This document shows positions 1-64,000 of a stretch of DNA of 64,000 nt, one piece after another. The position numbers and the translations under genes were made by a program. The stretch spans positions 5,003,988 to 5,067,987 of the forward strand of contig NZ_CP011272.1 in the NCBI RefSeq assembly GCF_001610875.1. The letters are read 5' to 3'. Origin of the DNA: Pirellula sp. SH-Sr6A. Its GTDB lineage: Bacteria > Planctomycetota > Planctomycetia > Pirellulales > Pirellulaceae. The notes below the pieces were generated by a model that had not been told where the DNA came from, did no database searches, and was given only the letters and a program-made list of their open reading frames with translations. The first letter of the stretch is position 1, and every line of letters begins with the position of its first letter.

Positions 1-203
1 TTGTGGAAGCCTCGCTTTGGAATGCGGCGAACCATCGGCAAATCCCCACCATTGAAAATGGGGTGCCGCGAGTAACCGCTTCGTGACTTGTGACCGTTAT
101 GACCACGACCGGCTGTCTTGCCCGTCTTGCTACCAACCCCGCGGCCAATACGCTTGCGAGGACGGTTCTTGACGATGCCGTTGTTGATGTCTTCTAAATT
201 CAT
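1..203 (-). CDS. rplO: 50S ribosomal protein L15, N-terminal part
   Basis: Part of the large ribosomal subunit. Reading leftwards from 203, the protein begins [20 protein letters not shown] and continues with the basic glycine-rich stretch typical of the L15 N-terminus ([15 protein letters not shown]). The window edge cuts it after about 67 residues. Its start codon overlaps the rpsE stop codon by four bases (ATGA), so it is translationally coupled to rpsE. In the usual spc operon rpmD (L30) sits between these two genes; it is absent here. Confidence 0.96.
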
Positions 204-709
204 GACAATTTGACCCCTCGGAGTCGCTCGATATCTTCTTTGGTTCGGAGTTGTGACAACGCGTCGAACGTCGCCTTGATCAACACCGTTGGATTATTGG
301 ATCGGAAACTCTTTGTCAGGATGTCCTGAATTCCGACCGCTTCGCAAACAGCACGAACTGCTTGCCCTGCAATGATACCTGTGCCAGGGCTGGCTGGCAT
401 CAACAAAACGTGAGCAGCGCCGAATCGACCCGACACTGCGTGAGGAATGGTCCCGTTCTGAACCGGGACGCTGATCATCGCTCGGTTGGCTGCCTTCTGA
501 GCCTTCGAAACGCTCGGTGGAACTTCATTCGCTTTGCCATATCCATAGCCGACGCGACCTTTCCCGTCCCCTACGACAACCAAAGCTGCGAAGCTAAAAC
601 GACGACCACCTTTTACCACGGCGGCGCATCGCTTGATCTTCAACACGCGATCGATGAGCTGATCGCCTTGAGTATTCTCTGCAGTATTGTTAGCCACTCT
701 ATCGATCAC
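200..709 (-). CDS. rpsE: 30S ribosomal protein S5
   Basis: Small-subunit protein that contributes to translational accuracy and mRNA unwinding. The 169-residue product has the S5 core [20 protein letters not shown] followed by the second domain with [16 protein letters not shown]. Length is normal. It follows rplR with a 6-base gap and overlaps rplO by 4 bases. Confidence 0.98.
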
Positions 710-715
710 TCCGAA

Positions 716-1084
716 CTAGAATTCCAAACCTGCTTCGCGAGCCGCATCGGCGAAAGCCGCCACGCGACCGTGATACTTACAAGACCCGCGGTCCAAACAA
801 ACCGTCTTGATCCCCTTGGCAATCGCTCGCTCTGCGACGATCTTTCCAAGCTTCTTTGCTGCTTCACAATTTCCGCCGTAGCCGATCGATCCCCGAACAT
901 CCTTGTCACGCGTCGTGGCGGAAACAATCGTCAAACCACTCGCATCGTCGATCACTTGGCATCCGAAATTCGTCAAGGATCGATTAATGCACAAACGTGG
1001 GCGCTCGGCGCTTCCACGAACCTTCTTCCGCACACGGTAGGCCCGCCGCTGACGCTGACCATCCACTACTTTTCGAATATCCAC
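716..1084 (-). CDS. rplR: 50S ribosomal protein L18
   Basis: 5S rRNA-binding protein of the large subunit, 122 residues. It starts with the basic tail (RQRRAYRVRKKVRG) and ends with the conserved DRGSCKYHGRVAAFADAAREAGLEF-type C-terminus of L18. It lies between rplF and rpsE as in most bacteria. The 166 bases between it and rplF contain no recognisable gene. Confidence 0.98.
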   Translation of the reverse strand: MDIRKVVDGQRQRRAYRVRKKVRGSAERPRLCINRSLTNFGCQVIDDASGLTIVSATTRDKDVRGSIGYGGNCEAAKKLGKIVAERAIAKGIKTVCLDRGSCKYHGRVAAFADAAREAGLEF

Positions 1085-1250
1085 GACTTACCTCGAATCC
1101 ACCAGTTGTTTTCTTAAAACCAACGCAGCTTCCCGTTCACAACCAGAGGGCGCTCCCGAAAAGGATCCTACGCCTTCCATGCAAACGGCCCCGAGCCGCA
1201 CCTTTGGGAACCAGAAACCTCTCGCCCCCGTCCAAACTCTAAGTGTACGA

Positions 1251-1793
1251 CTAGGTCGCACTCTTACCAGGCTTAATCTTGACTTGCTCTCCGACATAAC
1301 GAACCCCTTTGCCCTTGTAAGGCTCAGGTTTGCGAAGGGCTCGAACGTAGGCTGCGAACTGACCGACAGCTTGCTTGTCGCAACCCTTGACCGTCACGTG
1401 CGTTTGGTCCGGGCATGTCACTTCCAAGTTTTCAGGAATCGGGATTTGCAATTCGTTGGCGAAACCAACCCGAAGCTGCAGAATCTTTCCTTTGATGGCG
1501 GCGAGATAACCAACCCCGATGATCTCAAGCTTCTTCTCGTAACCGTTCTTCACACCCACGACCATGTTATTGATCAGAGCGCGGGTCAACCCATGGAACG
1601 CTCGCGAGTCGCGATTGTCGTTGGCTCGGTTTACGGTGAGCGTCTTTCCGTCTTCGGAAACCGACACCGATATGTTTTCTTGATGGGTAAACGAGAGCTT
1701 GCCCTTCGGACCCTCCACGTTCACCGTCTGTCCATCCACAGATACCTTGACGCCATCCAAGACAGCGATGGGCGACTTTCCAATTCTCGACAT
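1251..1793 (-). CDS. rplF: 50S ribosomal protein L6
   Basis: Large-subunit protein near the GTPase-associated centre, 180 residues. It begins MSRIGKSPIAVLDGV and carries the two L6 repeats; the second contains GVGYLAAIKGKILQLRVGFA. The C-terminus has the expected RKPEPYKGKGVRYVGE. Length is normal. The 110-base spacer to rpsH holds no gene. Confidence 0.98.
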   Translation of the reverse strand: MSRIGKSPIAVLDGVKVSVDGQTVNVEGPKGKLSFTHQENISVSVSEDGKTLTVNRANDNRDSRAFHGLTRALINNMVVGVKNGYEKKLEIIGVGYLAAIKGKILQLRVGFANELQIPIPENLEVTCPDQTHVTVKGCDKQAVGQFAAYVRALRKPEPYKGKGVRYVGEQVKIKPGKSAT

Positions 1794-1903
1794 CTTTAAT
1801 TACCTTCGGAATGTATGGTGCAGCTTTGGCTCACCAGTCTTCCTGTTGCGTTAGAGAATCCATCGACGATCACCTCGACCGTCAACTTCTTTGTTTCAAT
1901 CCA

Positions 1904-2299
1904 CTAGCAAACTTCAGCCAAGACTTCGCCGCCCAATTTCTGCTGGCGAGCTTCCCGATCGCTGATCACACCTCGCGATGTGCTAACAATGGAGATACCC
2001 ATGCCGTTCAAAACCGGCTTGAGCTCACCGCACTTGGCGTAAACGCGTCGGCCTGGCTTGCTCACACGTCGGACGGTTTGAATGATCTTCTCACCATTCG
2101 GTCCATACTTGAGTTCAATTCGGAGAATCTTGGCAGGCTCTCCTTCTACTTCGGCGTAATCCCAAATGTAGCCTTCTCGCTTCAGAACGTCCGCAATTCC
2201 CTTGCGAAGACGAGAGAGAGGCACATCGACGAAACGGCGTTCAATGCGAACAGCGTTTCGAATTCGGGTCAACATATCCGAGATTGGGTCATTGATCAT
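1904..2299 (-). CDS. rpsH: 30S ribosomal protein S8
   Basis: Primary 16S rRNA-binding protein, 131 residues. It begins with the family signature MINDPISDMLTRIRNAV and ends with a typical S8 segment (GMGISIVSTSRGVISDREAR). In other bacteria S8 represses the spc operon by binding its mRNA; no such target structure was identified here. It is 20 bases downstream of rpsN. Confidence 0.98.
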   Translation of the reverse strand: MINDPISDMLTRIRNAVRIERRFVDVPLSRLRKGIADVLKREGYIWDYAEVEGEPAKILRIELKYGPNGEKIIQTVRRVSKPGRRVYAKCGELKPVLNGMGISIVSTSRGVISDREARQQKLGGEVLAEVC

Positions 2300-2319
2300 A
2301 TTCTATAGCTCCCCGCTTC

Positions 2320-2505
2320 TTACCAACTCGACTTGCGTACACCTGGGATCAAACCTTTGTCAGCAAGCTGACGGAAACAAATTCGGCAAATGCCAAACTT
2401 GCGATACACAGCGCGAGGCCGACCGCACAACTTGCAACGGTTCTCGCGACGGGTGGAGAATTTTGGCTCTCGACTGGCTTTTGCAATCTTGCTTTTGCTT
2501 GCCAC
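2320..2505 (-). CDS. rpsN: 30S ribosomal protein S14, zinc-binding short form
   Basis: Small-subunit head protein of only 61 residues. It has two CxxC pairs (Cys24/Cys27 and Cys40/Cys43) in a [20 protein letters not shown] arrangement, which makes it the zinc-binding type-Z S14 rather than the roughly 100-residue zinc-free form. It ends in KSSW as usual. It is located between rplE and rpsH, the normal spc position. Confidence 0.97.
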
Positions 2506-2602
2506 GGGTAGTTTATCCGGTTAGTACTAGGAAAACGGGTGGTTAGGGTTACTGCGTTCGAGTCGAGACTACCCAAATCGACGCATACTTTCGACTGTTA
2601 AA

Positions 2603-3166
2603 CTAGGCTGTCTTCTTTACCTTGGGAGCCCGGAAAGGCATCCCGAACATCTCCAACAACCGACGCGCTTGGTCGTCTGTGGACGCGGAAGTAACGATGG
2701 CAATATTCATGCCCTGTGCCTTCGCGAACTTGTCCCCGGTCAACTCCGGAAACACCAACCACTCGGAAAGTCCCATGGAGTAATTGCCGTTGCCGTCGAA
2801 GGCGGTTCGGCTCACTCCTCGGAAGTCACGCACCCGAGGCAAAACAATGCTGATCAGTCGATCCAAGAACTCGTACATGCGGTCCCGTCGCAACGTTACT
2901 TTGCAACCGATCGCAACGCCTTCTCGCAATCGAAATCCTGCGATCGATTGCCGGGCTATCGTCAGGACCGGCTTTTGACCTGCGATCTCCGTCATCGCGT
3001 CGGCAGCCAGTTCCAAGAACTTCTTGTCTTGCATCGCCTCTCCAACCCCCATGTTGATGGAGATCTTCTCAATGCGAGGGATCGACAAAACGTTCTTGAT
3101 GCCCAACTCCTTGCCGAGTTCGGACTGAATCGTTTGGAAGTACAGTTCTTGAAGTCGCGGTGCCAT
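2603..3166 (-). CDS. rplE: 50S ribosomal protein L5
   Basis: 5S rRNA-binding protein of the central protuberance, 187 residues. Conserved segments include PRIEKISINMGVGEA, GQKPVLTIARQSIAGFRLRE and the RLISIVLPRVRDFRG motif. Length and order are normal. Gaps are 50 bases to rplX and 97 bases to rpsN. Confidence 0.98.
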   Translation of the reverse strand: MAPRLQELYFQTIQSELGKELGIKNVLSIPRIEKISINMGVGEAMQDKKFLELAADAMTEIAGQKPVLTIARQSIAGFRLREGVAIGCKVTLRRDRMYEFLDRLISIVLPRVRDFRGVSRTAFDGNGNYSMGLSEWLVFPELTGDKFAKAQGMNIAIVTSASTDDQARRLLEMFGMPFRAPKVKKTA

Positions 3167-3216
3167 GTTTCTAACGAGCCAAAGGGCTCTTATCTTCTAA
3201 GGACCTACCGAATGAA

Positions 3217-3567
3217 TTAAGACTTTTGTGCGTGCGATGCACGCGCCGGAGCGATAACACTAATCGTCGCCCCACTCTTCTTGCTGTATCGCTCTTTGGT
3301 GCCATCGGGAAGGAACCGAACACCGATCCGTGTCGGCTTTCCGGTTTGCGGACAAACCAAAGCGACTTTCGAAACATCGACAGGCGCTTCCTTCGACAAC
3401 CGACCACCCTGTGGATTCCGTTGCGATCGTTTTACGTGCTTGAAAATCTTGTTGAGATTCTCGACGACGACCTTGTTCTCCGTTCGGTCGACTTTGATAA
3501 CGCGACCCTTTTGACCTTTGTCACTACCGGAGAGCATGACGACGATGTCGTTTACCTTGATCAACAT
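3217..3567 (-). CDS. rplX: 50S ribosomal protein L24
   Basis: Assembly-initiating large-subunit protein, 116 residues. The N-terminal KOW motif is visible (IVVMLSGSDKGQKGRVIKVD), followed by HVKRSQRNPQGG. It begins directly after the rplN stop codon with no intervening base. The C-terminus is slightly longer than in E. coli. Confidence 0.98.
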   Translation of the reverse strand: MLIKVNDIVVMLSGSDKGQKGRVIKVDRTENKVVVENLNKIFKHVKRSQRNPQGGRLSKEAPVDVSKVALVCPQTGKPTRIGVRFLPDGTKERYSKKSGATISVIAPARASHAQKS

Positions 3568-3936
3568 TTAAACTACCTCGCTCGCCAACGAAACAATCTT
3601 TGTGAAACTCTTCTCGCGAAGCTCCCGTGCGACTGCACCGAAGATCCGCGTCCCGCGGGGGTTATTGTCCTTGTCGACCAACACGACCGCGTTGGTGTCG
3701 AATCGGACATAGCTGCCGTCAGCGCGACGCGAAGGTTGCGACACTCGCACGATCACGCCCCGAACCACAGCCTTCTTCTTGATTTCGCTGCCCGGAATAA
3801 CACTCTTCACGGAGCAGATGATGACATCGCCCAAGCTCGCGTAGCGGCGACGGGTACCGCCCAACACTTTGATGCACATCACCTCGCGTGCACCGGTGTT
3901 GTCGGCAACCACCAATCGTGTTTCTTGTTGAATCAT
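3568..3936 (-). CDS. rplN: 50S ribosomal protein L14
   Basis: Large-subunit interface protein, 122 residues, the standard length. It begins [19 protein letters not shown], the near-universal L14 start, and contains [20 protein letters not shown] and a [20 protein letters not shown] end. It abuts rplX without a gap. Confidence 0.99.
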
Positions 3937-4003
3937 TTTCGACTATCCCGAACTTCTGTCCGTTTGATTTCTGATGAATGCTAAGCCCCGAACCCAGGTC
4001 GCC

Positions 4004-4276
4004 TTACGCGTCGTTCGCAACGCTCTCAACCGACTTGCTCTTCTCGACGACGCGAATCAAATTCCATCGCTTGAGCTTCGACAAAGGTCTCGATTCTTCG
4101 ATTTCAACCTTGTCCCCTACTCGCGACTCGTTGTTCTCGTCGTGAGCATGGCAAACAGTCTTTTTACGGATGATCTTCGAATAGCGTGGGTGTCGCACCA
4201 ATCGCTCAATCTCAACCCGACGGGTCTTCGCTGTCTTATCGCTGGTTACTACACCGATCAAAATTCGACGTGGCAT
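4004..4276 (-). CDS. rpsQ: 30S ribosomal protein S17
   Basis: Primary 16S rRNA-binding protein, 90 residues. It shows the S17 OB-fold signature: GVVTSDKTAKTRRVEIERLV, then HPRYSKIIRKKTVCHAHDE and GDKVEIEESRPLSKLKRW. It lies between rpmC and rplN as in the classical S10 cluster. Confidence 0.98.
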   Translation of the reverse strand: MPRRILIGVVTSDKTAKTRRVEIERLVRHPRYSKIIRKKTVCHAHDENNESRVGDKVEIEESRPLSKLKRWNLIRVVEKSKSVESVANDA

Positions 4277-4336
4277 AATCTGTTAACGTTTGTTAATAAC
4301 TGTTTCGGAAGGGACTATGGTCAAGGCTCGTGCTCA

Positions 4337-4534
4337 CTAAGCCTTTTTATTTGCCCGCTCGGTTTGAATCGTTCGGACCCGAGCGATCAACCGACGGTTG
4401 TGTCGCATCTGGGTCGGGACATCGACTCGTTCCGTCTGCGATTGCAAACGAAGCTTGAACATCGTTTCCGCAGCATCAACTGCTGTCAGCTCCAACTGTT
4501 CGTCGCTCATTTCTCGTAGTTCTGACGCTTTCAT
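4337..4534 (-). CDS. rpmC: 50S ribosomal protein L29
   Basis: Small two-helix protein near the polypeptide exit tunnel, 65 residues. It begins MKASELREMSDEQLE and ends with ARVRTIQTERANKKA, both typical. It lies between rplP and rpsQ, with an unusually long 116-base spacer to rplP in which no gene was found. Confidence 0.97.
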   Translation of the reverse strand: MKASELREMSDEQLELTAVDAAETMFKLRLQSQTERVDVPTQMRHNRRLIARVRTIQTERANKKA

Positions 4535-4650
4535 GATCTCAATCTTCTTCGCAAATCTTATGTGGAACCAAGTCCCCGCCGACTTTTCTCCGGCTCGACT
4601 GGATTCCGGATTGAATGTCGCCAGGACGAACCGAACGACTTGCCACCACC

Positions 4651-5067
4651 CTATGCAGGGCGGCGTCGAACCATCCGGACAGGTACCGGCATCTTAGCCG
4701 CCAATCTCGCGAAACAAACCTTCGCTTGCTGCTCGGAAACACCGCTCAGCTCATAAAGGATCGTCCCAGGCTTGACCACAGCCACCCAGTACTCCGGCTC
4801 CCCTTTACCCTTACCCATCCGGGTTTCCAAAGGCTTGGAGGAAACTGGCTTATCTGGAAATACTCGAATGTAGAGTCGACCTTCGCCACGAACGTATTGA
4901 TTACCGGCGATACGGCCCGCTTCGATTGTCTGTGCTCGGATCCAACCGCCTTGTAGGCACTGGAGACCGAAGTCACCGAAGACAACCTTGTTACCGCGGG
5001 TCGCGTTACCTTTTATACGTCCTCTTTGGCTTTTTCGGTGCTTGACCCGTTTGGGCATCAGCGCCAT
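4651..5067 (-). CDS. rplP: 50S ribosomal protein L16
   Basis: Large-subunit protein close to the A site, 138 residues. It starts [20 protein letters not shown] and carries the family motif [20 protein letters not shown] purine-rich ribosome-binding site (GGGAGA, about 8 bases before the ATG) supports the 5067 start. This start lies inside the end of rpsC, giving a 62-base out-of-frame overlap. Confidence 0.98.
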
Positions 5068-5719
5068 CGTTAGCTTCTCCCGCGTAAGAACCTTGATTTA
5101 CCCATACCTGAATACCGATATTTCCTTGCGGAGTAGCGGCTTCAGCAAACCCATAACTAATCTTCGCTTGAATCGTGCTCAAAGGCAGTGCGCCAGCGTT
5201 GCCCTTTTCGCAACGAGCCATTTCCGCCCCACCGAGCCGACCCGACATCTGAATCTTGATCCCGAGTGCACCGGAATCCATCGCTGTTTCAATGGCTCGC
5301 TTCATGGTCCGACGGAAGCTCGCTCGCTTCATCAATTGCTTCGCAATATCCTCTGCGATCAACTGTGCTTGAATCTCGGGTCGGTAAACCTCTTCTACTT
5401 TGAGGTTCACTCGGCGACCGATCAGATTCTGAAGCTCTTCTTGAAGGATCTCGATTTCGGTCCCCTTCTTACCAATGATCAAACCTGGCTTGGCCACGAA
5501 AACCATCAACCGGACTTCGTCGCGGGTGCGTTCGATCTCAATCCGATCGATGCCCGCTTCTCGGTAGGCTGGCTTGGTTGGATGATTCTTGATGAACTTA
5601 CGAATCTTCTGGTCTTCGACCAACAGCTCCGCAAACTCTTTCTTGCTTGCATACCAGCGGCTCTTCCAGCCCATCACGATCCCGGTACGGAAGCCGATTG
5701 GATTTACTTTTTGTCCCAT
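5006..5719 (-). CDS. rpsC: 30S ribosomal protein S3
   Basis: mRNA-entry protein of the small subunit, 237 residues. The start at 5719 gives the canonical MGQKVNPIGFRTG; an in-frame ATG 24 bases upstream would add a non-conserved tail. The KH domain (VAKPGLIIGKKGTEIEILQE) and the C-terminal domain (IQAKISYGFAEAATPQGNIG) are present. A basic tail, [12 protein letters not shown], extends over the start of rplP by 62 bases. Confidence 0.98.
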   Translation of the reverse strand: MGQKVNPIGFRTGIVMGWKSRWYASKKEFAELLVEDQKIRKFIKNHPTKPAYREAGIDRIEIERTRDEVRLMVFVAKPGLIIGKKGTEIEILQEELQNLIGRRVNLKVEEVYRPEIQAQLIAEDIAKQLMKRASFRRTMKRAIETAMDSGALGIKIQMSGRLGGAEMARCEKGNAGALPLSTIQAKISYGFAEAATPQGNIGIQVWVNQGSYAGEANDGADAQTGQAPKKPKRTYKR

Positions 5720-5729
5720 GTTCCGTTTC

Positions 5730-6086
5730 CTACAGCTCTTCAAGTCGTTTGAGTTCTACCGAAATGTGGGCCGATCGCTTTAGGATCGTGAACGCTTGTC
5801 CTCGCGAGCGAGGCTGGAAGCGTTTGAACATCGGTCCGCCGTCGATGCGGGCATCGACCACCACCAACTCTTCCGCGGAGAACGATCGACCGCCGTTTTG
5901 CTCGGTGTCTTGTGCATTCCCGACAGCGCTCTTGATCACCTTCTCCAACATCCTCGCACCGCGATGGGGTTGGAACTGAAGGAGCTCCAGCGCTTCGTCC
6001 GCAAACTTGCCACGTACCAAGTTTGCCAGAGGTCGGACCTTTCTGGCACTGATGCGTGCGTATCGATGAACGGCTCGAAAAGCCAT
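5730..6086 (-). CDS. rplV: 50S ribosomal protein L22
   Basis: Exit-tunnel protein, 118 residues. It begins MAFRAVHRYARISARKVRPL and contains the tunnel-loop region with DARIDGGPMFKRFQPRSRGQA followed by a short acidic/basic end. It is 10 bases upstream of rpsC and 25 bases downstream of rpsS. Confidence 0.98.
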   Translation of the reverse strand: MAFRAVHRYARISARKVRPLANLVRGKFADEALELLQFQPHRGARMLEKVIKSAVGNAQDTEQNGGRSFSAEELVVVDARIDGGPMFKRFQPRSRGQAFTILKRSAHISVELKRLEEL

Positions 6087-6111
6087 GATGATTCCCTATT
6101 TCAAAACGTCG

Positions 6112-6384
6112 TTACTTCTTGCCGCCCTTGCCACCGTGTCCGCGGAAAGTCCGCGTCGGGGCAAACTCGCCCAGCTTGTGACCGACCATGTCTTCGGTCA
6201 CGAACACTTTGATGTGGGCCTTGCCGTTGTGTACCATAAAGGTCGTCCCAACAAATTCTGGAACGATCGTGCAGCGACGCGCCCAAGTGGTGATAGGCTG
6301 GCTATCACCCTTTTCACGGAGCTTCGCAAACTTCGCAAACAGCTTGGGGTCTACGAAAGGCCCCTTTTTTGTCGAACGTCCCAT
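6112..6384 (-). CDS. rpsS: 30S ribosomal protein S19
   Basis: Small-subunit head protein, 90 residues. It starts [19 protein letters not shown] and has the conserved [20 protein letters not shown] and [16 protein letters not shown] segments. It lies between rplB and rplV, with normal length. Confidence 0.99.
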
Positions 6385-6407
6385 ACGTCAGAACTCTTCC
6401 CTACAAA

Positions 6408-7265
6408 CTATTTAAGTTTCAATTGACCGTAACGAACCGACTTGCGGCGACGAATGATCGCCGTGTTGCTTGGCTTGCGCGGTCGACGTGTCGATCCACC
6501 CTTCGCCAACTTGCCCGTCGGGCTCACTGGGTGGCGTCCACCCTTCGTTCGTCCTTCACCACCACCGTGCGGGTGATCGTGCGGGTTCATCGCAGTACCG
6601 CGAACGTGAGGCCTCCAGCCCTTCCAACGATTTCGTCCCGCTTTACCGATCCGAATCGCATCGTGCTCGCTGTTTCCAATCTTTCCGATGACCGCTCGAC
6701 ATTGCCCCGGTACACGGCGAACTTCGCCACTTGGCAACTGCAACTGAGCCCATCCGGACTCTCGAGCCATCAGAACAGCTGACGTCCCCGCGGATCGACA
6801 CAAAGCCGCACCGCGTCCAGGAGTCATCTCCACACAGCAAACTTCCGTTCCCGGTGGAATGTTTCGCATCGGCAAGCAATTCCCGACCGTCGGCGGTGCA
6901 TCGGCACCGTTGAGCAAGGTCTGGCCTGCCTTCAACCCATCCGGAGCGACCACATATGCCTTCTCACCATCCGCGTAATGAAGCAACGCGATGCGAGCCG
7001 AGCGATTCGGGTCGTACTGGATCGAATGGACCTTGGCAGCAACCCCGTCTTTGATGCGACGGAAGTCGATGACCCGGTACATTTGTTTGTGCCCACCACC
7101 ACGGTGTCGCGCGGTGATGAATCCTTGATTGTTTCGTCCGCCGTGTCGCTTCAATCGCTTGAGCAAGGACTTCTCAGGCTTCGCGCCTGGTGTCAACTCT
7201 GCGAAATCGCTAACAGACGAATTGCGTCGTCCTGGCGATGTTGGTCGGTATACTCGAATTCCCAT
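6408..7265 (-). CDS. rplB: 50S ribosomal protein L2
   Basis: Peptidyl-transferase-region protein, 285 residues. It begins [20 protein letters not shown]. The C-terminal signature is present: [19 protein letters not shown], including the conserved histidines near the peptidyl transferase centre, followed by a KPS-rich basic end. Order and length are normal. Confidence 0.99.
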
Positions 7266-7282
7266 GGTATCTCAGTCGTCTC

Positions 7283-7594
7283 CTAGAAGAAGTCGATCTT
7301 GTGTTCGTTACTCAACTTGACGATCGCTTTCTTCCAAGCCTTCGTCACACCTGCCTTGGCTCGGTACCGCCGGGTCTTGCCAGCGCGATTTTGCGTCGCA
7401 ACGGCTACTACCTTGACGTTAAAAAGCTCTTCAATCGCTTCTTTGATCTCAGTCTTGTCCGCCAACGGATTCACTTCGAATGCGTAACGGTTTTGACGGG
7501 TCGCTTTGTGCACTCCCTTTTCGGTCACCAAAGGTCGAATGACGATCTGGTGAGCGGTCAAGGTCATACTGGTTTTCGGTGGCTGCTTTGCCAT
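7283..7594 (-). CDS. rplW: 50S ribosomal protein L23
   Basis: Exit-site protein that docks the signal recognition particle and trigger factor, 103 residues. Typical segments are VIRPLVTEKGVHKATRQNRY and FEVNPLADKTEIKEAIEELF. It lies 17 bases before rplB; 116 bases separate it from rplD. Confidence 0.98.
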   Translation of the reverse strand: MAKQPPKTSMTLTAHQIVIRPLVTEKGVHKATRQNRYAFEVNPLADKTEIKEAIEELFNVKVVAVATQNRAGKTRRYRAKAGVTKAWKKAIVKLSNEHKIDFF

Positions 7595-7710
7595 TTTCTC
7601 TCTCGCCTAAACGAGTCCGCTTTTCTTGCTGTTAATTCGCCCGACCACCCGAGGGCTCGTCACGGCGTCATCTATTTGTCGTCGTCCCAACCTAGCATTC
7701 AGGCCAAAAA

Positions 7711-8340
7711 CTAGGCGGTTGCCCGAGTCTTCAACCAATCCAACGCTTCACGCGTCACAACCAACTTGCGAGGACGCAAAACAACCAATGCGTTCAAATC
7801 CGAGACAGGGCTAATGGTGCAACCCTGAATGTTTCGGCCGCTCAAGTAAACGTTTCGGTCCAGAGAACCAACTGCTAGCGTCTTGGTCTGACCTTCCAGC
7901 CCCAACGCCTTGAACGCACCCGCCAACACCTTGGTCTTTGGTGCATCCATCTTCAATTGGTCCACAACCACAACAGAGCCCGCACTGATCTTCGCAGCGA
8001 TGGCCATTCGCGTGGCAGCCTGAACGGCCTTGCGAGGCAATCGGTAGTAATACGATCGAGGCTGACGAGCATTCGCATGCCCACCACCACGTCGCACTGG
8101 CGTTCGCCTAGCACCAGCACGGGCATTACCCGTACCCTTTTGCTTGTAAAGCTTTTTGGTCGACCCGGCGACTTCGCCGCGAGTCTTCGTCTTGTTGCTA
8201 CCCTGACGTTGGTTCGCCAAATACATCACGACGACGTCGTGCAGCAACTGCTTGCTAATCTTCGGAGCAATGGAAGCCGGATCGATTTCATAATCGCCGA
8301 CTTTGTTGCCCGAGAGGTCGTATACAGGAAGTGTTGTCAT
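7711..8340 (-). CDS. rplD: 50S ribosomal protein L4
   Basis: Tunnel-lining protein, 209 residues. The tunnel loop is recognisable (GSTKKLYKQKGTGNARAGAR followed by PVRRGGGHANARQPRSYYY). In E. coli L4 also represses its own operon; nothing in the leader here proves this. It lies between rplC and rplW. Confidence 0.98.
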   Translation of the reverse strand: MTTLPVYDLSGNKVGDYEIDPASIAPKISKQLLHDVVVMYLANQRQGSNKTKTRGEVAGSTKKLYKQKGTGNARAGARRTPVRRGGGHANARQPRSYYYRLPRKAVQAATRMAIAAKISAGSVVVVDQLKMDAPKTKVLAGAFKALGLEGQTKTLAVGSLDRNVYLSGRNIQGCTISPVSDLNALVVLRPRKLVVTREALDWLKTRATA

Positions 8341-8447
8341 TTCTTATTTGCCTTAATTCCGACAGCTCAGCACTGTTTTCGAATCGTGTTTTCGAATTCT
8401 GCGTTCGAATTACTCTATTCGAGTCGCCCAGTTCAGCCTCACAGCCC

Positions 8448-9134
8448 TTAACCGAGCATATTGGTCTCACGAACAATCACAAAACCACCCGTCGGGCCAG
8501 GAACAGCACCGCGGACCAGAAGAAGGTTGTTTTCGGCATCTACCCGCACAACCTTGAGATTTCGCATCGTCACACGGTCCACACCGTAATGACCCGCTCC
8601 CTTGCGACCCTTGCGAACACGACCGGGATAAGTCCCCGCGCCCGTACCCCCTGGATGGCGGTGCACCTTCTTCACACCGTGGGTTGCCCGCTGACCGGAA
8701 TAATTATGCCGCTTCATCCAACCCGAGAATCCGTAACCCTTGCTGGTGCCGGTTACGTCGACAGCCAGCACGCCGTCCAACACAGAAACCTTGATCTCGG
8801 AACCCACTTCCGCAGCCGGTGCACCACGAAACTCTTTGATGAATCGCTTTGGCTCGCACTCAGGCTTGGTTGCCGGTGCACCACCCGCCGCCTTGAGCTT
8901 CGCCGATCGCTTGCTCGAGATTGCAGCGACATGCCCACGCACCGAACGGGACGCCAAACGGCGAGGCTTGTCCGCGAAACCCAACTGAATCGCTTCATAC
9001 CCATCACGATCTACGGTCTTGACTTGCAAGACGTGGCAAGGCCCAGCCTCGATCACCGTCACCGGGACCGCACGGCCATCTTGTTCATAAATTTGCGTCA
9101 TACCGACCTTGCGGCCGAGAATACCTTTGCTCAT
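8448..9134 (-). CDS. rplC: 50S ribosomal protein L3
   Basis: Early-assembly protein reaching to the peptidyl transferase centre, 228 residues. It begins MSKGILGRKVGMTQIYEQDG and has the central loop with GFSGWMKRHNYSGQRATHGV and HRHPGGTGAGTYPGRVRKG. The C-terminus has the usual RGAVPGPTGGFVIV. It follows rpsJ after 157 bases. Confidence 0.99.
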   Translation of the reverse strand: MSKGILGRKVGMTQIYEQDGRAVPVTVIEAGPCHVLQVKTVDRDGYEAIQLGFADKPRRLASRSVRGHVAAISSKRSAKLKAAGGAPATKPECEPKRFIKEFRGAPAAEVGSEIKVSVLDGVLAVDVTGTSKGYGFSGWMKRHNYSGQRATHGVKKVHRHPGGTGAGTYPGRVRKGRKGAGHYGVDRVTMRNLKVVRVDAENNLLLVRGAVPGPTGGFVIVRETNMLG

Positions 9135-9291
9135 CGTCTTTTTCCGTAAATCGTTTGCTTGCTGGGACTCACCATTGCAGTCGGTCGACCGGGGTCAGCT
9201 CAAAACAGATTGCAGCCGCCCATTTGGTGGTTACCCCTCAAGCTTCCGTTCATTGTGGAATACCTGATGGATACGTTTTCAAAACCGCGAA

Positions 9292-9624
9292 CTATCGCGA
9301 CGTTGCCTTAATCTTGATGTCTACCCCTGCAGGCAAACTCAGCTTGTTCAGAGCCTCAATGGTCTTGGCGGTTGCCTGCTTGATATCGATCAATCGCTTG
9401 TGAGTTCTGATCTCGAACTGCTGACGAGCCTTTTTATCGATATTTGGGCCGGAAAGAACGGTATAACGCTCAATCCTGGTTGGCAACGGAATGGGTCCAT
9501 GCACCTCGGAGTGCGTTCGCTTTGCGGTGTCTACGATTTCCAGAGCACTTTGATCCAACACCGCATGGTCGTAAGCCTCCATTCGGATTCGAATAACTTC
9601 ATGCGTTCCGGACACTCTACTCAC
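9292..9624 (-). CDS. rpsJ: 30S ribosomal protein S10, first gene of the cluster
   Basis: Small-subunit head protein that also acts as the transcription factor NusE, 110 residues. Conserved segments are [35 protein letters not shown] and [12 protein letters not shown]. An N-terminal extension ([10 protein letters not shown]) precedes the usual start. It heads the ribosomal cluster, and a good promoter lies about 80 bases upstream. Confidence 0.99.
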
Positions 9625-9705
9625 CGTTTTCAGAAAAACACCGAAAATGCTGGCATTGGAATACGAGCCAGCGGCCCAAACCCCACGTCGCTCGCGGGAG
9701 GGGAA

Positions 9706-9734
9706 AAGATAGGGAGGGGTGGAAAAGTCGTCAA
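9706..9734 (-). promoter_or_regulatory. Predicted housekeeping-type promoter of the S10 ribosomal operon
   Basis: On the minus strand TTGACG (9734-9729) and TATCTT (9711-9706) are separated by exactly 17 bases. The first matches the consensus -35 box at 5 of 6 positions, the second the -10 box at 4 of 6. Transcription would start near 9699, giving a leader of about 75 bases before rpsJ. The rest of the 251-base rpsJ-cysD intergenic region shows no other clear signal; a cysD promoter must lie there but was not convincing. Confidence 0.6.
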
Positions 9735-9875
9735 TCGCAAAACGATTTTTTTAGTCGGTCAAGTCCGAACCTTTTTGGGCCGAATGGTCGCGATCCTCCT
9801 TCTCGGGTTGACGCTGGCCCCAAAATTTCGACACTCCACCGTTACAGATCGCCTAAACCGAACTCCGAGGATGGA

Positions 9876-10787
9876 ATGAACTCCTATCACCTGACTCACC
9901 TCAAGCAACTCGAGGCCGAAAGCGTCCATATCATTCGCGAAGTTGCCGCGGAATTCAAAAACCCCGTCATGCTCTACTCGGTCGGAAAAGATTCCGCCGT
10001 CATGACCCACTTGGCCCTCAAAGCGTTTTACCCGGACAAACCTCCATTTCCCTTTCTCCATGTCGATACGACTTGGAAATTCAAGGAAATGATCGCTTTT
10101 CGAGACAGCTACGTGAAAAACGAGCTGGGGATCGAACTTCTTGTCCATATCAACCAAGAAGGTCTCAAACTGGGGATCAACCCGTTCGAGAACAGCGAAA
10201 AGCATACGGAGGTCATGAAGACCGATTCGCTGAAGGCCGCTCTCAATAAGTACGGCTTCGACGCCGCCTTTGGAGGTGCCCGACGCGACGAAGAAAAATC
10301 CCGCGCCAAAGAGCGGGTTTTCTCCTTCCGAGATAAATTCCACCGCTGGGACCCCAAAAACCAACGCCCCGAACTCTGGAACCTCTACAACGCGAAGGTC
10401 AACCCGGGCGAGAGCATTCGGGTCTTTCCTCTCTCCAATTGGACCGAGCTCGACATCTGGCAATATATCTACATGGAGAACATCCCTCTCCCGGACCTCT
10501 ATATGGCCAAACCTCGCAAAGTGGTGAACCGAAACGGGATCTGGATCCACGTCAACGACGAACGCATGCAACTGCTACCCGGCGAAGTCGTCGAAGAACG
10601 AATGGTCCGGTTCCGAACCCTCGGATGCTACCCCCTCACCGGAGGGGTCGAATCGGACGCGACAACATTGCCCCAAGTCATCCAGGAAATGCTTCTGACC
10701 AAAACCTCGGAGCGGCAAGGTCGCGTGATCGACAAAGATGGCGGCGGAGCCGGCATGGAACTCAAAAAGATTCAAGGGTACTTCTAA
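9876..10787 (+). CDS. cysD: Sulfate adenylyltransferase subunit 2 (ATP sulfurylase small subunit)
   Basis: Makes adenosine 5'-phosphosulfate from ATP and sulfate together with CysN, the first step of assimilatory sulfate activation. The 303-residue length matches the family. The PP-loop is present ([20 protein letters not shown]), followed by [35 protein letters not shown], and a C-terminus with [12 protein letters not shown]-like residues ([16 protein letters not shown]). The ATG at 9876 has GAGG five bases upstream. cysNC follows after 5 bases. Confidence 0.97.
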
Positions 10788-10792
10788 ACAAT

Positions 10793-12721
10793 ATGTCGCA
10801 CCAAAGTGATTTGATCGCCAAGGATATCCTGGCCTACCTCGAGCAGCACGAACGCAAAGAGCTGCTCCGCTTCATCACCTGCGGAAGCGTCGACGACGGA
10901 AAGAGCACCCTGATCGGACGCTTGCTCTACGACAGCAAGATGCTTTATGAGGACCAGATCGCCCAACTTGAGACCGAGAGCAAAGTACACGGAACGACCG
11001 GCGGTGGCTTCGACCCCGCTCTCGTGACCGATGGCTTGCGCGCCGAACGGGAGCAAGGAATCACGATCGACGTGGCCTATCGCTACTTTTCGACCGCCAA
11101 ACGGAAGTTCATCATCGCCGATACCCCCGGCCATGAGCAGTACACCCGTAACATGGCAACCGGTGCCTCGACCGCCGATCTCGCGATCATCCTGATCGAC
11201 GCGCGACATGGAGTCCTCACTCAGACGAAGCGACACAGTTTTATCGTTTCTCTCCTGGGTATTCGCCACGTCGTGGTGACCATCAACAAGATGGACTTGA
11301 TGGGATACAGCCAAGAGACTTTTGAAAAGATCTGCAGCGACTACCGAGACTTCGCTTCTCGACTCGATTTGCCCGACTTGCACTTCATCCCGATCGCCGC
11401 GCTCCACGGCGAAAACTTGGTCGATCCCAGCCCCAATATGAGCTGGTATCGAGGCAGCACCCTCATGAACTTCCTGGAAACGGTCTACATCGGATCCGAT
11501 CGCAACCTCGAAGACTTCCGACTCCCCATCCAAATCGTCAACCGCCCCAACCTGGACTTCCGGGGATTCTGCGGTACTCTCGCCTCGGGCATCATTCGCA
11601 AAGGGGACGAGATCATGGTCCTCCCCTCCAAACGAACGAGCAAGGTGAAGCGGATTGTTACATTCGATGGTGACCTCGAGGAAGCCTTTGCGCCCCAATC
11701 TATCACTGTCGTGCTCGAAGATGAAATCGATTGCTCACGCGGGGACATGATCGTCCGTCCGGGTAACATTCCCAAGGTCTCCAACAGCTTCGATGCCACC
11801 ATCGTTTGGATGGCCGCCGAACCCATGGTCCCAGGCAAGACGTATTTGTTCAAGCAAACGTCGCAAACCGTCACCGGACAGATCGATTCCCTCAAGTATC
11901 GAGTCGACGTCAATACCCTCCACCGAACACCCGCTCCCGACCTGCAACTCAACGAGATCGGTCGATGCGCCGTCACGTTGAGCCAGCCGATTTACTTCGA
12001 TGCCTATCGACGCAATCGCGCCACAGGCTCCTTCATCATCATCGATCGAATCACCAATGCGACCGTCGGCGCTGGCATGATCTCCGATCGAGATTCCGCC
12101 AAACAAACGCTGGCCGCTTGGGAAACCTCCGATGAAAACCAGTCCGCCACCAACGGCGAAGTTTCCCAAGTTCGCGATGAGGAACGTGTCGCTCGATTCG
12201 GACAAAAGCCAGCGACTCTCCTCTTCACGGGCCTACCCTGCTCCGGCAAAACCACCATCGCTCTCGCCCTCGAACGCTCCCTGTTCGAAAACGGTCGAGC
12301 TGTCGCCGTGCTCGACGGTGAACGCATGCGACGCGGAGTGAACAAGGACCTTGGATACTCAGTCGAAGAGCGAAGTGAAAACCTTCGACGCTCCGCACAC
12401 ATCGCCAAGCTCTTCAACGAACACGGACTTCTTTGCCTGGCCGCCTTCGTCGCCCCAAGCCAATCGGTTCGCGATCGAGTCTCCGACGTGGTTGGCAAGG
12501 ATCGATTCTTCGTCATCCACTGCACGGCGGATGAAACGGTCCGAGCGCAACGATTCGCTTCGCTGAAATCAGAAGCAGCCCAATCGCTTGAACAAGGTGC
12601 CGCATCGGAATACGAAGTTCCCGAAACTCCTGACTTGGTACTGAACACCAGCCAACAATCGCTCTCCGAATGCGTGGAAGCGGTTATCGCGCTGCTCCAA
12701 CAAAAGCAGATCATCCGCTAA
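10793..12721 (+). CDS. cysNC: Bifunctional sulfate adenylyltransferase GTPase subunit / adenylylsulfate kinase (CysNC)
   Basis: The N-terminal part is the EF-Tu-like GTPase that drives ATP sulfurylase. It has the P-loop GSVDDGKST at residues 31-39, DTPGH at 110-114, NKMD at 165-168 and C-terminal beta-barrels up to about residue 435. The C-terminal part is an adenylylsulfate kinase with P-loop GLPCSGKTT (480-488) and [17 protein letters not shown]; it would phosphorylate APS to PAPS. The kinase domain is divergent: the usual GLSGSGKST and LDGDNVRHGL are altered, and the lid segment that normally reads DPKGLYKKAR is replaced. An open frame extends far upstream, but the ATG at 10793, 5 bases after cysD, gives the family start. 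Length is 642 residues. Confidence 0.94.
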
Positions 12722-12805
12722 TCGGACGAGACGCTGCCACGATCGAGGCCGCCGTGCTGTACAAGCTCCAACCGAAAGGGGCTTGGCAGCTACGATGCAA
12801 AATGG

Positions 12806-14065
12806 CTATCCCGCGTTGGCAAATCGGCCTGCGCTCTTCACGGCTTCCAAGTCATCGGAAAGTTCCATCGCCTTTTCCGCCCGCGCGATCGATTTCCTTG
12901 CATGACTCAGAGGAATCTGCTTCGATTCTGCCTCGCAGACAACCGCCAAAGATTCCAGACCCTTTTGCAGCCGTAGAACGACTTCAACTGCCCGGGCACC
13001 GTCCCGTGCAATCATGGTGAATGCGTCGTCGAACAGGTCATCTAGTTTCAGTGAAGGTACCGCGACTCGATCGAATTCAACCCCCTCGGCCTGCTCGTAA
13101 TCAACGGGCTCACACCAAAAAGCAAGCAGTCGTACCAATGCGCCGATCACGGCAATCGCAGATCCCGAATCGTTGATACCAGGTGACAATGCGCGGCTAG
13201 CGATCTCCGATAGCACGACCAATCCGAATCGCGGATCTTGATCAAATACCCGATCACGACCGACGACAAATGCCGCCGTAATCCCACGCTTCACATCTTC
13301 CAACTGGTCGGGAGAAACGCGAACGTATGCCAAGGGTCGGCCCGGAGTGGCAAAGGTCCCTGGCAACGCTCCGACATGGATATGCAATTCATACTTCTCT
13401 GCGATCGACTGCAGTGCAGCCATCTTCACTTGCTGGACATAACCGATCTCCTCTCCATAAATCGCTTCAGATGGCCCATCAGGCTCGGCCCATTTCGCTC
13501 CTCCCAACCTTGGAGACTTGCGACGTCTCTTCATCGCTCGAGCTGTTGCCGATTCCACTTTATCGATCGTCGCATTCAACCTCCCAAGACGCGCGATTCG
13601 ATCCACCCACCATAAAAAGGTGAGAATGACGACTCCAAACACGATAAACGTCAGCGACACCAGCGCAAAACGCCCGCCTCGATCGTAGTACCCATTCTCC
13701 AACGCAAAGAGGGCGACAATGCTGAACAAGAATGCCCCGATAAATGCTGTTAGCGCGTTCTGGGAAACATCGTCGGCGATGATGAGTGGAAACGCGCGAG
13801 GCGTCGCAGAACTACCTACGGAGGCGTAGGCGGAAACCATCGACCCGACGGCGAATATTGCCATCACCAACATGCTCGATGCGATCACCTGCAAAAGAGT
13901 TCTAACGGACTCAACGGAAATCTCTGGTGCCACGGACGCCAGCCCCCATGCATCAGCAGACTTAGCGAAAAAGATCGCGGCGAGTGAAACTCCACTGATC
14001 GCCGCAGGCTTGATCCAAAGACGCTCTCTGAATCGATGGTACAGAAAAGAAAACCAATCACTCAT
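12806..14065 (-). CDS. DUF2254 family membrane protein
   Basis: A 419-residue membrane protein matching the DUF2254 family, whose function is unknown. Four hydrophobic segments are visible in the first 155 residues, including VIASSMLVMAIFAVGSMVSA and a stretch containing LTFIVFGVVILTFLWWVDRI. A long soluble part follows, with the family-typical VQQVKMAALQSIAEKYELHI and SPGINDSGSAI. It is convergent with cysNC and stands alone on its strand. Confidence 0.85.
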   Translation of the reverse strand: MSDWFSFLYHRFRERLWIKPAAISGVSLAAIFFAKSADAWGLASVAPEISVESVRTLLQVIASSMLVMAIFAVGSMVSAYASVGSSATPRAFPLIIADDVSQNALTAFIGAFLFSIVALFALENGYYDRGGRFALVSLTFIVFGVVILTFLWWVDRIARLGRLNATIDKVESATARAMKRRRKSPRLGGAKWAEPDGPSEAIYGEEIGYVQQVKMAALQSIAEKYELHIHVGALPGTFATPGRPLAYVRVSPDQLEDVKRGITAAFVVGRDRVFDQDPRFGLVVLSEIASRALSPGINDSGSAIAVIGALVRLLAFWCEPVDYEQAEGVEFDRVAVPSLKLDDLFDDAFTMIARDGARAVEVVLRLQKGLESLAVVCEAESKQIPLSHARKSIARAEKAMELSDDLEAVKSAGRFANAG

Positions 14066-14138
14066 GCGCTACGCATTTCCCAATCTCAAGAGGAATCGGA
14101 CGCGGGAACGGACCAGTCTCCCATTCTCCTAGCAACGG

Positions 14139-14915
14139 TCATGAAACGGACAACGCTCGCAAGGCTTCAATCGCTCGATCAAACTCCGAACCTCTCCCCG
14201 CAGCAACGGTCAACATCTCATCCGTGTAAGGATGACGTAGGTCAATCCGCACGGCGGTCAACAGCATTCGATACACGCCTGTCATTTGGTGCATCATTTG
14301 GTTATGGCGATGGTCGCCATGACGATGATCGCCGATGACGGGATTGGCAACATGATTGAGATGTCGGCGAATCTGATGCCATCGCCCTGTAATGGGCTTG
14401 ATCTCTAGCAACGAATAGCGGCTGGAGGGAAAGCCGTTCGACTCCCAAGGCACCTCAAAACGTTGCAGAGACTGGAACTCCGTGCAAGCTTCTTGAAGAG
14501 GATTCCCCTCCGTACTACCAGGATCCCACTCCTCGCCAAATTTGTCCTGCAACGGACGATCCACCACAAAGGTATCGTCGGTGAAACCTCGCACGAGAGC
14601 TTGGTAGTATTTGGCAATATGGCGATCGGTGAATCGCTGTACCAGTTTCGCGGCAGCTTCGCTGTGAAGCCCGAATAGAACGATTCCCGCCGTAGGACGA
14701 TCCAATCGGTGGACCGGATATACGAATTTCCCGATCTGATCTCTCAACGCTTGCAGCAGCACAGGTTCGTGCGGCAAAGTCAACTTGCTGCGGTGAACGA
14801 TCAACCCAGCAGGCTTGAACACAGCGAGGATGTGCTCGTCCTGGTAGAGGACATGCAGAGGACGCGAGAGGGTCTCGCCGATGAAGTCATCCGTTTCTTG
14901 CAAGGCGAGCGACAC
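14139..14915 (-). CDS. truC: RluA-family pseudouridine synthase, TruC-like (tRNA U65)
   Basis: Isomerises uridine to pseudouridine in RNA; the closest recognised type is TruC, which acts at tRNA position 65. Motifs are KPAGLIVHRS (residues about 34-43), the catalytic-aspartate motif HRLDRPTAGIVLFG, and the C-terminal HQIRRHLNHVANPVIGDHRH followed by HGDHRHN, which resembles TruC more than RluA/C/D. Length 258 residues. It lies 3 bases after the AP2-like gene, so the two are probably cotranscribed. Confidence 0.88.
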   Translation of the reverse strand: MSLALQETDDFIGETLSRPLHVLYQDEHILAVFKPAGLIVHRSKLTLPHEPVLLQALRDQIGKFVYPVHRLDRPTAGIVLFGLHSEAAAKLVQRFTDRHIAKYYQALVRGFTDDTFVVDRPLQDKFGEEWDPGSTEGNPLQEACTEFQSLQRFEVPWESNGFPSSRYSLLEIKPITGRWHQIRRHLNHVANPVIGDHRHGDHRHNQMMHQMTGVYRMLLTAVRIDLRHPYTDEMLTVAAGRGSEFDRAIEALRALSVS

Positions 14916-14918
14916 CGT

Positions 14919-15395
14919 CTACTTCTTTTTCTTCTTCTGCGCTTTCTCAGCCTGCGCTACGAGTGCGTCGCGATCGGTGATTTCCAAGTCGCGCGCTAAA
15001 CAAGCGAGGGTCCACGCCTTTTTCTTACCGTACGTATTCCATGCGAAACTCACTTTTCGACGCTTCCCGTCGGAGTCGGTCCACATCGCACAGTAGCCGA
15101 ACGACTCTGCATTCTTCCAACGCGGGTCCACGTTGCGGACCAAGTGAACCCCAACCTTGCCGCTCGTGTTGCGAGATGACTTCAGATTCTTTGAGGTCTG
15201 GATCGGAGGAGCGATGGCAACCCACTCTTCATACCGCTTCTTCGCAGCAGCGAGCGCCTTGGCCTTTCCACCATAGGCGCGATCATTGAAGAACTCCTGC
15301 TGCCGTTCGCCGGCGCGTGTCAACCGCACCATCCAACCGCGGGTTGTCACACCTTCGTACTCAATCCGCGTTATCCCTTTGATCGACTTTGCCAT
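14919..15395 (-). CDS. Small basic protein with two AP2-like repeats
   Basis: A 158-residue lysine-rich protein. Two similar units are visible: residues about 7-58 (KGITRIEYEGVTTRGWMVRL, ending in AAAKKRYEEW) and about 78-140 (SGKVGVHLVR, then GYCAMWTDSDGKRRKVSFAW, ending in AWTLACLARDLE). The pattern of a GV start, beta-strands with W, and a helix resembles bacterial AP2 DNA-binding domains. No integrase or HNH domain is attached. The lysine-rich end (KAQKKKKK) also suits nucleic-acid binding. The function is not known, and the AP2 assignment is by eye. Confidence 0.6.
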   Translation of the reverse strand: MAKSIKGITRIEYEGVTTRGWMVRLTRAGERQQEFFNDRAYGGKAKALAAAKKRYEEWVAIAPPIQTSKNLKSSRNTSGKVGVHLVRNVDPRWKNAESFGYCAMWTDSDGKRRKVSFAWNTYGKKKAWTLACLARDLEITDRDALVAQAEKAQKKKKK

Positions 15396-15640
15396 GTTGT
15401 GCGCTGCTCAAAAAATTAGATAAAACACCTGCGTGCACCCAAGATACTCCAAGCGAAAGGCCGTTGCTAGCTATCGACAGAATTGGTGGAAACTTTCTTT
15501 TCCAGCCCCGACACCTTGTCGTTCAGCACCTCGCCCCCCAAGAGGGGGGGCTTCTGCCGGTGGAGGGAGTGGATAGAACAAGAAGGCGATTCCTGGTATC
15601 ACTATGGTGTCAAGTTCCCCATAAGCAACAGGAAACCTAG

Positions 15641-17377
15641 ATGTCAGGCCAGCCCTCCCCCTCCCAACCGAGTCCCCCCCTTCGGTCCGCTCGTTGGTTT
15701 GCGAAAGATGACTTGCGAAGCTTCGGACACCGCTCCCGGCTGAAGGGAATGGGATACGACGATGCGGATTTCATGGACAGGCCGGTGGTAGCCCTCCTCA
15801 ATACCTGGAGCGACTTGAATACCTGCCATTCCCACTTCAAGACCCGGGCAGAAGAAATCAAGCGTGGCATCCTCCAAGCCGGTGGGTTTCCCGTCGAAGT
15901 CCCCGTCGTGAGCTTGGGGGAGATGCTGATGAAACCCACCACGATGCTCTACCGAAACCTGCTCGCGATGGAGGCCGAGGAAGTCCTGCGATGCCATCCG
16001 ATCGACTCGGTTGTCCTGATGGGAGGGTGCGACAAAACCGTCCCTGCCTTGATCATGGGAGCGATCTCAGCCAACTTGCCCTTTGTCTTCTTCCCCGCTG
16101 GCCCCATGCTCAAAGCACGCTGGAAGGACCAGACCCTTGGCAGCGGAACCGACGCGTGGAAATTCTGGGCGGAACGCTGCGCAGGTAACCTCTGCGATGG
16201 CGAGTGGAAGGAGATCGAAAACTGCATCGCTCGCTCGGCGGGAACATGCATGACGATGGGGACCGCTTCCACCATGGCCTGCATCGCTGAAGCACTTGGA
16301 GTCACCCTCCCCAACGCGGGTAGCATCCCCGCCGTCCTCTCCGAACACAGCCGACTGGCCGTCGCAACAGGCCGCCGCGCCGTGGAATTAGCAACCACCC
16401 AGCTCAGACCACTCGACTTTCTATCGCGTGAGAGCTTCGTCAATGCGATGATCACGCAACTCACCTTGAGCGGTTCAACCAACGCGATCGTCCACATGAT
16501 TGCCATGGCGGGACGAGCCGGCATCCAAATCACGCTCGACGATTATGATTCCATCTCCAAACGCATTCCGGTCCTCGCCGATCTTCGCCCCAGTGGCCGA
16601 TTTTTGATGGAGGATTTTTACAACGCCGGCGGCTTGGCTGCATTGCTCAATCAATTGCGGGATACGCTGCACCTCGATGCCAAAACCGTCAATGGAGTGA
16701 CGTTGGGAGAACAGATCGCGCCAGCCCAAGTGATCGACAACGAGGTGATTCGAGACCGCGATCGGGCCATTTGGCCTACGGGCGGAACCTATGTCCTTCG
16801 CGGTAACTTGGCACCCGATGGATGTGTGATCAAGACGGTCGCCGCCGATCCCAAGCTGCATTCTCACACTGGCCCGGCATTGGTTTTCAAGTCCTACGCC
16901 GACATGAAACTACGAATCAATGACCCAGCACTGCCGGTAACGCCCGATACCGTGCTGGTACTGCAGACGGGCGGCCCGATCGGAGCGCCAGGGTTTCCAG
17001 AATGGGGCATGCTCCCAATTCCAGACAAGATTCTGAAAATGGGGATCCGTGATATGGTTCGCATCTCCGACGCTCGCATGAGCGGAACTAGCTACGGAAC
17101 TTGCGTTCTGCACGTCGCTCCCGAATCCTACATTGGTGGTCCACTGGGACTCGTGGAAGACGGCGATCTCATCTCGCTCGATGTCGAAGCCCGAACGCTG
17201 CAGCTGCTCGTCGACGATGCAACCCTAGCCAATCGGAAGGCTCGATGGAAGAAACCTGAACCGCGATGGTCGCGAGGCTACTTGAAGCTTTTCGCCGAAC
17301 ACACCACCCAAGCCAACTTGGGATGCGATTTCGATTTCCTCCATGGAAATACCCCCGATTTGGAGCCTGAAATCTAA
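15641..17377 (+). CDS. IlvD/Edd family dehydratase, L-arabinonate dehydratase-like
   Basis: Iron-sulfur dehydratase converting a sugar acid to a 2-keto-3-deoxy acid. Over its whole length of 578 residues it resembles L-arabinonate/pentonate dehydratases more than dihydroxyacid dehydratase. Candidate cluster cysteines are Cys62 (LNTCHSHF), Cys130 (GGCDKT) and Cys203 (SAGTCMTMGTAST). The C-terminal swivel domain has VRISDARMSGTSYGTCVLHV and GPLGLVEDGDLISLD. No other sugar-acid gene is adjacent, so the substrate is inferred from family resemblance only. The 245-base region upstream holds a C-run/G-run dyad at about 15533-15551 but no clear promoter. Confidence 0.85.
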   Translation: MSGQPSPSQPSPPLRSARWFAKDDLRSFGHRSRLKGMGYDDADFMDRPVVALLNTWSDLNTCHSHFKTRAEEIKRGILQAGGFPVEVPVVSLGEMLMKPTTMLYRNLLAMEAEEVLRCHPIDSVVLMGGCDKTVPALIMGAISANLPFVFFPAGPMLKARWKDQTLGSGTDAWKFWAERCAGNLCDGEWKEIENCIARSAGTCMTMGTASTMACIAEALGVTLPNAGSIPAVLSEHSRLAVATGRRAVELATTQLRPLDFLSRESFVNAMITQLTLSGSTNAIVHMIAMAGRAGIQITLDDYDSISKRIPVLADLRPSGRFLMEDFYNAGGLAALLNQLRDTLHLDAKTVNGVTLGEQIAPAQVIDNEVIRDRDRAIWPTGGTYVLRGNLAPDGCVIKTVAADPKLHSHTGPALVFKSYADMKLRINDPALPVTPDTVLVLQTGGPIGAPGFPEWGMLPIPDKILKMGIRDMVRISDARMSGTSYGTCVLHVAPESYIGGPLGLVEDGDLISLDVEARTLQLLVDDATLANRKARWKKPEPRWSRGYLKLFAEHTTQANLGCDFDFLHGNTPDLEPEI

Positions 17378-17382
17378 GGCAA

Positions 17383-17889
17383 CTACGCAGAAACCGGATT
17401 TCGTTCGTACGCTCCGTGCTTGCGAAGGATCTGCTGCACTTCGGAGACTCGATCGGTGCGAACGGTGACGACCACTCGTCCGCTGTCCAATTCCTGCTCA
17501 TAATGCTCCGCATCTTCGACGGAGAGCCCGAAGCCCGTTAGCGCCCCGACAACCCCTCCCGCGGTCGCGCCCGTCGCCGCGCTCGCGAGGAGAGCCGCAA
17601 ACGTCCCCCCGGCAATCACCGGACCGATCGCGGGGAGCATTCCCGCGACAACGGCCAATCCCCACAAAGCTCCAGCTCCTAAACCAAGGGCTGCACCGGT
17701 GGCCGCCCCCATCGCAGCTCCCTCGGTGGAATCGTCAGGCGAGACTCCATTGATGGGACGCGAAGCATCCCCACTCGGCCGTTTGGCTATGACACCAATC
17801 TGATTGTGATCAAGCCCGATCGCGAGGAGTTCATTGACCGCCGTTTGAGCTTCTGCTTGCGTGCGAAATGCACCGATTACTGTATTCAT
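17383..17889 (-). CDS. General stress-type protein with YflT-like N-terminus and glycine-zipper segments
   Basis: 168 residues from the ATG at 17889, which has GGGAGA about 7 bases upstream; a longer frame exists but its N-terminus is not protein-like. The start MNTVIGAFRTQAEAQTAVNE resembles the YflT-like general stress fold. The middle is very rich in Gly and Ala (GAAMGAATGAALGLGAGALW and ATGATAGGVVGALTGFG), suggesting membrane-inserted glycine zippers. The C-terminus (GRVVVTVRTDRVSEVQQILR) is soluble. The role is probably stress-related; direct evidence is lacking. It is convergent with the dehydratase. Confidence 0.72.
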   Translation of the reverse strand: MNTVIGAFRTQAEAQTAVNELLAIGLDHNQIGVIAKRPSGDASRPINGVSPDDSTEGAAMGAATGAALGLGAGALWGLAVVAGMLPAIGPVIAGGTFAALLASAATGATAGGVVGALTGFGLSVEDAEHYEQELDSGRVVVTVRTDRVSEVQQILRKHGAYERNPVSA

Positions 17890-18080
17890 CGCAGTCTCCC
17901 GTTTCGTGAAGAGAATTCTGCTAGCACCGCGATGCAGGAAAGTCCCAATCGCCCGGTGTAGCCCTGATGACGATGGATGCAAGCAGCATGCCAAACGCTA
18001 AACAACACCCGTTTTGCTCATTCTGCGTTGCGACCGAACCGTCGTTCGGTTCCTCATCACTCAGAGTGGTGTATCGCCCT

Positions 18081-18977
18081 TCACGGAAGGCTGCGGATCC
18101 CCTCAGGAAGTCCAACTAGCATTTGAATCTCCTCAGCCGTCAAAGCTCGGTGGAACACGGCAAGGTCATCCATGAGACCCACATAACTGAGGCCGATCAT
18201 GATGGCCGATTGCTCTTCCTGCCAAGTAAAGGTCTGCACGCGGGACGACAACTGACCCGCGAGTTTCCCATTGAGATATAGCTTCGACACGCCGGTCGGT
18301 TCACCCGTGTTGAATCCATCGAGGGTGAACGCGACATGGGTCCAATCCCCCGAATGAAAAGGGGAATCGTCGACAGTCACCAAAGGACGCTCTTCCGCGG
18401 GAATGCTTTCAAAAGGACGCCCATTCGGGTTCCAAACCTTCTTGTCCGCATAAACTCCCAATCGAAAGGGAATTCGATCCCCGCGTTTCTCAAATTCCAC
18501 AAAGGCCGCAGCATCATCCCACTGCTTGGAAGTGATCTGAATGGGATCGCAGAACCCCTCGCGGAGATCGGCCTGTGGCTTGGTACGAAGCCAAAAAGAA
18601 ACCGTGCACTCCCAATGGGGCTTGGGCATCGGGAGGTTCTTCGCCCCTTCGTAAAAAACAATCGGTTGGATCGCATTCTGAAAGCGAATGGCACCTCCGA
18701 ACTTGCCACGCTCCGGTTCGTGAATCACGTTCCCCTCGCGCGGTAGCCCCACGGACGCAGACTCCCGTTTGCCAGAAGAGACGGCTGTTCGCAATCGCCC
18801 ATCCCCTTTTGCAAAGTCTGCGTTGACATGTTTGTCAAACGATGCATGAAAGGTCAAAGCCGAACGAAGACCTGCACCCGAGCCTTCTTGCCCGATGGCG
18901 AGTGAAGAGGGCCCCGCCCCAATCGCGGCCATCCCAAGCAACGCGAACGCAACACGAAAACCGGCTCGGCACTTCAT
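18081..18977 (-). CDS. Secreted LamG/concanavalin-like domain protein
   Basis: 298 residues with an N-terminal signal peptide ending near SLAIGQE. The rest is a concanavalin A-like LamG fold: FHASFDKHVNADF at the start, KFGGAIRFQN, then CTVSFWLRTKP, HVAFTLDGFNTGEPTG, SKLYLNGKLAGQ and the typical end LMDDLAVFHRALTAEEIQML. Proteins of this type often bind polysaccharide or follow PSD1-type cytochromes in planctomycetes. It is the last gene of a three-gene operon, 12 bases after the DUF1501 gene. Confidence 0.85.
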   Translation of the reverse strand: MKCRAGFRVAFALLGMAAIGAGPSSLAIGQEGSGAGLRSALTFHASFDKHVNADFAKGDGRLRTAVSSGKRESASVGLPREGNVIHEPERGKFGGAIRFQNAIQPIVFYEGAKNLPMPKPHWECTVSFWLRTKPQADLREGFCDPIQITSKQWDDAAAFVEFEKRGDRIPFRLGVYADKKVWNPNGRPFESIPAEERPLVTVDDSPFHSGDWTHVAFTLDGFNTGEPTGVSKLYLNGKLAGQLSSRVQTFTWQEEQSAIMIGLSYVGLMDDLAVFHRALTAEEIQMLVGLPEGIRSLP

Positions 18978-18989
18978 GTCGGAATTCCC

Positions 18990-20321
18990 TTACATCAATT
19001 CGGCGATGGGTGTTGAGTCGCTGACAAGGTGCGTTGGTCGCCCCGCAGGTGTGTAATAGATCTTATTGGGATCGATTCCCAGTTTGTGATAGACGGTCGA
19101 GACATAGTTCTCCGGTGAAAGAACTCGCTCGATTGGCGCATAGCCCTGACGATCCGTTGCACCGATGACTTGCCCACCTCGCGCCCCACCTCCTGCGAAC
19201 AAGATCGACATGGCGTTGGCCCAGTGATCGCGCCCCGGCTTTGTTTGCCCTGCCAAGGTACTGATCTTCGGCGTCCGTCCGAATTCGCCCAACGCGATGA
19301 CCATGGTGTTTTCCAAAAGACCGCGTTGATCCAAATCGTTGATCAGCGTGGCGACGGTTTGATCCCACGAAGGCAAACGTTTTTCCAAAGCTCCGAACAA
19401 ATCGGAGTGATGATCCCATCCGCCATCGTAGATGGTCACGAAGGGAACCCCTGCTTCCACAAGTCGTCTTGCGAGCAGTGCCCGTTGTCCGAAAGCATTG
19501 CGGCCGTAGGCTTCTCGAAGGACATCTGGCTCGGAATCAACATCGAAAGCCTTTTGAGCTTCCGGAGTCTGGACCAATTCGTAGCCCTGCTCGTAATTGT
19601 CGTCGTAGGAAGATACCGGATCGATCGCAGCTCCGACTTCGAAGCGCGGCATGCGATCCACGAGCTTGCGCAGGTCCCTGCGAGCCGCAAAGCGGTCTTC
19701 CGCGAGACCACCCGGAAGCTCGACATCTCGCACTCGGAAGTTCTTGCTGTTGGGATCGTTCCCTACGATGAACGGTGCGTATTTTGCTCCAAGAAAATTC
19801 GGTCCTCCCGATCGAGACATCGAGGGCATCGTGAAGTACGCGGGTAATCCGTGAGGGGCGCTTCGCTCGTATGCTGCCACCGAACCGAGACTGGGGTGAA
19901 AACTGACGAAAGCCCCGCAACCAACCGGAATGCGGGGGGGAGCACCTGTCATCATATAGTGATTGCCGGCGCCATGGTTTCCTTGGTTATGGCACACGGA
20001 CCGAATGATCGCGTATTTGTCCGCCATCGAAGCGAGCTTGGGCATGTGCTCGCAGATTTGGATTCCAGGCACATTGGTTGAGATCGGTCGGAAATCCCCC
20101 CGGATCTCCGACGGAGCGTCGGGCTTTGGATCAAACGTTTCAAAGTGTGTGGGGCCGCCATCCATCCAAATCAAGATGCAATTGCATTGCTTGGTTGGAG
20201 CCCCAGCTTTGGACGTGTCGGATGCCGTCGCGTTACGCAGCGCGAGGAGATCCAAAAAGCTACCGCCCGCTAACCCCGCCAGCCCCAATTGCAAATAGGT
20301 TCGTCGCTTCATGGTCATCAT
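18990..20321 (-). CDS. DUF1501 domain protein (alkaline-phosphatase/sulfatase-like fold), exported
   Basis: 443 residues. The N-terminus MKRRTYLQLGLAGLAGGSFL resembles a Tat-type signal. The body has the DUF1501 marks: CNCILIWMDGGPTHFETFDP, RSVCHNQGNHGAGNHYMMTG, VTIYDGGWDHHSDLF and MVIALGEFGRTPKIS. These metal-ligand-like Asp/His positions suit the sulfatase/phosphatase superfamily, but the reaction is unknown. It lies 4 bases after the DUF1549/DUF1553 gene, the usual planctomycete pairing. Confidence 0.9.
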   Translation of the reverse strand: MMTMKRRTYLQLGLAGLAGGSFLDLLALRNATASDTSKAGAPTKQCNCILIWMDGGPTHFETFDPKPDAPSEIRGDFRPISTNVPGIQICEHMPKLASMADKYAIIRSVCHNQGNHGAGNHYMMTGAPPRIPVGCGAFVSFHPSLGSVAAYERSAPHGLPAYFTMPSMSRSGGPNFLGAKYAPFIVGNDPNSKNFRVRDVELPGGLAEDRFAARRDLRKLVDRMPRFEVGAAIDPVSSYDDNYEQGYELVQTPEAQKAFDVDSEPDVLREAYGRNAFGQRALLARRLVEAGVPFVTIYDGGWDHHSDLFGALEKRLPSWDQTVATLINDLDQRGLLENTMVIALGEFGRTPKISTLAGQTKPGRDHWANAMSILFAGGGARGGQVIGATDRQGYAPIERVLSPENYVSTVYHKLGIDPNKIYYTPAGRPTHLVSDSTPIAELM

Positions 20322-20325
20322 CCTC

Positions 20326-22548
20326 TTAATCGATAAATAGAAATTCGGGCGAGTTGATCATCGACCAAACAACATCCTCTACCCAGCGTTTTGCGTCGGG
20401 TAGATCCTTCCGAATGCTGAGCAGCGTCTCCGTTTCCTGCGGATTCGGCAATCGTGCGTACAACTGCAAATAGATCTTTCGAAGGGCGATCTCGGGCGAA
20501 GACTCCTTAGCCCACGCGGCGCAGTTCCCGTCGGCCGAAGTCAATCTTTCCTGAATTTGACTCGAGTTCATCAGGTGAAGCGATTGGGACATCGTCGTGT
20601 CACCAATGCGTTCACAGGGAGGATCTTGGTTCGGGTCGGGACGGCTAAACGCATCCAGGAAATCCGAATTGATCCGGAATGTCCATAGCTGCACGGCCCG
20701 CGTTCCATGCGGCATTCCCGAAAAGGAAGTGGGCACCCCCGTGGCATCCGAAACGGCATCCGCTAACACTTCGGCTCGCATCCGCCTGCGAACGTGCTTC
20801 GAAAAATTGCGTTGATCGAACGCGTTGCTTTCATTAGGAATCGAGGAAAGTCCATAGATGTGGCTCGTGAAGATCGCCTTCAAAAGCTTTTTGGTATCGA
20901 ATCCAACCGCTTTGTAGTGTTCCGCGAGCGCCTCCAAAAGGGGAGCATTGCTGGGAGGGTTCGTGGCCCGGAAATCATCGACCGGATCGACAATTCCCAT
21001 CCCCATGACTTCCCCCCAAACTCGGTTCGCAGCCGCCTTCGCAAAGTAAGGATTGTCCGGTGAAACGAGCCAATCGGCCAAAGCAATACGAGGGTCATCG
21101 TCTTCGGACAGGGTGACGGGGTCTTTCAAAAGGGGCTTCGGTGCAAGGACTTGTTGGGTGAGCGGATGGCGAACCTCCCCCTTGGATTTCACAAAAAAGA
21201 TTTCTTCCCCTCCCGATATGGGGGGCGAGAGCCCCACTCCCTTGTGCCCGATCTTGGAAAAGAACGAAGCAAGGCCGTAGAAGTCCGATTGACCGTAAAC
21301 TTCAAACGGATGCTGGTGGCATTTCGCGCATTCCAACCGAACACCGATAAAGAGCTGACTGACCACGCTGGTGATCTCATCGGGCTCGCGCCGATCGCGG
21401 AAAAAGGTCGTGGCGCCGTTTTTCCAAGTGCTCCCTTGGGCTGTAAGCAATTCGCGTACAAACCGATCGTGGGACCAATTCTGCCGAAACGCTTCTCGCA
21501 ACCACAAGTCCAGACTATAGGTGGCTTTGATACCCACTCGATAGGGATTCGGACGCAACAAGTCGGCCCATTTGTTAGCCCAAAAGTCGGCATACTCCGG
21601 CTGGTCTAGAACGCGATCGATCCAACGAAGCTTCTTGTCTGGACTCGCATCCGTAAGAAACTCTTCCACTTCTGCAGGTGTCGGGACCCGTCCAATGGCA
21701 TCCAGATAGATACGGCGAAGCCAAGTCGTATCCGAGGCGGGCTCGCTAGGGAGCATGTCCAAGATTTGGAGCTTTTGATAGACGAGATCGTCGATGAAGT
21801 TTTGTCGTGGGAGATTGTCGAAGGCCGCGTCTGGGATCGACTTGGCCTTGAGCACCGCGGTGTTCCAAGTCGTGATCTGCCCCATGAAGCGAGCCATAAT
21901 CGTGGCTTCTCCGACATGCTCACCAGCCTTCAATTTCCCTTCCTTGATTTGCATGATCCCGGAGTCGCTCGATTGAAAGGCGGCAACGTGGGTTACATCT
22001 TTGACCGTGCCATCCGAGTAAGTCGCCTCGACATGCAAATCGATTTCTTGTTTGGGAGACAAGGTTGTGGGATCAGGCTGGATTCTCAAGGACGCGAGGG
22101 TGGGATCCTCGGGAGTCGCACGCTGCATTCCGGTCTGAATCCAACTGACGATCGTTTGGAAATCGGCATCGTTTGGCTGGATCCGAATTCCGCCCCCGTG
22201 CGGTTCTTTCCCCGTCGCTTTGGTGAGCAGCAAACTCTCCGATGGGACCGCCGCGTGAATCCGACGACCGCGAGCGTTCTTGACTACGGAGTCGAAATCC
22301 ATGTTGGAGTCGAAGCCGAACAGGGAGAGAGCAAACCCGTTTTGACCGCGCGATTTGCCATGGCACGGTCCGGAGTTGCAGCCCCGAGCGGTCAAGATGG
22401 GCTGGATATCCAGTTCGAATTTTGGAACGTAACCCGCATGAGGATCGGCTGCAATCGAAATAGAAATCGAGTAGGCCCATGCAATAACCAGGGCGAGCCA
22501 AGTCATCGCGAGGACAAGCATCTTTCGAGCGAAGAAGGGGACAGGCAT
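20326..22548 (-). CDS. DUF1549/DUF1553 (PSCyt2/PSD1) secreted protein with Ig-like domain
   Basis: 740 residues from the ATG at 22548; the open frame upstream is low-complexity and not conserved-looking, and a second ATG at 22521 is possible. Order: signal segment (residues about 10-33), a cytochrome-like region with CNSGPCH (Cys57, Cys62, His63; spacing CX4CH, not CXXCH), a Big_2-like domain (HVEATYSDGTVKDVTHVAAF), DUF1549 (RRIYLDAIGRVPTPAEVEEF), and DUF1553 (LADWLVSPDNPYFAKAAANR). These multidomain proteins are a hallmark of planctomycetes; the function is unproven. It is the first gene of a three-gene operon. Confidence 0.88.
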   Translation of the reverse strand: MPVPFFARKMLVLAMTWLALVIAWAYSISISIAADPHAGYVPKFELDIQPILTARGCNSGPCHGKSRGQNGFALSLFGFDSNMDFDSVVKNARGRRIHAAVPSESLLLTKATGKEPHGGGIRIQPNDADFQTIVSWIQTGMQRATPEDPTLASLRIQPDPTTLSPKQEIDLHVEATYSDGTVKDVTHVAAFQSSDSGIMQIKEGKLKAGEHVGEATIMARFMGQITTWNTAVLKAKSIPDAAFDNLPRQNFIDDLVYQKLQILDMLPSEPASDTTWLRRIYLDAIGRVPTPAEVEEFLTDASPDKKLRWIDRVLDQPEYADFWANKWADLLRPNPYRVGIKATYSLDLWLREAFRQNWSHDRFVRELLTAQGSTWKNGATTFFRDRREPDEITSVVSQLFIGVRLECAKCHQHPFEVYGQSDFYGLASFFSKIGHKGVGLSPPISGGEEIFFVKSKGEVRHPLTQQVLAPKPLLKDPVTLSEDDDPRIALADWLVSPDNPYFAKAAANRVWGEVMGMGIVDPVDDFRATNPPSNAPLLEALAEHYKAVGFDTKKLLKAIFTSHIYGLSSIPNESNAFDQRNFSKHVRRRMRAEVLADAVSDATGVPTSFSGMPHGTRAVQLWTFRINSDFLDAFSRPDPNQDPPCERIGDTTMSQSLHLMNSSQIQERLTSADGNCAAWAKESSPEIALRKIYLQLYARLPNPQETETLLSIRKDLPDAKRWVEDVVWSMINSPEFLFID

Positions 22549-22682
22549 AGGAGGGGTTGTCAGAAAGACAGGGGGGGTGGGTGGGGGGGAACCTGGAAGC
22601 GGTTCTCCCTCAGTATACACTGTTCCGCGTCTGGGTGCCCAGACTATTCCGATTGGCCAAAAACGGAGGGTCGTATGGCACG

Positions 22683-23513
22683 CTACGGCTTTTCGCCGTT
22701 GTAAACGCCTGTTTCCGCAGCGGGGGGTAGGTGGGCGGAGAGTTCGAAACGGGGTCGCTCGTGGCTGTTGACGAAGACCGCTATGTCGATCGCTTCCTTT
22801 TCCGTAAGTGTGGCATCGTCCAATGGCATGGCGACCTTCAGCCAAGCTCCTAAGTTTTCCACTTTTGCCAAGCCGGCTCCATCGTTGTAAGAGCGTTCAC
22901 CCCAAACCGGTGGGTTGTCGGTATCCCCTTTTCCATCCGCCCCGTGGCAATCGGCGCAGCGTTGGGCGTAAAGGGCGCGTCCACGCTCCAGGCTCCCGCT
23001 GTCCGGCTTGGCGGCTAAAAGCGAGACGGCTCGGGGGCCAACCGGCCTTTGAGGATTCATCCGCATCGATTCCCCCTGGGACAACCAAGTGATGTAAGAC
23101 TGGATGGCGATCGAGACTTTGCTGCCCAAAGGTGGGCGGACGCCATTGCAGCTCCGCATGAAACAATTGAGGACCCGATCTTCTAAAGTGACCACGGTCT
23201 GCTCGCGAGGGGCCCAAGCAGGATACGCTGTGGCAGTTCCTAAAAAACTGCCCGCAGAAGGATGCCTACCGTTTTGAAGATGGCAGCTCGTGCAGTTCAA
23301 GTCGTTGCCGAGAAACGGCTTCGAAAGCGGATGCTCGGTTGTCTTCTCGACAATCTCTTCGCCTAACCGAACCCATGCCCCCAATTCGCCAGGAGGGAGC
23401 AACGGTTTGTTCGGCAATTTCTCCTGCGCCAGGGACGGAACAGAAAGCATACTGATCGCGATCAGCGCCCCGCGTCCTGAATAACGACTGAGCAAAACTG
23501 CGATTCGCGTCAT
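22683..23513 (-). CDS. TsdA-like diheme cytochrome c (thiosulfate dehydrogenase / tetrathionate reductase family)
   Basis: 276 residues from the ATG at 23513, preceded by AAGGAAG. Signal peptide to about residue 30. Two haem c sites are visible: CTSCH at 74-78 and CADCH at 186-190. Between them lies the TsdA-type segment YPAWAPREQTVVTLEDRVLN followed by CFMRSCNG; Cys117 (or Cys122) is placed where TsdA has its unusual haem-ligating cysteine. In characterised TsdA enzymes thiosulfate and tetrathionate are interconverted in the periplasm. Here the gene ends an operon with an ECF sigma factor and an anti-sigma, opposite a sulfide operon. A role in sulfur redox is well supported, the exact substrate is not. 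Confidence 0.85.
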   Translation of the reverse strand: MTRIAVLLSRYSGRGALIAISMLSVPSLAQEKLPNKPLLPPGELGAWVRLGEEIVEKTTEHPLSKPFLGNDLNCTSCHLQNGRHPSAGSFLGTATAYPAWAPREQTVVTLEDRVLNCFMRSCNGVRPPLGSKVSIAIQSYITWLSQGESMRMNPQRPVGPRAVSLLAAKPDSGSLERGRALYAQRCADCHGADGKGDTDNPPVWGERSYNDGAGLAKVENLGAWLKVAMPLDDATLTEKEAIDIAVFVNSHERPRFELSAHLPPAAETGVYNGEKP

Positions 23514-23553
23514 TCGACTTCCTTTCAAACCCCATTGGGAGCAATGGACACCT

Positions 23554-23799
23554 TTAGCTCTTTCCAAAGGTATCGAGCCATTTCGATCGCAAGGAGGACT
23601 GCAAACGATTTTGAAATTCGGCAGGCATTTCGTACGGCACCCCCGCCTTGTACAACGCAATGGTCTGACGAATGTTGTCGACGACAACTTGGCAAGGATT
23701 GCAACCCGCCAAATGCTCGCCGAATTCTTCGCAAATCTCGGTAAGCTCCGCACCGTCGACGTATTCGTTCAATGCTTTGAGTAGTTCTTCACACGTCAT
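23554..23799 (-). CDS. Zinc-finger (zf-HC2-type) anti-sigma factor
   Basis: 81 residues from the ATG at 23799, which has a GGGGGGA ribosome-binding site; a TTG 24 bases upstream is less likely. It has the HC2 motif: His and two cysteines in EHLAGCNPCQVVVDNIR, with an earlier Cys in MTCEELLKALNEYVDG. It is short, with no membrane segment, so it would be a cytoplasmic anti-sigma. It lies 74 bases after the ECF sigma gene and 40 bases before the TsdA-like gene, so it probably controls that sigma factor. Confidence 0.85.
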   Translation of the reverse strand: MTCEELLKALNEYVDGAELTEICEEFGEHLAGCNPCQVVVDNIRQTIALYKAGVPYEMPAEFQNRLQSSLRSKWLDTFGKS

Positions 23800-23873
23800 A
23801 GTTTTGTCCCCCCAGATTGCCAACCCTGTGTGTTGGATCTGCGAGAGGAGAAATAGTTACAGGAAATAAAAGA

Positions 23874-24497
23874 TTAAACGTGTTTGTGATCGGGAATCAT
23901 CACCTGGGTTTCATCCCCAAAGCGACGCGTCAAAATCTCTCGCAATGCAAGCCTCGCACGAAGCAGCCGGACCTTGACCGTCGATTCGGTCAGTCCCAAC
24001 GCCTCTGCAGTATCCCGGACGGAGAAGCCTTCGATGTCGCGCATCACAAATACCGTTCGATACTTGTCGTCCAAATGACGCAAGGCTGCTTGGATTTCGC
24101 GTTGGACTTCTGCATCGGCCGCAATCACATCCGCGGGACGGCTCCATGGAGCGATGTACTCGGGGTGGGGCATGTCGGAGTATCCGTCCTCCCTTCCGTT
24201 GTCGAGCGACAACGCGGCGTGTCCCTTTCTTTTTCGAATCAATTTCAAGGCAAAGTTGCTTGCGATCTTCAACGCCCAAGTCGACAGAGATGATTCCTCG
24301 CGGAAGTCGCGAAGATGTTCAATCATCGCGACGAACGTTTGCTGCGTGACATCCTCCGCATCCTGCGACTGATGAAGCATTCTGTAAGCCAACCCGTAGA
24401 CACGAGGTTGCAACTCATGAATCAGCGACTGAAACGCTTGAAAGTCACCTTGCTTCGCGAGTCGCAAAAGCTCTGTGGCTTCTGGTTTTTCGCTCAA
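23874..24497 (-). CDS. ECF-type RNA polymerase sigma factor
   Basis: 207 residues. Sigma region 2 is present (LAYRMLHQSQDAEDVTQQTF and LSTWALKIASNFALKLIRKR), and region 4 (LRHLDDKYRTVFVMRDIEGF followed by TAEALGLTESTVKVRLLRAR). It is followed by a zinc-finger anti-sigma and a TsdA-like cytochrome in the same direction, so the three are likely an operon. It faces the sulfide operon across a 209-base intergenic region. A role in sensing sulfur compounds or redox state is an inference from that position. Confidence 0.93.
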   Translation of the reverse strand: MSEKPEATELLRLAKQGDFQAFQSLIHELQPRVYGLAYRMLHQSQDAEDVTQQTFVAMIEHLRDFREESSLSTWALKIASNFALKLIRKRKGHAALSLDNGREDGYSDMPHPEYIAPWSRPADVIAADAEVQREIQAALRHLDDKYRTVFVMRDIEGFSVRDTAEALGLTESTVKVRLLRARLALREILTRRFGDETQVMIPDHKHV

Positions 24498-24624
24498 TTT
24501 GTGCTCCCGAGTAGATGGATTCGTAGCAGGACGGTCTGGTTGTTCAAGGAAGTCATTACGGTAGGAAACTTCTGTTTCACGGAAAAGATTGTAACCAATT
24601 CGGGCTTGCCTGCTCTACCCTCTT

Positions 24625-24645
24625 CGTGCCGGTTGAACTGGCACG
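24625..24645. promoter_or_regulatory. 21-bp dyad upstream of the sulfide operon, candidate operator
   Basis: The sequence reads cgtgccggtt-g-aactggcacg: ten bases on each side of a central G, with nine of ten pairs complementary. No T-run follows on either strand, so it does not look like a terminator. It is centred 72 bases before the ATG of the rhodanese gene and 138 bases before the start of the divergent sigma factor gene, a suitable place for a dimeric repressor or activator. No regulator gene of the CstR or ArsR type is seen in the window. Confidence 0.5.
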
Positions 24646-24706
24646 TTCGGACGGTTCCGTTCGTTGTTGTTCGCAACTCACTTTATTCACAAGGTTTATC
24701 AAGACG

Positions 24707-25285
24707 ATGAAAACGATTCAAGCTAACGAACTCCATCAATTGATCCAGTCGGGCGAGACGATCGATTTGGTCGATGTCCGAACGCCTGTTGAGTTTCGCG
24801 AAGTCCACGTGTCCGTCGCCAAGAACATGCCGCTCGATCAGCTGCGAGCCCAAGAAGTGACAGCGGGGCGCAAGTCCTCCAGCGACAAACCCATCTATGT
24901 CATATGCCGCTCAGGGTCACGGGGTCAGCAGGCGTGCGCGAAGCTGGAGCAAGCGGGATTGAATGTGGTGAATGTTGAAGGGGGAACTAATGCGTGCGTG
25001 GCAGCCGGGTTGCCTGTGGTCCGCGGTAAGAAAGCAATGTCTCTCGAACGACAAGTTCGCATCGCCGCAGGATCGCTCGTCCTGACCGGGATACTGCTCA
25101 GCCGATTTGTTCATCCCTATTGGATCGGACTTTCCGGGTTTGTCGGTGCAGGCTTGATCTTCGCCGGTATCACCGATAGCTGCGCCATGGGCATGTTGAT
25201 CGCCAAGATGCCCTGGAACCGCGTCGGGGCTAGCAACTCCAACTCGCCGACTAGCTGTTCAGTCAAAGCACCCGCCTCCCGATAA
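24707..25285 (+). CDS. YgaP-like membrane-anchored rhodanese
   Basis: 192 residues; the ATG at 24707 begins the conserved domain. N-terminal rhodanese domain (LVDVRTPVEFREVHVSVAKN) with active-site loop CRSGSR, catalytic Cys67. The C-terminal part has a pair of membrane segments ending in a GLSGFVGAGLIFAGI motif and MPWNR, as in E. coli YgaP (DUF2892). It would move sulfane sulfur at the membrane. First gene of the sulfide operon. Confidence 0.9.
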   Translation: MKTIQANELHQLIQSGETIDLVDVRTPVEFREVHVSVAKNMPLDQLRAQEVTAGRKSSSDKPIYVICRSGSRGQQACAKLEQAGLNVVNVEGGTNACVAAGLPVVRGKKAMSLERQVRIAAGSLVLTGILLSRFVHPYWIGLSGFVGAGLIFAGITDSCAMGMLIAKMPWNRVGASNSNSPTSCSVKAPASR

Positions 25286-25379
25286 CGATGATCCACAAAC
25301 ACGAACTGCGTTGCCTTCGTCCCGCTGCGAATGCGGAAACGATTTACACATCAATAGACAGAATGATCCGAGGTTCTAA

Positions 25380-26783
25380 ATGTTGCTGAAGTATTTCTAC
25401 GACAAGTCGCTTGCTCATGCCTCGTACATGATCGGATGCCAGCGATCCGGGGAAGCGATCGTGATCGATCCCGGTCGCAACATCGATCCTTACTTAGATG
25501 CCGCTGAGGCGGAAGGCCTGAAGATTACTGGAGCCGCAGAGACTCACATCCATGCTGACTTTGTTTCCGGTTCACGAGAACTTGCGGACCGCGTCGGTGC
25601 AACGCTCTTTTTATCCGATGAGGGGCCGGCCGATTGGAAGTACTTGTTTGCAGACAAGCATTCGACGAGGCTTCTCCAAGACGGCGACACGTTCTTTGTG
25701 GGGAAGGTCAAACTCGAAGTATTGCATACCCCGGGACATACTCCGGAGAGCATCTCTTTTGTTTTGACCGACGAGGGTGGTGGTGCAAATGTCCCGATGG
25801 GGATCTTTACGGGTGATTTCGTGTTCGTAGGTTCGATCGGTCGCCCAGACCTTCTCGAATCCGCAGCGGGCGTGGTGGGAAGCGCGGATGTCGGGGCGAG
25901 ACAACTCTATCGTTCGATTGGAAAGTTTCGTTCACTTCCCGATCACTTGCAGGTCTGGCCCGCTCACGGAGCGGGAAGCGCCTGCGGCAAAGGACTTGGT
26001 GCGATCCCTTCTTCGACCGTCGGTTACGAAAGGCTGTTCAATCCTGCCTTGCAGTTCCACGATGAGGAATCGTTTATCGACTACATCCTAAAAGATCAAC
26101 CCGAGACACCCTTCTATTTTGCCAATATGAAGCATGTGAATAAGGTGGGCCCCGAATTGATCAAGAATCTTCCGGAGTTGAAGAAACTCTCACCTCAAGA
26201 AGCCGCTGAGCTTGCTCCGGTGCATATCGTGTTCGATGTGAGACCGTCGAAGGAGTTCGCGGCTGGGCATTTGCCCGGCACGATCAATTTGCCCGAGGGA
26301 AGCTTGGTGCAGTGGGCTGGCTTTCTAGCAGACCATAGAAGCCCAGCCTACCTCATCGCGTCACCCGATCGATTGCAGTCGCTTTTGGTCGGGTTGCGGT
26401 CGATTGGAATCGATTCGGTGCGAGGATTTGCAGACGTTAACGACGTGTCGAAGTCGAATCAGATGACCGAGAAATACCTATCCGCGTCCCCGCAGGAGCT
26501 CTCGGATCGAATTCGATCCGAGGAGGTCCGAGTGCTGGATGTCCGCGCAGAAACGGAGTTCCGGGAGGGGCACATCCCCGGCGCGGAACACCGGTTCCTG
26601 GGGCGACTTCTCAAAGAGATCAAAACCATCGACCGATCGAAACCCGTGGTCGCGCAGTGCTTGGGAGGCGGACGATCTGCCATCGCTACCAGCATCCTGC
26701 AGAGAGAAGGATTTCAGGTAACCAATATGGAAGGTGGTTACCGAGCGTGGGTCGCATCGGGGTTACCCACAGCCACCGCATAG
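25380..26783 (+). CDS. Persulfide dioxygenase-rhodanese fusion, CstB-like
   Basis: 467 residues in three parts. Residues 1-250 are a metallo-beta-lactamase-fold persulfide dioxygenase with the ETHE1-type iron ligands His56 (ETHIHAD), His120 (HTPGHT) and Asp146 (FTGD). Residues about 270-365 are a rhodanese-like domain without a catalytic cysteine (PAYLIASPDR in its place). Residues about 370-467 are an active-type rhodanese with Cys427 (AQCLGGGRS). This is the layout of Staphylococcus CstB, which turns persulfide into thiosulfate. It follows the YgaP-like gene after 94 bases; GAGG precedes the ATG. Confidence 0.92.
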   Translation: MLLKYFYDKSLAHASYMIGCQRSGEAIVIDPGRNIDPYLDAAEAEGLKITGAAETHIHADFVSGSRELADRVGATLFLSDEGPADWKYLFADKHSTRLLQDGDTFFVGKVKLEVLHTPGHTPESISFVLTDEGGGANVPMGIFTGDFVFVGSIGRPDLLESAAGVVGSADVGARQLYRSIGKFRSLPDHLQVWPAHGAGSACGKGLGAIPSSTVGYERLFNPALQFHDEESFIDYILKDQPETPFYFANMKHVNKVGPELIKNLPELKKLSPQEAAELAPVHIVFDVRPSKEFAAGHLPGTINLPEGSLVQWAGFLADHRSPAYLIASPDRLQSLLVGLRSIGIDSVRGFADVNDVSKSNQMTEKYLSASPQELSDRIRSEEVRVLDVRAETEFREGHIPGAEHRFLGRLLKEIKTIDRSKPVVAQCLGGGRSAIATSILQREGFQVTNMEGGYRAWVASGLPTATA

Positions 26784-26824
26784 TTGCGTGCGATTGTGCC
26801 CCTTCGATCTAGGAAGAAAACGAA

Positions 26825-27643
26825 ATGATGATTGTCATCACGCTTTTAGCTGGATCCTTGGTCGGCTTCTCCTTGGGCCTGACCGGTGGCGGAGGGGCGA
26901 TTTTCGCGGTCCCGCTCTTGGTGTATCTGATCGGTCTACCCACGAGAGAAGCCGTTGGCGTCTCGCTTCTTACCGTTGGCTCTACCTCGCTCGTCGGCTT
27001 TCTCTACCGAGCGAGAAAAGGGCAAGTCGAAATACTAACTGGTGTCGTATTCGCGCTGGCCGGCATGATCGGTGCACCGATTGGTTCAAAGATCGCAGAT
27101 GCCGTTCCCGAGAACATTCTGATCGTTCTCTTTTCGATTTTGATGATCGCCATCGCTGGCCGAATGGCATGGAAGGCAAAGACACCGTCTTCTCAACTCC
27201 CCATTTTACCGCATCGCGATGACGATCCTGGACCGACCTGCAAACGAGATCCGGAGGGGAAGCTGCGAATGACCTCCCCGTGCGCCATTCTCTTAGCGGT
27301 AGTGGGTTTGGGTGCAGGAGTTCTAACCGGAATGTTTGGAGTCGGAGGCGGTTTCATCATCGTTCCGGCGTTGGTTACCTTTGCGGGTATGGGAATGCAA
27401 AGGGCGATCGGAACATCGCTGCTCGTGATCACCCTGGTCAGTCTTTCAGGAGTGGTTTCGCAAATCGCAGGAGGTCGGAATCTCTCCGTCGAAATCGCAT
27501 CGCTCTTTACCTTGGGGAGCGTCTTGGGTCTGTTTGCAGGAACGGCTCTAGCGACGCGATTGGCTGGTCCCGTTTTGCAACGTCTCTTTGCAGCAGCAAT
27601 CCTCGCCGTGGCCTGCCTGGTGCTTTACCAAGCTCTGAGCTGA
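26825..27643 (+). CDS. TauE/SafE (TSUP) family sulfite/sulfur-anion exporter
   Basis: 272 residues, almost all hydrophobic, with about eight membrane segments. Two family repeats start with GFSLGLTGGGGAIFAVPLLV and GVLTGMFGVGGGFIIVPALV. Transporters of this family move sulfite, sulfoacetate or related anions. Its position between a persulfide dioxygenase and a sulfide:quinone oxidoreductase, as in cst operons, points to removal of sulfite or thiosulfate. A polar loop of about 30 residues separates the two halves. Confidence 0.9.
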   Translation: MMIVITLLAGSLVGFSLGLTGGGGAIFAVPLLVYLIGLPTREAVGVSLLTVGSTSLVGFLYRARKGQVEILTGVVFALAGMIGAPIGSKIADAVPENILIVLFSILMIAIAGRMAWKAKTPSSQLPILPHRDDDPGPTCKRDPEGKLRMTSPCAILLAVVGLGAGVLTGMFGVGGGFIIVPALVTFAGMGMQRAIGTSLLVITLVSLSGVVSQIAGGRNLSVEIASLFTLGSVLGLFAGTALATRLAGPVLQRLFAAAILAVACLVLYQALS

Positions 27644-27674
27644 TGCGCTTACTCCATTCGTAGAAATTGAAACC

Positions 27675-28877
27675 ATGAATCGTTTAGATCGCACCAATCA
27701 CTTCCAAGTACTCATCTTGGGTGGCGGGACAGCCGGGATTACAGTAGCCGCCCAATTGCAGCGAAAGCGCCCCAAGGTGCAGATCGGAATTGTTGAGCCA
27801 TCGACAAAGCATTATTACCAACCTCTATGGACCCTCTCCGGGGCCGGAGTCTTTCCTAAGGAGCAGAGCGAACGCGACGAATCAGCCTTTATCCCTCGGG
27901 ACGCGACCTGGGTCCGCGAATCGGTCCAAGATATCCTGCCGGGTGAAAATGCCATCTTCACTCGTGAGGGGACACGTATCACCTACGATTTTCTCATCGT
28001 TGCCCTGGGGATCCAAATCGACTGGGACTTGATCCCTGGCCTGCGTCAAGGTCTCGGGAGTCAGCAGATTTGTAGCAATTACTCGTATCAACACGTCGAT
28101 TACACTTGGGAGTGCATCAGGGGCTTTAGCGGTGGAAACGCACTTTTCACCATGCCAAACACCGCTGTGAAATGCGGAGGTGCTCCCCAAAAAATCATGT
28201 ATCTCGCAGACGATGCCATGAGAAAACGCGGAGTAAGGGCCAAAGCCAATATCATCTACGCAACGGCCCAGCCATTTCTGTTCGCGATCGAAAAATACCG
28301 CACGACCCTTGAACAAGTCGTTGCACGCAAGAAGATCGACGTTCGATTGCGACACAATCTTCGCGCCATCGATCCAGAGAAAAAGACCGTGGAACTCGAT
28401 CGAATCGATATCGGGGACACCGTTACTCTCCCCTTCGACCTGCTTCACGTTACCCCGCCGATGAGCTCACCCGACGTCATCAAAGCGAGCCCCTTAGCCA
28501 ATGCGAGCGGTTGGGTGGAAGTCGATCCGTTTACGCTTCAGTCGCCGAAATTTCCGAATGTGTTCGGAGTAGGAGACTGCAGCGGACTCCCAACTTCTAA
28601 AACCGGGGCCGCCATTCGCAAGCAAGCCCCCGTGGTGGTCGCGAATTTGATCTCAGCCCTCGAGTCCAAGCCTCTGGAAGCAAAGTACGATGGATACACT
28701 TCATGCCCCATCGTTACAGGATACGGAAGACTCGTCTTGGCGGAATTCGACTATGAAGGAACACCGCGAGAGACCTTCCCCATTGACCAATCCAAAGAGC
28801 GACTATCGATGTATTTGTTAAAGGCTTATGCGCTTCCCAAACTTTTTTGGCATGGGATGCTTCGCGGATTGGCGTAG
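27675..28877 (+). CDS. sqr: Sulfide:quinone oxidoreductase, type II (SQOR-like)
   Basis: 400-residue FAD enzyme that oxidises sulfide and passes electrons to quinone. The FAD-binding start is VLILGGGTAGITVAAQL. Redox cysteines are Cys167 (NTAVKCGGAPQKIMYL) and Cys344 (DGYTSCPIVTGYGR), the two positions of the human enzyme. The C-terminus (ETFPIDQSKERLSMYLLKAY and HGMLRG) is also close to human SQOR. No signal peptide; it attaches to the inner face of the membrane. It is the last gene of the operon, 31 bases after the exporter gene, and convergent with the next gene. Confidence 0.95.
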   Translation: MNRLDRTNHFQVLILGGGTAGITVAAQLQRKRPKVQIGIVEPSTKHYYQPLWTLSGAGVFPKEQSERDESAFIPRDATWVRESVQDILPGENAIFTREGTRITYDFLIVALGIQIDWDLIPGLRQGLGSQQICSNYSYQHVDYTWECIRGFSGGNALFTMPNTAVKCGGAPQKIMYLADDAMRKRGVRAKANIIYATAQPFLFAIEKYRTTLEQVVARKKIDVRLRHNLRAIDPEKKTVELDRIDIGDTVTLPFDLLHVTPPMSSPDVIKASPLANASGWVEVDPFTLQSPKFPNVFGVGDCSGLPTSKTGAAIRKQAPVVVANLISALESKPLEAKYDGYTSCPIVTGYGRLVLAEFDYEGTPRETFPIDQSKERLSMYLLKAYALPKLFWHGMLRGLA

Positions 28878-28894
28878 TCCGACCGGTCCGCCAA

Positions 28895-30193
28895 CTATTT
28901 CGAGACGCTCACGAGAACTCCGGCACACCGTCCCGCTGGAGTATGGGATAGCTTCACAAAGGAATTGACCGTGCGCGATTTGGGCTTTCCGCGAATGACA
29001 TCGATGGGGCAATTCGAATCGGTGCTGGTGTGATTGGTTGTCGGAGGAATGACTCCCTCTCCCATCCCTTTTAACGAAGAGATGCACTCAAGCAGCCCGG
29101 AGGCACTGATCGAGTCACCAAACGCTCCCTTGTAGGAAACAGCCGGCACACCCGGCAGGTGCGCTGCGATCCCCCGAGCCTCCGCTGCGTCGCCGATTTG
29201 GGTTCCGTTTGCCGATGCATTGATGTGGTCGATGTGCTCGGGACGCGCCCCAGAACTTTGAAGCAAAGCATGGAGGACAGCCATGGTAGCCCGCTCGACT
29301 CCCCCCCAACGGCCCGTCGGGGAGGGGCTAAACCTGCTTACCCCGGCTCGGATCGTTGCGAGGATGGGTGCATTGCGGGCGAGCGCGTGTCGACGTCGTT
29401 CAAGGACCATGCACGAGCTGGCTTCACCCGGGACCGTTCCGTCGCGAAGAGAATCAAAGGGTTTGCAAGCGGCTGCACCGTCAAGGTGCCTGCGTGAAAA
29501 GTCTTCTTCGTGGCGTTGAAGGAGACGAGAGGGATTGACGCGTGAAGCCGTCGAACCGACGAGCATCACATCCGCTTTATCTCGGCGAATCACGTTGATG
29601 GCTTCCAACATTGCCCCCAAACTGCTGGTCCCCTCGGTGGTCACGGTGTTGTTCGGACCGCGAGCGTCGAGCGCAATGCCGACATGGCAAGCCGCCATAT
29701 TGGGCAAAGACTTCAGCATCCAAAGGGGATACATGTTTTCCATCGCTTCGACGGACCATCGTTCGTGAGGCATGACTCCCTCAATGGCACAGCGCCGAAC
29801 GATCTCTTCGACGTCTTGAAGATCGCTCAAGATAATCTCGCCGGAGAACACGGTTCCGATGCGATCGGGTTCGACCGTACCAGACGAGATTCCCGCAGCA
29901 TGGCAGGCTTGCATGGCAGAACCAAATGCAAGCTGGATCTCGCGACACATCACTTTGATCGCCTTGCGCGGTTGCACATGCTGCTTAGGATCGAACCCTT
30001 CGATGGTGGCCCCTAACCAAAACGATCCATCGACCCCCTGAATGGGCTCGACCACCCGAACGGCCGAGAGGCCTTGAGCAAGCTTCTCAAAGTGCTCAGT
30101 TATGTCATGCCCCAGCGGGGAAAAGACTCCCATTCCGGTGATAACAACATCATCGCCCGACTCGGCATCTTCTTGATAAACCAGACTCGACAC
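28895..30193 (-). CDS. Ketosynthase (FabF-like) homologue lacking all catalytic residues
   Basis: 432 residues with the thiolase-fold ketosynthase pattern: DVVITGMGVFSPLGHDITEH at the N-terminus, PNMAACHVGIALDARGPNN, and KPFDSLRDGTVPGEASSCMV. Against FabF, the catalytic cysteine is Gly188 (TEGTS for TACTS), the first histidine is Ser327 (NASANGTQIGD) and the second is Asp360 (KGAFGDSISASG); only Lys355 remains. It therefore cannot do normal condensation and resembles a chain-length-factor-like partner. It lies 8 bases after cysE, and no active ketosynthase or carrier protein is nearby. Confidence 0.85.
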   Translation of the reverse strand: MSSLVYQEDAESGDDVVITGMGVFSPLGHDITEHFEKLAQGLSAVRVVEPIQGVDGSFWLGATIEGFDPKQHVQPRKAIKVMCREIQLAFGSAMQACHAAGISSGTVEPDRIGTVFSGEIILSDLQDVEEIVRRCAIEGVMPHERWSVEAMENMYPLWMLKSLPNMAACHVGIALDARGPNNTVTTEGTSSLGAMLEAINVIRRDKADVMLVGSTASRVNPSRLLQRHEEDFSRRHLDGAAACKPFDSLRDGTVPGEASSCMVLERRRHALARNAPILATIRAGVSRFSPSPTGRWGGVERATMAVLHALLQSSGARPEHIDHINASANGTQIGDAAEARGIAAHLPGVPAVSYKGAFGDSISASGLLECISSLKGMGEGVIPPTTNHTSTDSNCPIDVIRGKPKSRTVNSFVKLSHTPAGRCAGVLVSVSK

Positions 30194-30201
30194 AATAACT
30201 C

Positions 30202-31176
30202 CTAGATCTGGTAATTGAGCTCGGGCAAAACGTCCTCCGTGGTGCTGCGAATCCGAAGCTTAGGTTTTTCCAAAACCACTGTGGAATGGGGAGCGACACT
30301 GCTCGTGACCCAGACGCTCGATCCAATAACGCTATCATGGCCAACGGTTGTCCGACCTCCGAGGATCGTTGCATTGGCGTAAATGACGACACGATCTTCA
30401 ATGGTGGGGTGCCGTTTCGCACCTCGGACGAGCTGGCCATCTGCATCGGTGACAAAACTCAACGCCCCTAGCGTCACGCCTTGATAGATCTTAACTCGAT
30501 CTCCGATTTCACATGTTTCCCCGATGACCACGCCTGTTCCGTGATCGATGAAGAAATATTCGCCGATCTTCGCACCTGGATGGATGTCGATACCCGTTTG
30601 CTTGTGCGCCCATTCGGTCATCATTCTCGGGATGAACGGGACACCGAAGTGAACGAGTTCGTGCGCGATTCGGTAGATGGTGACTGCCTCCAAACCGGGG
30701 AAGCAGAAGATGATCTCGTCGCGATTGGTAACGCTCGGGTCCCCGTCGTACGCAGCTTCCACATCCTTGGCCAACATAGCTCGAAGAGCGGGAATGCGTT
30801 CCAGGAGTGCGATAGCAATGAGTTGTCCGCGAGCTTCGTAATCCTCTTTCGAGTCGCAGGGATTGGCGAGCTTCGATTTGCTCTCAACACGATCGGCATG
30901 GAGCAGGGCTCGAGCGATCTGCGTCGTGAGCCTGTCGTGCAACTTGTCGATCAAATCCCCCACGTGGTAACTCACGTTTCCAGCATGGAGCCCCTCTCGG
31001 CGGCGAAAGCCCGGGTAAAGAATGTCTTTGAGGTCCTCGAGGATCTCCAAGATGACTTCGTACTTGGGGAGAGGACAATGTCCCAAATGGTTGATTCGGT
31101 CGTGGGGCGTGTAGGTCCGGACAATCGCATCGGTCAGACGCGGCAATTGTTCTTTCAATCGAAAATCGGACGCCAT
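30202..31176 (-). CDS. cysE: Serine O-acetyltransferase (EpsC/SrpH type)
   Basis: Acetylates serine to O-acetylserine, the carbon skeleton for cysteine. 324 residues from the ATG at 31176; an ATG 78 bases upstream adds a proline-rich tail that is probably not translated. The N-terminal helical domain is followed by the left-handed beta-helix with [40 protein letters not shown] and [20 protein letters not shown]. The long N-terminal domain places it in the EpsC-type branch. It precedes the ketosynthase homologue by 8 bases. Confidence 0.92.
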
Positions 31177-31340
31177 GATGGGAATCGCTAAGGTTGGGAA
31201 ACGAGAGCGTGGCGGAGGAGGACTCGATCGCCGTGCTCTGTTCATGTTCGGCACCGCGAAACAAGCGAAGTCAGTGTTTCCGTCAGAAGCCGAAGCGGCT
31301 GCCCATATTACCTAGCCATCCCATTTTAAGCAAACAGACT

Positions 31341-32504
31341 CTACCGGTAGGGGACGAGCCTCGAGGGGATGCGAATCGCAAGATGAATGAGTTTGAACAA
31401 CGAAAAAGAGGCGTTTCGAAGCAGCTGTCCGAGGATGCGAGAGGGCTGAGAACGCGCTTTTTGAATATCCTCGACGCCGTGAGGCCAGTCTTTGACCCGA
31501 TTGATCAGATCCTCCCGCCAGTGCCTGTCATGCGGGAACAAACTGATCCGTTTGAGCCATTCGGGCGGAATGCCTCGCTTTCCAAGGGTCGTGCCGCTCA
31601 GTGCTCCGACCAAGGCTGCGGCTGATGAGCATTCGCCTCCTAAGAGGACCGTTCGCTCGACGGCCAGTCGGAATCGATTCGGATGTCGCAGCCAAGCGTA
31701 AATCGCAATCAGCGCAATAGCGCGAAGGTCGCTCGGGATCCCTTCCCCCCAACCCATCCCCTTGGCGGCTCGGCCGACGCTCAACCCCTTTTTCCAAAAT
31801 CCTCGCAACCGCTCAAGGCCTTGTCTTAGTTCATTGTCTTCGGTCATTCCCTCCAGCTTCGCAAAAGCATCGATGGGGGAAAGGGGAGTCTCGCCCGGGT
31901 CCATCATCTGTGCGAGCTGCGTTGCATGGGCAATGAGCAAGCAAGCTTCTTCAGCCCTGCTGTCGCGCAGGGAAATGCGAGTGCTTTGTTCAATCCAAGG
32001 AAGAGCATGCTGAGAACCTTGGATCAACAGGCTGATCGAAACACTCCGAATCAGAGGATCGCCCGCCAATCCCTTCGGCATAGCGAGTCTATCGGTCAAA
32101 GCAAGAGCGGGACGCAGCGATCTCCCGAGCGTTCGAATGGGAAAGGAAATGCGATACCAACTCAATCGACGCTGCAGCTTGCGACCAAAGGCTCGGTAGT
32201 CTGCCCGGGATTCCAACATGGCTTGGATCGTCATCAACAAGCCATGTGTTCGCTCCGCTGGAACGCCAACACCAGGTTGAAACTGGAAACGGATTGGAGT
32301 TGCCCCGAAAATCTTGAGAGCTCGGCGGCGTGGCATTCGGTCACGGGGGATCGCCAACGCTTCACCTATTGCACATCCCAGAATCATCCCCTCGACCGAC
32401 TTTTCACGGCGGCTTGAGCTAGCCACCCACCGCCAGGAAACAGAAGTCTCCTGGGGCGACGAAGGGGCTTGGGAAATGGATGGTTCGGTAGGGCGCACTT
32501 GCAA
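31341..32504 (-). CDS. ADP-ribosylglycohydrolase-fold protein with degenerate metal site
   Basis: 387 residues. The family N-terminal motif is visible (GMILGCAIGEALAIP, residues 39-53), as is the C-terminal one (LLGGECSSAAALVGALSG, residues 287-304). In active members the first is followed by a TDDT segment and the second reads GGDTDT; here the first is AERTHG (83-88) and the second GGECSS, so the dimagnesium ligands are lost. Enzymatic removal of ADP-ribose is therefore unlikely. The start is uncertain because the first about 35 residues are not conserved-looking. Confidence 0.65.
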   Translation of the reverse strand: MQVRPTEPSISQAPSSPQETSVSWRWVASSSRREKSVEGMILGCAIGEALAIPRDRMPRRRALKIFGATPIRFQFQPGVGVPAERTHGLLMTIQAMLESRADYRAFGRKLQRRLSWYRISFPIRTLGRSLRPALALTDRLAMPKGLAGDPLIRSVSISLLIQGSQHALPWIEQSTRISLRDSRAEEACLLIAHATQLAQMMDPGETPLSPIDAFAKLEGMTEDNELRQGLERLRGFWKKGLSVGRAAKGMGWGEGIPSDLRAIALIAIYAWLRHPNRFRLAVERTVLLGGECSSAAALVGALSGTTLGKRGIPPEWLKRISLFPHDRHWREDLINRVKDWPHGVEDIQKARSQPSRILGQLLRNASFSLFKLIHLAIRIPSRLVPYR

Positions 32505-32715
32505 AATTCAATCCTGGCTAACCTTAAGGAAGCTTGTCCCAAACGGTCGATCGACTCAAAGTTAGAACACACTGAGTCAGGAGGAAAGCCTCGGAAGAAC
32601 TTCCTCTATTAGTTCGACAATGTTTCTCGGACGATTCGTTACAATTAAAATAATCGACTGGGTCGAGCCCGTTCCCTACCCAGAATATCTTTCTTCTCCA
32701 ATCAAGGGCAATCCG

Positions 32716-33411
32716 ATGGCGAACTCCAGACGTCTTTTCCTCCGAGCAGCATCCGGTAGCGGATTGCTGGGAATCCTTTCTGCACGGAATGGTTGGGGAC
32801 ACGATCGTGTTTCGACACCTAGCCAAACGAAGGGTCCCTTCTACCCGATCCCCGAAATCGAAAAACAACCCTTTTTCGATTTCGACCTCACACGCCGGGA
32901 TGACAAGTCTCCGGTAGCCGATGGCGAGATCATCGCAATCGGCGGAAAAGTTGTCAGCCACTCCGAACGCCCTCTCTCGAAAACCATCGTCGAGGTGTGG
33001 CAAGCGTGCAAGACGGGACGCTACAACCACCCACAGGATAGCAACGATCGCCCGATGGACCCTAACTTCCAGTACTGGGGAAGATTGGTGACCGGGGACG
33101 ACGGGGCCTTTCGATTCAAAACCATTCTACCGGGCAAATATCCAGGCAGAACCCCGCATATTCACTTCCGAGTCGTTTCTCCCGATCGCCCGGAACTGAT
33201 CACCCAACTCTACTTTGGGCAATTCGAGGAATGGAATCGCAAAGACGGGATCTACATGTCGCTCAACGTCGCACAACGGGATGCCGTCACGGCACACCTT
33301 GAGAAAAAGCCGGTCGACCCAACTAAAAAAGAGGGCGAGCAACTACTCACCGGAGACTTTACGATCGTTCTCGGGCCTCTGAGCGATTCCAAATCGACCC
33401 AACCCATGTGA
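32716..33411 (+). CDS. Intradiol ring-cleavage dioxygenase (protocatechuate 3,4-dioxygenase-like), Tat-exported
   Basis: 231 residues from the ATG at 32716 (AAGGG upstream), giving a twin-arginine-type signal, SRRLFLRAASGSGLLGIL. The domain begins TKGPFYPIPEIEKQPFFDFD. Candidate iron(III) ligands are Tyr103 (GRYNHPQ), Tyr142 (PGKYPGRTPHIHF), His148 and His150. Family members open catechol-type rings between the hydroxyls. No other aromatic-degradation gene is near. It is followed by a strong bidirectional terminator. Confidence 0.87.
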   Translation: MANSRRLFLRAASGSGLLGILSARNGWGHDRVSTPSQTKGPFYPIPEIEKQPFFDFDLTRRDDKSPVADGEIIAIGGKVVSHSERPLSKTIVEVWQACKTGRYNHPQDSNDRPMDPNFQYWGRLVTGDDGAFRFKTILPGKYPGRTPHIHFRVVSPDRPELITQLYFGQFEEWNRKDGIYMSLNVAQRDAVTAHLEKKPVDPTKKEGEQLLTGDFTIVLGPLSDSKSTQPM

Positions 33412-33449
33412 TGATTTCGCACTCTGCGGAATCCACTTCGCATCATCGC

Positions 33450-33492
33450 AAAACAATCGAGCGTGCCGCTCCGGCACGCTCGATTGTTTTTT
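33450..33492. terminator. Bidirectional rho-independent terminator
   Basis: A perfect 15-bp stem (caatcgagcgtgccg, 33454-33468, and its complement at 33472-33486) with a 3-base loop, preceded by four A and followed by six T. It therefore works on both strands: after the dioxygenase gene (ends 33411, plus) and after the Gfo/Idh gene (ends 33512, minus). Confidence 0.93.
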
Positions 33493-33511
33493 GAAACGAC
33501 CCCAAGAGTGT

Positions 33512-34897
33512 CTAGCTTTGATACTCTTGATCCGTGACGATCCCAGGCTGCGGAACGGGGTATAAGCCGTTCGCGAGTGGCTGCAAGGGAGCTGGGCTAT
33601 CGAACGTCAGTTTCTCGATTCCCGGTGCAAACTCGTGCTTGCAATTGAGCATATCGTCGTACGTGATCTCTTGCCCGGTGTGAGCTGCCATACGTCCCAT
33701 GCTGGTGACCACCGACGCTTGAACACCGCGCTCGACTTCGTTGTACGGTTCGTTGTCGCGAATGGCGGCGACCAAGTGGTCCCACTCCAGTTGGTATGGG
33801 CTCTTCTCGGGCTGAGGGAACTCCCAAACCAACTCGCTTCGTTTGCCAATATTCTGTCCGCTGTAAATGCGGCACTTGGCCGGGGTATGAGCTGCGGTGG
33901 AAATCACCGCGGAGCCTTTGGTCCCGTGCGCATAGCTGGCGAACTCATTCTTGCATCCAGGAATCGTCCGGCCGTTCAGAAGGAGTTTGGTGCCGTCCGC
34001 GAACGTGTACTCAACCGAATAGGTGTCAAAGTTTTGGTCGACGTCGTCGTTGCGATAATGACGACCACCCGAGGCTGCAGCTTTGACAGGCCAAGCATCC
34101 TTCATCCAGCAGCACTCGTCGATGTTGTGGATCAAGAAATCGCTGTAGGCTCCACCGCTGGCCCAGAGAAAGCCGTGAAAGCGATTGATCTGGTAAAGCA
34201 ACTCGCTCATCCCTTCCGGCTTCTTCGTCGTCGCTGCCGAACCCGTGGGTCCTGCCATTCGGTAGGCCCGCATCATGAGGATATCACCGATTTGGCCGTC
34301 CTGAATCCGCCTGTAGAGCTCGCGCCGTGCGTCGCAATGACGGCACATCAGACCGATCCCCACCTTGAGGTTCTTCTCAATGGACTTCTTGGCGAGTTCA
34401 AGCATCTTCACACTGGAAGGACCGTCGACCGTGACGGGTTTCTCCATGAAGACATTGACCCCCTTCGAAATTGCATACTCAAACTGCACCCAACGAAAAG
34501 CCGGTGGGGTTGCCATGATGGCGATATCACCCGGGCGAAGGCAATCGATCGCTTTCTTGTAGCCTTCGAAGTCAATGAACTTCTGATCGTCCGGCACCTT
34601 CACTTTGTCTTGGAATTGCTTGTTCAAACTCTCATAACATTGCTTCAGCTTGTAGTCGAAGACATCCGCCATCGCGACCAACTCGATCGGTCCATTGTCG
34701 ACCGACAACGCATTCGCTGCGGCGCCCGATCCTCGGCCTCCACACCCGATCAATGCAACGCGGATGGTGTTGTCTTCGCCAGCATGCACGCTACGAGCGA
34801 AACTCGACGCGGCCACGCTCGTTGTCGCGGCCACCGCTGTCGAGGTCTTCATAAATGTCCTGCGAGTCGAATTGGGAGAATCAGGGGAGAGGGTCAT
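33512..34897 (-). CDS. Gfo/Idh/MocA family oxidoreductase, Tat-exported
   Basis: 461 residues from the ATG at 34897, giving a Tat signal (STRRTFMKTSTAVAATTSVA ending in SVHAGE). The Rossmann motif follows: RVALIGCGGRGSGAA. The substrate domain carries the EKPVTVDGPSSVKMLELAKK motif with the conserved EKP lysine. These enzymes oxidise or reduce sugars with bound NAD. It is the last gene of a run with a SUMF1-like and a double DUF1080 protein, which suits a 3-keto-sugar pathway in the periplasm; this is inference. Confidence 0.9.
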   Translation of the reverse strand: MTLSPDSPNSTRRTFMKTSTAVAATTSVAASSFARSVHAGEDNTIRVALIGCGGRGSGAAANALSVDNGPIELVAMADVFDYKLKQCYESLNKQFQDKVKVPDDQKFIDFEGYKKAIDCLRPGDIAIMATPPAFRWVQFEYAISKGVNVFMEKPVTVDGPSSVKMLELAKKSIEKNLKVGIGLMCRHCDARRELYRRIQDGQIGDILMMRAYRMAGPTGSAATTKKPEGMSELLYQINRFHGFLWASGGAYSDFLIHNIDECCWMKDAWPVKAAASGGRHYRNDDVDQNFDTYSVEYTFADGTKLLLNGRTIPGCKNEFASYAHGTKGSAVISTAAHTPAKCRIYSGQNIGKRSELVWEFPQPEKSPYQLEWDHLVAAIRDNEPYNEVERGVQASVVTSMGRMAAHTGQEITYDDMLNCKHEFAPGIEKLTFDSPAPLQPLANGLYPVPQPGIVTDQEYQS

Positions 34898-34974
34898 CGG
34901 TGCACCGGATTGTTTAAAAGTGAGGTGGGTTATTGGGAAGGTACGAGAGTGGGTAGGTGGAAATGAGGTGACTT

Positions 34975-36042
34975 CTACCGCTCGAGCGGCACAGGTCTTT
35001 CTTTTAGGATCGGTTCGGAATACTCCCACAACTTTTCCTTTTCTTCAGCGGTCGGCTCTTCCAGTGGACGGACCACTCGAAACCCGACATGGAGCGCGTC
35101 GGTGAGATACCAAATACTCACAGGAACCTGGGGGTCCTGGGCAATCCAATCCTCGGTCGATCCCTCTTTGGCTGCGCTGCGGCAATCGGCGGCCGATTTG
35201 TCCCATCCCCCACCACGGACGACGCGGGGATACAAAACCATCGGGACCAGCAAAGGATTCTTCTTACGTAGTTTGTCCAGTAAAAAGCCCTCGGGTTGGT
35301 GCTCGTCGAGCACCCACTCCGCGACATTGCCGTGCATGTCGTACAATCCCCAGGGATTGGGCTTCTTTCGACCGACTTTCTGGTACTTTTCTTCCGAGTT
35401 GTCTTCGAACCAAGCGTACTCCTCCAGCAATGCGGGATCGTCGCCAAACGAATAAGCAGATGTCGTTCCTGCTCGGCACGCGTACTCCCACTCCGCTTCG
35501 GTCGGGAGACGGTAATAGCGACCTGTCTTCGCCGTAAGCCATTTGCAAAAAGTTCTCGCGGCATGCTGTGTCATGCAAATCGCCGGGTACCCTTTGAGAC
35601 CCATGCCAAACGACATGTCGCAATACGGTTTGGTGGGCTGGCTCTTTTGATAGGTATCCGCCAGCTTGTCGCGCGTCGTTTCTTGGAGTTGATTCACTTC
35701 GCGGGCAAAAACGTCCAAGTCCGACATCCAGACGTCGTACACATCCCAAGTGATTTCGTATTTGCCCATCCAAAATGGAGAGATTTCTACCTCGTGAACC
35801 GGACCTTCGTCCGCGCGGCGGCCAGGCTCCGTTTCGGGGCTCCCCATTTGGAATTTGCCCCCTGGAATAGGGAGCAATTCGAGCGACGCATTGGTGTGCT
35901 CAATCAACTCCTTATACGGCTTCATGCTCGCCGCATCGGTCGCTTGCGCATCCTTCACCGGCAGAACCTTGCCCGGTTCCTCCGCCCATGCGATGGCCGT
36001 CAACAAAACTCCGAACGACCCAACCCAGAAAAGCTTCTTCAT
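34975..36042 (-). CDS. SUMF1/FGE-like secreted protein
   Basis: 355 residues with a signal peptide (MKKLFWVGSFGVLLTAIAWA). The formylglycine-generating-enzyme fold is clear: IPGGKFQMGSPETEPGRRAD, FWMGKYEITWDVYD, RLPTEAEWEYACRAGTTSAY, DMHGNVAEWVLDE and VVRGGGWDKSAADCRSAAK. Only the second of the two copper-binding cysteines of true FGE (the Cys in AADCRSA) is in place, so sulfatase activation is doubtful; most bacterial members of this kind have other roles. It lies between DUF1080 and Gfo/Idh genes with gaps of about 78 bases. Confidence 0.85.
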   Translation of the reverse strand: MKKLFWVGSFGVLLTAIAWAEEPGKVLPVKDAQATDAASMKPYKELIEHTNASLELLPIPGGKFQMGSPETEPGRRADEGPVHEVEISPFWMGKYEITWDVYDVWMSDLDVFAREVNQLQETTRDKLADTYQKSQPTKPYCDMSFGMGLKGYPAICMTQHAARTFCKWLTAKTGRYYRLPTEAEWEYACRAGTTSAYSFGDDPALLEEYAWFEDNSEEKYQKVGRKKPNPWGLYDMHGNVAEWVLDEHQPEGFLLDKLRKKNPLLVPMVLYPRVVRGGGWDKSAADCRSAAKEGSTEDWIAQDPQVPVSIWYLTDALHVGFRVVRPLEEPTAEEKEKLWEYSEPILKERPVPLER

Positions 36043-36120
36043 TCCTTCAACTCATCGATAGTGAAATCGTTGCACCGAAGCAGGCTATCCCACTCCGGTG
36101 CAACGCCATGTCCAGAAAGA

Positions 36121-37467
36121 CTACTTCAAGGGGAGGATTTCCACATTCTTGAATTGAACTTCATCCGAGTGCCCCGCGAATCCAACGTGACCACTGGTGC
36201 GGTCCTTGCCTGGGTGAGGGGTGTTGGCCATGAACTCGGAGACTTGGCTCAAATCCGTGTCCAAGATCGTCGTGCCGTTCAACTCGACCGTCACCTTGGA
36301 TCCCGCGACGCGAACCGTTTGGTGGTTCCACTGGCCGGTAGGTCGCAAGTAACCGCGTTTTGCCGCGACCATTCCATAGGCGCTTCCGTGGGCTTGGCGA
36401 GGATCGATTGACTTGTAGTTGGCGTGGCCATCATCGAGAACTTGCAATTCACACATGCCGATGTACGCGCCGTCCGCGTTGTTCTTGTACTTTTCAGCGC
36501 GCTCTTCCTTGGTCGGGTATCGCATGGCCAAACCGTTGTTTCCGGCGGGTGGCAGTTTGAAATCGACTCGGAAGACGTAATCGCTGTAGACCTTCTCCGA
36601 ATGGAGCACACCACCTTTGCCCTTCAAGCATTGGATCGCCCCATCGACGACCGTGTAATTGTCCTTCGCACCGGCCCATCCGGTAAGATCCTTGCCGTTG
36701 AACAAGCTCTCGAACTTGGCATTCTCCATCGCAGCCACTTCGTCCTGAACCAGAAGCTTGTTAGCCGCATCGGCGTCGTGAGTGGTGAGCTTCAGATTTC
36801 GGAAGCGAATCTCCGCGCCGTGGGTCTGAAGCTGAATCGGTCCCGACTTGGGCAAAGGCTCTCCCTTGGCAAAGTAGTTATGGAGCCGAGCATGTTGGAC
36901 TACGGTCTGATCGTTTAACCACACCGTGCATCGTTCACCGATGAGACGAATCTTCATCTTGTTCCACTGACCAGCAGGCTTGTCAGCGCGAACGACGGGA
37001 TCTTTGCCAGGCCATCCCGCAGGGTTATTCCACAATCCTCCGCTTCCTTTTTCGGCACCATGCACCTTGCTGGCTTCCGAGGTGGGGTCCCAAATCTGAA
37101 CTTGAGGAATCCCCCTCAAGTAAATGCCGGAATCGCAGTTGGCGACAATCTTGTACTCGAATTCGAAGTCGAAGTCTGCGTAGTCGTCGTTGGTCGTGAG
37201 GTATGCACCCTTTCCATCATTGACGATTTCGTTCCCATCGATTTTCCAGTGGGTATCGATCTCCTTGTTCCACTTCATCTTCTCCGCGTCGGGCTTGGTG
37301 GCGTATACCTTCGGATCGATCGTCGACCGGCCATGCCAATTGCTGAAGTCCTTTCCGTTGAAGAGCTGGACGTCTTCAGCCCAAGCCATCGAAGAGGAAA
37401 GCATTGCTGCGCCGGCAATCAGCGCACCCATTTTGCGGGCCATTCGATTTCTAAATCGTCTCATCAT
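36121..37467 (-). CDS. Secreted protein with two DUF1080 (3-keto-disaccharide hydrolase-like) domains
   Basis: 448 residues from the ATG at 37467. Signal peptide ends near SSSMAWAED. The first domain starts VQLFNGKDFSNWHG and the second FESLFNGKDLTGWAGAKDNY; both contain the family's concanavalin-like strands (SGIYLRGIPQVQIWD and NNGLAMRYPTKEE). DUF1080 members can hydrolyse 3-keto-glycosides. The start codon shares a base with the stop codon of the radical SAM gene (TAATG), so the two are translationally coupled. An upstream in-frame extension is not conserved-looking. Confidence 0.88.
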   Translation of the reverse strand: MMRRFRNRMARKMGALIAGAAMLSSSMAWAEDVQLFNGKDFSNWHGRSTIDPKVYATKPDAEKMKWNKEIDTHWKIDGNEIVNDGKGAYLTTNDDYADFDFEFEYKIVANCDSGIYLRGIPQVQIWDPTSEASKVHGAEKGSGGLWNNPAGWPGKDPVVRADKPAGQWNKMKIRLIGERCTVWLNDQTVVQHARLHNYFAKGEPLPKSGPIQLQTHGAEIRFRNLKLTTHDADAANKLLVQDEVAAMENAKFESLFNGKDLTGWAGAKDNYTVVDGAIQCLKGKGGVLHSEKVYSDYVFRVDFKLPPAGNNGLAMRYPTKEERAEKYKNNADGAYIGMCELQVLDDGHANYKSIDPRQAHGSAYGMVAAKRGYLRPTGQWNHQTVRVAGSKVTVELNGTTILDTDLSQVSEFMANTPHPGKDRTSGHVGFAGHSDEVQFKNVEILPLK

Positions 37468-38810
37468 TATTCGTGGGTAGGGGTTGGGGTGGGGTGAGAA
37501 AGGGAATAATCGGCAGGCGCACTGGACGACAAGCGCGTTTCGCTCGAACAACTCGAGCTGGAGGCGGGATCGCATCCGCACGAGTCGGGATCGACCCAAT
37601 CGGACGGATGGAAGTTCTTGGAGTACACTCCATAATCGTGAAAGGCGAACCATTTTGCCAGTCGATAAGCCCAGGATCGCTCAGGAATTTCCATTCCCGG
37701 AACGTATTGGCTCCGCCTAGGAGTGATTTTAGCAATTTCCTCGAGCGCTGTTTGCCTTTGCGTGGTGTCTTTTGCGCCATGTTTTTCCACGAGGGACAAA
37801 AGCAAGTCCGGGCGTTCCAAAACCACGCAACCTCGCGTGTTCTGGGCCACCGTCTCCCGGAAATCCCTCAAAAACTCGCTCTTCTGGAAGACCTCTCGCA
37901 GCGGCCGCTCATCGTGGATCGACTCGGTCGCCAACTGGATGATCGGGCATGGCTCAATCGAACCGCTCGGTCCGATATGGTGTGTGAACCCCGTCACGGC
38001 CGGGCAAAGCGCTCGCCCTTCTCCATCGTGATACGCATCGATGACGATGATCGGCTTGCGAACGCGTGTCGAAACCACAAACTCACGAACCCGTCGCAGC
38101 CCTTCTGTGTCGAGCGCTAGTTCGGGAGAACTCTCCGGCCCCACCACGCGATAGACGTGAAACCAACAGTACATCACTCCCATTTCAATCAAACGATCGA
38201 CCCATCGATCGTTCAGCAAATCATCGATGTTGGTTTTGCACACACTGGTGCACACACCTGTCATAACTTTGTTGTTCAAGCAATTCTGCAGGCCCTCCAT
38301 CGTCTTGCTATAAACCCCCGACCTGCCTCGGCGCTGATCGCTGACAATCTCCGACCCTTCCACGGAAATCAAGGGAGTGACATTGCCTAGCTCCCGAAGC
38401 CGCTTGGCGACCTCATCGGTGATGAAGTGGCCGTTGGTGAAGACTTGGAAATACGCGTCGGGATGGGCCGCAAAAATATCGAGCAGTTCTTTGTGGAGAA
38501 AAGGCTCTCCTCCGAGAATCCCGAAGAAGGCATTCCCCATCGCCTTGGCTTCGTTCAAGGTCCGGTTCATGGCGTCCAATTCAATCTTCGTCTGCTTTCC
38601 CGCCACATCGACCCAACAACCTTGGCAACGAAGATTGCAGGTGTTGATGATGGACAAATACAGAAACGGTGGAAAAAACTCACCCCGTTTCAGTCGCCGT
38701 TTGTGCTTCACTACACTCCACAAACCGCGCCAGCCAGCAAGATAAGCAAGCTTCCAAAGGAGTCGCTTGTCGGTTTCAAGCAGCATTCTCTTGGCGAGTC
38801 GAAGATACAT
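37467..38810 (-). CDS. Radical SAM protein with Cys/Ser-rich C-terminal tail
   Basis: 447 residues. The cluster motif CNLRCQGC (Cys58, Cys62, Cys65) is followed by GILGGEPFLHKELLDIF and a VFTNGHFIT strand, so it is a radical SAM enzyme. A later segment with IGPSGSIEPCPIIQLATESI and several cysteines resembles a SPASM/twitch-type auxiliary site. The last 60 residues are unusual: DSCGCDPASSSSCSS followed by a Pro/Thr end. Substrate unknown. Coupled by TAATG to the DUF1080 gene; it heads a four-gene minus-strand run. Confidence 0.85.
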   Translation of the reverse strand: MYLRLAKRMLLETDKRLLWKLAYLAGWRGLWSVVKHKRRLKRGEFFPPFLYLSIINTCNLRCQGCWVDVAGKQTKIELDAMNRTLNEAKAMGNAFFGILGGEPFLHKELLDIFAAHPDAYFQVFTNGHFITDEVAKRLRELGNVTPLISVEGSEIVSDQRRGRSGVYSKTMEGLQNCLNNKVMTGVCTSVCKTNIDDLLNDRWVDRLIEMGVMYCWFHVYRVVGPESSPELALDTEGLRRVREFVVSTRVRKPIIVIDAYHDGEGRALCPAVTGFTHHIGPSGSIEPCPIIQLATESIHDERPLREVFQKSEFLRDFRETVAQNTRGCVVLERPDLLLSLVEKHGAKDTTQRQTALEEIAKITPRRSQYVPGMEIPERSWAYRLAKWFAFHDYGVYSKNFHPSDWVDPDSCGCDPASSSSCSSETRLSSSAPADYSLSHPTPTPTHE

Positions 38811-39045
38811 GGGTCAGCCAAAGCGAGGGAAATCGAACAGGGCACGCAACGAAAAAGCCGCGGGCAACCCCGACAGTTTAACAGGAATCCCTCTCACTGA
38901 AAAACAAGTTTGCTCGCCCCAGACCGCTTCTCGATCGATCGCATCGGACTACCATGTTGGAGTGGGATCGCTCCCGCCATCTCCTCTCGTTTGACTCGGC
39001 CCCCTCGCCGACCTTCGTGTTTTGCCTTTCTGGATAGGTTTCTCT

Positions 39046-40674
39046 ATGTCTCGCTTCGGCACTCTATTCTCCCCTTGGGGACTCTTCGCCCTCCTTCTCC
39101 TTCTCAATACCGTCCTCGCACCAACCCAAGCGACCGCGCAAGGCTCCGGCCAAGAAAAAGACACGAAAGAGGATGCGAGAGCGGCAGAAGACTCCTCCGA
39201 GTCCAAAGACGATGCCAAGGAAAAGGAAAAGAAAGATTCCGGCGACAAGACGGTTGTCACGGAAGGGCAAGTCGAAATCGATGGAAAAGTAGTTCCCTAT
39301 CAAGCCATCACCGGCAAATTGGTCTTGAAAGAGGATGGGAAGAAAAACAAGGCGGAGATGTTCTTCGTCGCCTACACGCGCACCGACATTCCGCACAAGG
39401 AAAAACGCCCTGTCACCTTCTGCTTCAACGGCGGCCCCGGAAGCAGCAGCGTGTGGCTTCACCTGGGGATGCTGGGGCCTAAACGGATCGTCTTTCCCGA
39501 CGACGCGACTCCGATCCGTCCTCCCTATGGCCTGGTATCGAACACCTACAGCCTTCTCGACACAACGGACTTGGTGTTCATCGATCCGGTCAGCACGGGT
39601 TACTCGCGTCCCGCCGATGGCGAATCCAAAGAGCAATTCCATGGTTACGAAGAAGACCTTCGCAGCGTCGGGCAATTCATCTACGACTGGACCTCGAAAT
39701 ACGAACGATGGCTCAGCCCCAAGTATCTACTGGGTGAAAGCTATGGCGGTATCCGAGCCGCTGGATTGGCTGGCTATCTGCAGGACCGCTATTACATGGA
39801 ACTTAACGGGATCGTGATCGTTTCAGGGGTGATCAATTTCCAAACGCTCCGATTTGGCGGGAGCAACGATCTCCCCTACATCGCCTTCCTGCCCTCCTAT
39901 GCGGCGACCGCGTGGTACCACAAACGACTCGCTCCGGAATTGCAATCTCAACCGGTCGGCGACGTGGTCGCTCAAGCTGAGAAGTTCGCATCGGGGCCCT
40001 ATGCGAGCGCCCTGCTGAATGGCACCCGATTAAGCGAAGAGGAAATCGAATCGATCGCCCAGCAAACCTCTCGTTTAACCGGTCTTGCACCGAAGTTCAT
40101 CCAGCGATCCAACCTTCGAATTGACATGGACCGATTCGCCAAGGAACTGCTTCGCGAGGAAGGACGAACGGTCGGGAGATTCGATAGTCGCTACAAAGGG
40201 ATCGATCGCGACAACGCAGGGGAGTCCTACGAATACGATGCGAGCGGTGCCGCGATCTTCGGTCCTTTTACCGCGACTTTTAACGATTATGTTCGCACAG
40301 AACTACGCTATACCGAAGATCGCGTCTACGAGATCTTGACCGGGAACGTCCAACCCTGGAGCTATCGCCGATTCGAAGGCCGATACGTGGACGGTACCGA
40401 TACGCTCCGAAAGGCCATGACCTCCAACCCGTACTTGAAACTCTTCTTGGCCTGCGGCTACACGGATCTCGCGACACCCCACTTTGCCATGATGAACACC
40501 GTCGATCACTTGATGCTCGATCGATCCCTGCGTCCTAATATTTCGGCCAAGTTCTACGAGGGAGGACACATGATGTATATTTACGAACCCTCTCTACAAA
40601 AACTTCGTCGCGATCTGCTCGAGTTCTATCAAGGCAATCAGCCGATCAATCAAGACAATCAACCGATCAAATAG
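39046..40674 (+). CDS. Peptidase S10 (serine carboxypeptidase-like) secreted protein
   Basis: 542 residues from the ATG at 39046. Signal peptide to about residue 32, then a highly charged stretch (residues about 35-70, mostly D/E/K). The catalytic domain has FCFNGGPGSSSVWLHLG (oxyanion region), GESYGG with nucleophile Ser232, a C-terminal CGYTDLATP (Asp) and YEGGHMMYIYEPS (His). Members release C-terminal residues from peptides. It is a single gene, with 235 bases upstream in which no signal was identified. Confidence 0.9.
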   Translation: MSRFGTLFSPWGLFALLLLLNTVLAPTQATAQGSGQEKDTKEDARAAEDSSESKDDAKEKEKKDSGDKTVVTEGQVEIDGKVVPYQAITGKLVLKEDGKKNKAEMFFVAYTRTDIPHKEKRPVTFCFNGGPGSSSVWLHLGMLGPKRIVFPDDATPIRPPYGLVSNTYSLLDTTDLVFIDPVSTGYSRPADGESKEQFHGYEEDLRSVGQFIYDWTSKYERWLSPKYLLGESYGGIRAAGLAGYLQDRYYMELNGIVIVSGVINFQTLRFGGSNDLPYIAFLPSYAATAWYHKRLAPELQSQPVGDVVAQAEKFASGPYASALLNGTRLSEEEIESIAQQTSRLTGLAPKFIQRSNLRIDMDRFAKELLREEGRTVGRFDSRYKGIDRDNAGESYEYDASGAAIFGPFTATFNDYVRTELRYTEDRVYEILTGNVQPWSYRRFEGRYVDGTDTLRKAMTSNPYLKLFLACGYTDLATPHFAMMNTVDHLMLDRSLRPNISAKFYEGGHMMYIYEPSLQKLRRDLLEFYQGNQPINQDNQPIK

Positions 40675-40714
40675 TGTACTGCGTGTTGGGAATTTACTCG
40701 CAAGGGTTATAAGG

Positions 40715-42712
40715 ATGCTGCATTCGATGTTTCATCTCCGAATGAACTGGATAGCTATTTGTATCGCGATCGCTTGGGTGCATCCTAGCGCCATAAGCTA
40801 TGCGCAGCTCGCATCCCAATTCGACCCGCTGATTCGCAATCACCAGGGAGAAGTTGCCGTCGCGATCAAAAACCTGGATACCGGCGAGCTCTACCAACAT
40901 AACGAAACGACTGTCATGCCCACGGCGAGCTTGATCAAGTTTCCTGTACTGGTGGAGTTATACCGCCAAGTCGATGCAGGTAATCTGCGATTGGATCGTT
41001 TGGTCACCCTCCAAGATTCCGACAAGGTTCCCGGTTCTGGCATCTTGACCGATCATTTTCAATCGGGCTCTCAAATCCCGCTGGAAACGATCGCGCGCCT
41101 CATGATCCGCTATTCCGATAATACCGCGACCAACTTGGTCCTCGATCAAATCGGAATGGAGAACACGTCAAAGACCATGCTCCAGTTGGGATTCCGCGAA
41201 ACCCGCCTTCATTCCAAAGTCTTTCGTCGCGACACATCTGTCGCACCCGAGCGAAGCCAGAAGTACGGTCTCGGCAGTACCACCGCCGCCGAAATGCTCG
41301 GTTTGCTCGAGCTTCTGCATGCGAAAATGCTCGTCTCCGAAAAAGCGTCGGAGCAAATGCTCACCCATCTCGCCAGCTGCGAGGATGATTCGAAACTGGT
41401 TCGCGATTTGCCCAAAGCCGTAAAGTCCTTCCACAAAACCGGCTCCGTCAACGACGTCCGGACCGATGCAGGATTGTTTCAGACCCCGAAAGGAACCCTC
41501 GCGATTGTTGTTCTGACGGCCAAGAATCAGGACACTAGTTGGGGCAATGCAAACGCGGCCGAACTGCTCTGCGCGAAGATAGGCTCCACCGCGTATGAAT
41601 GGTTCAATCCACCCGGGACCTCGACTGCGGTCAAACCTGAGGTCGTCAAGATCGGCGCGAGCGGCGACACCGTCAAAGCCTTGCAGCGCGCACTGAACGA
41701 GAAACTCAGCCCCTCCCCCGATCTGACGGTGGATGGCGATTTCGGCGGTATGACCGAATCCGCTGTCAAACGCTTTCAAACCGCCAACCAACTCCCCGAG
41801 ACGGGACTGGTCGATGCCAATACTTGGGAGAAACTAGGACCGATCCAGATCGCATCTTCCGATCCGGAACCCGTTCGGCCCTTGCCGGAGAAACGGGCGG
41901 CGGACACGCTCGACGGAGCTCCTTTCGTATCGTGCAAAGCGTGGGTCGCTGTCGATACGAAAACAGGGAAGATCATCGACGGAAGCCAGCATGATACCCC
42001 CTTGGACTTCGCCAGCACGACCAAGATGATGACCGCGTGGCTCATCGCCAAAGAGGCAGAAAAGAACCCCGCGATCTTGGACGAAGTGATGACCTATTCG
42101 GAACGAGCCGATGGAACCATAGGCTCGACCTCCGATGTGCGATCTGGGGAATCCCTGAAGGTACGCGAAGCCCTGTACGGCCTGATGCTTCCCTCGGGCA
42201 ACGATGCATCGGTTGCGTTTGCGGAGCATTTTGGCGAGCGTCTCAAACCTGCAGATTGGGACGAGTCTCGCGACCCGCTCGACATGTTTGTCGCCGCGAT
42301 GAACCACGAAGCGCAAACCCTCGGGATGAAGAAGACCACTTTCAAAAACCCACACGGCTTGACACACCCGGACCACAAGAGCACCTGTGCGGAACTGGCT
42401 ACGCTCGCCAGCAAAGTGATTGCGTCGGATATTCTCAGCGGAATCATCTCGTGCCGCGAGTATCGCTGCACCCTATCGAGCACCGTAGGCTACCAGCGCG
42501 AAGTCCTATGGAGAAACACCAACCAACTCCTCGACATCGACGGGTATCTCGGGGTGAAGACCGGAACGACCGACGCTGCCGGGGCATGCTTGGTTTCATG
42601 CAGCGAGCGAGAGGGCGAACGCATTCTCATCGTCGTGCTGGGTGCGTCGGGATCGGCAGCACGGTATGCCGATTCGCGGAATCTACATCGATGGGCTTGG
42701 AAAAACCGCTAG
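40715..42712 (+). CDS. Fusion: class A beta-lactamase-like domain - peptidoglycan-binding domain - D-Ala-D-Ala carboxypeptidase (S11)
   Basis: 665 residues with a signal peptide to about residue 30. Domain 1 (35-295): SxxK at Ser72-Lys75 (ASLIKF), SDN at 134-136 and KTG at 241-243, as in class A beta-lactamases. Domain 2 (about 310-375): peptidoglycan-binding repeat (LQRALNEK, then VDGDFGGMTESAVKRFQTAN). Domain 3 (405-665): SxxK at Ser434-Lys437 (ASTTKM), SGN at 494-496 and KTG at 615-617, as in S11 D-alanyl-D-alanine carboxypeptidases. Both serine sites look intact. A role in trimming peptidoglycan, with possible beta-lactam hydrolysis, is inferred. Confidence 0.9.
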   Translation: MLHSMFHLRMNWIAICIAIAWVHPSAISYAQLASQFDPLIRNHQGEVAVAIKNLDTGELYQHNETTVMPTASLIKFPVLVELYRQVDAGNLRLDRLVTLQDSDKVPGSGILTDHFQSGSQIPLETIARLMIRYSDNTATNLVLDQIGMENTSKTMLQLGFRETRLHSKVFRRDTSVAPERSQKYGLGSTTAAEMLGLLELLHAKMLVSEKASEQMLTHLASCEDDSKLVRDLPKAVKSFHKTGSVNDVRTDAGLFQTPKGTLAIVVLTAKNQDTSWGNANAAELLCAKIGSTAYEWFNPPGTSTAVKPEVVKIGASGDTVKALQRALNEKLSPSPDLTVDGDFGGMTESAVKRFQTANQLPETGLVDANTWEKLGPIQIASSDPEPVRPLPEKRAADTLDGAPFVSCKAWVAVDTKTGKIIDGSQHDTPLDFASTTKMMTAWLIAKEAEKNPAILDEVMTYSERADGTIGSTSDVRSGESLKVREALYGLMLPSGNDASVAFAEHFGERLKPADWDESRDPLDMFVAAMNHEAQTLGMKKTTFKNPHGLTHPDHKSTCAELATLASKVIASDILSGIISCREYRCTLSSTVGYQREVLWRNTNQLLDIDGYLGVKTGTTDAAGACLVSCSEREGERILIVVLGASGSAARYADSRNLHRWAWKNR

Positions 42713-43002
42713 GTAGGCTTGCGCCTCTTCGATTTTGGCTCCTCGGTATCTTCAGGATCCTCCCAAGCTTCGGTGACAGCGGTGCCGCTCCGCGCGACAC
42801 TCTTGAGCTGCTCGATTTTCTTTTTGGTGGAATGGAGTTTCGATTGGCAGTGGGCGATGAGAGTCGCCGCTTTGGCATATTCCGCGAGCGATTGCTCCAA
42901 GCCTAGCGAATTTCCTTCCAGCTTTCGTACCGACTGCTCCAACGAGGCAATCGCATCTTCAAAGCTCAGTTCGGACAAATCTTGTGCACTGGATGGGCTC
43001 AT
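42709..43002 (-). CDS. xseB: Exodeoxyribonuclease VII small subunit
   Basis: 97 residues. The family helix pair is clear: LSFEDAIASLEQSVRKLEGN, then LGLEQSLAEYAKAATLIAHC and a Lys-rich end. The acidic/basic tail after residue 75 is longer than in E. coli. Its last four bases overlap the end of the convergent fusion gene. xseA is not in the window. Confidence 0.92.
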   Translation of the reverse strand: MSPSSAQDLSELSFEDAIASLEQSVRKLEGNSLGLEQSLAEYAKAATLIAHCQSKLHSTKKKIEQLKSVARSGTAVTEAWEDPEDTEEPKSKRRKPT

Positions 43003-43168
43003 GGGTTAATCAGTTCCAATCGCGCGGTCGGAATAATCGGTAAAGCTTGCCACGGATTCTCGGTCCCACTTCACCAACTCGCGATGAATTGGCTTGCATC
43101 GCTCAGAAGTAACCTATCGTTCCCATAGGAAAATTCTAGACCCGCTGGATTCCTTTTGAATTGATAAC

Positions 43169-44548
43169 ATGTCAAGCAGTCGGCGTAGATCCCAAAAGCT
43201 TCAAAGAAAACTCAAACCGGTAATGCCGGTTCGTGGCGAAGCTGTGCGGACTTTGACCAGCTACGAAAATCCGGTCATCGATTCGCCAGCCCCTGACTCG
43301 CCCATTCCAGATCCCCCTGCCCCCATCGAACCGACTGTTTTCCAGTTGGAGCAGTCCGTGGAACGAATCCAGGCCCTGGCAGACGCGATCTCGGTCCATT
43401 CCGAAGAGGCCCCTGGGCCCGAAGAGGCCACCGAGCTCGAAGAGACCGATGCTCCCCCAGAGGCCGAAGTGGTTATCTCCGATCTTCTCATTCTTCGCAT
43501 CGATGAGAAGCTAGCCGAAATCGTTCGCAAGGCCGGCGAACTAGAACGCGAACGCATCGACATCGAGCGTATGCAAAAACAATTGCAGCATGCGATCGAC
43601 ACGGCCGAGGCAAAGCTCGCGCAATCGCCTGCACTCCATCGCGAGGTGGAATTCGAGTCGATGGACCAATTGATCCAATCGCTGAAGCTCGAAAACGCGA
43701 GACTGAACAATCTGCTGGCCAACGCCCGCACCGAATACCAAGCATTGCTCGACTTTATTGAGAAAGACGATATCGCCGAGCTCACCAACTCCATTCGCAA
43801 TGATGCGATGGAGCGGGAGCGCGAGCTGCGTTTGGAAGTGGACAGATTGCAGGAGCAAGTCGCTTTGCTGCAGAACGAAGTCGGTCCCAGCATCGGGAGC
43901 GATTACGAAAGTGAACTGCAGGAGCAGTTGGCGGAAGTACGAAGCCAGTTGATCGAAGCTCGTCACGAAAGCGTCGAGTTGCGACTTCAGTGCAACGACT
44001 TGAGCACCCGACTCGCTCAATTCCAATCGCCAAAAAGTCTCTCGACAGAGGCTTGGAGCTGGGAAGAGAGAAAACAGGCTTGGTTGCGCCAATTGGAAGA
44101 GGAGTCGAACGAAGGCACTGCGGATGCAAAGAAAACGCTGGAAATCCAAGAAATCCTGGAACGTACCACCCATGAAGTCGAGCGACGAGACCGTGAAATC
44201 GCCGACCTGAAAAGTCTGCTAGAACAGCAAGCGGTTGCGTCGAATGGAATGGCGGTCGGAGCGGCTGCTGTTGCCCAGATCATCGAAGCCGATGAGCTGA
44301 TCGTCGAAGAACGACAGCGGCTCAAACAACTCCAGGAAGAGTGGGAGCAGAAGCAGCGTCAAGGAGAAATCGAAATGTCGCTCGAGCGCGCAAAACTGGC
44401 GCGCGAACGACTGGAGCTGCAGGAGAAACTGCGAAGCCTGGAAGCCATGCAGCCCATGCAAAGCACTCCAGAAAACGGGGAAGAGTCCATTCCAAATCGG
44501 CGTCCCCGAGGCAACTGGCTCTCTCGATTAGGTCTCCGCGACGAATAA
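43169..44548 (+). CDS. Long coiled-coil protein of unknown function
   Basis: 459 residues, not recognised as any named family. The first 70 residues are basic then Pro/Ala-rich (DSPAPDSPIPDPPAPIEP). From about residue 110 to 435 the sequence is almost continuous heptad-type coiled coil rich in E, L, Q and R, for example RERIDIERMQKQLQHAIDTA and LRLEVDRLQEQVALLQNE. It ends with a basic patch, NRRPRGNWLSRLGLRDE. No signal peptide. It is likely a structural or scaffold protein. Confidence 0.7.
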   Translation: MSSSRRRSQKLQRKLKPVMPVRGEAVRTLTSYENPVIDSPAPDSPIPDPPAPIEPTVFQLEQSVERIQALADAISVHSEEAPGPEEATELEETDAPPEAEVVISDLLILRIDEKLAEIVRKAGELERERIDIERMQKQLQHAIDTAEAKLAQSPALHREVEFESMDQLIQSLKLENARLNNLLANARTEYQALLDFIEKDDIAELTNSIRNDAMERERELRLEVDRLQEQVALLQNEVGPSIGSDYESELQEQLAEVRSQLIEARHESVELRLQCNDLSTRLAQFQSPKSLSTEAWSWEERKQAWLRQLEEESNEGTADAKKTLEIQEILERTTHEVERRDREIADLKSLLEQQAVASNGMAVGAAAVAQIIEADELIVEERQRLKQLQEEWEQKQRQGEIEMSLERAKLARERLELQEKLRSLEAMQPMQSTPENGEESIPNRRPRGNWLSRLGLRDE

Positions 44549-44567
44549 ACAGGCCGATGGCTCCAGC

Positions 44568-46370
44568 CTACTGAAGCGGCTTCTCTCGCTCTGCGGAAGA
44601 ATCCGCCGCGGGATCGGCTGACGGAGTTGTTGGCTGTGGCGTTGGCGGATCCGAATTCGGCGAGGTGTTCGGTGCAGCGTCTTGTTTCACCGCCTCTGCA
44701 TTGGCCGCTTGCGCTTTGGCCATCTGTTCCTGCATCGCTTTGATTCGATTCTCAACTTGAACGCGAATCTCCTTTTGCTTTTGCGCCTCCTCGGCACGAT
44801 TCTCTTTCTCGTAGATCGCAATGAGTTTATCGCGAGTCTGCATTCTTTCCGGTCCCCGTTCCAACGCTTTGATGTACGCCTCGATTGCCGCCGCGGCGTT
44901 TCCGGATGCTGCCGCAACGTCTCCTTGCGTATCGAGAAACTCGGCGACGTCGGGCGACAAAGCGATGGCGCGATCGATGGTCTCCTTCGCCTTATCCAAA
45001 CGAGGGGGATCGACCTTGGTATAGAGCATCGCGAGATTGTTCAACGCGATCGTCATGGTGGGAAGGTCGGCCAAAACCAGTTCGTAATCGTTGATCGCAG
45101 CGGCGTAATCCCCTCGTCCAAAGGCGGATTCCGCGAGAAGCATTCGGACCGTCGTCGAAGCCCCCTGGCGGGCGATCAATTTGATGAGTTCGTCGCGATT
45201 GGCCTGCGTCGATGTTATCCCAAGTTGACTCAGGAGTGAAAGCTCCGATTGGATGGCAACATTGGTTGGGTCGGCGGCGATGGCAGCATTGAGCGTATCC
45301 ATGGAGGCCTGCCCTCGTCCCTGCGCACTCGACATGCTCATACGGAATTTGATCCGATAGGTGTCGGAAAGTGTTCGCCGCAAATCCGGATGATCGGGAG
45401 CAAGTGTAAGACCTTTTTGAAGCACGGGTACGGTCTCGTCCACGCGATTGGTAATCTGGTAGGCGCGCGCGATCGTCAAGAAAGCCGCTATGCGATCCTC
45501 CTCGCTGATCCGCGGATCGCTGGTCCTGGCACTGAGTCGAGCGATGAGAGCATCGGCCGCGACGATGGCTTGATTCCCCAGCCCTCGTCGAGCGTAGAGG
45601 AGAATCGGTTCCAACTGCAGTTTGGGCTCCTGATCGCTCGCTCGACTTAGGACCCGCGCCGCACCATCGACATCCCCATCCTGTTCCAAAAGCTTCGCGT
45701 AGAGAACGTATAGAAGTGGATCGTATTGGATGCGTGGATTCTCGAGCGAGCACTTGAGATGGTGCTTGATCACCACCGGGTTGATCGCCTCCCCTTGCAC
45801 CGATCTGCGGTACATGTCCTCGGCGAGCCAAGCATGAGCGAGATCGAGCCCCATCGCGTCGGCGGGGGCCAAACTCTCCATCATCGAGCGGGCAACTGCA
45901 ACTTTTCCTTGGCGCAGGTTGTGAACGGCGACGAAGTAACGGGCTTCTTGATTGTCGTCCCCTAACTGCAAGATCCTTTTAAAAAGAAGGTCGATACGGG
46001 CCTCTTCCTCGGGAGTTCGTTCCTTTTGGAATTGATCGGTGTTCTCCGCGGGAGTGCCATCCAACTGAAGCCCCACCGCCTGGCTGGCCTGCTCGCGATA
46101 CCACGCTTTGAGAGACTCCTTCGATCGCAATCGCCCCGCTAGGACGAAACCGCCGAGCGTCATGAGAAGAACGAGCGGGGGTATAATCGCGAGAATCGCC
46201 TTCCAGTTTCGCGTGGCATACCAAGCCCCCAGGAAATCCCATAGTTCGCTGATGAGTTCGGTCGGCCCTAAGGATGACAAATAGCGTAAGGTCCGAAATC
46301 GAACCGGACCGCCCGGAGGTGGAATATCGGACTCAGGCGTTTGGTCGGGGCGGATGCGGGGGTCGTTCAC
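44568..46370 (-). CDS. Membrane-anchored tetratricopeptide-repeat protein
   Basis: 600 residues if started at the GTG at 46370, which has AAGGA eight bases upstream; the ATG at 46481 lies in the upstream gene's terminator and is not credible. One membrane segment (ILAIIPPLVLLMTLGGFVLA, residues about 58-77). After it come many TPR-like helix pairs, including ATNVAIQSELSLLSQLGI-type and MTIALNNLAMLYTKVDPPR repeats. The C-terminus is a K/E/A-rich helix then a Pro/Ser/Thr tail. Role unknown; probably protein-protein interaction at the envelope. Confidence 0.72.
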   Translation of the reverse strand: MNDPRIRPDQTPESDIPPPGGPVRFRTLRYLSSLGPTELISELWDFLGAWYATRNWKAILAIIPPLVLLMTLGGFVLAGRLRSKESLKAWYREQASQAVGLQLDGTPAENTDQFQKERTPEEEARIDLLFKRILQLGDDNQEARYFVAVHNLRQGKVAVARSMMESLAPADAMGLDLAHAWLAEDMYRRSVQGEAINPVVIKHHLKCSLENPRIQYDPLLYVLYAKLLEQDGDVDGAARVLSRASDQEPKLQLEPILLYARRGLGNQAIVAADALIARLSARTSDPRISEEDRIAAFLTIARAYQITNRVDETVPVLQKGLTLAPDHPDLRRTLSDTYRIKFRMSMSSAQGRGQASMDTLNAAIAADPTNVAIQSELSLLSQLGITSTQANRDELIKLIARQGASTTVRMLLAESAFGRGDYAAAINDYELVLADLPTMTIALNNLAMLYTKVDPPRLDKAKETIDRAIALSPDVAEFLDTQGDVAAASGNAAAAIEAYIKALERGPERMQTRDKLIAIYEKENRAEEAQKQKEIRVQVENRIKAMQEQMAKAQAANAEAVKQDAAPNTSPNSDPPTPQPTTPSADPAADSSAEREKPLQ

Positions 46371-46440
46371 GTTTGGGATCCTTGGCGATGCGGTCCCTCC
46401 ATTGTCGACACCAGGACTTGAATTGCAAACCGATTGCCCC

Positions 46441-46475
46441 AGAAAGAGACAGAGCCCAGCGGAATGCTGGGCTCT
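46441..46475 (-). terminator. Hairpin terminator after the DUF1559 gene
   Basis: A perfect 10-bp stem (agagcccagc, 46451-46460, and gctgggctct, 46466-46475) with a 5-base loop lies 43 bases beyond the stop codon of the DUF1559 gene on the minus strand. It is followed there by a pyrimidine-rich stretch (gtctctttct) rather than a pure T-run. It overlaps the open frame upstream of the TPR gene, which supports the later GTG start of that gene. Confidence 0.72.
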
Positions 46476-46517
46476 AACCATTAAAAAGGGGTTTCATTGC
46501 AACGTCTGTAGCGACTG

Positions 46518-47618
46518 TTACTCGTTCATGCTCGCGACCATTCCATCGCTGCGAACGCACAGGAAGTAGAGGACTCGCAGGTCGATGTTCGCGCTCAAGT
46601 ACTGAGTCGATCCGTCTCCCAAACAGGCGTGGGCACCCCCGGTGTGGAAGGAATAGATCTCTCCTTGGTTGGTGCAATTCAAAGCGCAGCGAGGGGCCGT
46701 CAAGTTGCTCGCATTGAGATTCGAAGCGCGGCGAAATCCCGTTGTCGTATCGGTCCACAGATACGCACCGTCGACGGCGATATCGTTGCCCGAGTGCGCC
46801 CACGGTCCGTTCATATACGCCGTGGTGCCACCGGCGTACTCCTCCAGTTGTCGCGCCATTTCCCAACGAGCGGGGCGGGCCGCGGCCTCCGCGATCATAA
46901 TCGTGTTGCTCAATCCGTCCGATACCGAACCGAATCGCGAAAATCGATTGGCAGCCAAGATCCCCAAGACTCCATCGGCTCCGGGGAAGGCGGGATTGCT
47001 TCCCGTCACATTGTTCCAAACCGTCGCGTTATTGGACGCGCGGGTGACCGCCATGTAGTCGGCCGTCGCGGGACGCCAATCCACGCTTCCTGCGAACGTC
47101 GTTCGATCCCCGGAACCAAGCCGCGCTGTGTCGACAAACCGATCGGATCGTGGATTGGACGGGCAGATGTACACGGGAATCACGCTGGAGGCAGCCGGTC
47201 GGTTGACGGGATCAAACCAGTCCAGACGTACGTCATAACCCGTGCCCTGATTCAGCACATTCTGCTGCTCCAGGTACGGAAGGATGGAACCCATGAAACA
47301 CCCCTTGGCATAGTGGGCCCCGCTCAAGCCGGTGGTACCAGCCTTGATGAATTGACTGAGCTCCGTGACCGGAGAGGTGAAGGTCTGCGTGTTGGTGTAT
47401 TGAACGCTCGACGGGGGGAGCTTGCGATTGGCAGACTCGAAATTGTGAATGGCCAGCCCAAGCTGGCGAATGTTATTGGAGCAAGCCATTCGGCGAGCCG
47501 CCTCCCGGGCTGCTTGCACGGCCGGGAGCAACAACCCAACCAAAATACCGATGATCGCAATAACCACCAACAACTCCACCAGCGTAAAACCGCGGCGTGG
47601 TCGACGAAAGAAAGGCAT
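46518..47618 (-). CDS. DUF1559 prepilin-like protein
   Basis: 366 residues. The N-terminus is a type IV pilin-like signal ([20 protein letters not shown]) with cleavage expected before FTLVELL; the Glu at position 5 of the mature part is present. The next segment, [19 protein letters not shown], and the C-terminal [19 protein letters not shown] (the H-x-G-G-A-H ... DG motif) define the DUF1559 family, which is massively expanded in planctomycetes. It is a single gene with its own terminator. Confidence 0.94.
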
Positions 47619-47938
47619 AACTACTCCGATATAAAAATCGAAATTCGGAAAGAAGATAGCGGCCGCCGTGCCAAGAAAGGAACCGTGCCCTGGAGAAGAA
47701 GGGAACGGAATCTCTGTAGAGTAGCGGGCTTCGGAAAGTCTTCAACAGACCTTCACCCAAGATTCACGCTTCACACCACTCGCTTAAGAGGTTTCTCCCC
47801 AGATCGGGCGAGCGGAGGTGGAAAACACCTCCATCATCCGGCCGCCAAGCGAACTATGCGACCGTAAGTTGCCGGCTGAACGGACTGTTCTGGGATCGCA
47901 AATTTTTTTCGATAGGCACCGGTTTTTTTACCGCCGCC
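47619..47938. other. Intergenic region without recognised gene
   Basis: 320 bases between the DUF1559 gene and yjbQ, both on the minus strand. It contains two T-runs at about 47903-47909 and 47923-47929 (A-runs on the minus strand), neither preceded by a convincing stem. A GGAG ribosome-binding site sits just before the DUF1559 start. No ORF with protein-like composition or RNA gene was found. Confidence 0.6.
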
Positions 47939-48367
47939 CTAGGCTCGCTCGATTCCCATCAACGTTAAGACGATCGACCGCGGAGTTGCCTGATTGCGAT
48001 GCTCGCAAAGGTAGATGCCTTGCCACGTCCCCAAGGCGAGGCGGCCAGCGGTGACGGGAATCTGCAAACTGCAGCCTATCAAAGTCGACTTCACATGAGC
48101 GGGCATGTCATCGGGCCCCTCCATGGTGTGAATGTAGTTCAAGGATTCGGGGGCCACGTGATCCAGGGCCAATTCCATATCGACTCGAACATCCGGATCC
48201 GCGTTTTCATTGATACTCAAGCTGGCAGATGTGTGCTGAAGAAAGCAATGTAGCGTTCCGACCTGGATTTTCCTTAACTCGGGAAGGGACTCCAGGATTT
48301 TTTCCGTGATGAGATGGCAGCCTCTGCGCACCGCCGGAAACTGGATTCGGGTTTGATAGAACTGCAT
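47939..48367 (-). CDS. yjbQ: YjbQ / UPF0047 family protein
   Basis: 142 residues from the ATG at 48367; the frame upstream is not conserved-looking. Family motifs are TLHCFLQHTSASLSINENAD, DMELALDHVAPE and GRLALGTWQGIYLCEHR. Members are about 135-140 residues and carry conserved His residues; thiamine phosphate synthase activity has been reported for some, but the main role is unsettled. It is divergent from mdh across 126 bases. Confidence 0.92.
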   Translation of the reverse strand: MQFYQTRIQFPAVRRGCHLITEKILESLPELRKIQVGTLHCFLQHTSASLSINENADPDVRVDMELALDHVAPESLNYIHTMEGPDDMPAHVKSTLIGCSLQIPVTAGRLALGTWQGIYLCEHRNQATPRSIVLTLMGIERA

Positions 48368-48412
48368 GGGGAAGCGGTTTGCCGATCTCTCGGGATATTC
48401 AATGCCTCTTGA

Positions 48413-49444
<1,032 letters not shown>

Positions 49445-49604
49445 CTTCTTCTGTTCAAATGCAAGCATTCGGTCGGACGGAGCGCCGACCGAATTTCTTC
49501 CTGCATACGCCATTGACGGCACGGGATTTCCTCCTCTAAAACCTTCACCATCCCAGCCGCGACCCCACGCGACTCCACGAATAGGCACTCACAGGAACCT
49601 TTCG

Positions 49605-50417
49605 ATGAATCGACTTCCTACTCTGCTGGCTCCGTCCGTTTCCTACTCCGACCGAAAGCCAGCCGTAGGATTACCGATCGATGATTTCGAAGCCTCTCTG
49701 CCCATCGAGGTTGCCCACCAAATCTTCTTGCCCCAAAGCTTCACACCCACCTACGACTACCCGTTGGTCGTCTGGCTTCATAGTGACGACAGCAGTGAGA
49801 TGGAATTGACTCCGGTCATGGAGTCCCTGAGCGATCAGAACTACATCGGTGTCGCTCCCCGAGCAAATATTCGGAGCCATGCGAAGCGTCGCGTTTTTCG
49901 CTGGGGCGATACCCGCGCTGACTATGCGTACGCGGAAGACATCGTTTGGGAGTGCATTGCAGCTGCCCTGGAAACCCTGCCCGTCCATCCTGGTCGAATC
50001 TTTCTCGCTGGCTTTGGCCGAGGCGGGACCCTCGCACAATGGATTGGATTGCAGTACGCCGAACGGATCGCAGGTGTGGTGTCGTTAAGCGGCCCCGCGC
50101 CAGTCTTGGGTGGTTCGCTTTCCAACTGGAAAGACGCGCGAGACCTACCTTTCTTATTCGCGCAACGCAAGGGCTCCAACCTTTGCTCGGAACAATGCTT
50201 GAACCAGGCGATGCGTCTAGCTCACCGCGCCGCATTGAACTACACATTCTGGCAACTTCAAAGTGAACTGGATTCCTTTGACGAATCGGACGAACTCTCG
50301 ACCGCGATGCTTCTCGCTGCGAATCGTTTCATGATGAGTATCGTCACCGGTTCGCCTTGCAACCTGGCCCCAGAACCATCCCGCGATCAATGGGTCGGGC
50401 CCTTCGGAATCAACTGA
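49605..50417 (+). CDS. Alpha/beta hydrolase (phospholipase/carboxylesterase-like) without nucleophile serine
   Basis: 270 residues from the ATG at 49605 (AGGA upstream). The fold is clear: YDYPLVVWLHSDDSSEMEL (oxyanion strand) and RIFLAGFGRGGTLAQWIGLQ (nucleophile elbow). In active esterases the elbow is GFSQGG; here Gly138 takes the place of serine, so normal ester hydrolysis is not expected. It is coupled to the following ABC ATPase gene: its TGA shares a base with the next ATG. Confidence 0.8.
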   Translation: MNRLPTLLAPSVSYSDRKPAVGLPIDDFEASLPIEVAHQIFLPQSFTPTYDYPLVVWLHSDDSSEMELTPVMESLSDQNYIGVAPRANIRSHAKRRVFRWGDTRADYAYAEDIVWECIAAALETLPVHPGRIFLAGFGRGGTLAQWIGLQYAERIAGVVSLSGPAPVLGGSLSNWKDARDLPFLFAQRKGSNLCSEQCLNQAMRLAHRAALNYTFWQLQSELDSFDESDELSTAMLLAANRFMMSIVTGSPCNLAPEPSRDQWVGPFGIN

Positions 50418-51220
50418 TGCCCGAGCCTCTTGCTGAGCTCTCCGATGTGGCGGTCGAACGAAATGGTGTCCGTTTGCTTGGAATTCCGTTTCTCCGCATC
50501 GAATCGGGAAAACATTGTGTTGTTTTCGGCCCCAATGGATCGGGCAAATCAACCCTCCTGAAACTGCTGATGCGGTTCCATTACCCATCGGTCCTGGAAC
50601 AATCGACCGGGACGGTGAAGCTTTTCGGCCAAGAAGATTGGAATGTTTGGGAGCTCCGGAAAAAACTGGGATTCGTTTCGTCGGAAATCGATTTTCATTT
50701 CACCTCAGGCCGAAGCGGCCGACTGACGCCTCTCCAAGCAGTTCTCACGGGATTCGATTCCTCGGAATTGGAGACGACCGAACAGCAAAACACACCCGAG
50801 CGGATCGAAGCAGCCCAACGCTGGCTCCGCTTTTTTGAATTGGACCCCAGCAGCGTCAAACATGTTGCTTGGCTTTCCACGGGTGAACGACGTCGCGTGA
50901 TGCTCGCTCGCGCCATGGTGCTGAACCCCCAAGCTCTCCTGCTCGATGAACCAACCGCTGGACTCGACTTGCTATCCCGAAGTCGCTTGCTGACTCGATT
51001 GTCCGCCATGGCCGAGCAGGGAATTCAACTACTGCTAGTGACACACCATCTCGAAGAAGTCATCCCACAACTCGAACGTGTCGTCATGCTGAAATGCGGC
51101 GCGATCTTTTCCGATATGCCGAAGCGTGAATCCTTTCGAAGCGAGCATCTCTCAAAACTATTTGATGCACCTGTGTTGGCAGAGGAGCATGCGACGGGTT
51201 GGCATGCTCGATTGGGCTGA
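50417..51220 (+). CDS. ABC transporter ATP-binding protein
   Basis: 267 residues from the ATG at 50417. Walker A GPNGSGKST (38-46), signature LSTGERRRVMLARAM, Walker B ALLLDEPTAGLD and H-loop LLVTHHLEEV. No membrane segments. The closest resemblance is to ModF-type or stand-alone ATPases. No permease is next to it; the preceding gene, a hydrolase homologue, is translationally coupled, which suggests the two products work together. Confidence 0.88.
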   Translation: MPEPLAELSDVAVERNGVRLLGIPFLRIESGKHCVVFGPNGSGKSTLLKLLMRFHYPSVLEQSTGTVKLFGQEDWNVWELRKKLGFVSSEIDFHFTSGRSGRLTPLQAVLTGFDSSELETTEQQNTPERIEAAQRWLRFFELDPSSVKHVAWLSTGERRRVMLARAMVLNPQALLLDEPTAGLDLLSRSRLLTRLSAMAEQGIQLLLVTHHLEEVIPQLERVVMLKCGAIFSDMPKRESFRSEHLSKLFDAPVLAEEHATGWHARLG

Positions 51221-51456
51221 CCCAGGCTCCGATCTTCTTTGAAATCGCCAGCGGGCTTTGCCTCGCGAGCACCCTCGGCCGCGCATATGGATTAATCGGT
51301 TCAACCGTCCCATCTGCGCGGACTGCTAAGGGACGCATACCAAGTCGATTTGCGTCCAGCGATGGCATGACCTACGGTTCAGCGCCAGCTTCGTCGACCT
51401 GCCAGAGATTCGTCCGAAGGTGGCTTGAGCCCCAATCTTCCCGCGAGGATGCCATC

Positions 51457-52488
51457 ATGTCGAACCAGTCCAACGAATCGCTCCCCTACTCTCACATACC
51501 CACCTCGGTCTTCCTGCCGCGCGTTCCCAGAAAGCCTCCGACCTCTAGCAGCGCCGACCTAGCGATCGCACCATTCCGTACCCCGGAACAATCCATTGAC
51601 GGCAACGAGATAGAGAGGAAGCTCGAGTCGCGCCTACTGGAAATTGAAAGATCGCGACATGAGTTCCTTCAGACAGAAACGCAACGTCCCGAGCCCCTAC
51701 ACTCTCCGTTGCCTCCTCTACCCGAAACGAGAGTCTGGGGAGTTCGATTCCATGCGATCACCATGGAAGAAACGCTCGACCGCCTGGAAGCCATCGTCGC
51801 CGCCGGCAAGCCTAGTGTCGCGATTACCGCAAACTTGAACTATGCCATGCTTTGCGACAAACACCCAAGATTGCGGGCTTTCACCGAGCGCGCGGCACTG
51901 GTCCTTTGCGATGGAAAACCGGTTCAGTGGAGAAGCCGCTTGGAACGAGTCCAGCTTCCGGAACGGGTTACCGGAGCCGATTTGATCTACCGTATCGCAG
52001 AACGAAGCGCGAGGACCAAGCTTCGCATTTTTCTCTATGGGGCTGCAGAAGGAATCGCGGAGAAGGCCGCGCGCGTTCTCACCGAAAAGTACCCGGGTTG
52101 CTGCATTGCCGGAGTTCTCTGCCCGCCCTTCCGAACGTTAAGCGAGAAAGAAAAGCAGGACCAGATTCAAAGCATTCGCGACTCCAAGCCGGATGTTCTC
52201 CTCATTGCGCTCGGGCAGCCCAAAGGGGAATTCTGGATCGAAGACAACTTGGAGGCTTTGCAAGTCCCGCTCGCTATCCAAGTCGGAGCATCCTTTGACT
52301 TCGTGGCAGGGAAAGCCAAGCGAGCACCCCGCCTACTCCAAACCGTTGGAGCGGAGTGGCTCTATCGAACCTTTACCGATCCACGGCGTCTCGCACCTCG
52401 CTATGCGCAAAACGCCTGGTTCTTGGGCAAATCGCTGCACCGCGACTTGGTCCGATGGTTTGATGCCGCGTTCAGCACAACGGCGTAG
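51457..52488 (+). CDS. WecG/TagA/CpsF family glycosyltransferase
   Basis: 343 residues from the ATG at 51457 (GAGG upstream). The family domain starts at about residue 90: VWGVRFHAITMEETLDRLEA, then TANLNYAMLCDKHPRLRAFT, VTGADLIYRIAERSARTKLR and IFLYGAAEGIAEKAARVL. The C-terminus has APRLLQTVGAEWLYRTFTDP, the tail that helps active-site closure in TagA. The first about 85 residues are an unusual Ser/Pro/Glu-rich extension. It likely transfers a sugar such as ManNAc to a lipid carrier for surface polymer; substrate unknown. Confidence 0.88.
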   Translation: MSNQSNESLPYSHIPTSVFLPRVPRKPPTSSSADLAIAPFRTPEQSIDGNEIERKLESRLLEIERSRHEFLQTETQRPEPLHSPLPPLPETRVWGVRFHAITMEETLDRLEAIVAAGKPSVAITANLNYAMLCDKHPRLRAFTERAALVLCDGKPVQWRSRLERVQLPERVTGADLIYRIAERSARTKLRIFLYGAAEGIAEKAARVLTEKYPGCCIAGVLCPPFRTLSEKEKQDQIQSIRDSKPDVLLIALGQPKGEFWIEDNLEALQVPLAIQVGASFDFVAGKAKRAPRLLQTVGAEWLYRTFTDPRRLAPRYAQNAWFLGKSLHRDLVRWFDAAFSTTA

Positions 52489-52501
52489 CTCCCGACGGAA
52501 A

Positions 52502-53008
52502 CTACTTCTTTCCAAGCCTTCGTTTGGATTCGAAGAACTCGGTCAACAATCGACCGCACTCCTCTGCCAAAATACCGCCATAGACGTCGCAACGGTGGTT
52601 GAGGCGGCTGTCGGTCAGCAAGTGATAAAGAGAGTCGACGGCCCCTGCTTTGGGGTCGAAGGCTCCGTAGAAGACACGAGGAATACGGGCCTGTAGGATC
52701 GCGCCCGCGCACATCGGACATGGCTCCAACGTGACGTAGAGTTCGCACTCCTCGAGCCGCCACGAATGCAACTGCGCAGCGGCTTGCGTGATAGCGATCA
52801 TCTCGGCATGGGCGGTGGGATCGGCCAGCTGTTCACGCTGGTTGTAGGCAGCGGCAATAATGGAGTGCCGATGCACGATGATGGCGCCGACCGGCACTTC
52901 GTCTTCGAGGGACGCCTGCTGTGCTAGTTCGATGGCCCGTCGCATGAAATGCTCGGCACCAAAAGGAAGCGGCTCAGGTGGTTCACTTCTCTGCAAGTCC
53001 ACTTTCAA
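52502..53008 (-). CDS. tadA: tRNA adenosine(34) deaminase
   Basis: 168 residues. Deaminates the wobble adenosine of tRNA-Arg to inosine. Zinc/catalytic motif HAEMIAI (His67, Glu69) and PCPMC (Cys97, Cys100) in order, with [13 protein letters not shown] earlier, typical of TadA. The 5' end overlaps the preceding gene's end by 26 bases. It is convergent with the glycosyltransferase gene, only 13 bases apart. Confidence 0.94.
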
Positions 53009-53657
53009 TCACCTCGAGGAAGACTTGCGAAACGCTCTTTGTGAACTCTTCTTTTGGAATTTGGAATCGATCGCACATCGTGGATATTCGGCTCATGAAC
53101 TCCCGAAGACTTGACTCATCGATGTCGTCCCTCGGCTTGAGCCGCCCTGATGGATGTTCCTTCACACAGACGTTTTGAGTTCCAAATTCCATATCCTGCA
53201 TGTTCAATCGCCCCGTGGCCGCGCAGTGGAGCCAGCGATCGCAGGTGAGTGCGAATTCAGCCTTTTCTTCCGCCGAAAGTTCGGAGCGTTGCGCGATCAA
53301 ATTCAATTGCTCCACGGCACCCCATTGAAGGATAGTGCTCTCGGTGAGACGGATCCCCAGTCGCGTGAGCTGACGGCCAGTGAGTTCTTCTCGCTCCATC
53401 TGGCCGGCAACGTCATCCAGTTTGGAAATGATCGACTGCCGATCCCCTTGGCTCAGAAGGGATTGTTCCACCCAAGGTATCAATTGCTCGCGAACCGAGC
53501 GGGCAGCCGCCTTTCCTTGATTCCCCATCAACATGATCGACATGTAGACGAAGAATATGCTCACGCCGACCAACAAGAAAATCCCGAGGACCACGCAGGC
53601 TGGTCCGAGAGATACATCTTTGGTTCCCTCTTCCGAAGGCATGGATGCTTTGGCCAT
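52983..53657 (-). CDS. Unrecognised single-pass membrane protein
   Basis: 224 residues. One membrane segment at about residues 18-42 ([20 protein letters not shown]); the rest is soluble and mostly helical, with a [20 protein letters not shown] segment and no named domain seen. Overlaps tadA by 26 bases and follows greA after 8 bases, so it is probably cotranscribed with both. Function not recognised. Confidence 0.65.
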
Positions 53658-53665
53658 AGTCCGGC

Positions 53666-54142
53666 TTATTCCTCGAATGCAATGGAGAGGACTTCGTATT
53701 TGAGAGTACCCCTCGGAGCTTGAATCTCGACCGTTTCGCCGACCTTTTTGCCCATCAGGGCAACGCCGAAAGGACTGCTCGAGAGAATCTTCCCGTTCTC
53801 ATAGTCTTCGTCGCCGGCGCCAACGAGCGTGTAGACCTCTTCATCGCCCCACGAGTCCTTTAATTTCACTGTCGCTCCAAAAGCGACTTGATCCTTTGGC
53901 AAAGCACTTGTGTCGACGATGTGCGCGCGACTCAGCTTGGATTTGAGAGCATTGATCTTTGCCTGCAGCATTCCTTGGTTCTCTCGCTGCGCGTGATATT
54001 CCGCGTTTTCCTTGAGATCCCCCTCGGCTCGCGCATCGGCAATCTTCTCCGCAATCAGCGGCATTTCGACCGTTTCCAGCCTCTCAATCTCTGCCTTGAT
54101 CCGGTTGTATCCATCCCGAGTCATCGACACGAATTCAGTCAT
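53666..54142 (-). CDS. greA: Transcription elongation factor GreA
   Basis: Rescues backtracked RNA polymerase by stimulating RNA cleavage. 158 residues from the ATG at 54142, which has AAGGAG about 10 bases upstream; an ATG six codons earlier lacks a ribosome-binding site. Coiled-coil tip with [20 protein letters not shown] (acidic residues at the tip) and C-terminal domain with [19 protein letters not shown] terminator-like hairpin with a T-run lies in its leader, just before the ribosome-binding site. Confidence 0.95.
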
Positions 54143-54163
54143 CTCTCTCTTCTCCTTCAACGC

Positions 54164-54208
54164 AAAAAAAGATGCGACTTAACTCCCTGTCGGGAAAAAA
54201 GTCGCATC
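54164..54208 (-). promoter_or_regulatory. Attenuator-like terminator hairpin in the greA leader
   Basis: On the minus strand an outer 10-bp stem (gatgcgactt, 54171-54180, and aagtcgcatc, 54199-54208) encloses a smaller inner stem (tccc/ggga). The hairpin is followed by seven T (54170-54164) and only then by the greA ribosome-binding site. No gene lies upstream on this strand, so the terminator cannot serve an upstream gene; it sits between the greA promoter and its start. E. coli greA has a comparable leader terminator that makes the GraL RNA. Confidence 0.8.
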
Positions 54209-54255
54209 AGATCGGTTGGTTATTGTAATCGTTTGGCGCCGGCCTAGCCGCAAGC

Positions 54256-54283
54256 ATCATTCTCGACCTACACAAAAAGTCAA
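54256..54283 (-). promoter_or_regulatory. Predicted greA promoter
   Basis: On the minus strand TTGACT (54283-54278) and AATGAT (54261-54256) are 16 bases apart; the -35 matches consensus at 5 of 6 positions and the -10 at 4 of 6. Transcription would start near 54249 and give a leader of about 105 bases that includes the hairpin at 54164-54208. Confidence 0.5.
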
Positions 54284-54430
54284 GCCCTGAGAAGGTTTCT
54301 CGCCATCCCGGAGAATGGCTGACTAACGATTTTTCGGAATGAATAAGCTGGTATTCCGATATACTTGGGATCTATCGAGGGAGCGCGTGGCACCCGAGAT
54401 CACACAAATCCACTCTTTCCAATCAGTCCT

Positions 54431-54853
54431 ATGCCGATCTCGATTCGCAAAGGGAAAGCGTTGGAGTCGCTCAACCTGACTCCGCTGATCGATGTCGTCT
54501 TCCTGCTCCTCATCTTCTTTCTCGTCGCAACCCGCTTTGCCCAAGAAGACCGAGAACTGGCCGTCCAACTCCCCTCGGCCGCCAATGCGCTACCGATGAC
54601 CCTGGAACCTAACGAGTTGGTCGTTCACGTGGATCGTCAAGGAATTTACACCGTCAATGGAAAGACCTTGAACCTGCGGGAGCTTGAAGTTGTTTTGCGA
54701 CAATCGGTCGCGGACAACCCGATCGGACAAGTGGTTATCATTCGCGCGGACAAATCCGCGGAGGTGCAAACGGTGGTTTACGTCATGGACTTGTGCACCA
54801 AGCTCTGTGTCCCAAAATACAAAATCGCCACGGAGCCGGAACCAGAACCATGA
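54431..54853 (+). CDS. exbD: ExbD/TolR-like biopolymer transport protein
   Basis: 140 residues from the ATG at 54431. N-terminal ESLNLTPLIDVVFLLLIFFL contains the membrane helix with the essential proton-carrying Asp. The periplasmic part has VVHVDRQGIYTVNGKTLN and a VIIRADKSAEVQTVV segment. ExbD normally works with ExbB as a proton-driven motor, but no exbB gene is in the window. Its last four bases overlap the next gene (ATGA), so the two are coupled. Confidence 0.92.
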   Translation: MPISIRKGKALESLNLTPLIDVVFLLLIFFLVATRFAQEDRELAVQLPSAANALPMTLEPNELVVHVDRQGIYTVNGKTLNLRELEVVLRQSVADNPIGQVVIIRADKSAEVQTVVYVMDLCTKLCVPKYKIATEPEPEP

Positions 54854-57261
54854 GCTCCCGATCTGCCAACAATCCGACCAGCCTACTCCTGCTCGATACG
54901 GCCTACTTCTTGCTCGGTGGGTTGGTACTGTACCTTGTTCTGACGCTCCTGCCATTCGATGATCCCAATCCCCTTCGCAATGCTTGGACGTACATTCTCG
55001 GGGTTCCGACAGCATTGATCGGCCTCTCCATGCTTACCCATGTCCTCTCCAATGAGATCGTCGAACGATCGCTGCAAATCGGACTCTTAGCGAGCGTTGC
55101 ACTTCACCTTGCACTGCTCCTTTCCGCCCGTCATTGGATCCTCTTTTCCGGCTGGGGATCCCCCGATTCCATGGTTCAGCAGACGACCGTTCGCAACCAA
55201 GTGCAACGTACTCCGGTGACTTACGAACCTACCCCACCATCCGAACCTGCAGATAGACCCGACTATCTTAAACCGATTCCATTGGAACCGCCGCCGCTCG
55301 AACCGGTCCCCGCTGAAAAACAACAGACGGTCGAACATGCCGAAGTCAGCCTGGCTGTCCCGCAAGAGGCACCGGAAAGCCGTATCGCCGAACGAACCTT
55401 CTCCGTCGAAAGAAAGCGTGAAAGCGCCGCGGAACCTACACTCGCTTCGCAAGCTCGCGATTGGGAACGTCCCGAAAATATCCCCCAGTCCACTCTCAAC
55501 ACCGAAACCATCGAAGTCCCGGAACTCCGCCCCATCGAGCCCTTGACTGAGCAAATCGTTGCACCGAAGCAGATCGAAACGTCACCAACGCAAATCTCTG
55601 GGGCAACACCCCTCGCTCCAGCCCCAGATCCCACCTCGATCGAGAATCGCACACCCTCTATCGCCAAGCCACCGACATTGTCGCCCCGCAGTTCGCAGTC
55701 CGTGGAAAGAGAAATCTCAGAGAGTATGCAGCGTCTGGAGACGACCGAGGTGCTCCAATCCAGCCCCGTCAGAATGGGGACCAACGCCTCCACCCCCTTG
55801 GCATCGTCGGTTCCCGTACCCGATGTCCCATCTCCCTCGAGCCCACCGATCGGCCCAATCGATGCCACAGCTCCTCGCGATACGGGACTTCGATCTCCGC
55901 GTGCGAATCGACCTGGTGGAGAGACCGCCGTTTCTCCCGCCCCCGGACTACCCCTCGATGCGCCTCCCCAACCTGCATCGAGCTCGGATTTGGCGAGAAG
56001 GAGCCAACCTCCCTTGGCGGGACTGCAGGCTCCCGCCTTTCGCATTTCGGAATTGCCCTCGCTCGTACCCGCAGGAGACTCCTCGCTCCCATGGAAACGC
56101 CCGGACCCGGGCGGTCCTCGCATCGCCGCTTCCAGTGTCCCGGTTCCAACTCCTGCCTTCTCGCAGCGGATCCAGCGCATTCGCGAGCGAGAAACCCAAG
56201 CCTCTCAAAGCCTCGGCCCCTTGGCTCCTCAAACCGAACTCGCCATCGAACGAGGACTTGAGTTTCTAGCCGAACATCAAAGGACCGACGGCTCTTGGCA
56301 TTTAGAAGACTTTGACCAGCCCGTTCGCATGCGAAGCACCACTGCCGCCACCGCGCTGTCACTGCTGGCCTTTCAAGGGGCAGGCTACACCCATCGGCAA
56401 TTCAAATACGAACGGGTCTGCAAAGGTGCCATCGACTCGCTCCTCGCAGGCCAACAACCCAATGGGGATCTGTATCGTCGCGAGGACGAAGTCTCCGACG
56501 CGAACGCGTGGCTCTACAGCCACGCGATGGCAAGTCTGGCTCTGTGCGAAGCATACGGAATGACGCAGGACGAATCGATCCGGTCCGGTGCGCAAGCCGC
56601 CATAGACTTTCTCGTCGAAAGCCAAGATCCCGACGGGGGAGGATGGCGCTACACACCCAAGATCGGATCGGATACCAGCGTGACCGGCTGGGTGATGATG
56701 GCGTTTCAAAGCGCGGAACTGGCGGGTCTCTCCGTACCCAAAGAAGCCTACCAAGGAATCGAACGATGGTTGGAGAATTCGCAAATGCGAGAAGCTCCTT
56801 ACTTATATCGATACAACTGGCAAGCCAACACGCCGAGCACCCAACACGGCCGCATCCCCACCCCTGCCATGACGAGCGTCGGTCTCCTCATGCGTCTCTA
56901 CACCGGCTGGAAGAGAGACCATCCGAACATGCGTCGCGGCACCGATTGGCTTTTGCGATTTCTCCCTGCCGAAGGGACTCCCTCCAATCCGTCTCGCGAT
57001 ACGTACTACTGGTATTACGCCACCCAAGTCATGTTCCATGCGGGTGGAGAAAAGTGGAAGGCGTGGTATAGAGATCTCTATCCCATGTTGATTCGAACCC
57101 AGATGCAAGATGGAGAGTGGTCCGGATCCTGGGAACCGCTCGGGCCGATCCCAGACGCTTGGGGCGAATACGGTGGAAGACTGTATGTGACCACCTTAAA
57201 CCTTCTGTCCCTCGAGGTATACTACCGCCACCTACCCCTGTACGACGCGACGGCTGAGTAA
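54850..57261 (+). CDS. Membrane protein with squalene-cyclase-like (alpha6-barrel) C-terminal domain
   Basis: 803 residues. Three or so hydrophobic segments lie in the first 100 residues (for example YFLLGGLVLYLVLTLLPF and a segment near residue 80). A Pro/Ser/Glu-rich linker covers about residues 110-455. The C-terminal part (about 455-800) has alpha/alpha-barrel repeats: LEFLAEHQRTDGSWHLED, LLAGQQPNGDLYRREDE and FLVESQDPDGGGWRYTPKIG, the QW-like repeats of prenyltransferase/squalene oxidase families. The cyclase DXDD motif is not seen, so cyclisation is not claimed. Coupled to exbD by a 4-base overlap. Confidence 0.82.
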   Translation: MSSRSANNPTSLLLLDTAYFLLGGLVLYLVLTLLPFDDPNPLRNAWTYILGVPTALIGLSMLTHVLSNEIVERSLQIGLLASVALHLALLLSARHWILFSGWGSPDSMVQQTTVRNQVQRTPVTYEPTPPSEPADRPDYLKPIPLEPPPLEPVPAEKQQTVEHAEVSLAVPQEAPESRIAERTFSVERKRESAAEPTLASQARDWERPENIPQSTLNTETIEVPELRPIEPLTEQIVAPKQIETSPTQISGATPLAPAPDPTSIENRTPSIAKPPTLSPRSSQSVEREISESMQRLETTEVLQSSPVRMGTNASTPLASSVPVPDVPSPSSPPIGPIDATAPRDTGLRSPRANRPGGETAVSPAPGLPLDAPPQPASSSDLARRSQPPLAGLQAPAFRISELPSLVPAGDSSLPWKRPDPGGPRIAASSVPVPTPAFSQRIQRIRERETQASQSLGPLAPQTELAIERGLEFLAEHQRTDGSWHLEDFDQPVRMRSTTAATALSLLAFQGAGYTHRQFKYERVCKGAIDSLLAGQQPNGDLYRREDEVSDANAWLYSHAMASLALCEAYGMTQDESIRSGAQAAIDFLVESQDPDGGGWRYTPKIGSDTSVTGWVMMAFQSAELAGLSVPKEAYQGIERWLENSQMREAPYLYRYNWQANTPSTQHGRIPTPAMTSVGLLMRLYTGWKRDHPNMRRGTDWLLRFLPAEGTPSNPSRDTYYWYYATQVMFHAGGEKWKAWYRDLYPMLIRTQMQDGEWSGSWEPLGPIPDAWGEYGGRLYVTTLNLLSLEVYYRHLPLYDATAE

Positions 57262-57265
57262 CCTG

Positions 57266-57595
57266 ATGATGCACCGACCTAAATCGTTGAAACTGTCCCC
57301 CCGACGGAGCTTGGAAATCGAGTGGGACGACGGCGCTGTTCTCGATTACCCGTTTCGGCATCTGCGAGATGCGTGCCCCTGTGCGACGTGCAAGGAAAAA
57401 AAGCGAGCGAGCGATGGGAAACCAGCTAATCCTTTGGCGATCCTCGCTCCCAGCGAAACGGTCCCTCTCTCCGTTGCAGAAGTGAGGCCCGTCGGAAATT
57501 ACGCCTATAACATTGGTTTTTCGGATGGCCACTCATCGGGTCTATTTACAATAGAGTATCTCCGGCAAATCGGTAAACCGATGCCTCCCCCTTGA
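57266..57595 (+). CDS. DUF971 family protein
   Basis: 109 residues. The family pattern is present: LEIEWDDGAVLDYPFRHLRD, a CPCATC metal site, VRPVGNYAYNIGFSDGHSSG and FTIEYLRQI. DUF971 is the small N-terminal-type domain of gamma-butyrobetaine hydroxylases and is also found alone; it has been linked to iron-sulfur cluster carriers. It is 4 bases after the alpha6-barrel gene. Confidence 0.92.
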   Translation: MMHRPKSLKLSPRRSLEIEWDDGAVLDYPFRHLRDACPCATCKEKKRASDGKPANPLAILAPSETVPLSVAEVRPVGNYAYNIGFSDGHSSGLFTIEYLRQIGKPMPPP

Positions 57596-57621
57596 CCCGA
57601 TATCGGAACGCGATCGCCTCG

Positions 57622-58104
57622 ATGCCACCGTTCAATCTAGCACAATCCAACGCAGGACCATTCGCCGAAGCTGCGGATGAGTTGCTGGTTATGGGTTGGC
57701 GAGAATCGGTTTCGCTACCAGAGTTCGGCATCGACAAAATGATCGCCAAATTGGATTCCGGGGCCGTTCTTTCCAGCCTCCACGCGAGCCGAATCGAACG
57801 CTTTCGGAAAAAGGGAGAAACCTGGATCCGCTTTCTAACCTGGAGCGATGTTTTCGGAGATCAATCCTCCTATCGCTGCGAAGCTCGTTGGCTAGCGGAT
57901 CGAACCATCCGTTCGTCAAGCGGCTGCGTCGAACAACGCCCTTCTATCGAAACGATTCTCTACATCGGCGGATTCCAGTGGCCGATCGAAGTAACCCTGT
58001 GCGATCGATCGTCGCTGGAATGCAAACTTCTTTTGGGCCGATCCGCGCTCGCCGAGCGATGCTTGATCGATTGCTCTCGCCAGCATCTATACAGCAGACC
58101 CTGA
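57622..58104 (+). CDS. Retropepsin-like (COG4067 / RimK-associated) protein
   Basis: 160 residues from the ATG at 57622; a TTG at 57592 overlapping the DUF971 stop codon is an alternative start. The core is MGWRESVSLPEFGIDKMIAK followed by LDSGAVLSSLHA: Asp45-Ser46-Gly47 in the place of the DTG active-site triad. Family members are annotated as ATP-dependent zinc proteases without good proof. The ending KLLLGRSALAERCLID resembles the second half of the fold. Confidence 0.78.
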   Translation: MPPFNLAQSNAGPFAEAADELLVMGWRESVSLPEFGIDKMIAKLDSGAVLSSLHASRIERFRKKGETWIRFLTWSDVFGDQSSYRCEARWLADRTIRSSSGCVEQRPSIETILYIGGFQWPIEVTLCDRSSLECKLLLGRSALAERCLIDCSRQHLYSRP

Positions 58105-58163
58105 CCTTCCCTCACAAATCTAGATGAGGACGGCGCACGCGCCTCGTTGTGAGATGGCCCCCA

Positions 58164-58193
58164 CTCGCGAAACCTAGGCTCGCGAAACCTAAG
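58164..58193. repeat. 15-bp tandem duplication at the clpS stop codon
   Basis: Two adjacent copies of ctcgcgaaacctagg (58164-58178 and 58179-58193) differ at one base. The second copy contains the clpS stop codon (TAG on the minus strand at 58191-58189). It looks like a local replication-slippage duplication; no function is visible. Confidence 0.8.
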
Positions 58194-58530
58194 CTGTGGT
58201 CGGCTCGATCGATGCGGACATGCTGCCGTTCGGGGACGAACTGTGGGGATCGCTCCCATAGGCCTGTATCTGGTCTCGCTTCAGCTCCGCCACTTCCTTG
58301 CTCGTGGTGTAGCAAACGGCACGACCTTTCATATCGACCTCTTCAGCAATCTTTAACGCTTCGATCGCAGAATGATGGAACAGACGTTGCATCATTTCGA
58401 TGACGTAATCGTAAGTGTGAATGGGATCGTCCCACAAAATCACGTTGTATCGTGGCGGCCTCTTGGGCGCAGGCTTTTTCGCAATGGGGCGAACGATTGG
58501 TTCAGCGACGGCAGAATCCGATGCAGCCAT
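58189..58530 (-). CDS. clpS: ATP-dependent Clp protease adaptor ClpS
   Basis: 113 residues. Delivers N-end-rule substrates to ClpAP. The core is PRYNVILWDDPIHTYDYVIE (conserved NDDxTP-type loop), MMQRLFHHSAIEALKIAEEV and GRAVCYTTSKEVAELKRDQI. The N-terminus is a Pro/Lys-rich extension; the end (SSSPNGSMSASIEPTTA) is also longer than usual. The stop codon lies in a 15-bp tandem duplication. Confidence 0.94.
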   Translation of the reverse strand: MAASDSAVAEPIVRPIAKKPAPKRPPRYNVILWDDPIHTYDYVIEMMQRLFHHSAIEALKIAEEVDMKGRAVCYTTSKEVAELKRDQIQAYGSDPHSSSPNGSMSASIEPTTA

Positions 58531-58767
58531 GGGAATCTCAACAACAAGTCTAGAAGGAGGTTACATTCTCCCCGATCCGAAAGTCGTCAGAATCCGAGCG
58601 ACCGATCGAGGAGCCCCTATTTTAAGGGGTGCCTAGGGTGTTCTGGCAAGCAGAATTCATTCGAAAAGAAGAATCGCCAAGGAACGATTTCCAAGAGAAT
58701 CAGCTACGACCCGCAAAACCGGGAAAGTTTCGTCAGCTTGCTCACTCTCCCGAAAACGAACGTTCGA

Positions 58768-59496
58768 CTACGTCTCGAAAAGCCCTTCCTCAGGCAGGAC
58801 GAGCCCCGGCAAATCGACCTGCACGCGGTTAACCTCCCGGCTCACGCGACGGCAGTGCAAGGACCCCGACGGGGCTGGTGCCAGCGAATCGTGAAGATCG
58901 GTTTCCCCCAACACTTTGCCCCGATCGGCCAGCCAAGCCATTACCTCTTCCCCTGTCCACTGCATGGCCGGCATCCGATCATGCACCCTGCGGGTATCGT
59001 CGTTTGCAGGAACCGTAATAACCGTCGCACTCGAAACATCACGCTCCGGATGAATGCGGTGATTCGTCGTCCACAATCCCGCCATTCCAAACGGTTTCTC
59101 CTCCGGTGCATGAATCCAATACGGGGTCTTCTGCTTACTCTCCGTTGCCTGCCATTCGTAATACCCGTCCGCCAAGATGGTGCATCGATTGGTTTGGACC
59201 AAGTTCTTAAACGAACTCTTCTCCAGCAAGGTCTCGCTCCTCGCATTGAACATGCTGTAGGCGCTTTGAAGAGATTCGGCCCAAGCAGGTACCAGCCCCC
59301 AGCGCATTGGCTCGATGCAATAGCTCCCGTTCCCTTGCTCTCGAAGAATGAGAATGGACTGCGTCGGAGCGATGTTGTAGCGAGGTGCCCAGCCCGTGAC
59401 GCGCGACGTGTCGATCAGCTTGCGGAACGATTCCGAGGGAAACAAACTTTCCAGCCAATCAGCGACCGGGGTTTTCAGAGTAAATCGCCCGCACAC
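58768..59496 (-). CDS. SRAP-domain protein (YedK/HMCES-like)
   Basis: 242 residues. Starts MCGRFTL with the catalytic Cys2, followed by RYNIAPTQ, MRWGLVPAWAE, FNARSETLLEKSSFKNLV and CTILADGYYEWQ. These are the marks of the SRAP family, which forms a covalent thiazolidine link to abasic sites in single-stranded DNA. The 237 bases between it and clpS show no gene. It is 20 bases after the dGTPase-like gene. Confidence 0.94.
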   Translation of the reverse strand: MCGRFTLKTPVADWLESLFPSESFRKLIDTSRVTGWAPRYNIAPTQSILILREQGNGSYCIEPMRWGLVPAWAESLQSAYSMFNARSETLLEKSSFKNLVQTNRCTILADGYYEWQATESKQKTPYWIHAPEEKPFGMAGLWTTNHRIHPERDVSSATVITVPANDDTRRVHDRMPAMQWTGEEVMAWLADRGKVLGETDLHDSLAPAPSGSLHCRRVSREVNRVQVDLPGLVLPEEGLFET

Positions 59497-59516
59497 GGTT
59501 GGTCACTCCCCGGAGA

Positions 59517-60671
59517 CTAGCTCCAATCGGCCCCGCGGGGTCGCCCCATTTCAACAAGATGCAAATACTGATCATCGCAGAATCGATCGGTCATCCCCGC
59601 CACGTAAGTCGCAATCGTTCGCTCCAACCCCCAAGTAGTCACCCAAGCCTGGAATCGAATTGGCAACCGGTCCGGATGCGACTTGAGCAATCGGAATAAC
59701 TGATGAATACGCGTAGCAGCCCGTTGCCGAATCTCGGTGAGCTTGGGATGCCGGTACACATGGTCGAAAAGAAACTCCTCCAACTCCTCTTTGTCCGATT
59801 CGAACTCGGAGGACATCGAGAGACGAATCCCAAGATCTTGGACACCCGTCGTATCGAGATTCCGAACGTCGTGAAGTGTCTCCAAGGAATTCGTGAGGAA
59901 GTCTCGCATCTGCACGTCGAGCAGAGCATGCACCAACATCTGCCGTTTCCACTCGGGAGCCGCGTCCTCGATCGGAGCGATCTGCTTGGCTCTTTGCACC
60001 AAACTCAGTCCCGACAATTGCTCCCAACTCAATAGCCCCAATTTGATCGCATCATCGACGTCGTGCGCATCGTAGGCCATGCTGTCGGCGGCATCCACCA
60101 CCTGCATCTCCAACATAGGAGCTCGCCCGGAATCCTTGTCCGAACGAAACTCCTGCCCTGCTAGTACTTCTCGCGTTAGGTTCAAGCCCGAGTATTCGGT
60201 GTATCGCTGCTCCACCTTGGTCACCAACTCGAGCGCAAATCGATTGTGCGAGAATCCGCCAACACTATGCGTGCATTCGTCCAGAGCGTCTTCACCGCAG
60301 TGCCCAAACGGTGGGTGCCCGATGTCATGCAACAACGCCATTGCCTCGATGAGGTCTTCATTGAGTTGCAGCGACCGACCGATCGTTCTCGCCAGGGACG
60401 AGACTTCGTTGGTGTGCGTCAGTCGCGTACGGTGATAATCCCCCATATCCCCCGTAAAGACCTGCATCTTGCCACTCAGTCGCCGAAAAGCAGCACTGTG
60501 GAGAACGCGATCCCGATCTCGTTGGAACGGGCTGCGATACGGGTGCACCTCTTCCGGGAACTCGCGCCCCGCGCTCTGGGCACTGAACATCGCATAAGGC
60601 GCTAGAAGCAACCTTTCGCGATGCTGCCAGCTCATCATCGTGTGAGAAGCGTGTACGGTTGTTCGGTTCAT
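59517..60671 (-). CDS. dgt: Deoxyguanosinetriphosphate triphosphohydrolase-like protein
   Basis: 384 residues. HD-domain phosphohydrolase of the dGTPase family: PYRSPFQRDRDRVLHSAAFR, the first His in RTRLTHTNEVSSLARTIGR, the metal motif ALLHDIGHPPFGHCGEDAL and later DAADSMAYDAHDVDDAI with the last Asp. Removes triphosphate from dNTPs in characterised members. It precedes the SRAP gene closely, which suits a shared role in DNA precursor quality or repair. Confidence 0.9.
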   Translation of the reverse strand: MNRTTVHASHTMMSWQHRERLLLAPYAMFSAQSAGREFPEEVHPYRSPFQRDRDRVLHSAAFRRLSGKMQVFTGDMGDYHRTRLTHTNEVSSLARTIGRSLQLNEDLIEAMALLHDIGHPPFGHCGEDALDECTHSVGGFSHNRFALELVTKVEQRYTEYSGLNLTREVLAGQEFRSDKDSGRAPMLEMQVVDAADSMAYDAHDVDDAIKLGLLSWEQLSGLSLVQRAKQIAPIEDAAPEWKRQMLVHALLDVQMRDFLTNSLETLHDVRNLDTTGVQDLGIRLSMSSEFESDKEELEEFLFDHVYRHPKLTEIRQRAATRIHQLFRLLKSHPDRLPIRFQAWVTTWGLERTIATYVAGMTDRFCDDQYLHLVEMGRPRGADWS

Positions 60672-60782
60672 GGAAGATTGGTTCCGGTGGATTTTCGTTC
60701 TCCTATTTCACCAAAACCACCTTGTGAGCGAAAGTCCAGTCCTCGTGAATTCAATGCGCCAGCGGCTGATTTGTCCAGATAG

Positions 60783-62360
60783 CTATTTAGCAAATCGTAT
60801 GGAAAGCTCAGAGCGCACGCCATTAACCGGGACTGTCATTAGTCTCGCGGAGCTTCCCTCAAGTTTGTATTGCAGCGGCGACATGGTAGCCGGGTCCACG
60901 CTTACTGGGACAGGCAATTGCCCCAAGTCGCTCGGTAATTGACCTTGGTGAAAGGCCCCATACATCCGAATCCCTTCTAAAGCTTTGATGATCGCGAGAT
61001 TCTGCTGCAGTCGAATAGACGCCTTTTGAATGCCAATCAACGAAGGAAGCAGCGAGCAAGGCATTCGCGTCCAACGCCCCAGCGGGTGTTTCTTTTGATC
61101 TCCCATTCGAGCCTCTACCTGCTCCAAATTTTTCAGACAGTCTGGGGTCGGCGCGTAGAGCCACTTGAAGTACTCGTCTCGCATTCGTTCGTAGTGCAGC
61201 TTCATCGCGAGAAAGATCGCTTGCGCGTTCCCATATCGCTCAACTTGCTCCTTCGTCATTCCACATGCATCTACCAGATAGACTCTTGCTGCAGTGTGCT
61301 CCGACTCAATCGCTTTCCGGATGGCTCCCTCCCGTTCATCGCGTGACAAGCTCCCGAAAGACGTCTCGCTAACATCGAGCCCGCGGTCTTCAGGTGTTTC
61401 GACAGGAAAGTCCTCGGTGTAGGTTGCGAACTGTTGAATCACTCCCTCCCAAAAGGAATCCGGTTTAGGCTCCTCGGTGATGGAGCGCCAAGATTTGAAC
61501 TGCATCTCGATAAAATTCGCCTCGATACTGATCGACTTACCGAAACTAACCAAGGGGTCTGGCATGGTCGCAATCGCCCAGTAGAGATTCGGGCAATCAG
61601 CTCGCTGAACCACATGCAGCGCGTCGGACTGCGCAATGGACGCAATTGCTATCCCCACCACACCCGAAATGATGAAATCGTCTTGACCTAAATGCCGAGC
61701 CAAGGCGAACTGCTGCGAAAGAACGCGAATCGCGTCATCCGTTTTTCCTTCAGCGATCGCCAGTCGACAGCGAATGCTTTGGGTACTTGCAAGATCCCGC
61801 ATCACTTGGATCTCGGGTATCAGATAGCCGATCGGGTTATCGGATTCCTTGATGTTCCTATCCATCTCAAACACCGATCGCATCCTCGCTTCCTCGAGCA
61901 GGAATGGCTGGAACGAGAACAATTCGAGATACTTGCGAACTTCCTCCACTGGCAACTCGCTGGGGTCCATTTCCAGATACGAATAGGGGGCGACGTCAGC
62001 AAGCTCTTTGCCTTGTTCCTTGGCTTTGATGGCCGCCTCCTTCTGCAAGCGACTCAATTCATCTCTCGCTGCATTTTGCTCGAAAAACCCTGTCGCTTTC
62101 AGATAGTAAGTCGCTGCATTTCCGGGCTTTGCATGAAATGCCTCCGGTAGTAACCGAATACGTAACGCAGGAACCGTCTCTGCCATCGGATGCAGGACAA
62201 GCGACCGCTTCCGAGTGCTTATGCCACTCTCTGGATCTACCACCGTTTCGTAGTCATCTGCCATGGAGATGGAACCCATCGCAAGACCTGCGGGCATTGC
62301 TAAACAACCGAGCAATAGAACACGACGCAAACGTTGTACAAGACTGATTTGAGAACACAT
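60783..62360 (-). CDS. Secreted protein of unknown function
   Basis: 525 residues with a signal peptide (LRRVLLLGCLAMPAGLAMG). The rest is a soluble helical protein with no named domain; segments such as EQFALARHLGQDDFIISGVV-like (residues about 220-240) and AFHQGQLPSDLGQLPVPVS near the end resemble other planctomycete-only secreted proteins. It is the last of three minus-strand genes that begin with a sigma factor. Confidence 0.6.
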   Translation of the reverse strand: MCSQISLVQRLRRVLLLGCLAMPAGLAMGSISMADDYETVVDPESGISTRKRSLVLHPMAETVPALRIRLLPEAFHAKPGNAATYYLKATGFFEQNAARDELSRLQKEAAIKAKEQGKELADVAPYSYLEMDPSELPVEEVRKYLELFSFQPFLLEEARMRSVFEMDRNIKESDNPIGYLIPEIQVMRDLASTQSIRCRLAIAEGKTDDAIRVLSQQFALARHLGQDDFIISGVVGIAIASIAQSDALHVVQRADCPNLYWAIATMPDPLVSFGKSISIEANFIEMQFKSWRSITEEPKPDSFWEGVIQQFATYTEDFPVETPEDRGLDVSETSFGSLSRDEREGAIRKAIESEHTAARVYLVDACGMTKEQVERYGNAQAIFLAMKLHYERMRDEYFKWLYAPTPDCLKNLEQVEARMGDQKKHPLGRWTRMPCSLLPSLIGIQKASIRLQQNLAIIKALEGIRMYGAFHQGQLPSDLGQLPVPVSVDPATMSPLQYKLEGSSARLMTVPVNGVRSELSIRFAK

Positions 62361-62461
62361 GAATGCACCTTCAGTATCAAATAAATAAAACAGTATCGAA
62401 ACAATAAGCCCTCGATCCCTTGAACAGCCTGAGCTCGCCCCTCGGCTCCCGCCTAGAGTCG

Positions 62462-62545
62462 CATTTCGCTCCGCGAAATGGCGAACTTGGCCCCCCTCGC
62501 CCCGCTTCGGGGAGAGGGGCTGGGGGTGAGGGGTTTCGCCCCCTC
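62462..62545. repeat. Three consecutive hairpins (REP-like) after the anti-sigma-type gene
   Basis: Three stem-loops lie one after another: catttcgc/gcgaaatg (62462-62480, 3-base loop), cccctcgccccg/cggggagagggg (62493-62519, one mismatch) and gagggg/cccctc (62528-62545). The middle one is the GC-rich type found scattered in many bacterial genomes. The last overlaps the stop codon of the gene at 62545. It may act as a mRNA-stabilising or partial terminator element. Confidence 0.6.
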
Positions 62546-63153
62546 TAAGTCGTAGGCTTATCCCACTCGCTCAGAAGCGATTCCCAAGCCTTGGGAGTAA
62601 GCGTCTTACGTAAACCAAATGGCTGACTCATCCGCTCGTCGGCTTGAATCGCGGCTTTGGCATTCTCCTCATTGGTCCTATAGGCTTCCTCCACAGGACC
62701 TAGCTTCGTCGCCGTCAAAATGCGCAGTTCCAATCCTTCTCGTAGAGACAGCAACTCATCAACAAGTCGCAAATCGGCTCGCCGGATCGAAATCTCTTCC
62801 CACCCCTTCTCAAATCGATCGGACTTACCCATCGATTTGGAATCGCTGGTCACAATCGACTCAACCGATGGCAGCGTTCGCATTTTCGGCGTCTCCACTT
62901 TGACCGGCATCATCTTCACTGCCATGAACATCGCGGCGGCACCAATCAAAACTCCGGATGACCAACTCAGCCATGCGGACCTCGAGGGCTGATGCACATT
63001 AAGCACCGTTTGTTCTACCACTTTCTGATGCGATGCCGGACGATCGCCTGAAGCGTTTTGTATCAACTCCCAATCCAGTTTCGGAGCTCGCGGCTGCAGA
63101 TGTCGCAATCGCTGAACATCGCTTCCATGCTCGCTATTGAAATCCATATTCAT
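62545..63153 (-). CDS. Single-pass membrane protein, probable anti-sigma
   Basis: 202 residues. A membrane segment lies at about residues 63-82 (SWSSGVLIGAAAMFMAVKMM). The N-terminal 60 residues would be cytoplasmic and the rest outside. No zinc-finger or named anti-sigma domain is seen. It overlaps the sigma factor gene by 4 bases, the usual arrangement for a sigma factor and its regulator, so an anti-sigma role is inferred. Confidence 0.62.
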   Translation of the reverse strand: MNMDFNSEHGSDVQRLRHLQPRAPKLDWELIQNASGDRPASHQKVVEQTVLNVHQPSRSAWLSWSSGVLIGAAAMFMAVKMMPVKVETPKMRTLPSVESIVTSDSKSMGKSDRFEKGWEEISIRRADLRLVDELLSLREGLELRILTATKLGPVEEAYRTNEENAKAAIQADERMSQPFGLRKTLTPKAWESLLSEWDKPTT

Positions 63154-63644
63154 CTCAGGTCTCCTGACGGACTATGAAATCGTTCACGGAACCTCTCCAT
63201 ACTCTTGACGAAATACCGATACGCGGTCGATGTAGAGGTGTCAGTCAATTCGGCGATCTGCTCAAACGTAAGATCCCCCCAGATCTTCGCTGTAACGATC
63301 TCGCGTTCCAAAGGGCCTAACTCGCCTATCCATTCGGAAACGCATTGCGCATCCAAGGAAACGCCCGGATCCTCTTCAAACCACGAGTCCCCTGCTAACG
63401 CAACCACCGCTTGATGATTGGCTCGCCTTCGGTCGGCCCTGGCCTGGTTCATCGCCTTATTCTTGACAACGCGATACATCCAACCGAGCAGATTGTCGGG
63501 TAGCTCCATACGACGCGCCAGGTCGATCAACGCCTCTTGCAACGCATCGTCGGGATTCGAGCAGAACTGGCGAGCATAAAGAACCAATGCGGAGCCATGC
63601 TGCTCCACAAAGCTTCGAATCTCTCGCTCCGCATTCCAAGACAT
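63150..63644 (-). CDS. ECF-type RNA polymerase sigma factor
   Basis: 164 residues. Region 2: LYARQFCSNPDDALQEALID and LLGWMYRVVKNKAMNQARAD. Region 4: LGPLEREIVTAKIWGDLTFE and IAELTDTSTSTAYRYFVKSM. It is shorter than the first ECF factor of the window and belongs to a different subtype. The next gene overlaps its end by 4 bases. Confidence 0.9.
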   Translation of the reverse strand: MSWNAEREIRSFVEQHGSALVLYARQFCSNPDDALQEALIDLARRMELPDNLLGWMYRVVKNKAMNQARADRRRANHQAVVALAGDSWFEEDPGVSLDAQCVSEWIGELGPLEREIVTAKIWGDLTFEQIAELTDTSTSTAYRYFVKSMERFRERFHSPSGDLR

Positions 63645-63881
63645 GCTTTCCCGTCGACTTGTTCAAGGTGAATCAACCGCCAGGAAAACGGCGGATCGGA
63701 CACTACACTAACAAGTCACCAGCGAAGAAGACTTATTTCAACAGGCCCCAAAAAAGATCGGAAAGCGAGGAAGCTTGCTTTCCGTCCACAACCAAACAAT
63801 CCCATCCCTGGCGGGGCGCTGCGCATGAGCGCTACAAAAGAATGCTACGGATGGGCGCAGCCAACGGGCAATGAGTGACCA

Positions 63882-64000
63882 CTACTGGGGAATCGCGGCC
63901 AAAACTTCCTTGGCCTCCGCCCGACCGCCGTGCGTTCGACTGATCTTCGAATAAAGGACCTTGCCGTCTTTCCCAATGACAAGTGTCGACGGATAAGACG
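63882..64000 (-). CDS. Thioredoxin-fold (redoxin/TlpA-like) protein, C-terminal part
   Basis: The window edge cuts the gene; about 39 C-terminal residues are visible: SYPSTLVIGKDGKVLYSKIS, then RTHGGRAEAKEVLAAIPQ. The cis-proline strand (YPSTLVIGKDGKV) is the mark of redoxin/TlpA-type thioredoxin folds. The catalytic cysteines would lie beyond the edge, so peroxiredoxin and TlpA remain possible. Confidence 0.65.
   Translation of the reverse strand, partial: SYPSTLVIGKDGKVLYSKISRTHGGRAEAKEVLAAIPQ

Follow-up and report, generated by a model that had tools for sequence, protein, structure and literature searches.

A set of sulfide and persulfide genes in Pirellula sp. SH-Sr6A is, on balance, probably under a dedicated switch composed of an ECF sigma factor (SIG) and a zinc anti-sigma factor (ZAS), which would sense reactive sulfane sulfur and act through a common promoter at both arms of the locus. 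The locus spans positions 22683–28877 of the 64-kb stretch of DNA analysed (the window) and comprises seven genes, all of them open frames at the positions given below. The first-pass annotation had deduced joint control of the two arms from their position; this now gains support from the sequence, as a common two-block motif, a putative promoter, precedes each arm.

The opposite-strand plan proposed in that annotation was confirmed, with SIG, ZAS and a TsdA-like gene on the (−) strand and a rhodanese (RHOD), a CstB-like protein, a TauE-type exporter and a sulfide:quinone oxidoreductase (SQR) on the (+) strand. Its gene assignments agree with Pfam domains and matches to solved structures. The TsdA-like diheme cytochrome (22683..23513, −) lies about 40 bp behind ZAS. 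It contains the SoxA-TsdA_cyt-c domain (PF21342, 36.9 bits for a cut-off of 27) and Cytochrome_CBB3 (38.8), and matches the structures 5lo9 (E 3.1e-44) and 4wqd, a thiosulfate dehydrogenase (E 1e-34). Two CxxCH motifs were recognized by eye, and a cysteine aligns with that of the 'dCFeRS' stretch in known TsdA, which we take to be the ligand there. With the SoxA-TsdA domain, two predicted hemes and the cysteine ligand, the gene is assigned as a putative TsdA thiosulfate dehydrogenase. RHOD (24707..25285, +) consists of a rhodanese domain (Pfam, 55.6 bits) with YgaP-type membrane helices (YgaP-like_TM, 33.1 bits), and contains a CRSGSR motif found by eye. The next gene (25380..26783, +) encodes an MBL-fold protein (Lactamase_B, 55.9 bits) with two Rhodanese stretches, the final one carrying CLGGGRS (by eye). 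It matches 3tp9 (E 1e-144) and 3r2u (E 2.3e-112) over nearly its whole length, and is the sole full-length match found in its own genome. The MBL domain, the two rhodanese domains and the full-length match identify it as a predicted CstB-like persulfide dioxygenase. It is followed by the TauE/SafE-family exporter (26825..27643, +; Pfam TauE, 167.8 bits) and SQR (27675..28877, +; Pyr_redox_2, 52.4 bits). The closest solved relative of SQR is human SQOR (E 5.8e-131), the next non-SQOR chain being at 9.3e-21. Among NCBIfam models the best was that of the type III selenoprotein, with 236 of the 525 bits required, and no type-specific model reached its threshold. SQR is assigned to type II by its closeness to mitochondrial SQOR, a label that combines this match with what we take to be the scheme of SQR types.

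SIG (23874..24497, −) is classed as an ECF sigma factor by its predicted sigma-70 regions 2 and 4 (Sigma70_r2, 66.7 bits; r4_2, 63.7 bits; TIGR02937, 106.6 for a cut-off of 42.9) and by alignment of its relatives. It ends with a histidine-rich tail (PDHKHV), and at least two histidines are found in the tail of 39 of the 42 relatives having a complete C terminus. ZAS (23554..23799, −) is an 81-residue protein in which no membrane stretch was seen by eye. It matches zf-HC2 (PF13490, 26.7 bits for a cut-off of 22.2) with an HxxxCxxC motif, and its gene adjoins the ECF gene. The Cys/His set C3, C23, H29, C33 and C36 is invariant in the 16 aligned sequences, and is present in all 31 proteins from titled loci, 26 of them recognized with a pattern and 5 by eye. 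The likeness to RsrA is a resemblance, as ZAS scores 29.8 of the 62.5 bits of the equivalog cut-off (TIGR03988). Among solved structures RsiW (5wuq, E 1.3e-4) matches it best and RsrA (5frf, E 0.11) comes behind; C3 lines up gap-free with the N-terminal cysteine of RsrA at this E value of 0.11. In-frame ZAS-SIG fusions, 77% alike, occur in two genomes. The structures predicted for ZAS (pTM 0.33) and for a ZAS-SIG fusion (pTM 0.41) were not good enough to reveal docking.

The motif TGTAAC-N15-NG[AC]TC precedes both ZAS-TsdA (23836..23861, −; TGTAACTATTTCTCCTCTCGCAGATC; start 62 bp before the ATG of ZAS) and the rhodanese operon (24590..24615, +; TGTAACCAATTCGGGCTTGCCTGCTC; start 117 bp before the ATG of RHOD), and these sites are predicted to be SIG-dependent promoters. 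With the window left out of the matrix training, the ZAS-TsdA site had the best matrix score in the 64 kb (22.9), for a maximum of 5.2 with a reversed-matrix control. The RHOD site, also an exact match to the pattern, was second best at 14.8, which is below every training site (minimum 16.9). The motif was first spotted by eye upstream of sulfur genes, the RHOD site included, and tested afterwards. The shared promoter is a candidate element that SIG would read. A scan for sigma-70 promoters found 1 where 3.4 were expected, nothing above chance.

Among relatives, the motif was found before ZAS in 24 of the 33 SIG-ZAS loci (mean 0.00 and maximum 1 in 300 shuffles), and was absent from the 160 bp scanned in the other 9. 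At 58 related loci lacking SIG, none of 126 cassette genes was preceded by it. Around 32 loci with SIG and ZAS it occurred 57 times in 467 kb, whereas two control sets of 1,019 kb and 593 kb contained 4 and 2, and the spacing between the blocks was 16 in 51 of 78 sites. Fisher values obtained in the analysis treat related genomes as independent. In held-out congener loci, which have no 40-mer in common with the training loci, matrix scores above 12 numbered 9 over 60 kb, while the control sets of 1,019 kb and 593 kb had 3 and 2; the congener matches lie upstream of ZAS and of the sulfur side. The motif was present at both arms in three held-out congeners and at the sole arm present in the fourth. 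When the ZAS sites of the window's genus were set aside, five of the seven remaining matrix matches headed rhodanese, CstB or YeeE/YedE genes, the other two preceding a thioredoxin gene and an unknown gene. Of 35 target proteins picked by hand, 14 have rhodanese domains. Both in the window's clade and in Verrucomicrobiota, the motif is closely tied to the SIG-ZAS pair. Four distant ZAS loci (L279–L282) gave no matrix score above 12. SIG on its own was discarded as a marker of the system, as relatives without an adjacent ZAS mostly adjoin other genes; in two genomes with such a SIG, ZAS encoded elsewhere had no matrix match. A genome-wide regulon in genome G000 was also rejected. The strict pattern gave 10 sites there, against 9 with the reversed control, and the 10 sites inspected out of 14 others were all within mechanically called ORFs, one also being 19 bp before another ORF. 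In the four genomes scanned, sites outside the local cluster barely exceeded the reversed-pattern control.

In the proposed circuit, SIG would have its own promoter, and ZAS would keep it inactive in the cytoplasm, with zinc bound to the RsrA-like Cys/His cluster. The trigger would be a build-up of reactive sulfane sulfur, as persulfide or polysulfide generated from sulfide. Persulfidation or oxidation of the ZAS cysteines would expel the zinc and release SIG, which with RNA polymerase would initiate at the promoters of both arms. The ZAS-TsdA arm would supply negative feedback and thiosulfate dehydrogenase, while the rhodanese-CstB-TauE-SQR arm would convert sulfide to persulfide, then to sulfite and thiosulfate, and export the sulfite. 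Once sulfane sulfur dropped, fresh reduced ZAS would recapture SIG. We infer the reading of the motif by SIG, the binding of SIG by ZAS, the identity of the signal, the loss of zinc and the activities of the enzymes. Persulfide sensing by ZAS through zinc loss is the favoured mode, for which the available text on PerR offers a precedent, a structural zinc site that loses its zinc on persulfidation (PMC9952342).

The same circuit may answer to a different signal. General thiol-oxidative, electrophile or metal stress, with the sulfur genes as one output among others, is a rather unlikely but serious contender. SigR/RsrA of Streptomyces is the model for such a signal, and the weak resemblance of ZAS to RsrA points that way. 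So do the genes found near the pair elsewhere: besides rhodanese and sulfur-transport genes, the neighbours across genomes include thioredoxin, HlyD/RND pumps, cytochrome c peroxidase and a P-type-ATPase-like gene (some labels, including RND and ATPase, by eye), and RND-type genes are close to the distant loci L279 and L281. Response regulators also accompany the pair in relatives. Against it, the non-ZAS matches in the window's genus mostly head sulfur genes (the five of seven above), and the near-background count outside the local cluster is unlike a broad thiol-stress regulon. Sulfite or tetrathionate as effector is improbable, in spite of the presence of TauE and TsdA and of the sulfite-responsive ECFs and tetrathionate-activated RpoE1-like ECF described in the available parts of PMC3511301 and PMC6527743, since the seven genes include no sulfite-oxidising enzyme and the Sinorhizobium meliloti promoters reported there contain GAA and GT elements, unlike TGTAAC/GMTC (PMC3511301).

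It is more improbable still that the motif serves another regulator as operator, or another sigma factor as promoter, with SIG-ZAS merely travelling along. The genome has 39 sigma region-4 family matches and the binding of the motif by SIG is putative, which leaves room for this reading; but the motif has two blocks at a fixed distance, tracks SIG and ZAS before unrelated genes, and is near background at comparable cassettes that lack SIG.

Control of the locus by SIG-ZAS would set it apart from known systems. The cst operon of Staphylococcus aureus, which is controlled by CstR, likewise has a CstB-like dioxygenase-rhodanese, a rhodanese, a TauE-type exporter and SQR, whereas the window has the ECF/anti-sigma pair with its predicted two-arm promoter, an additional TsdA, and an SQR nearest to human SQOR. 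CstR belongs to the CsoR family (PF02583), of which the window's own genome has 0 matches, with matches in 6 of 14 control genomes. The different control logic put forward in the first-pass annotation stands, except as regards CstR: what precedes 34 of the 58 related cassettes is an ArsR-type gene and not CstR, and none is found by the window's cassette. One ArsR-type gene of this kind, taken from a relative, reaches 49.8 with the BigR model, for a cut-off of 155. The SigR/RsrA pair shares a soluble zinc anti-sigma with similar Cys/His spacing, and differs from the window's pair in its targets, which are sulfur genes here, in its promoter, and in the local extent of the putative regulon here. 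According to the available text, ECF sigma factors with anti-sigma and target genes nearby control sulfite oxidation in S. meliloti and Starkeya novella (PMC3511301, PMC6527743), from GAA/GT promoters, whereas the window has sulfide/persulfide genes and TGTAAC-N15-NGMTC. ArsR-type sulfane-sulfur repressors, including sHdrR and SoxR, control sulfide or thiosulfate genes, as would SIG-ZAS (PMC12423496, available part). These and BigR/SqrR are one-component repressors, and most bacterial sensors of sulfide or sulfane sulfur in the portion of the literature surveyed are one-component DNA-binding proteins. The locus suggests another solution, in which a released sigma factor activates transcription, and a regulator swap over an otherwise conserved pathway. 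With the promoter sequence, targets can be predicted and then tested in reporter strains, and the locus gives access to sulfur stress in the Planctomycetota and Verrucomicrobiota.

More tentatively, with slightly less than even chances, the pair may represent a family of dedicated reactive-sulfur sensors, each an ECF sigma factor with a soluble zinc anti-sigma and its own promoter, that drives the anti-sigma and not itself, replaces ArsR-type repression, and stays while the enzyme genes below change, thinly spread across Planctomycetota and Verrucomicrobiota. Literature searches returned no description of such a family. At a strict cut-off of E 1e-18 the pair was found in 5 of 392 genomes from the phylum; it also occurs in Verrucomicrobiota, and accompanies CstB of two groups (69–73% and 37–41%). 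Conservation in close relatives had been made a test of the two-way arrangement; some members of the genus and one further genus keep the arrangement, despite five other congeners without CstB. The divergent plan including TsdA was found in four other genomes, and the TsdA-like gene at the corresponding position in L082 is 62% identical to the window's. TsdA was rejected as a constant part of the cassette: it is present in 39 of 296 genomes, and adjoins SIG-ZAS in only two of these (the window's and G208). A foreign origin of the locus is unsupported by GC content, which has no anomaly.

The motif was not found before SIG in the window, nor in the 33 loci with ZAS or 12 without. Dyad enumeration over 45 sequences upstream of SIG revealed no autoregulation motif. 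A conserved GTTACA there was dismissed as an element of its own, since it is the operon promoter read on the opposite strand. The 8-mer TTGCGGCT occurs upstream of SIG in 7 of the 45 sequences, the shuffle maxima being 4–6.

The seven genes of the sulfur locus were all found at the positions proposed in the first-pass annotation, and profile and solved-structure matches gave the same families. An ECF sigma factor (SIG, 23874..24497(-)), a soluble zinc anti-sigma (ZAS, 23554..23799(-)) and a TsdA-like cytochrome (22683..23513(-)) lie opposite a cassette encoding a rhodanese (RHOD, 24707..25285(+)), a CstB-like protein (25380..26783(+)), TauE (26825..27643(+)) and SQR (27675..28877(+)). The sulfur locus with its ECF sigma factor is real, and the case for its joint regulation, previously deduced from position, is stronger than first proposed, with further support from a conserved promoter sequence and from relatives with the same plan. 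Regulation of a sulfide/persulfide cassette by an ECF sigma factor and a soluble zinc anti-sigma, acting via a promoter conserved in relatives, would add another variant to kinds of system already known. No published description of ECF/zinc anti-sigma control of sulfide/persulfide genes was found among the papers listed from literature mostly outside subscription journals, covering ECFs with persulfide, rhodanese or thioredoxin, RsrA/SigR with sulfane sulfur, and Pirellula sigma factors, the main ECF classification paper lying outside this coverage. The nearest known cases are sulfite-responsive ECF sigma factors (PMC3511301; PMC6527743), together with the zinc site of PerR and the ArsR-type sulfane-sulfur repressors described below. 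The genome, a single contig of 6.53 Mb, contains one full-length CstB match. Nothing in it matched the CsoR/CstR family, which was detected in 6 of 14 control genomes. A serine O-acetyltransferase-like gene (30202-31254(-); 166 bits with the cysE model, under the cut-off of 210.65) is located 1.3 kb past SQR, and a link to cysteine supply is possible.

The motif TGTAAC-N15-[GT]G[AC]TC was first spotted by eye upstream of sulfur or thiol genes adjoining SIG-ZAS pairs. The discovery list held the RHOD site of the window, but no ZAS sites; the motif was therefore tested at other places, with a spacing of 14-16 and any base ahead of G[AC]TC. In the 160 bp ahead of ZAS it was present at 24 of 33 loci (the window and 32 from the best 44 of at least 80 SIG loci listed), with a mean of 0.00 and a maximum of 1 in 300 shuffles. 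It was missing from this interval in L143, L147, L148, L152, L156, L166, L173, L174 and L183, L152 having one motif slightly farther upstream. None was found within 300 bp before SIG (0/33 with ZAS, 0/12 without), or before rhodanese, TauE or CstB in the 58 loci without SIG-ZAS (0/126); before cassette genes in SIG loci the count was 9/27. Over whole loci, the 32 SIG loci with ZAS gave 57 motifs in 467 kb and the 12 without ZAS gave 4 in 160 kb (L159, cut within SIG, supplying 2); 36 loci around other ECFs had 2 in 593 kb, and the 58 cassettes lacking SIG had 4 in 1,019 kb. Of 78 boxes that were loosely paired, 51 had a spacing of 16 bases to G[AC]TC. Some loci are close kin; simple inheritance of the DNA from a common ancestor is nevertheless an unlikely cause of the shared motif, because the spacer is barely constrained after its YTTT start and the sites precede unrelated genes.

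The predicted SIG-dependent promoters of the window are at 23836..23861(-), before ZAS-TsdA, and 24590..24615(+), before RHOD. A matrix built from 51 sites, none from the window, ranked 23861(-) first (22.9) and 24590(+) second (14.8, lower than every training site, minimum 16.9); the next score was 11.6, and the reversed matrix gave at most 5.2. Four congener loci (60 kb) that had not a single 40-mer in common with the training set were held out. Their 9 matches above 12 precede ZAS and the genes of the sulfur or transporter side; the controls had 3 such matches in 1,019 kb and 2 in 593 kb. The sulfur-side sites of congener G302 reached just 16.7 and 12.7 with the matrix and did not fit the exact pattern. 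Genome-wide counts of motif versus reversed pattern were 13 vs 11 in G000, apparently the genome of the window, 11 vs 8 in G144, 22 vs 23 in G208 and 8 vs 5 in G168. Since sites outside the local cluster are few compared with this control in the four genomes, the regulon looks local.

ZAS consists of 81 residues. C3, C23, H29, C33 and C36 are invariant in an alignment of 16 rows, and the same five residues occur in 31 ZAS proteins of titled loci (26 by pattern, 5 by eye). The RsrA model scored 29.8 bits (cut-off 62.5). The best solved structure was RsiW (5wuq, E 1.3e-4), while RsrA (5frf) aligned gapless over 35 N-terminal residues with a non-significant E of 0.11. Because of this score and these structural matches, ZAS is described as RsrA-like in residues and not as an RsrA. 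Polysulfide acts on the structural zinc site of PerR, according to PMC9952342. In-frame fusions, anti-sigma first and adjoined by thioredoxin genes, at L033:1468-2331 (G145) and L166:9755-10600, support a partnership of ZAS and SIG.

Conservation of the two-way arrangement in relatives had been named beforehand as a check. The divergent plan including TsdA is present in five genomes: the window, G208 (another genus), G297, G302 and G308. SIG orthologues at about E 2e-47 or better occur in 5 of 20 other sampled genomes of the window's genus. TsdA-ZAS-SIG diverges from CstB-TauE in G297, with SQR, and in G302, with a rhodanese gene and no SQR found in the examined stretch. G308 has the same plan with YeeE/YedE genes, a CstB from the other of the two CstB groups (37%) and a TsdA running off the contig end. 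The G309 contig stops within SIG, opposite rhodanese-CstB-TauE. G305 is the same locus as L143 (MAG 'Pirellula sp. Prado161'), with SIG-ZAS beside rhodanese, thioredoxin and RND-type genes. In G302, a gene for a 283-aa protein without Pfam (E 0.001) or NCBIfam (E 1e-10) match (L275:10652-11503) separates the rhodanese gene from a predicted SIG promoter.

Within the order (146 genomes, counting the window's own), 11 clear SIG relatives were found besides the window (42-63% identity; next step down, 37%). CstB matched at 1e-30 in 108 of 296 genomes, own included, forming two groups (54-71% and about 35-44% identity), with none in the five congeners G133, G152, G224, G240 and G270. Neighbourhoods were drawn for 60 of 126 other CstB places (46 closest, 14 more distant), plus L031. 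SIG and ZAS adjoin the cassette in L031 (G144), L082 (G208), L085 (G168) and the window. An ArsR-type gene lies upstream on the same strand in 34 of the 58 remaining loci; neither was found in 24, at least one of which, L086, begins at a contig end. Sulfane-sulfur repressors of ArsR type are known, as PMC12423496 describes. Near eleven SIG-bearing cassettes (window, L141, L145, L146, L148, L149, L154, L274, L275, L276, L278), an ArsR-type gene was found only in L148, as a weak match on the opposite strand, ~3.8 kb from its rhodanese gene. The difference from other cassettes gave a Fisher p of 0.003 with L148 counted, a rough value as the genomes are related. From this distribution, we infer that one of the two regulators, SIG-ZAS or ArsR-type, took the other's place.

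The best 44 of at least 80 loci listed from a SIG-alignment scan of titled genomes were taken as the family. They show 47-66% identity and belong to MAGs, two of them labelled just 'bacterium' and the others Planctomycetota or Verrucomicrobiota, some labels being doubtful; 32 of these 44 have a ZAS match. In the tree the window groups with Pirellulaceae MAGs, the bootstrap not being settled. SIG proteins of the family (window 24497-23874; L141-L184) end in a His-rich tail: at least two His are present in the last 15 residues in 38 of 44, compared with 1 of 36 more distant ECFs counted in the same way; this tail may bind metal. Where SIG relatives have no anti-sigma next to them (L032, L034-L037, L039, L041), they adjoin a conserved gene resembling CoA ligases (MSIRNLDKIF..., identified by eye), which points to another role. 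When the phylum was searched strictly for ZAS, only 5 of 392 genomes matched, own included; the other four loci (L279-L282) had no matrix match above 12, and RND-type genes are near in L279 and L281. In L280 and L281, from two f17 genomes, ZAS stands apart from SIG, near cytochrome bd oxidase-type genes (Pfam in L281, by eye in L280), with a YgaP-type membrane segment also nearby in L280.

Thirty-five proteins behind motif sites were hand-picked, excluding ZAS and including the L141 TsdA, second behind its site. Their domains comprised rhodanese (14), YgaP-type membrane (6), DUF6132 (4), thioredoxin (3), HlyD (3), response regulators (2) and Sulf_transp (2). Motif sites in Verrucomicrobia loci (L157:7865-9262, L171:10789-11835) are also followed by a PF03601 membrane protein and by a di-haem cytochrome c peroxidase.
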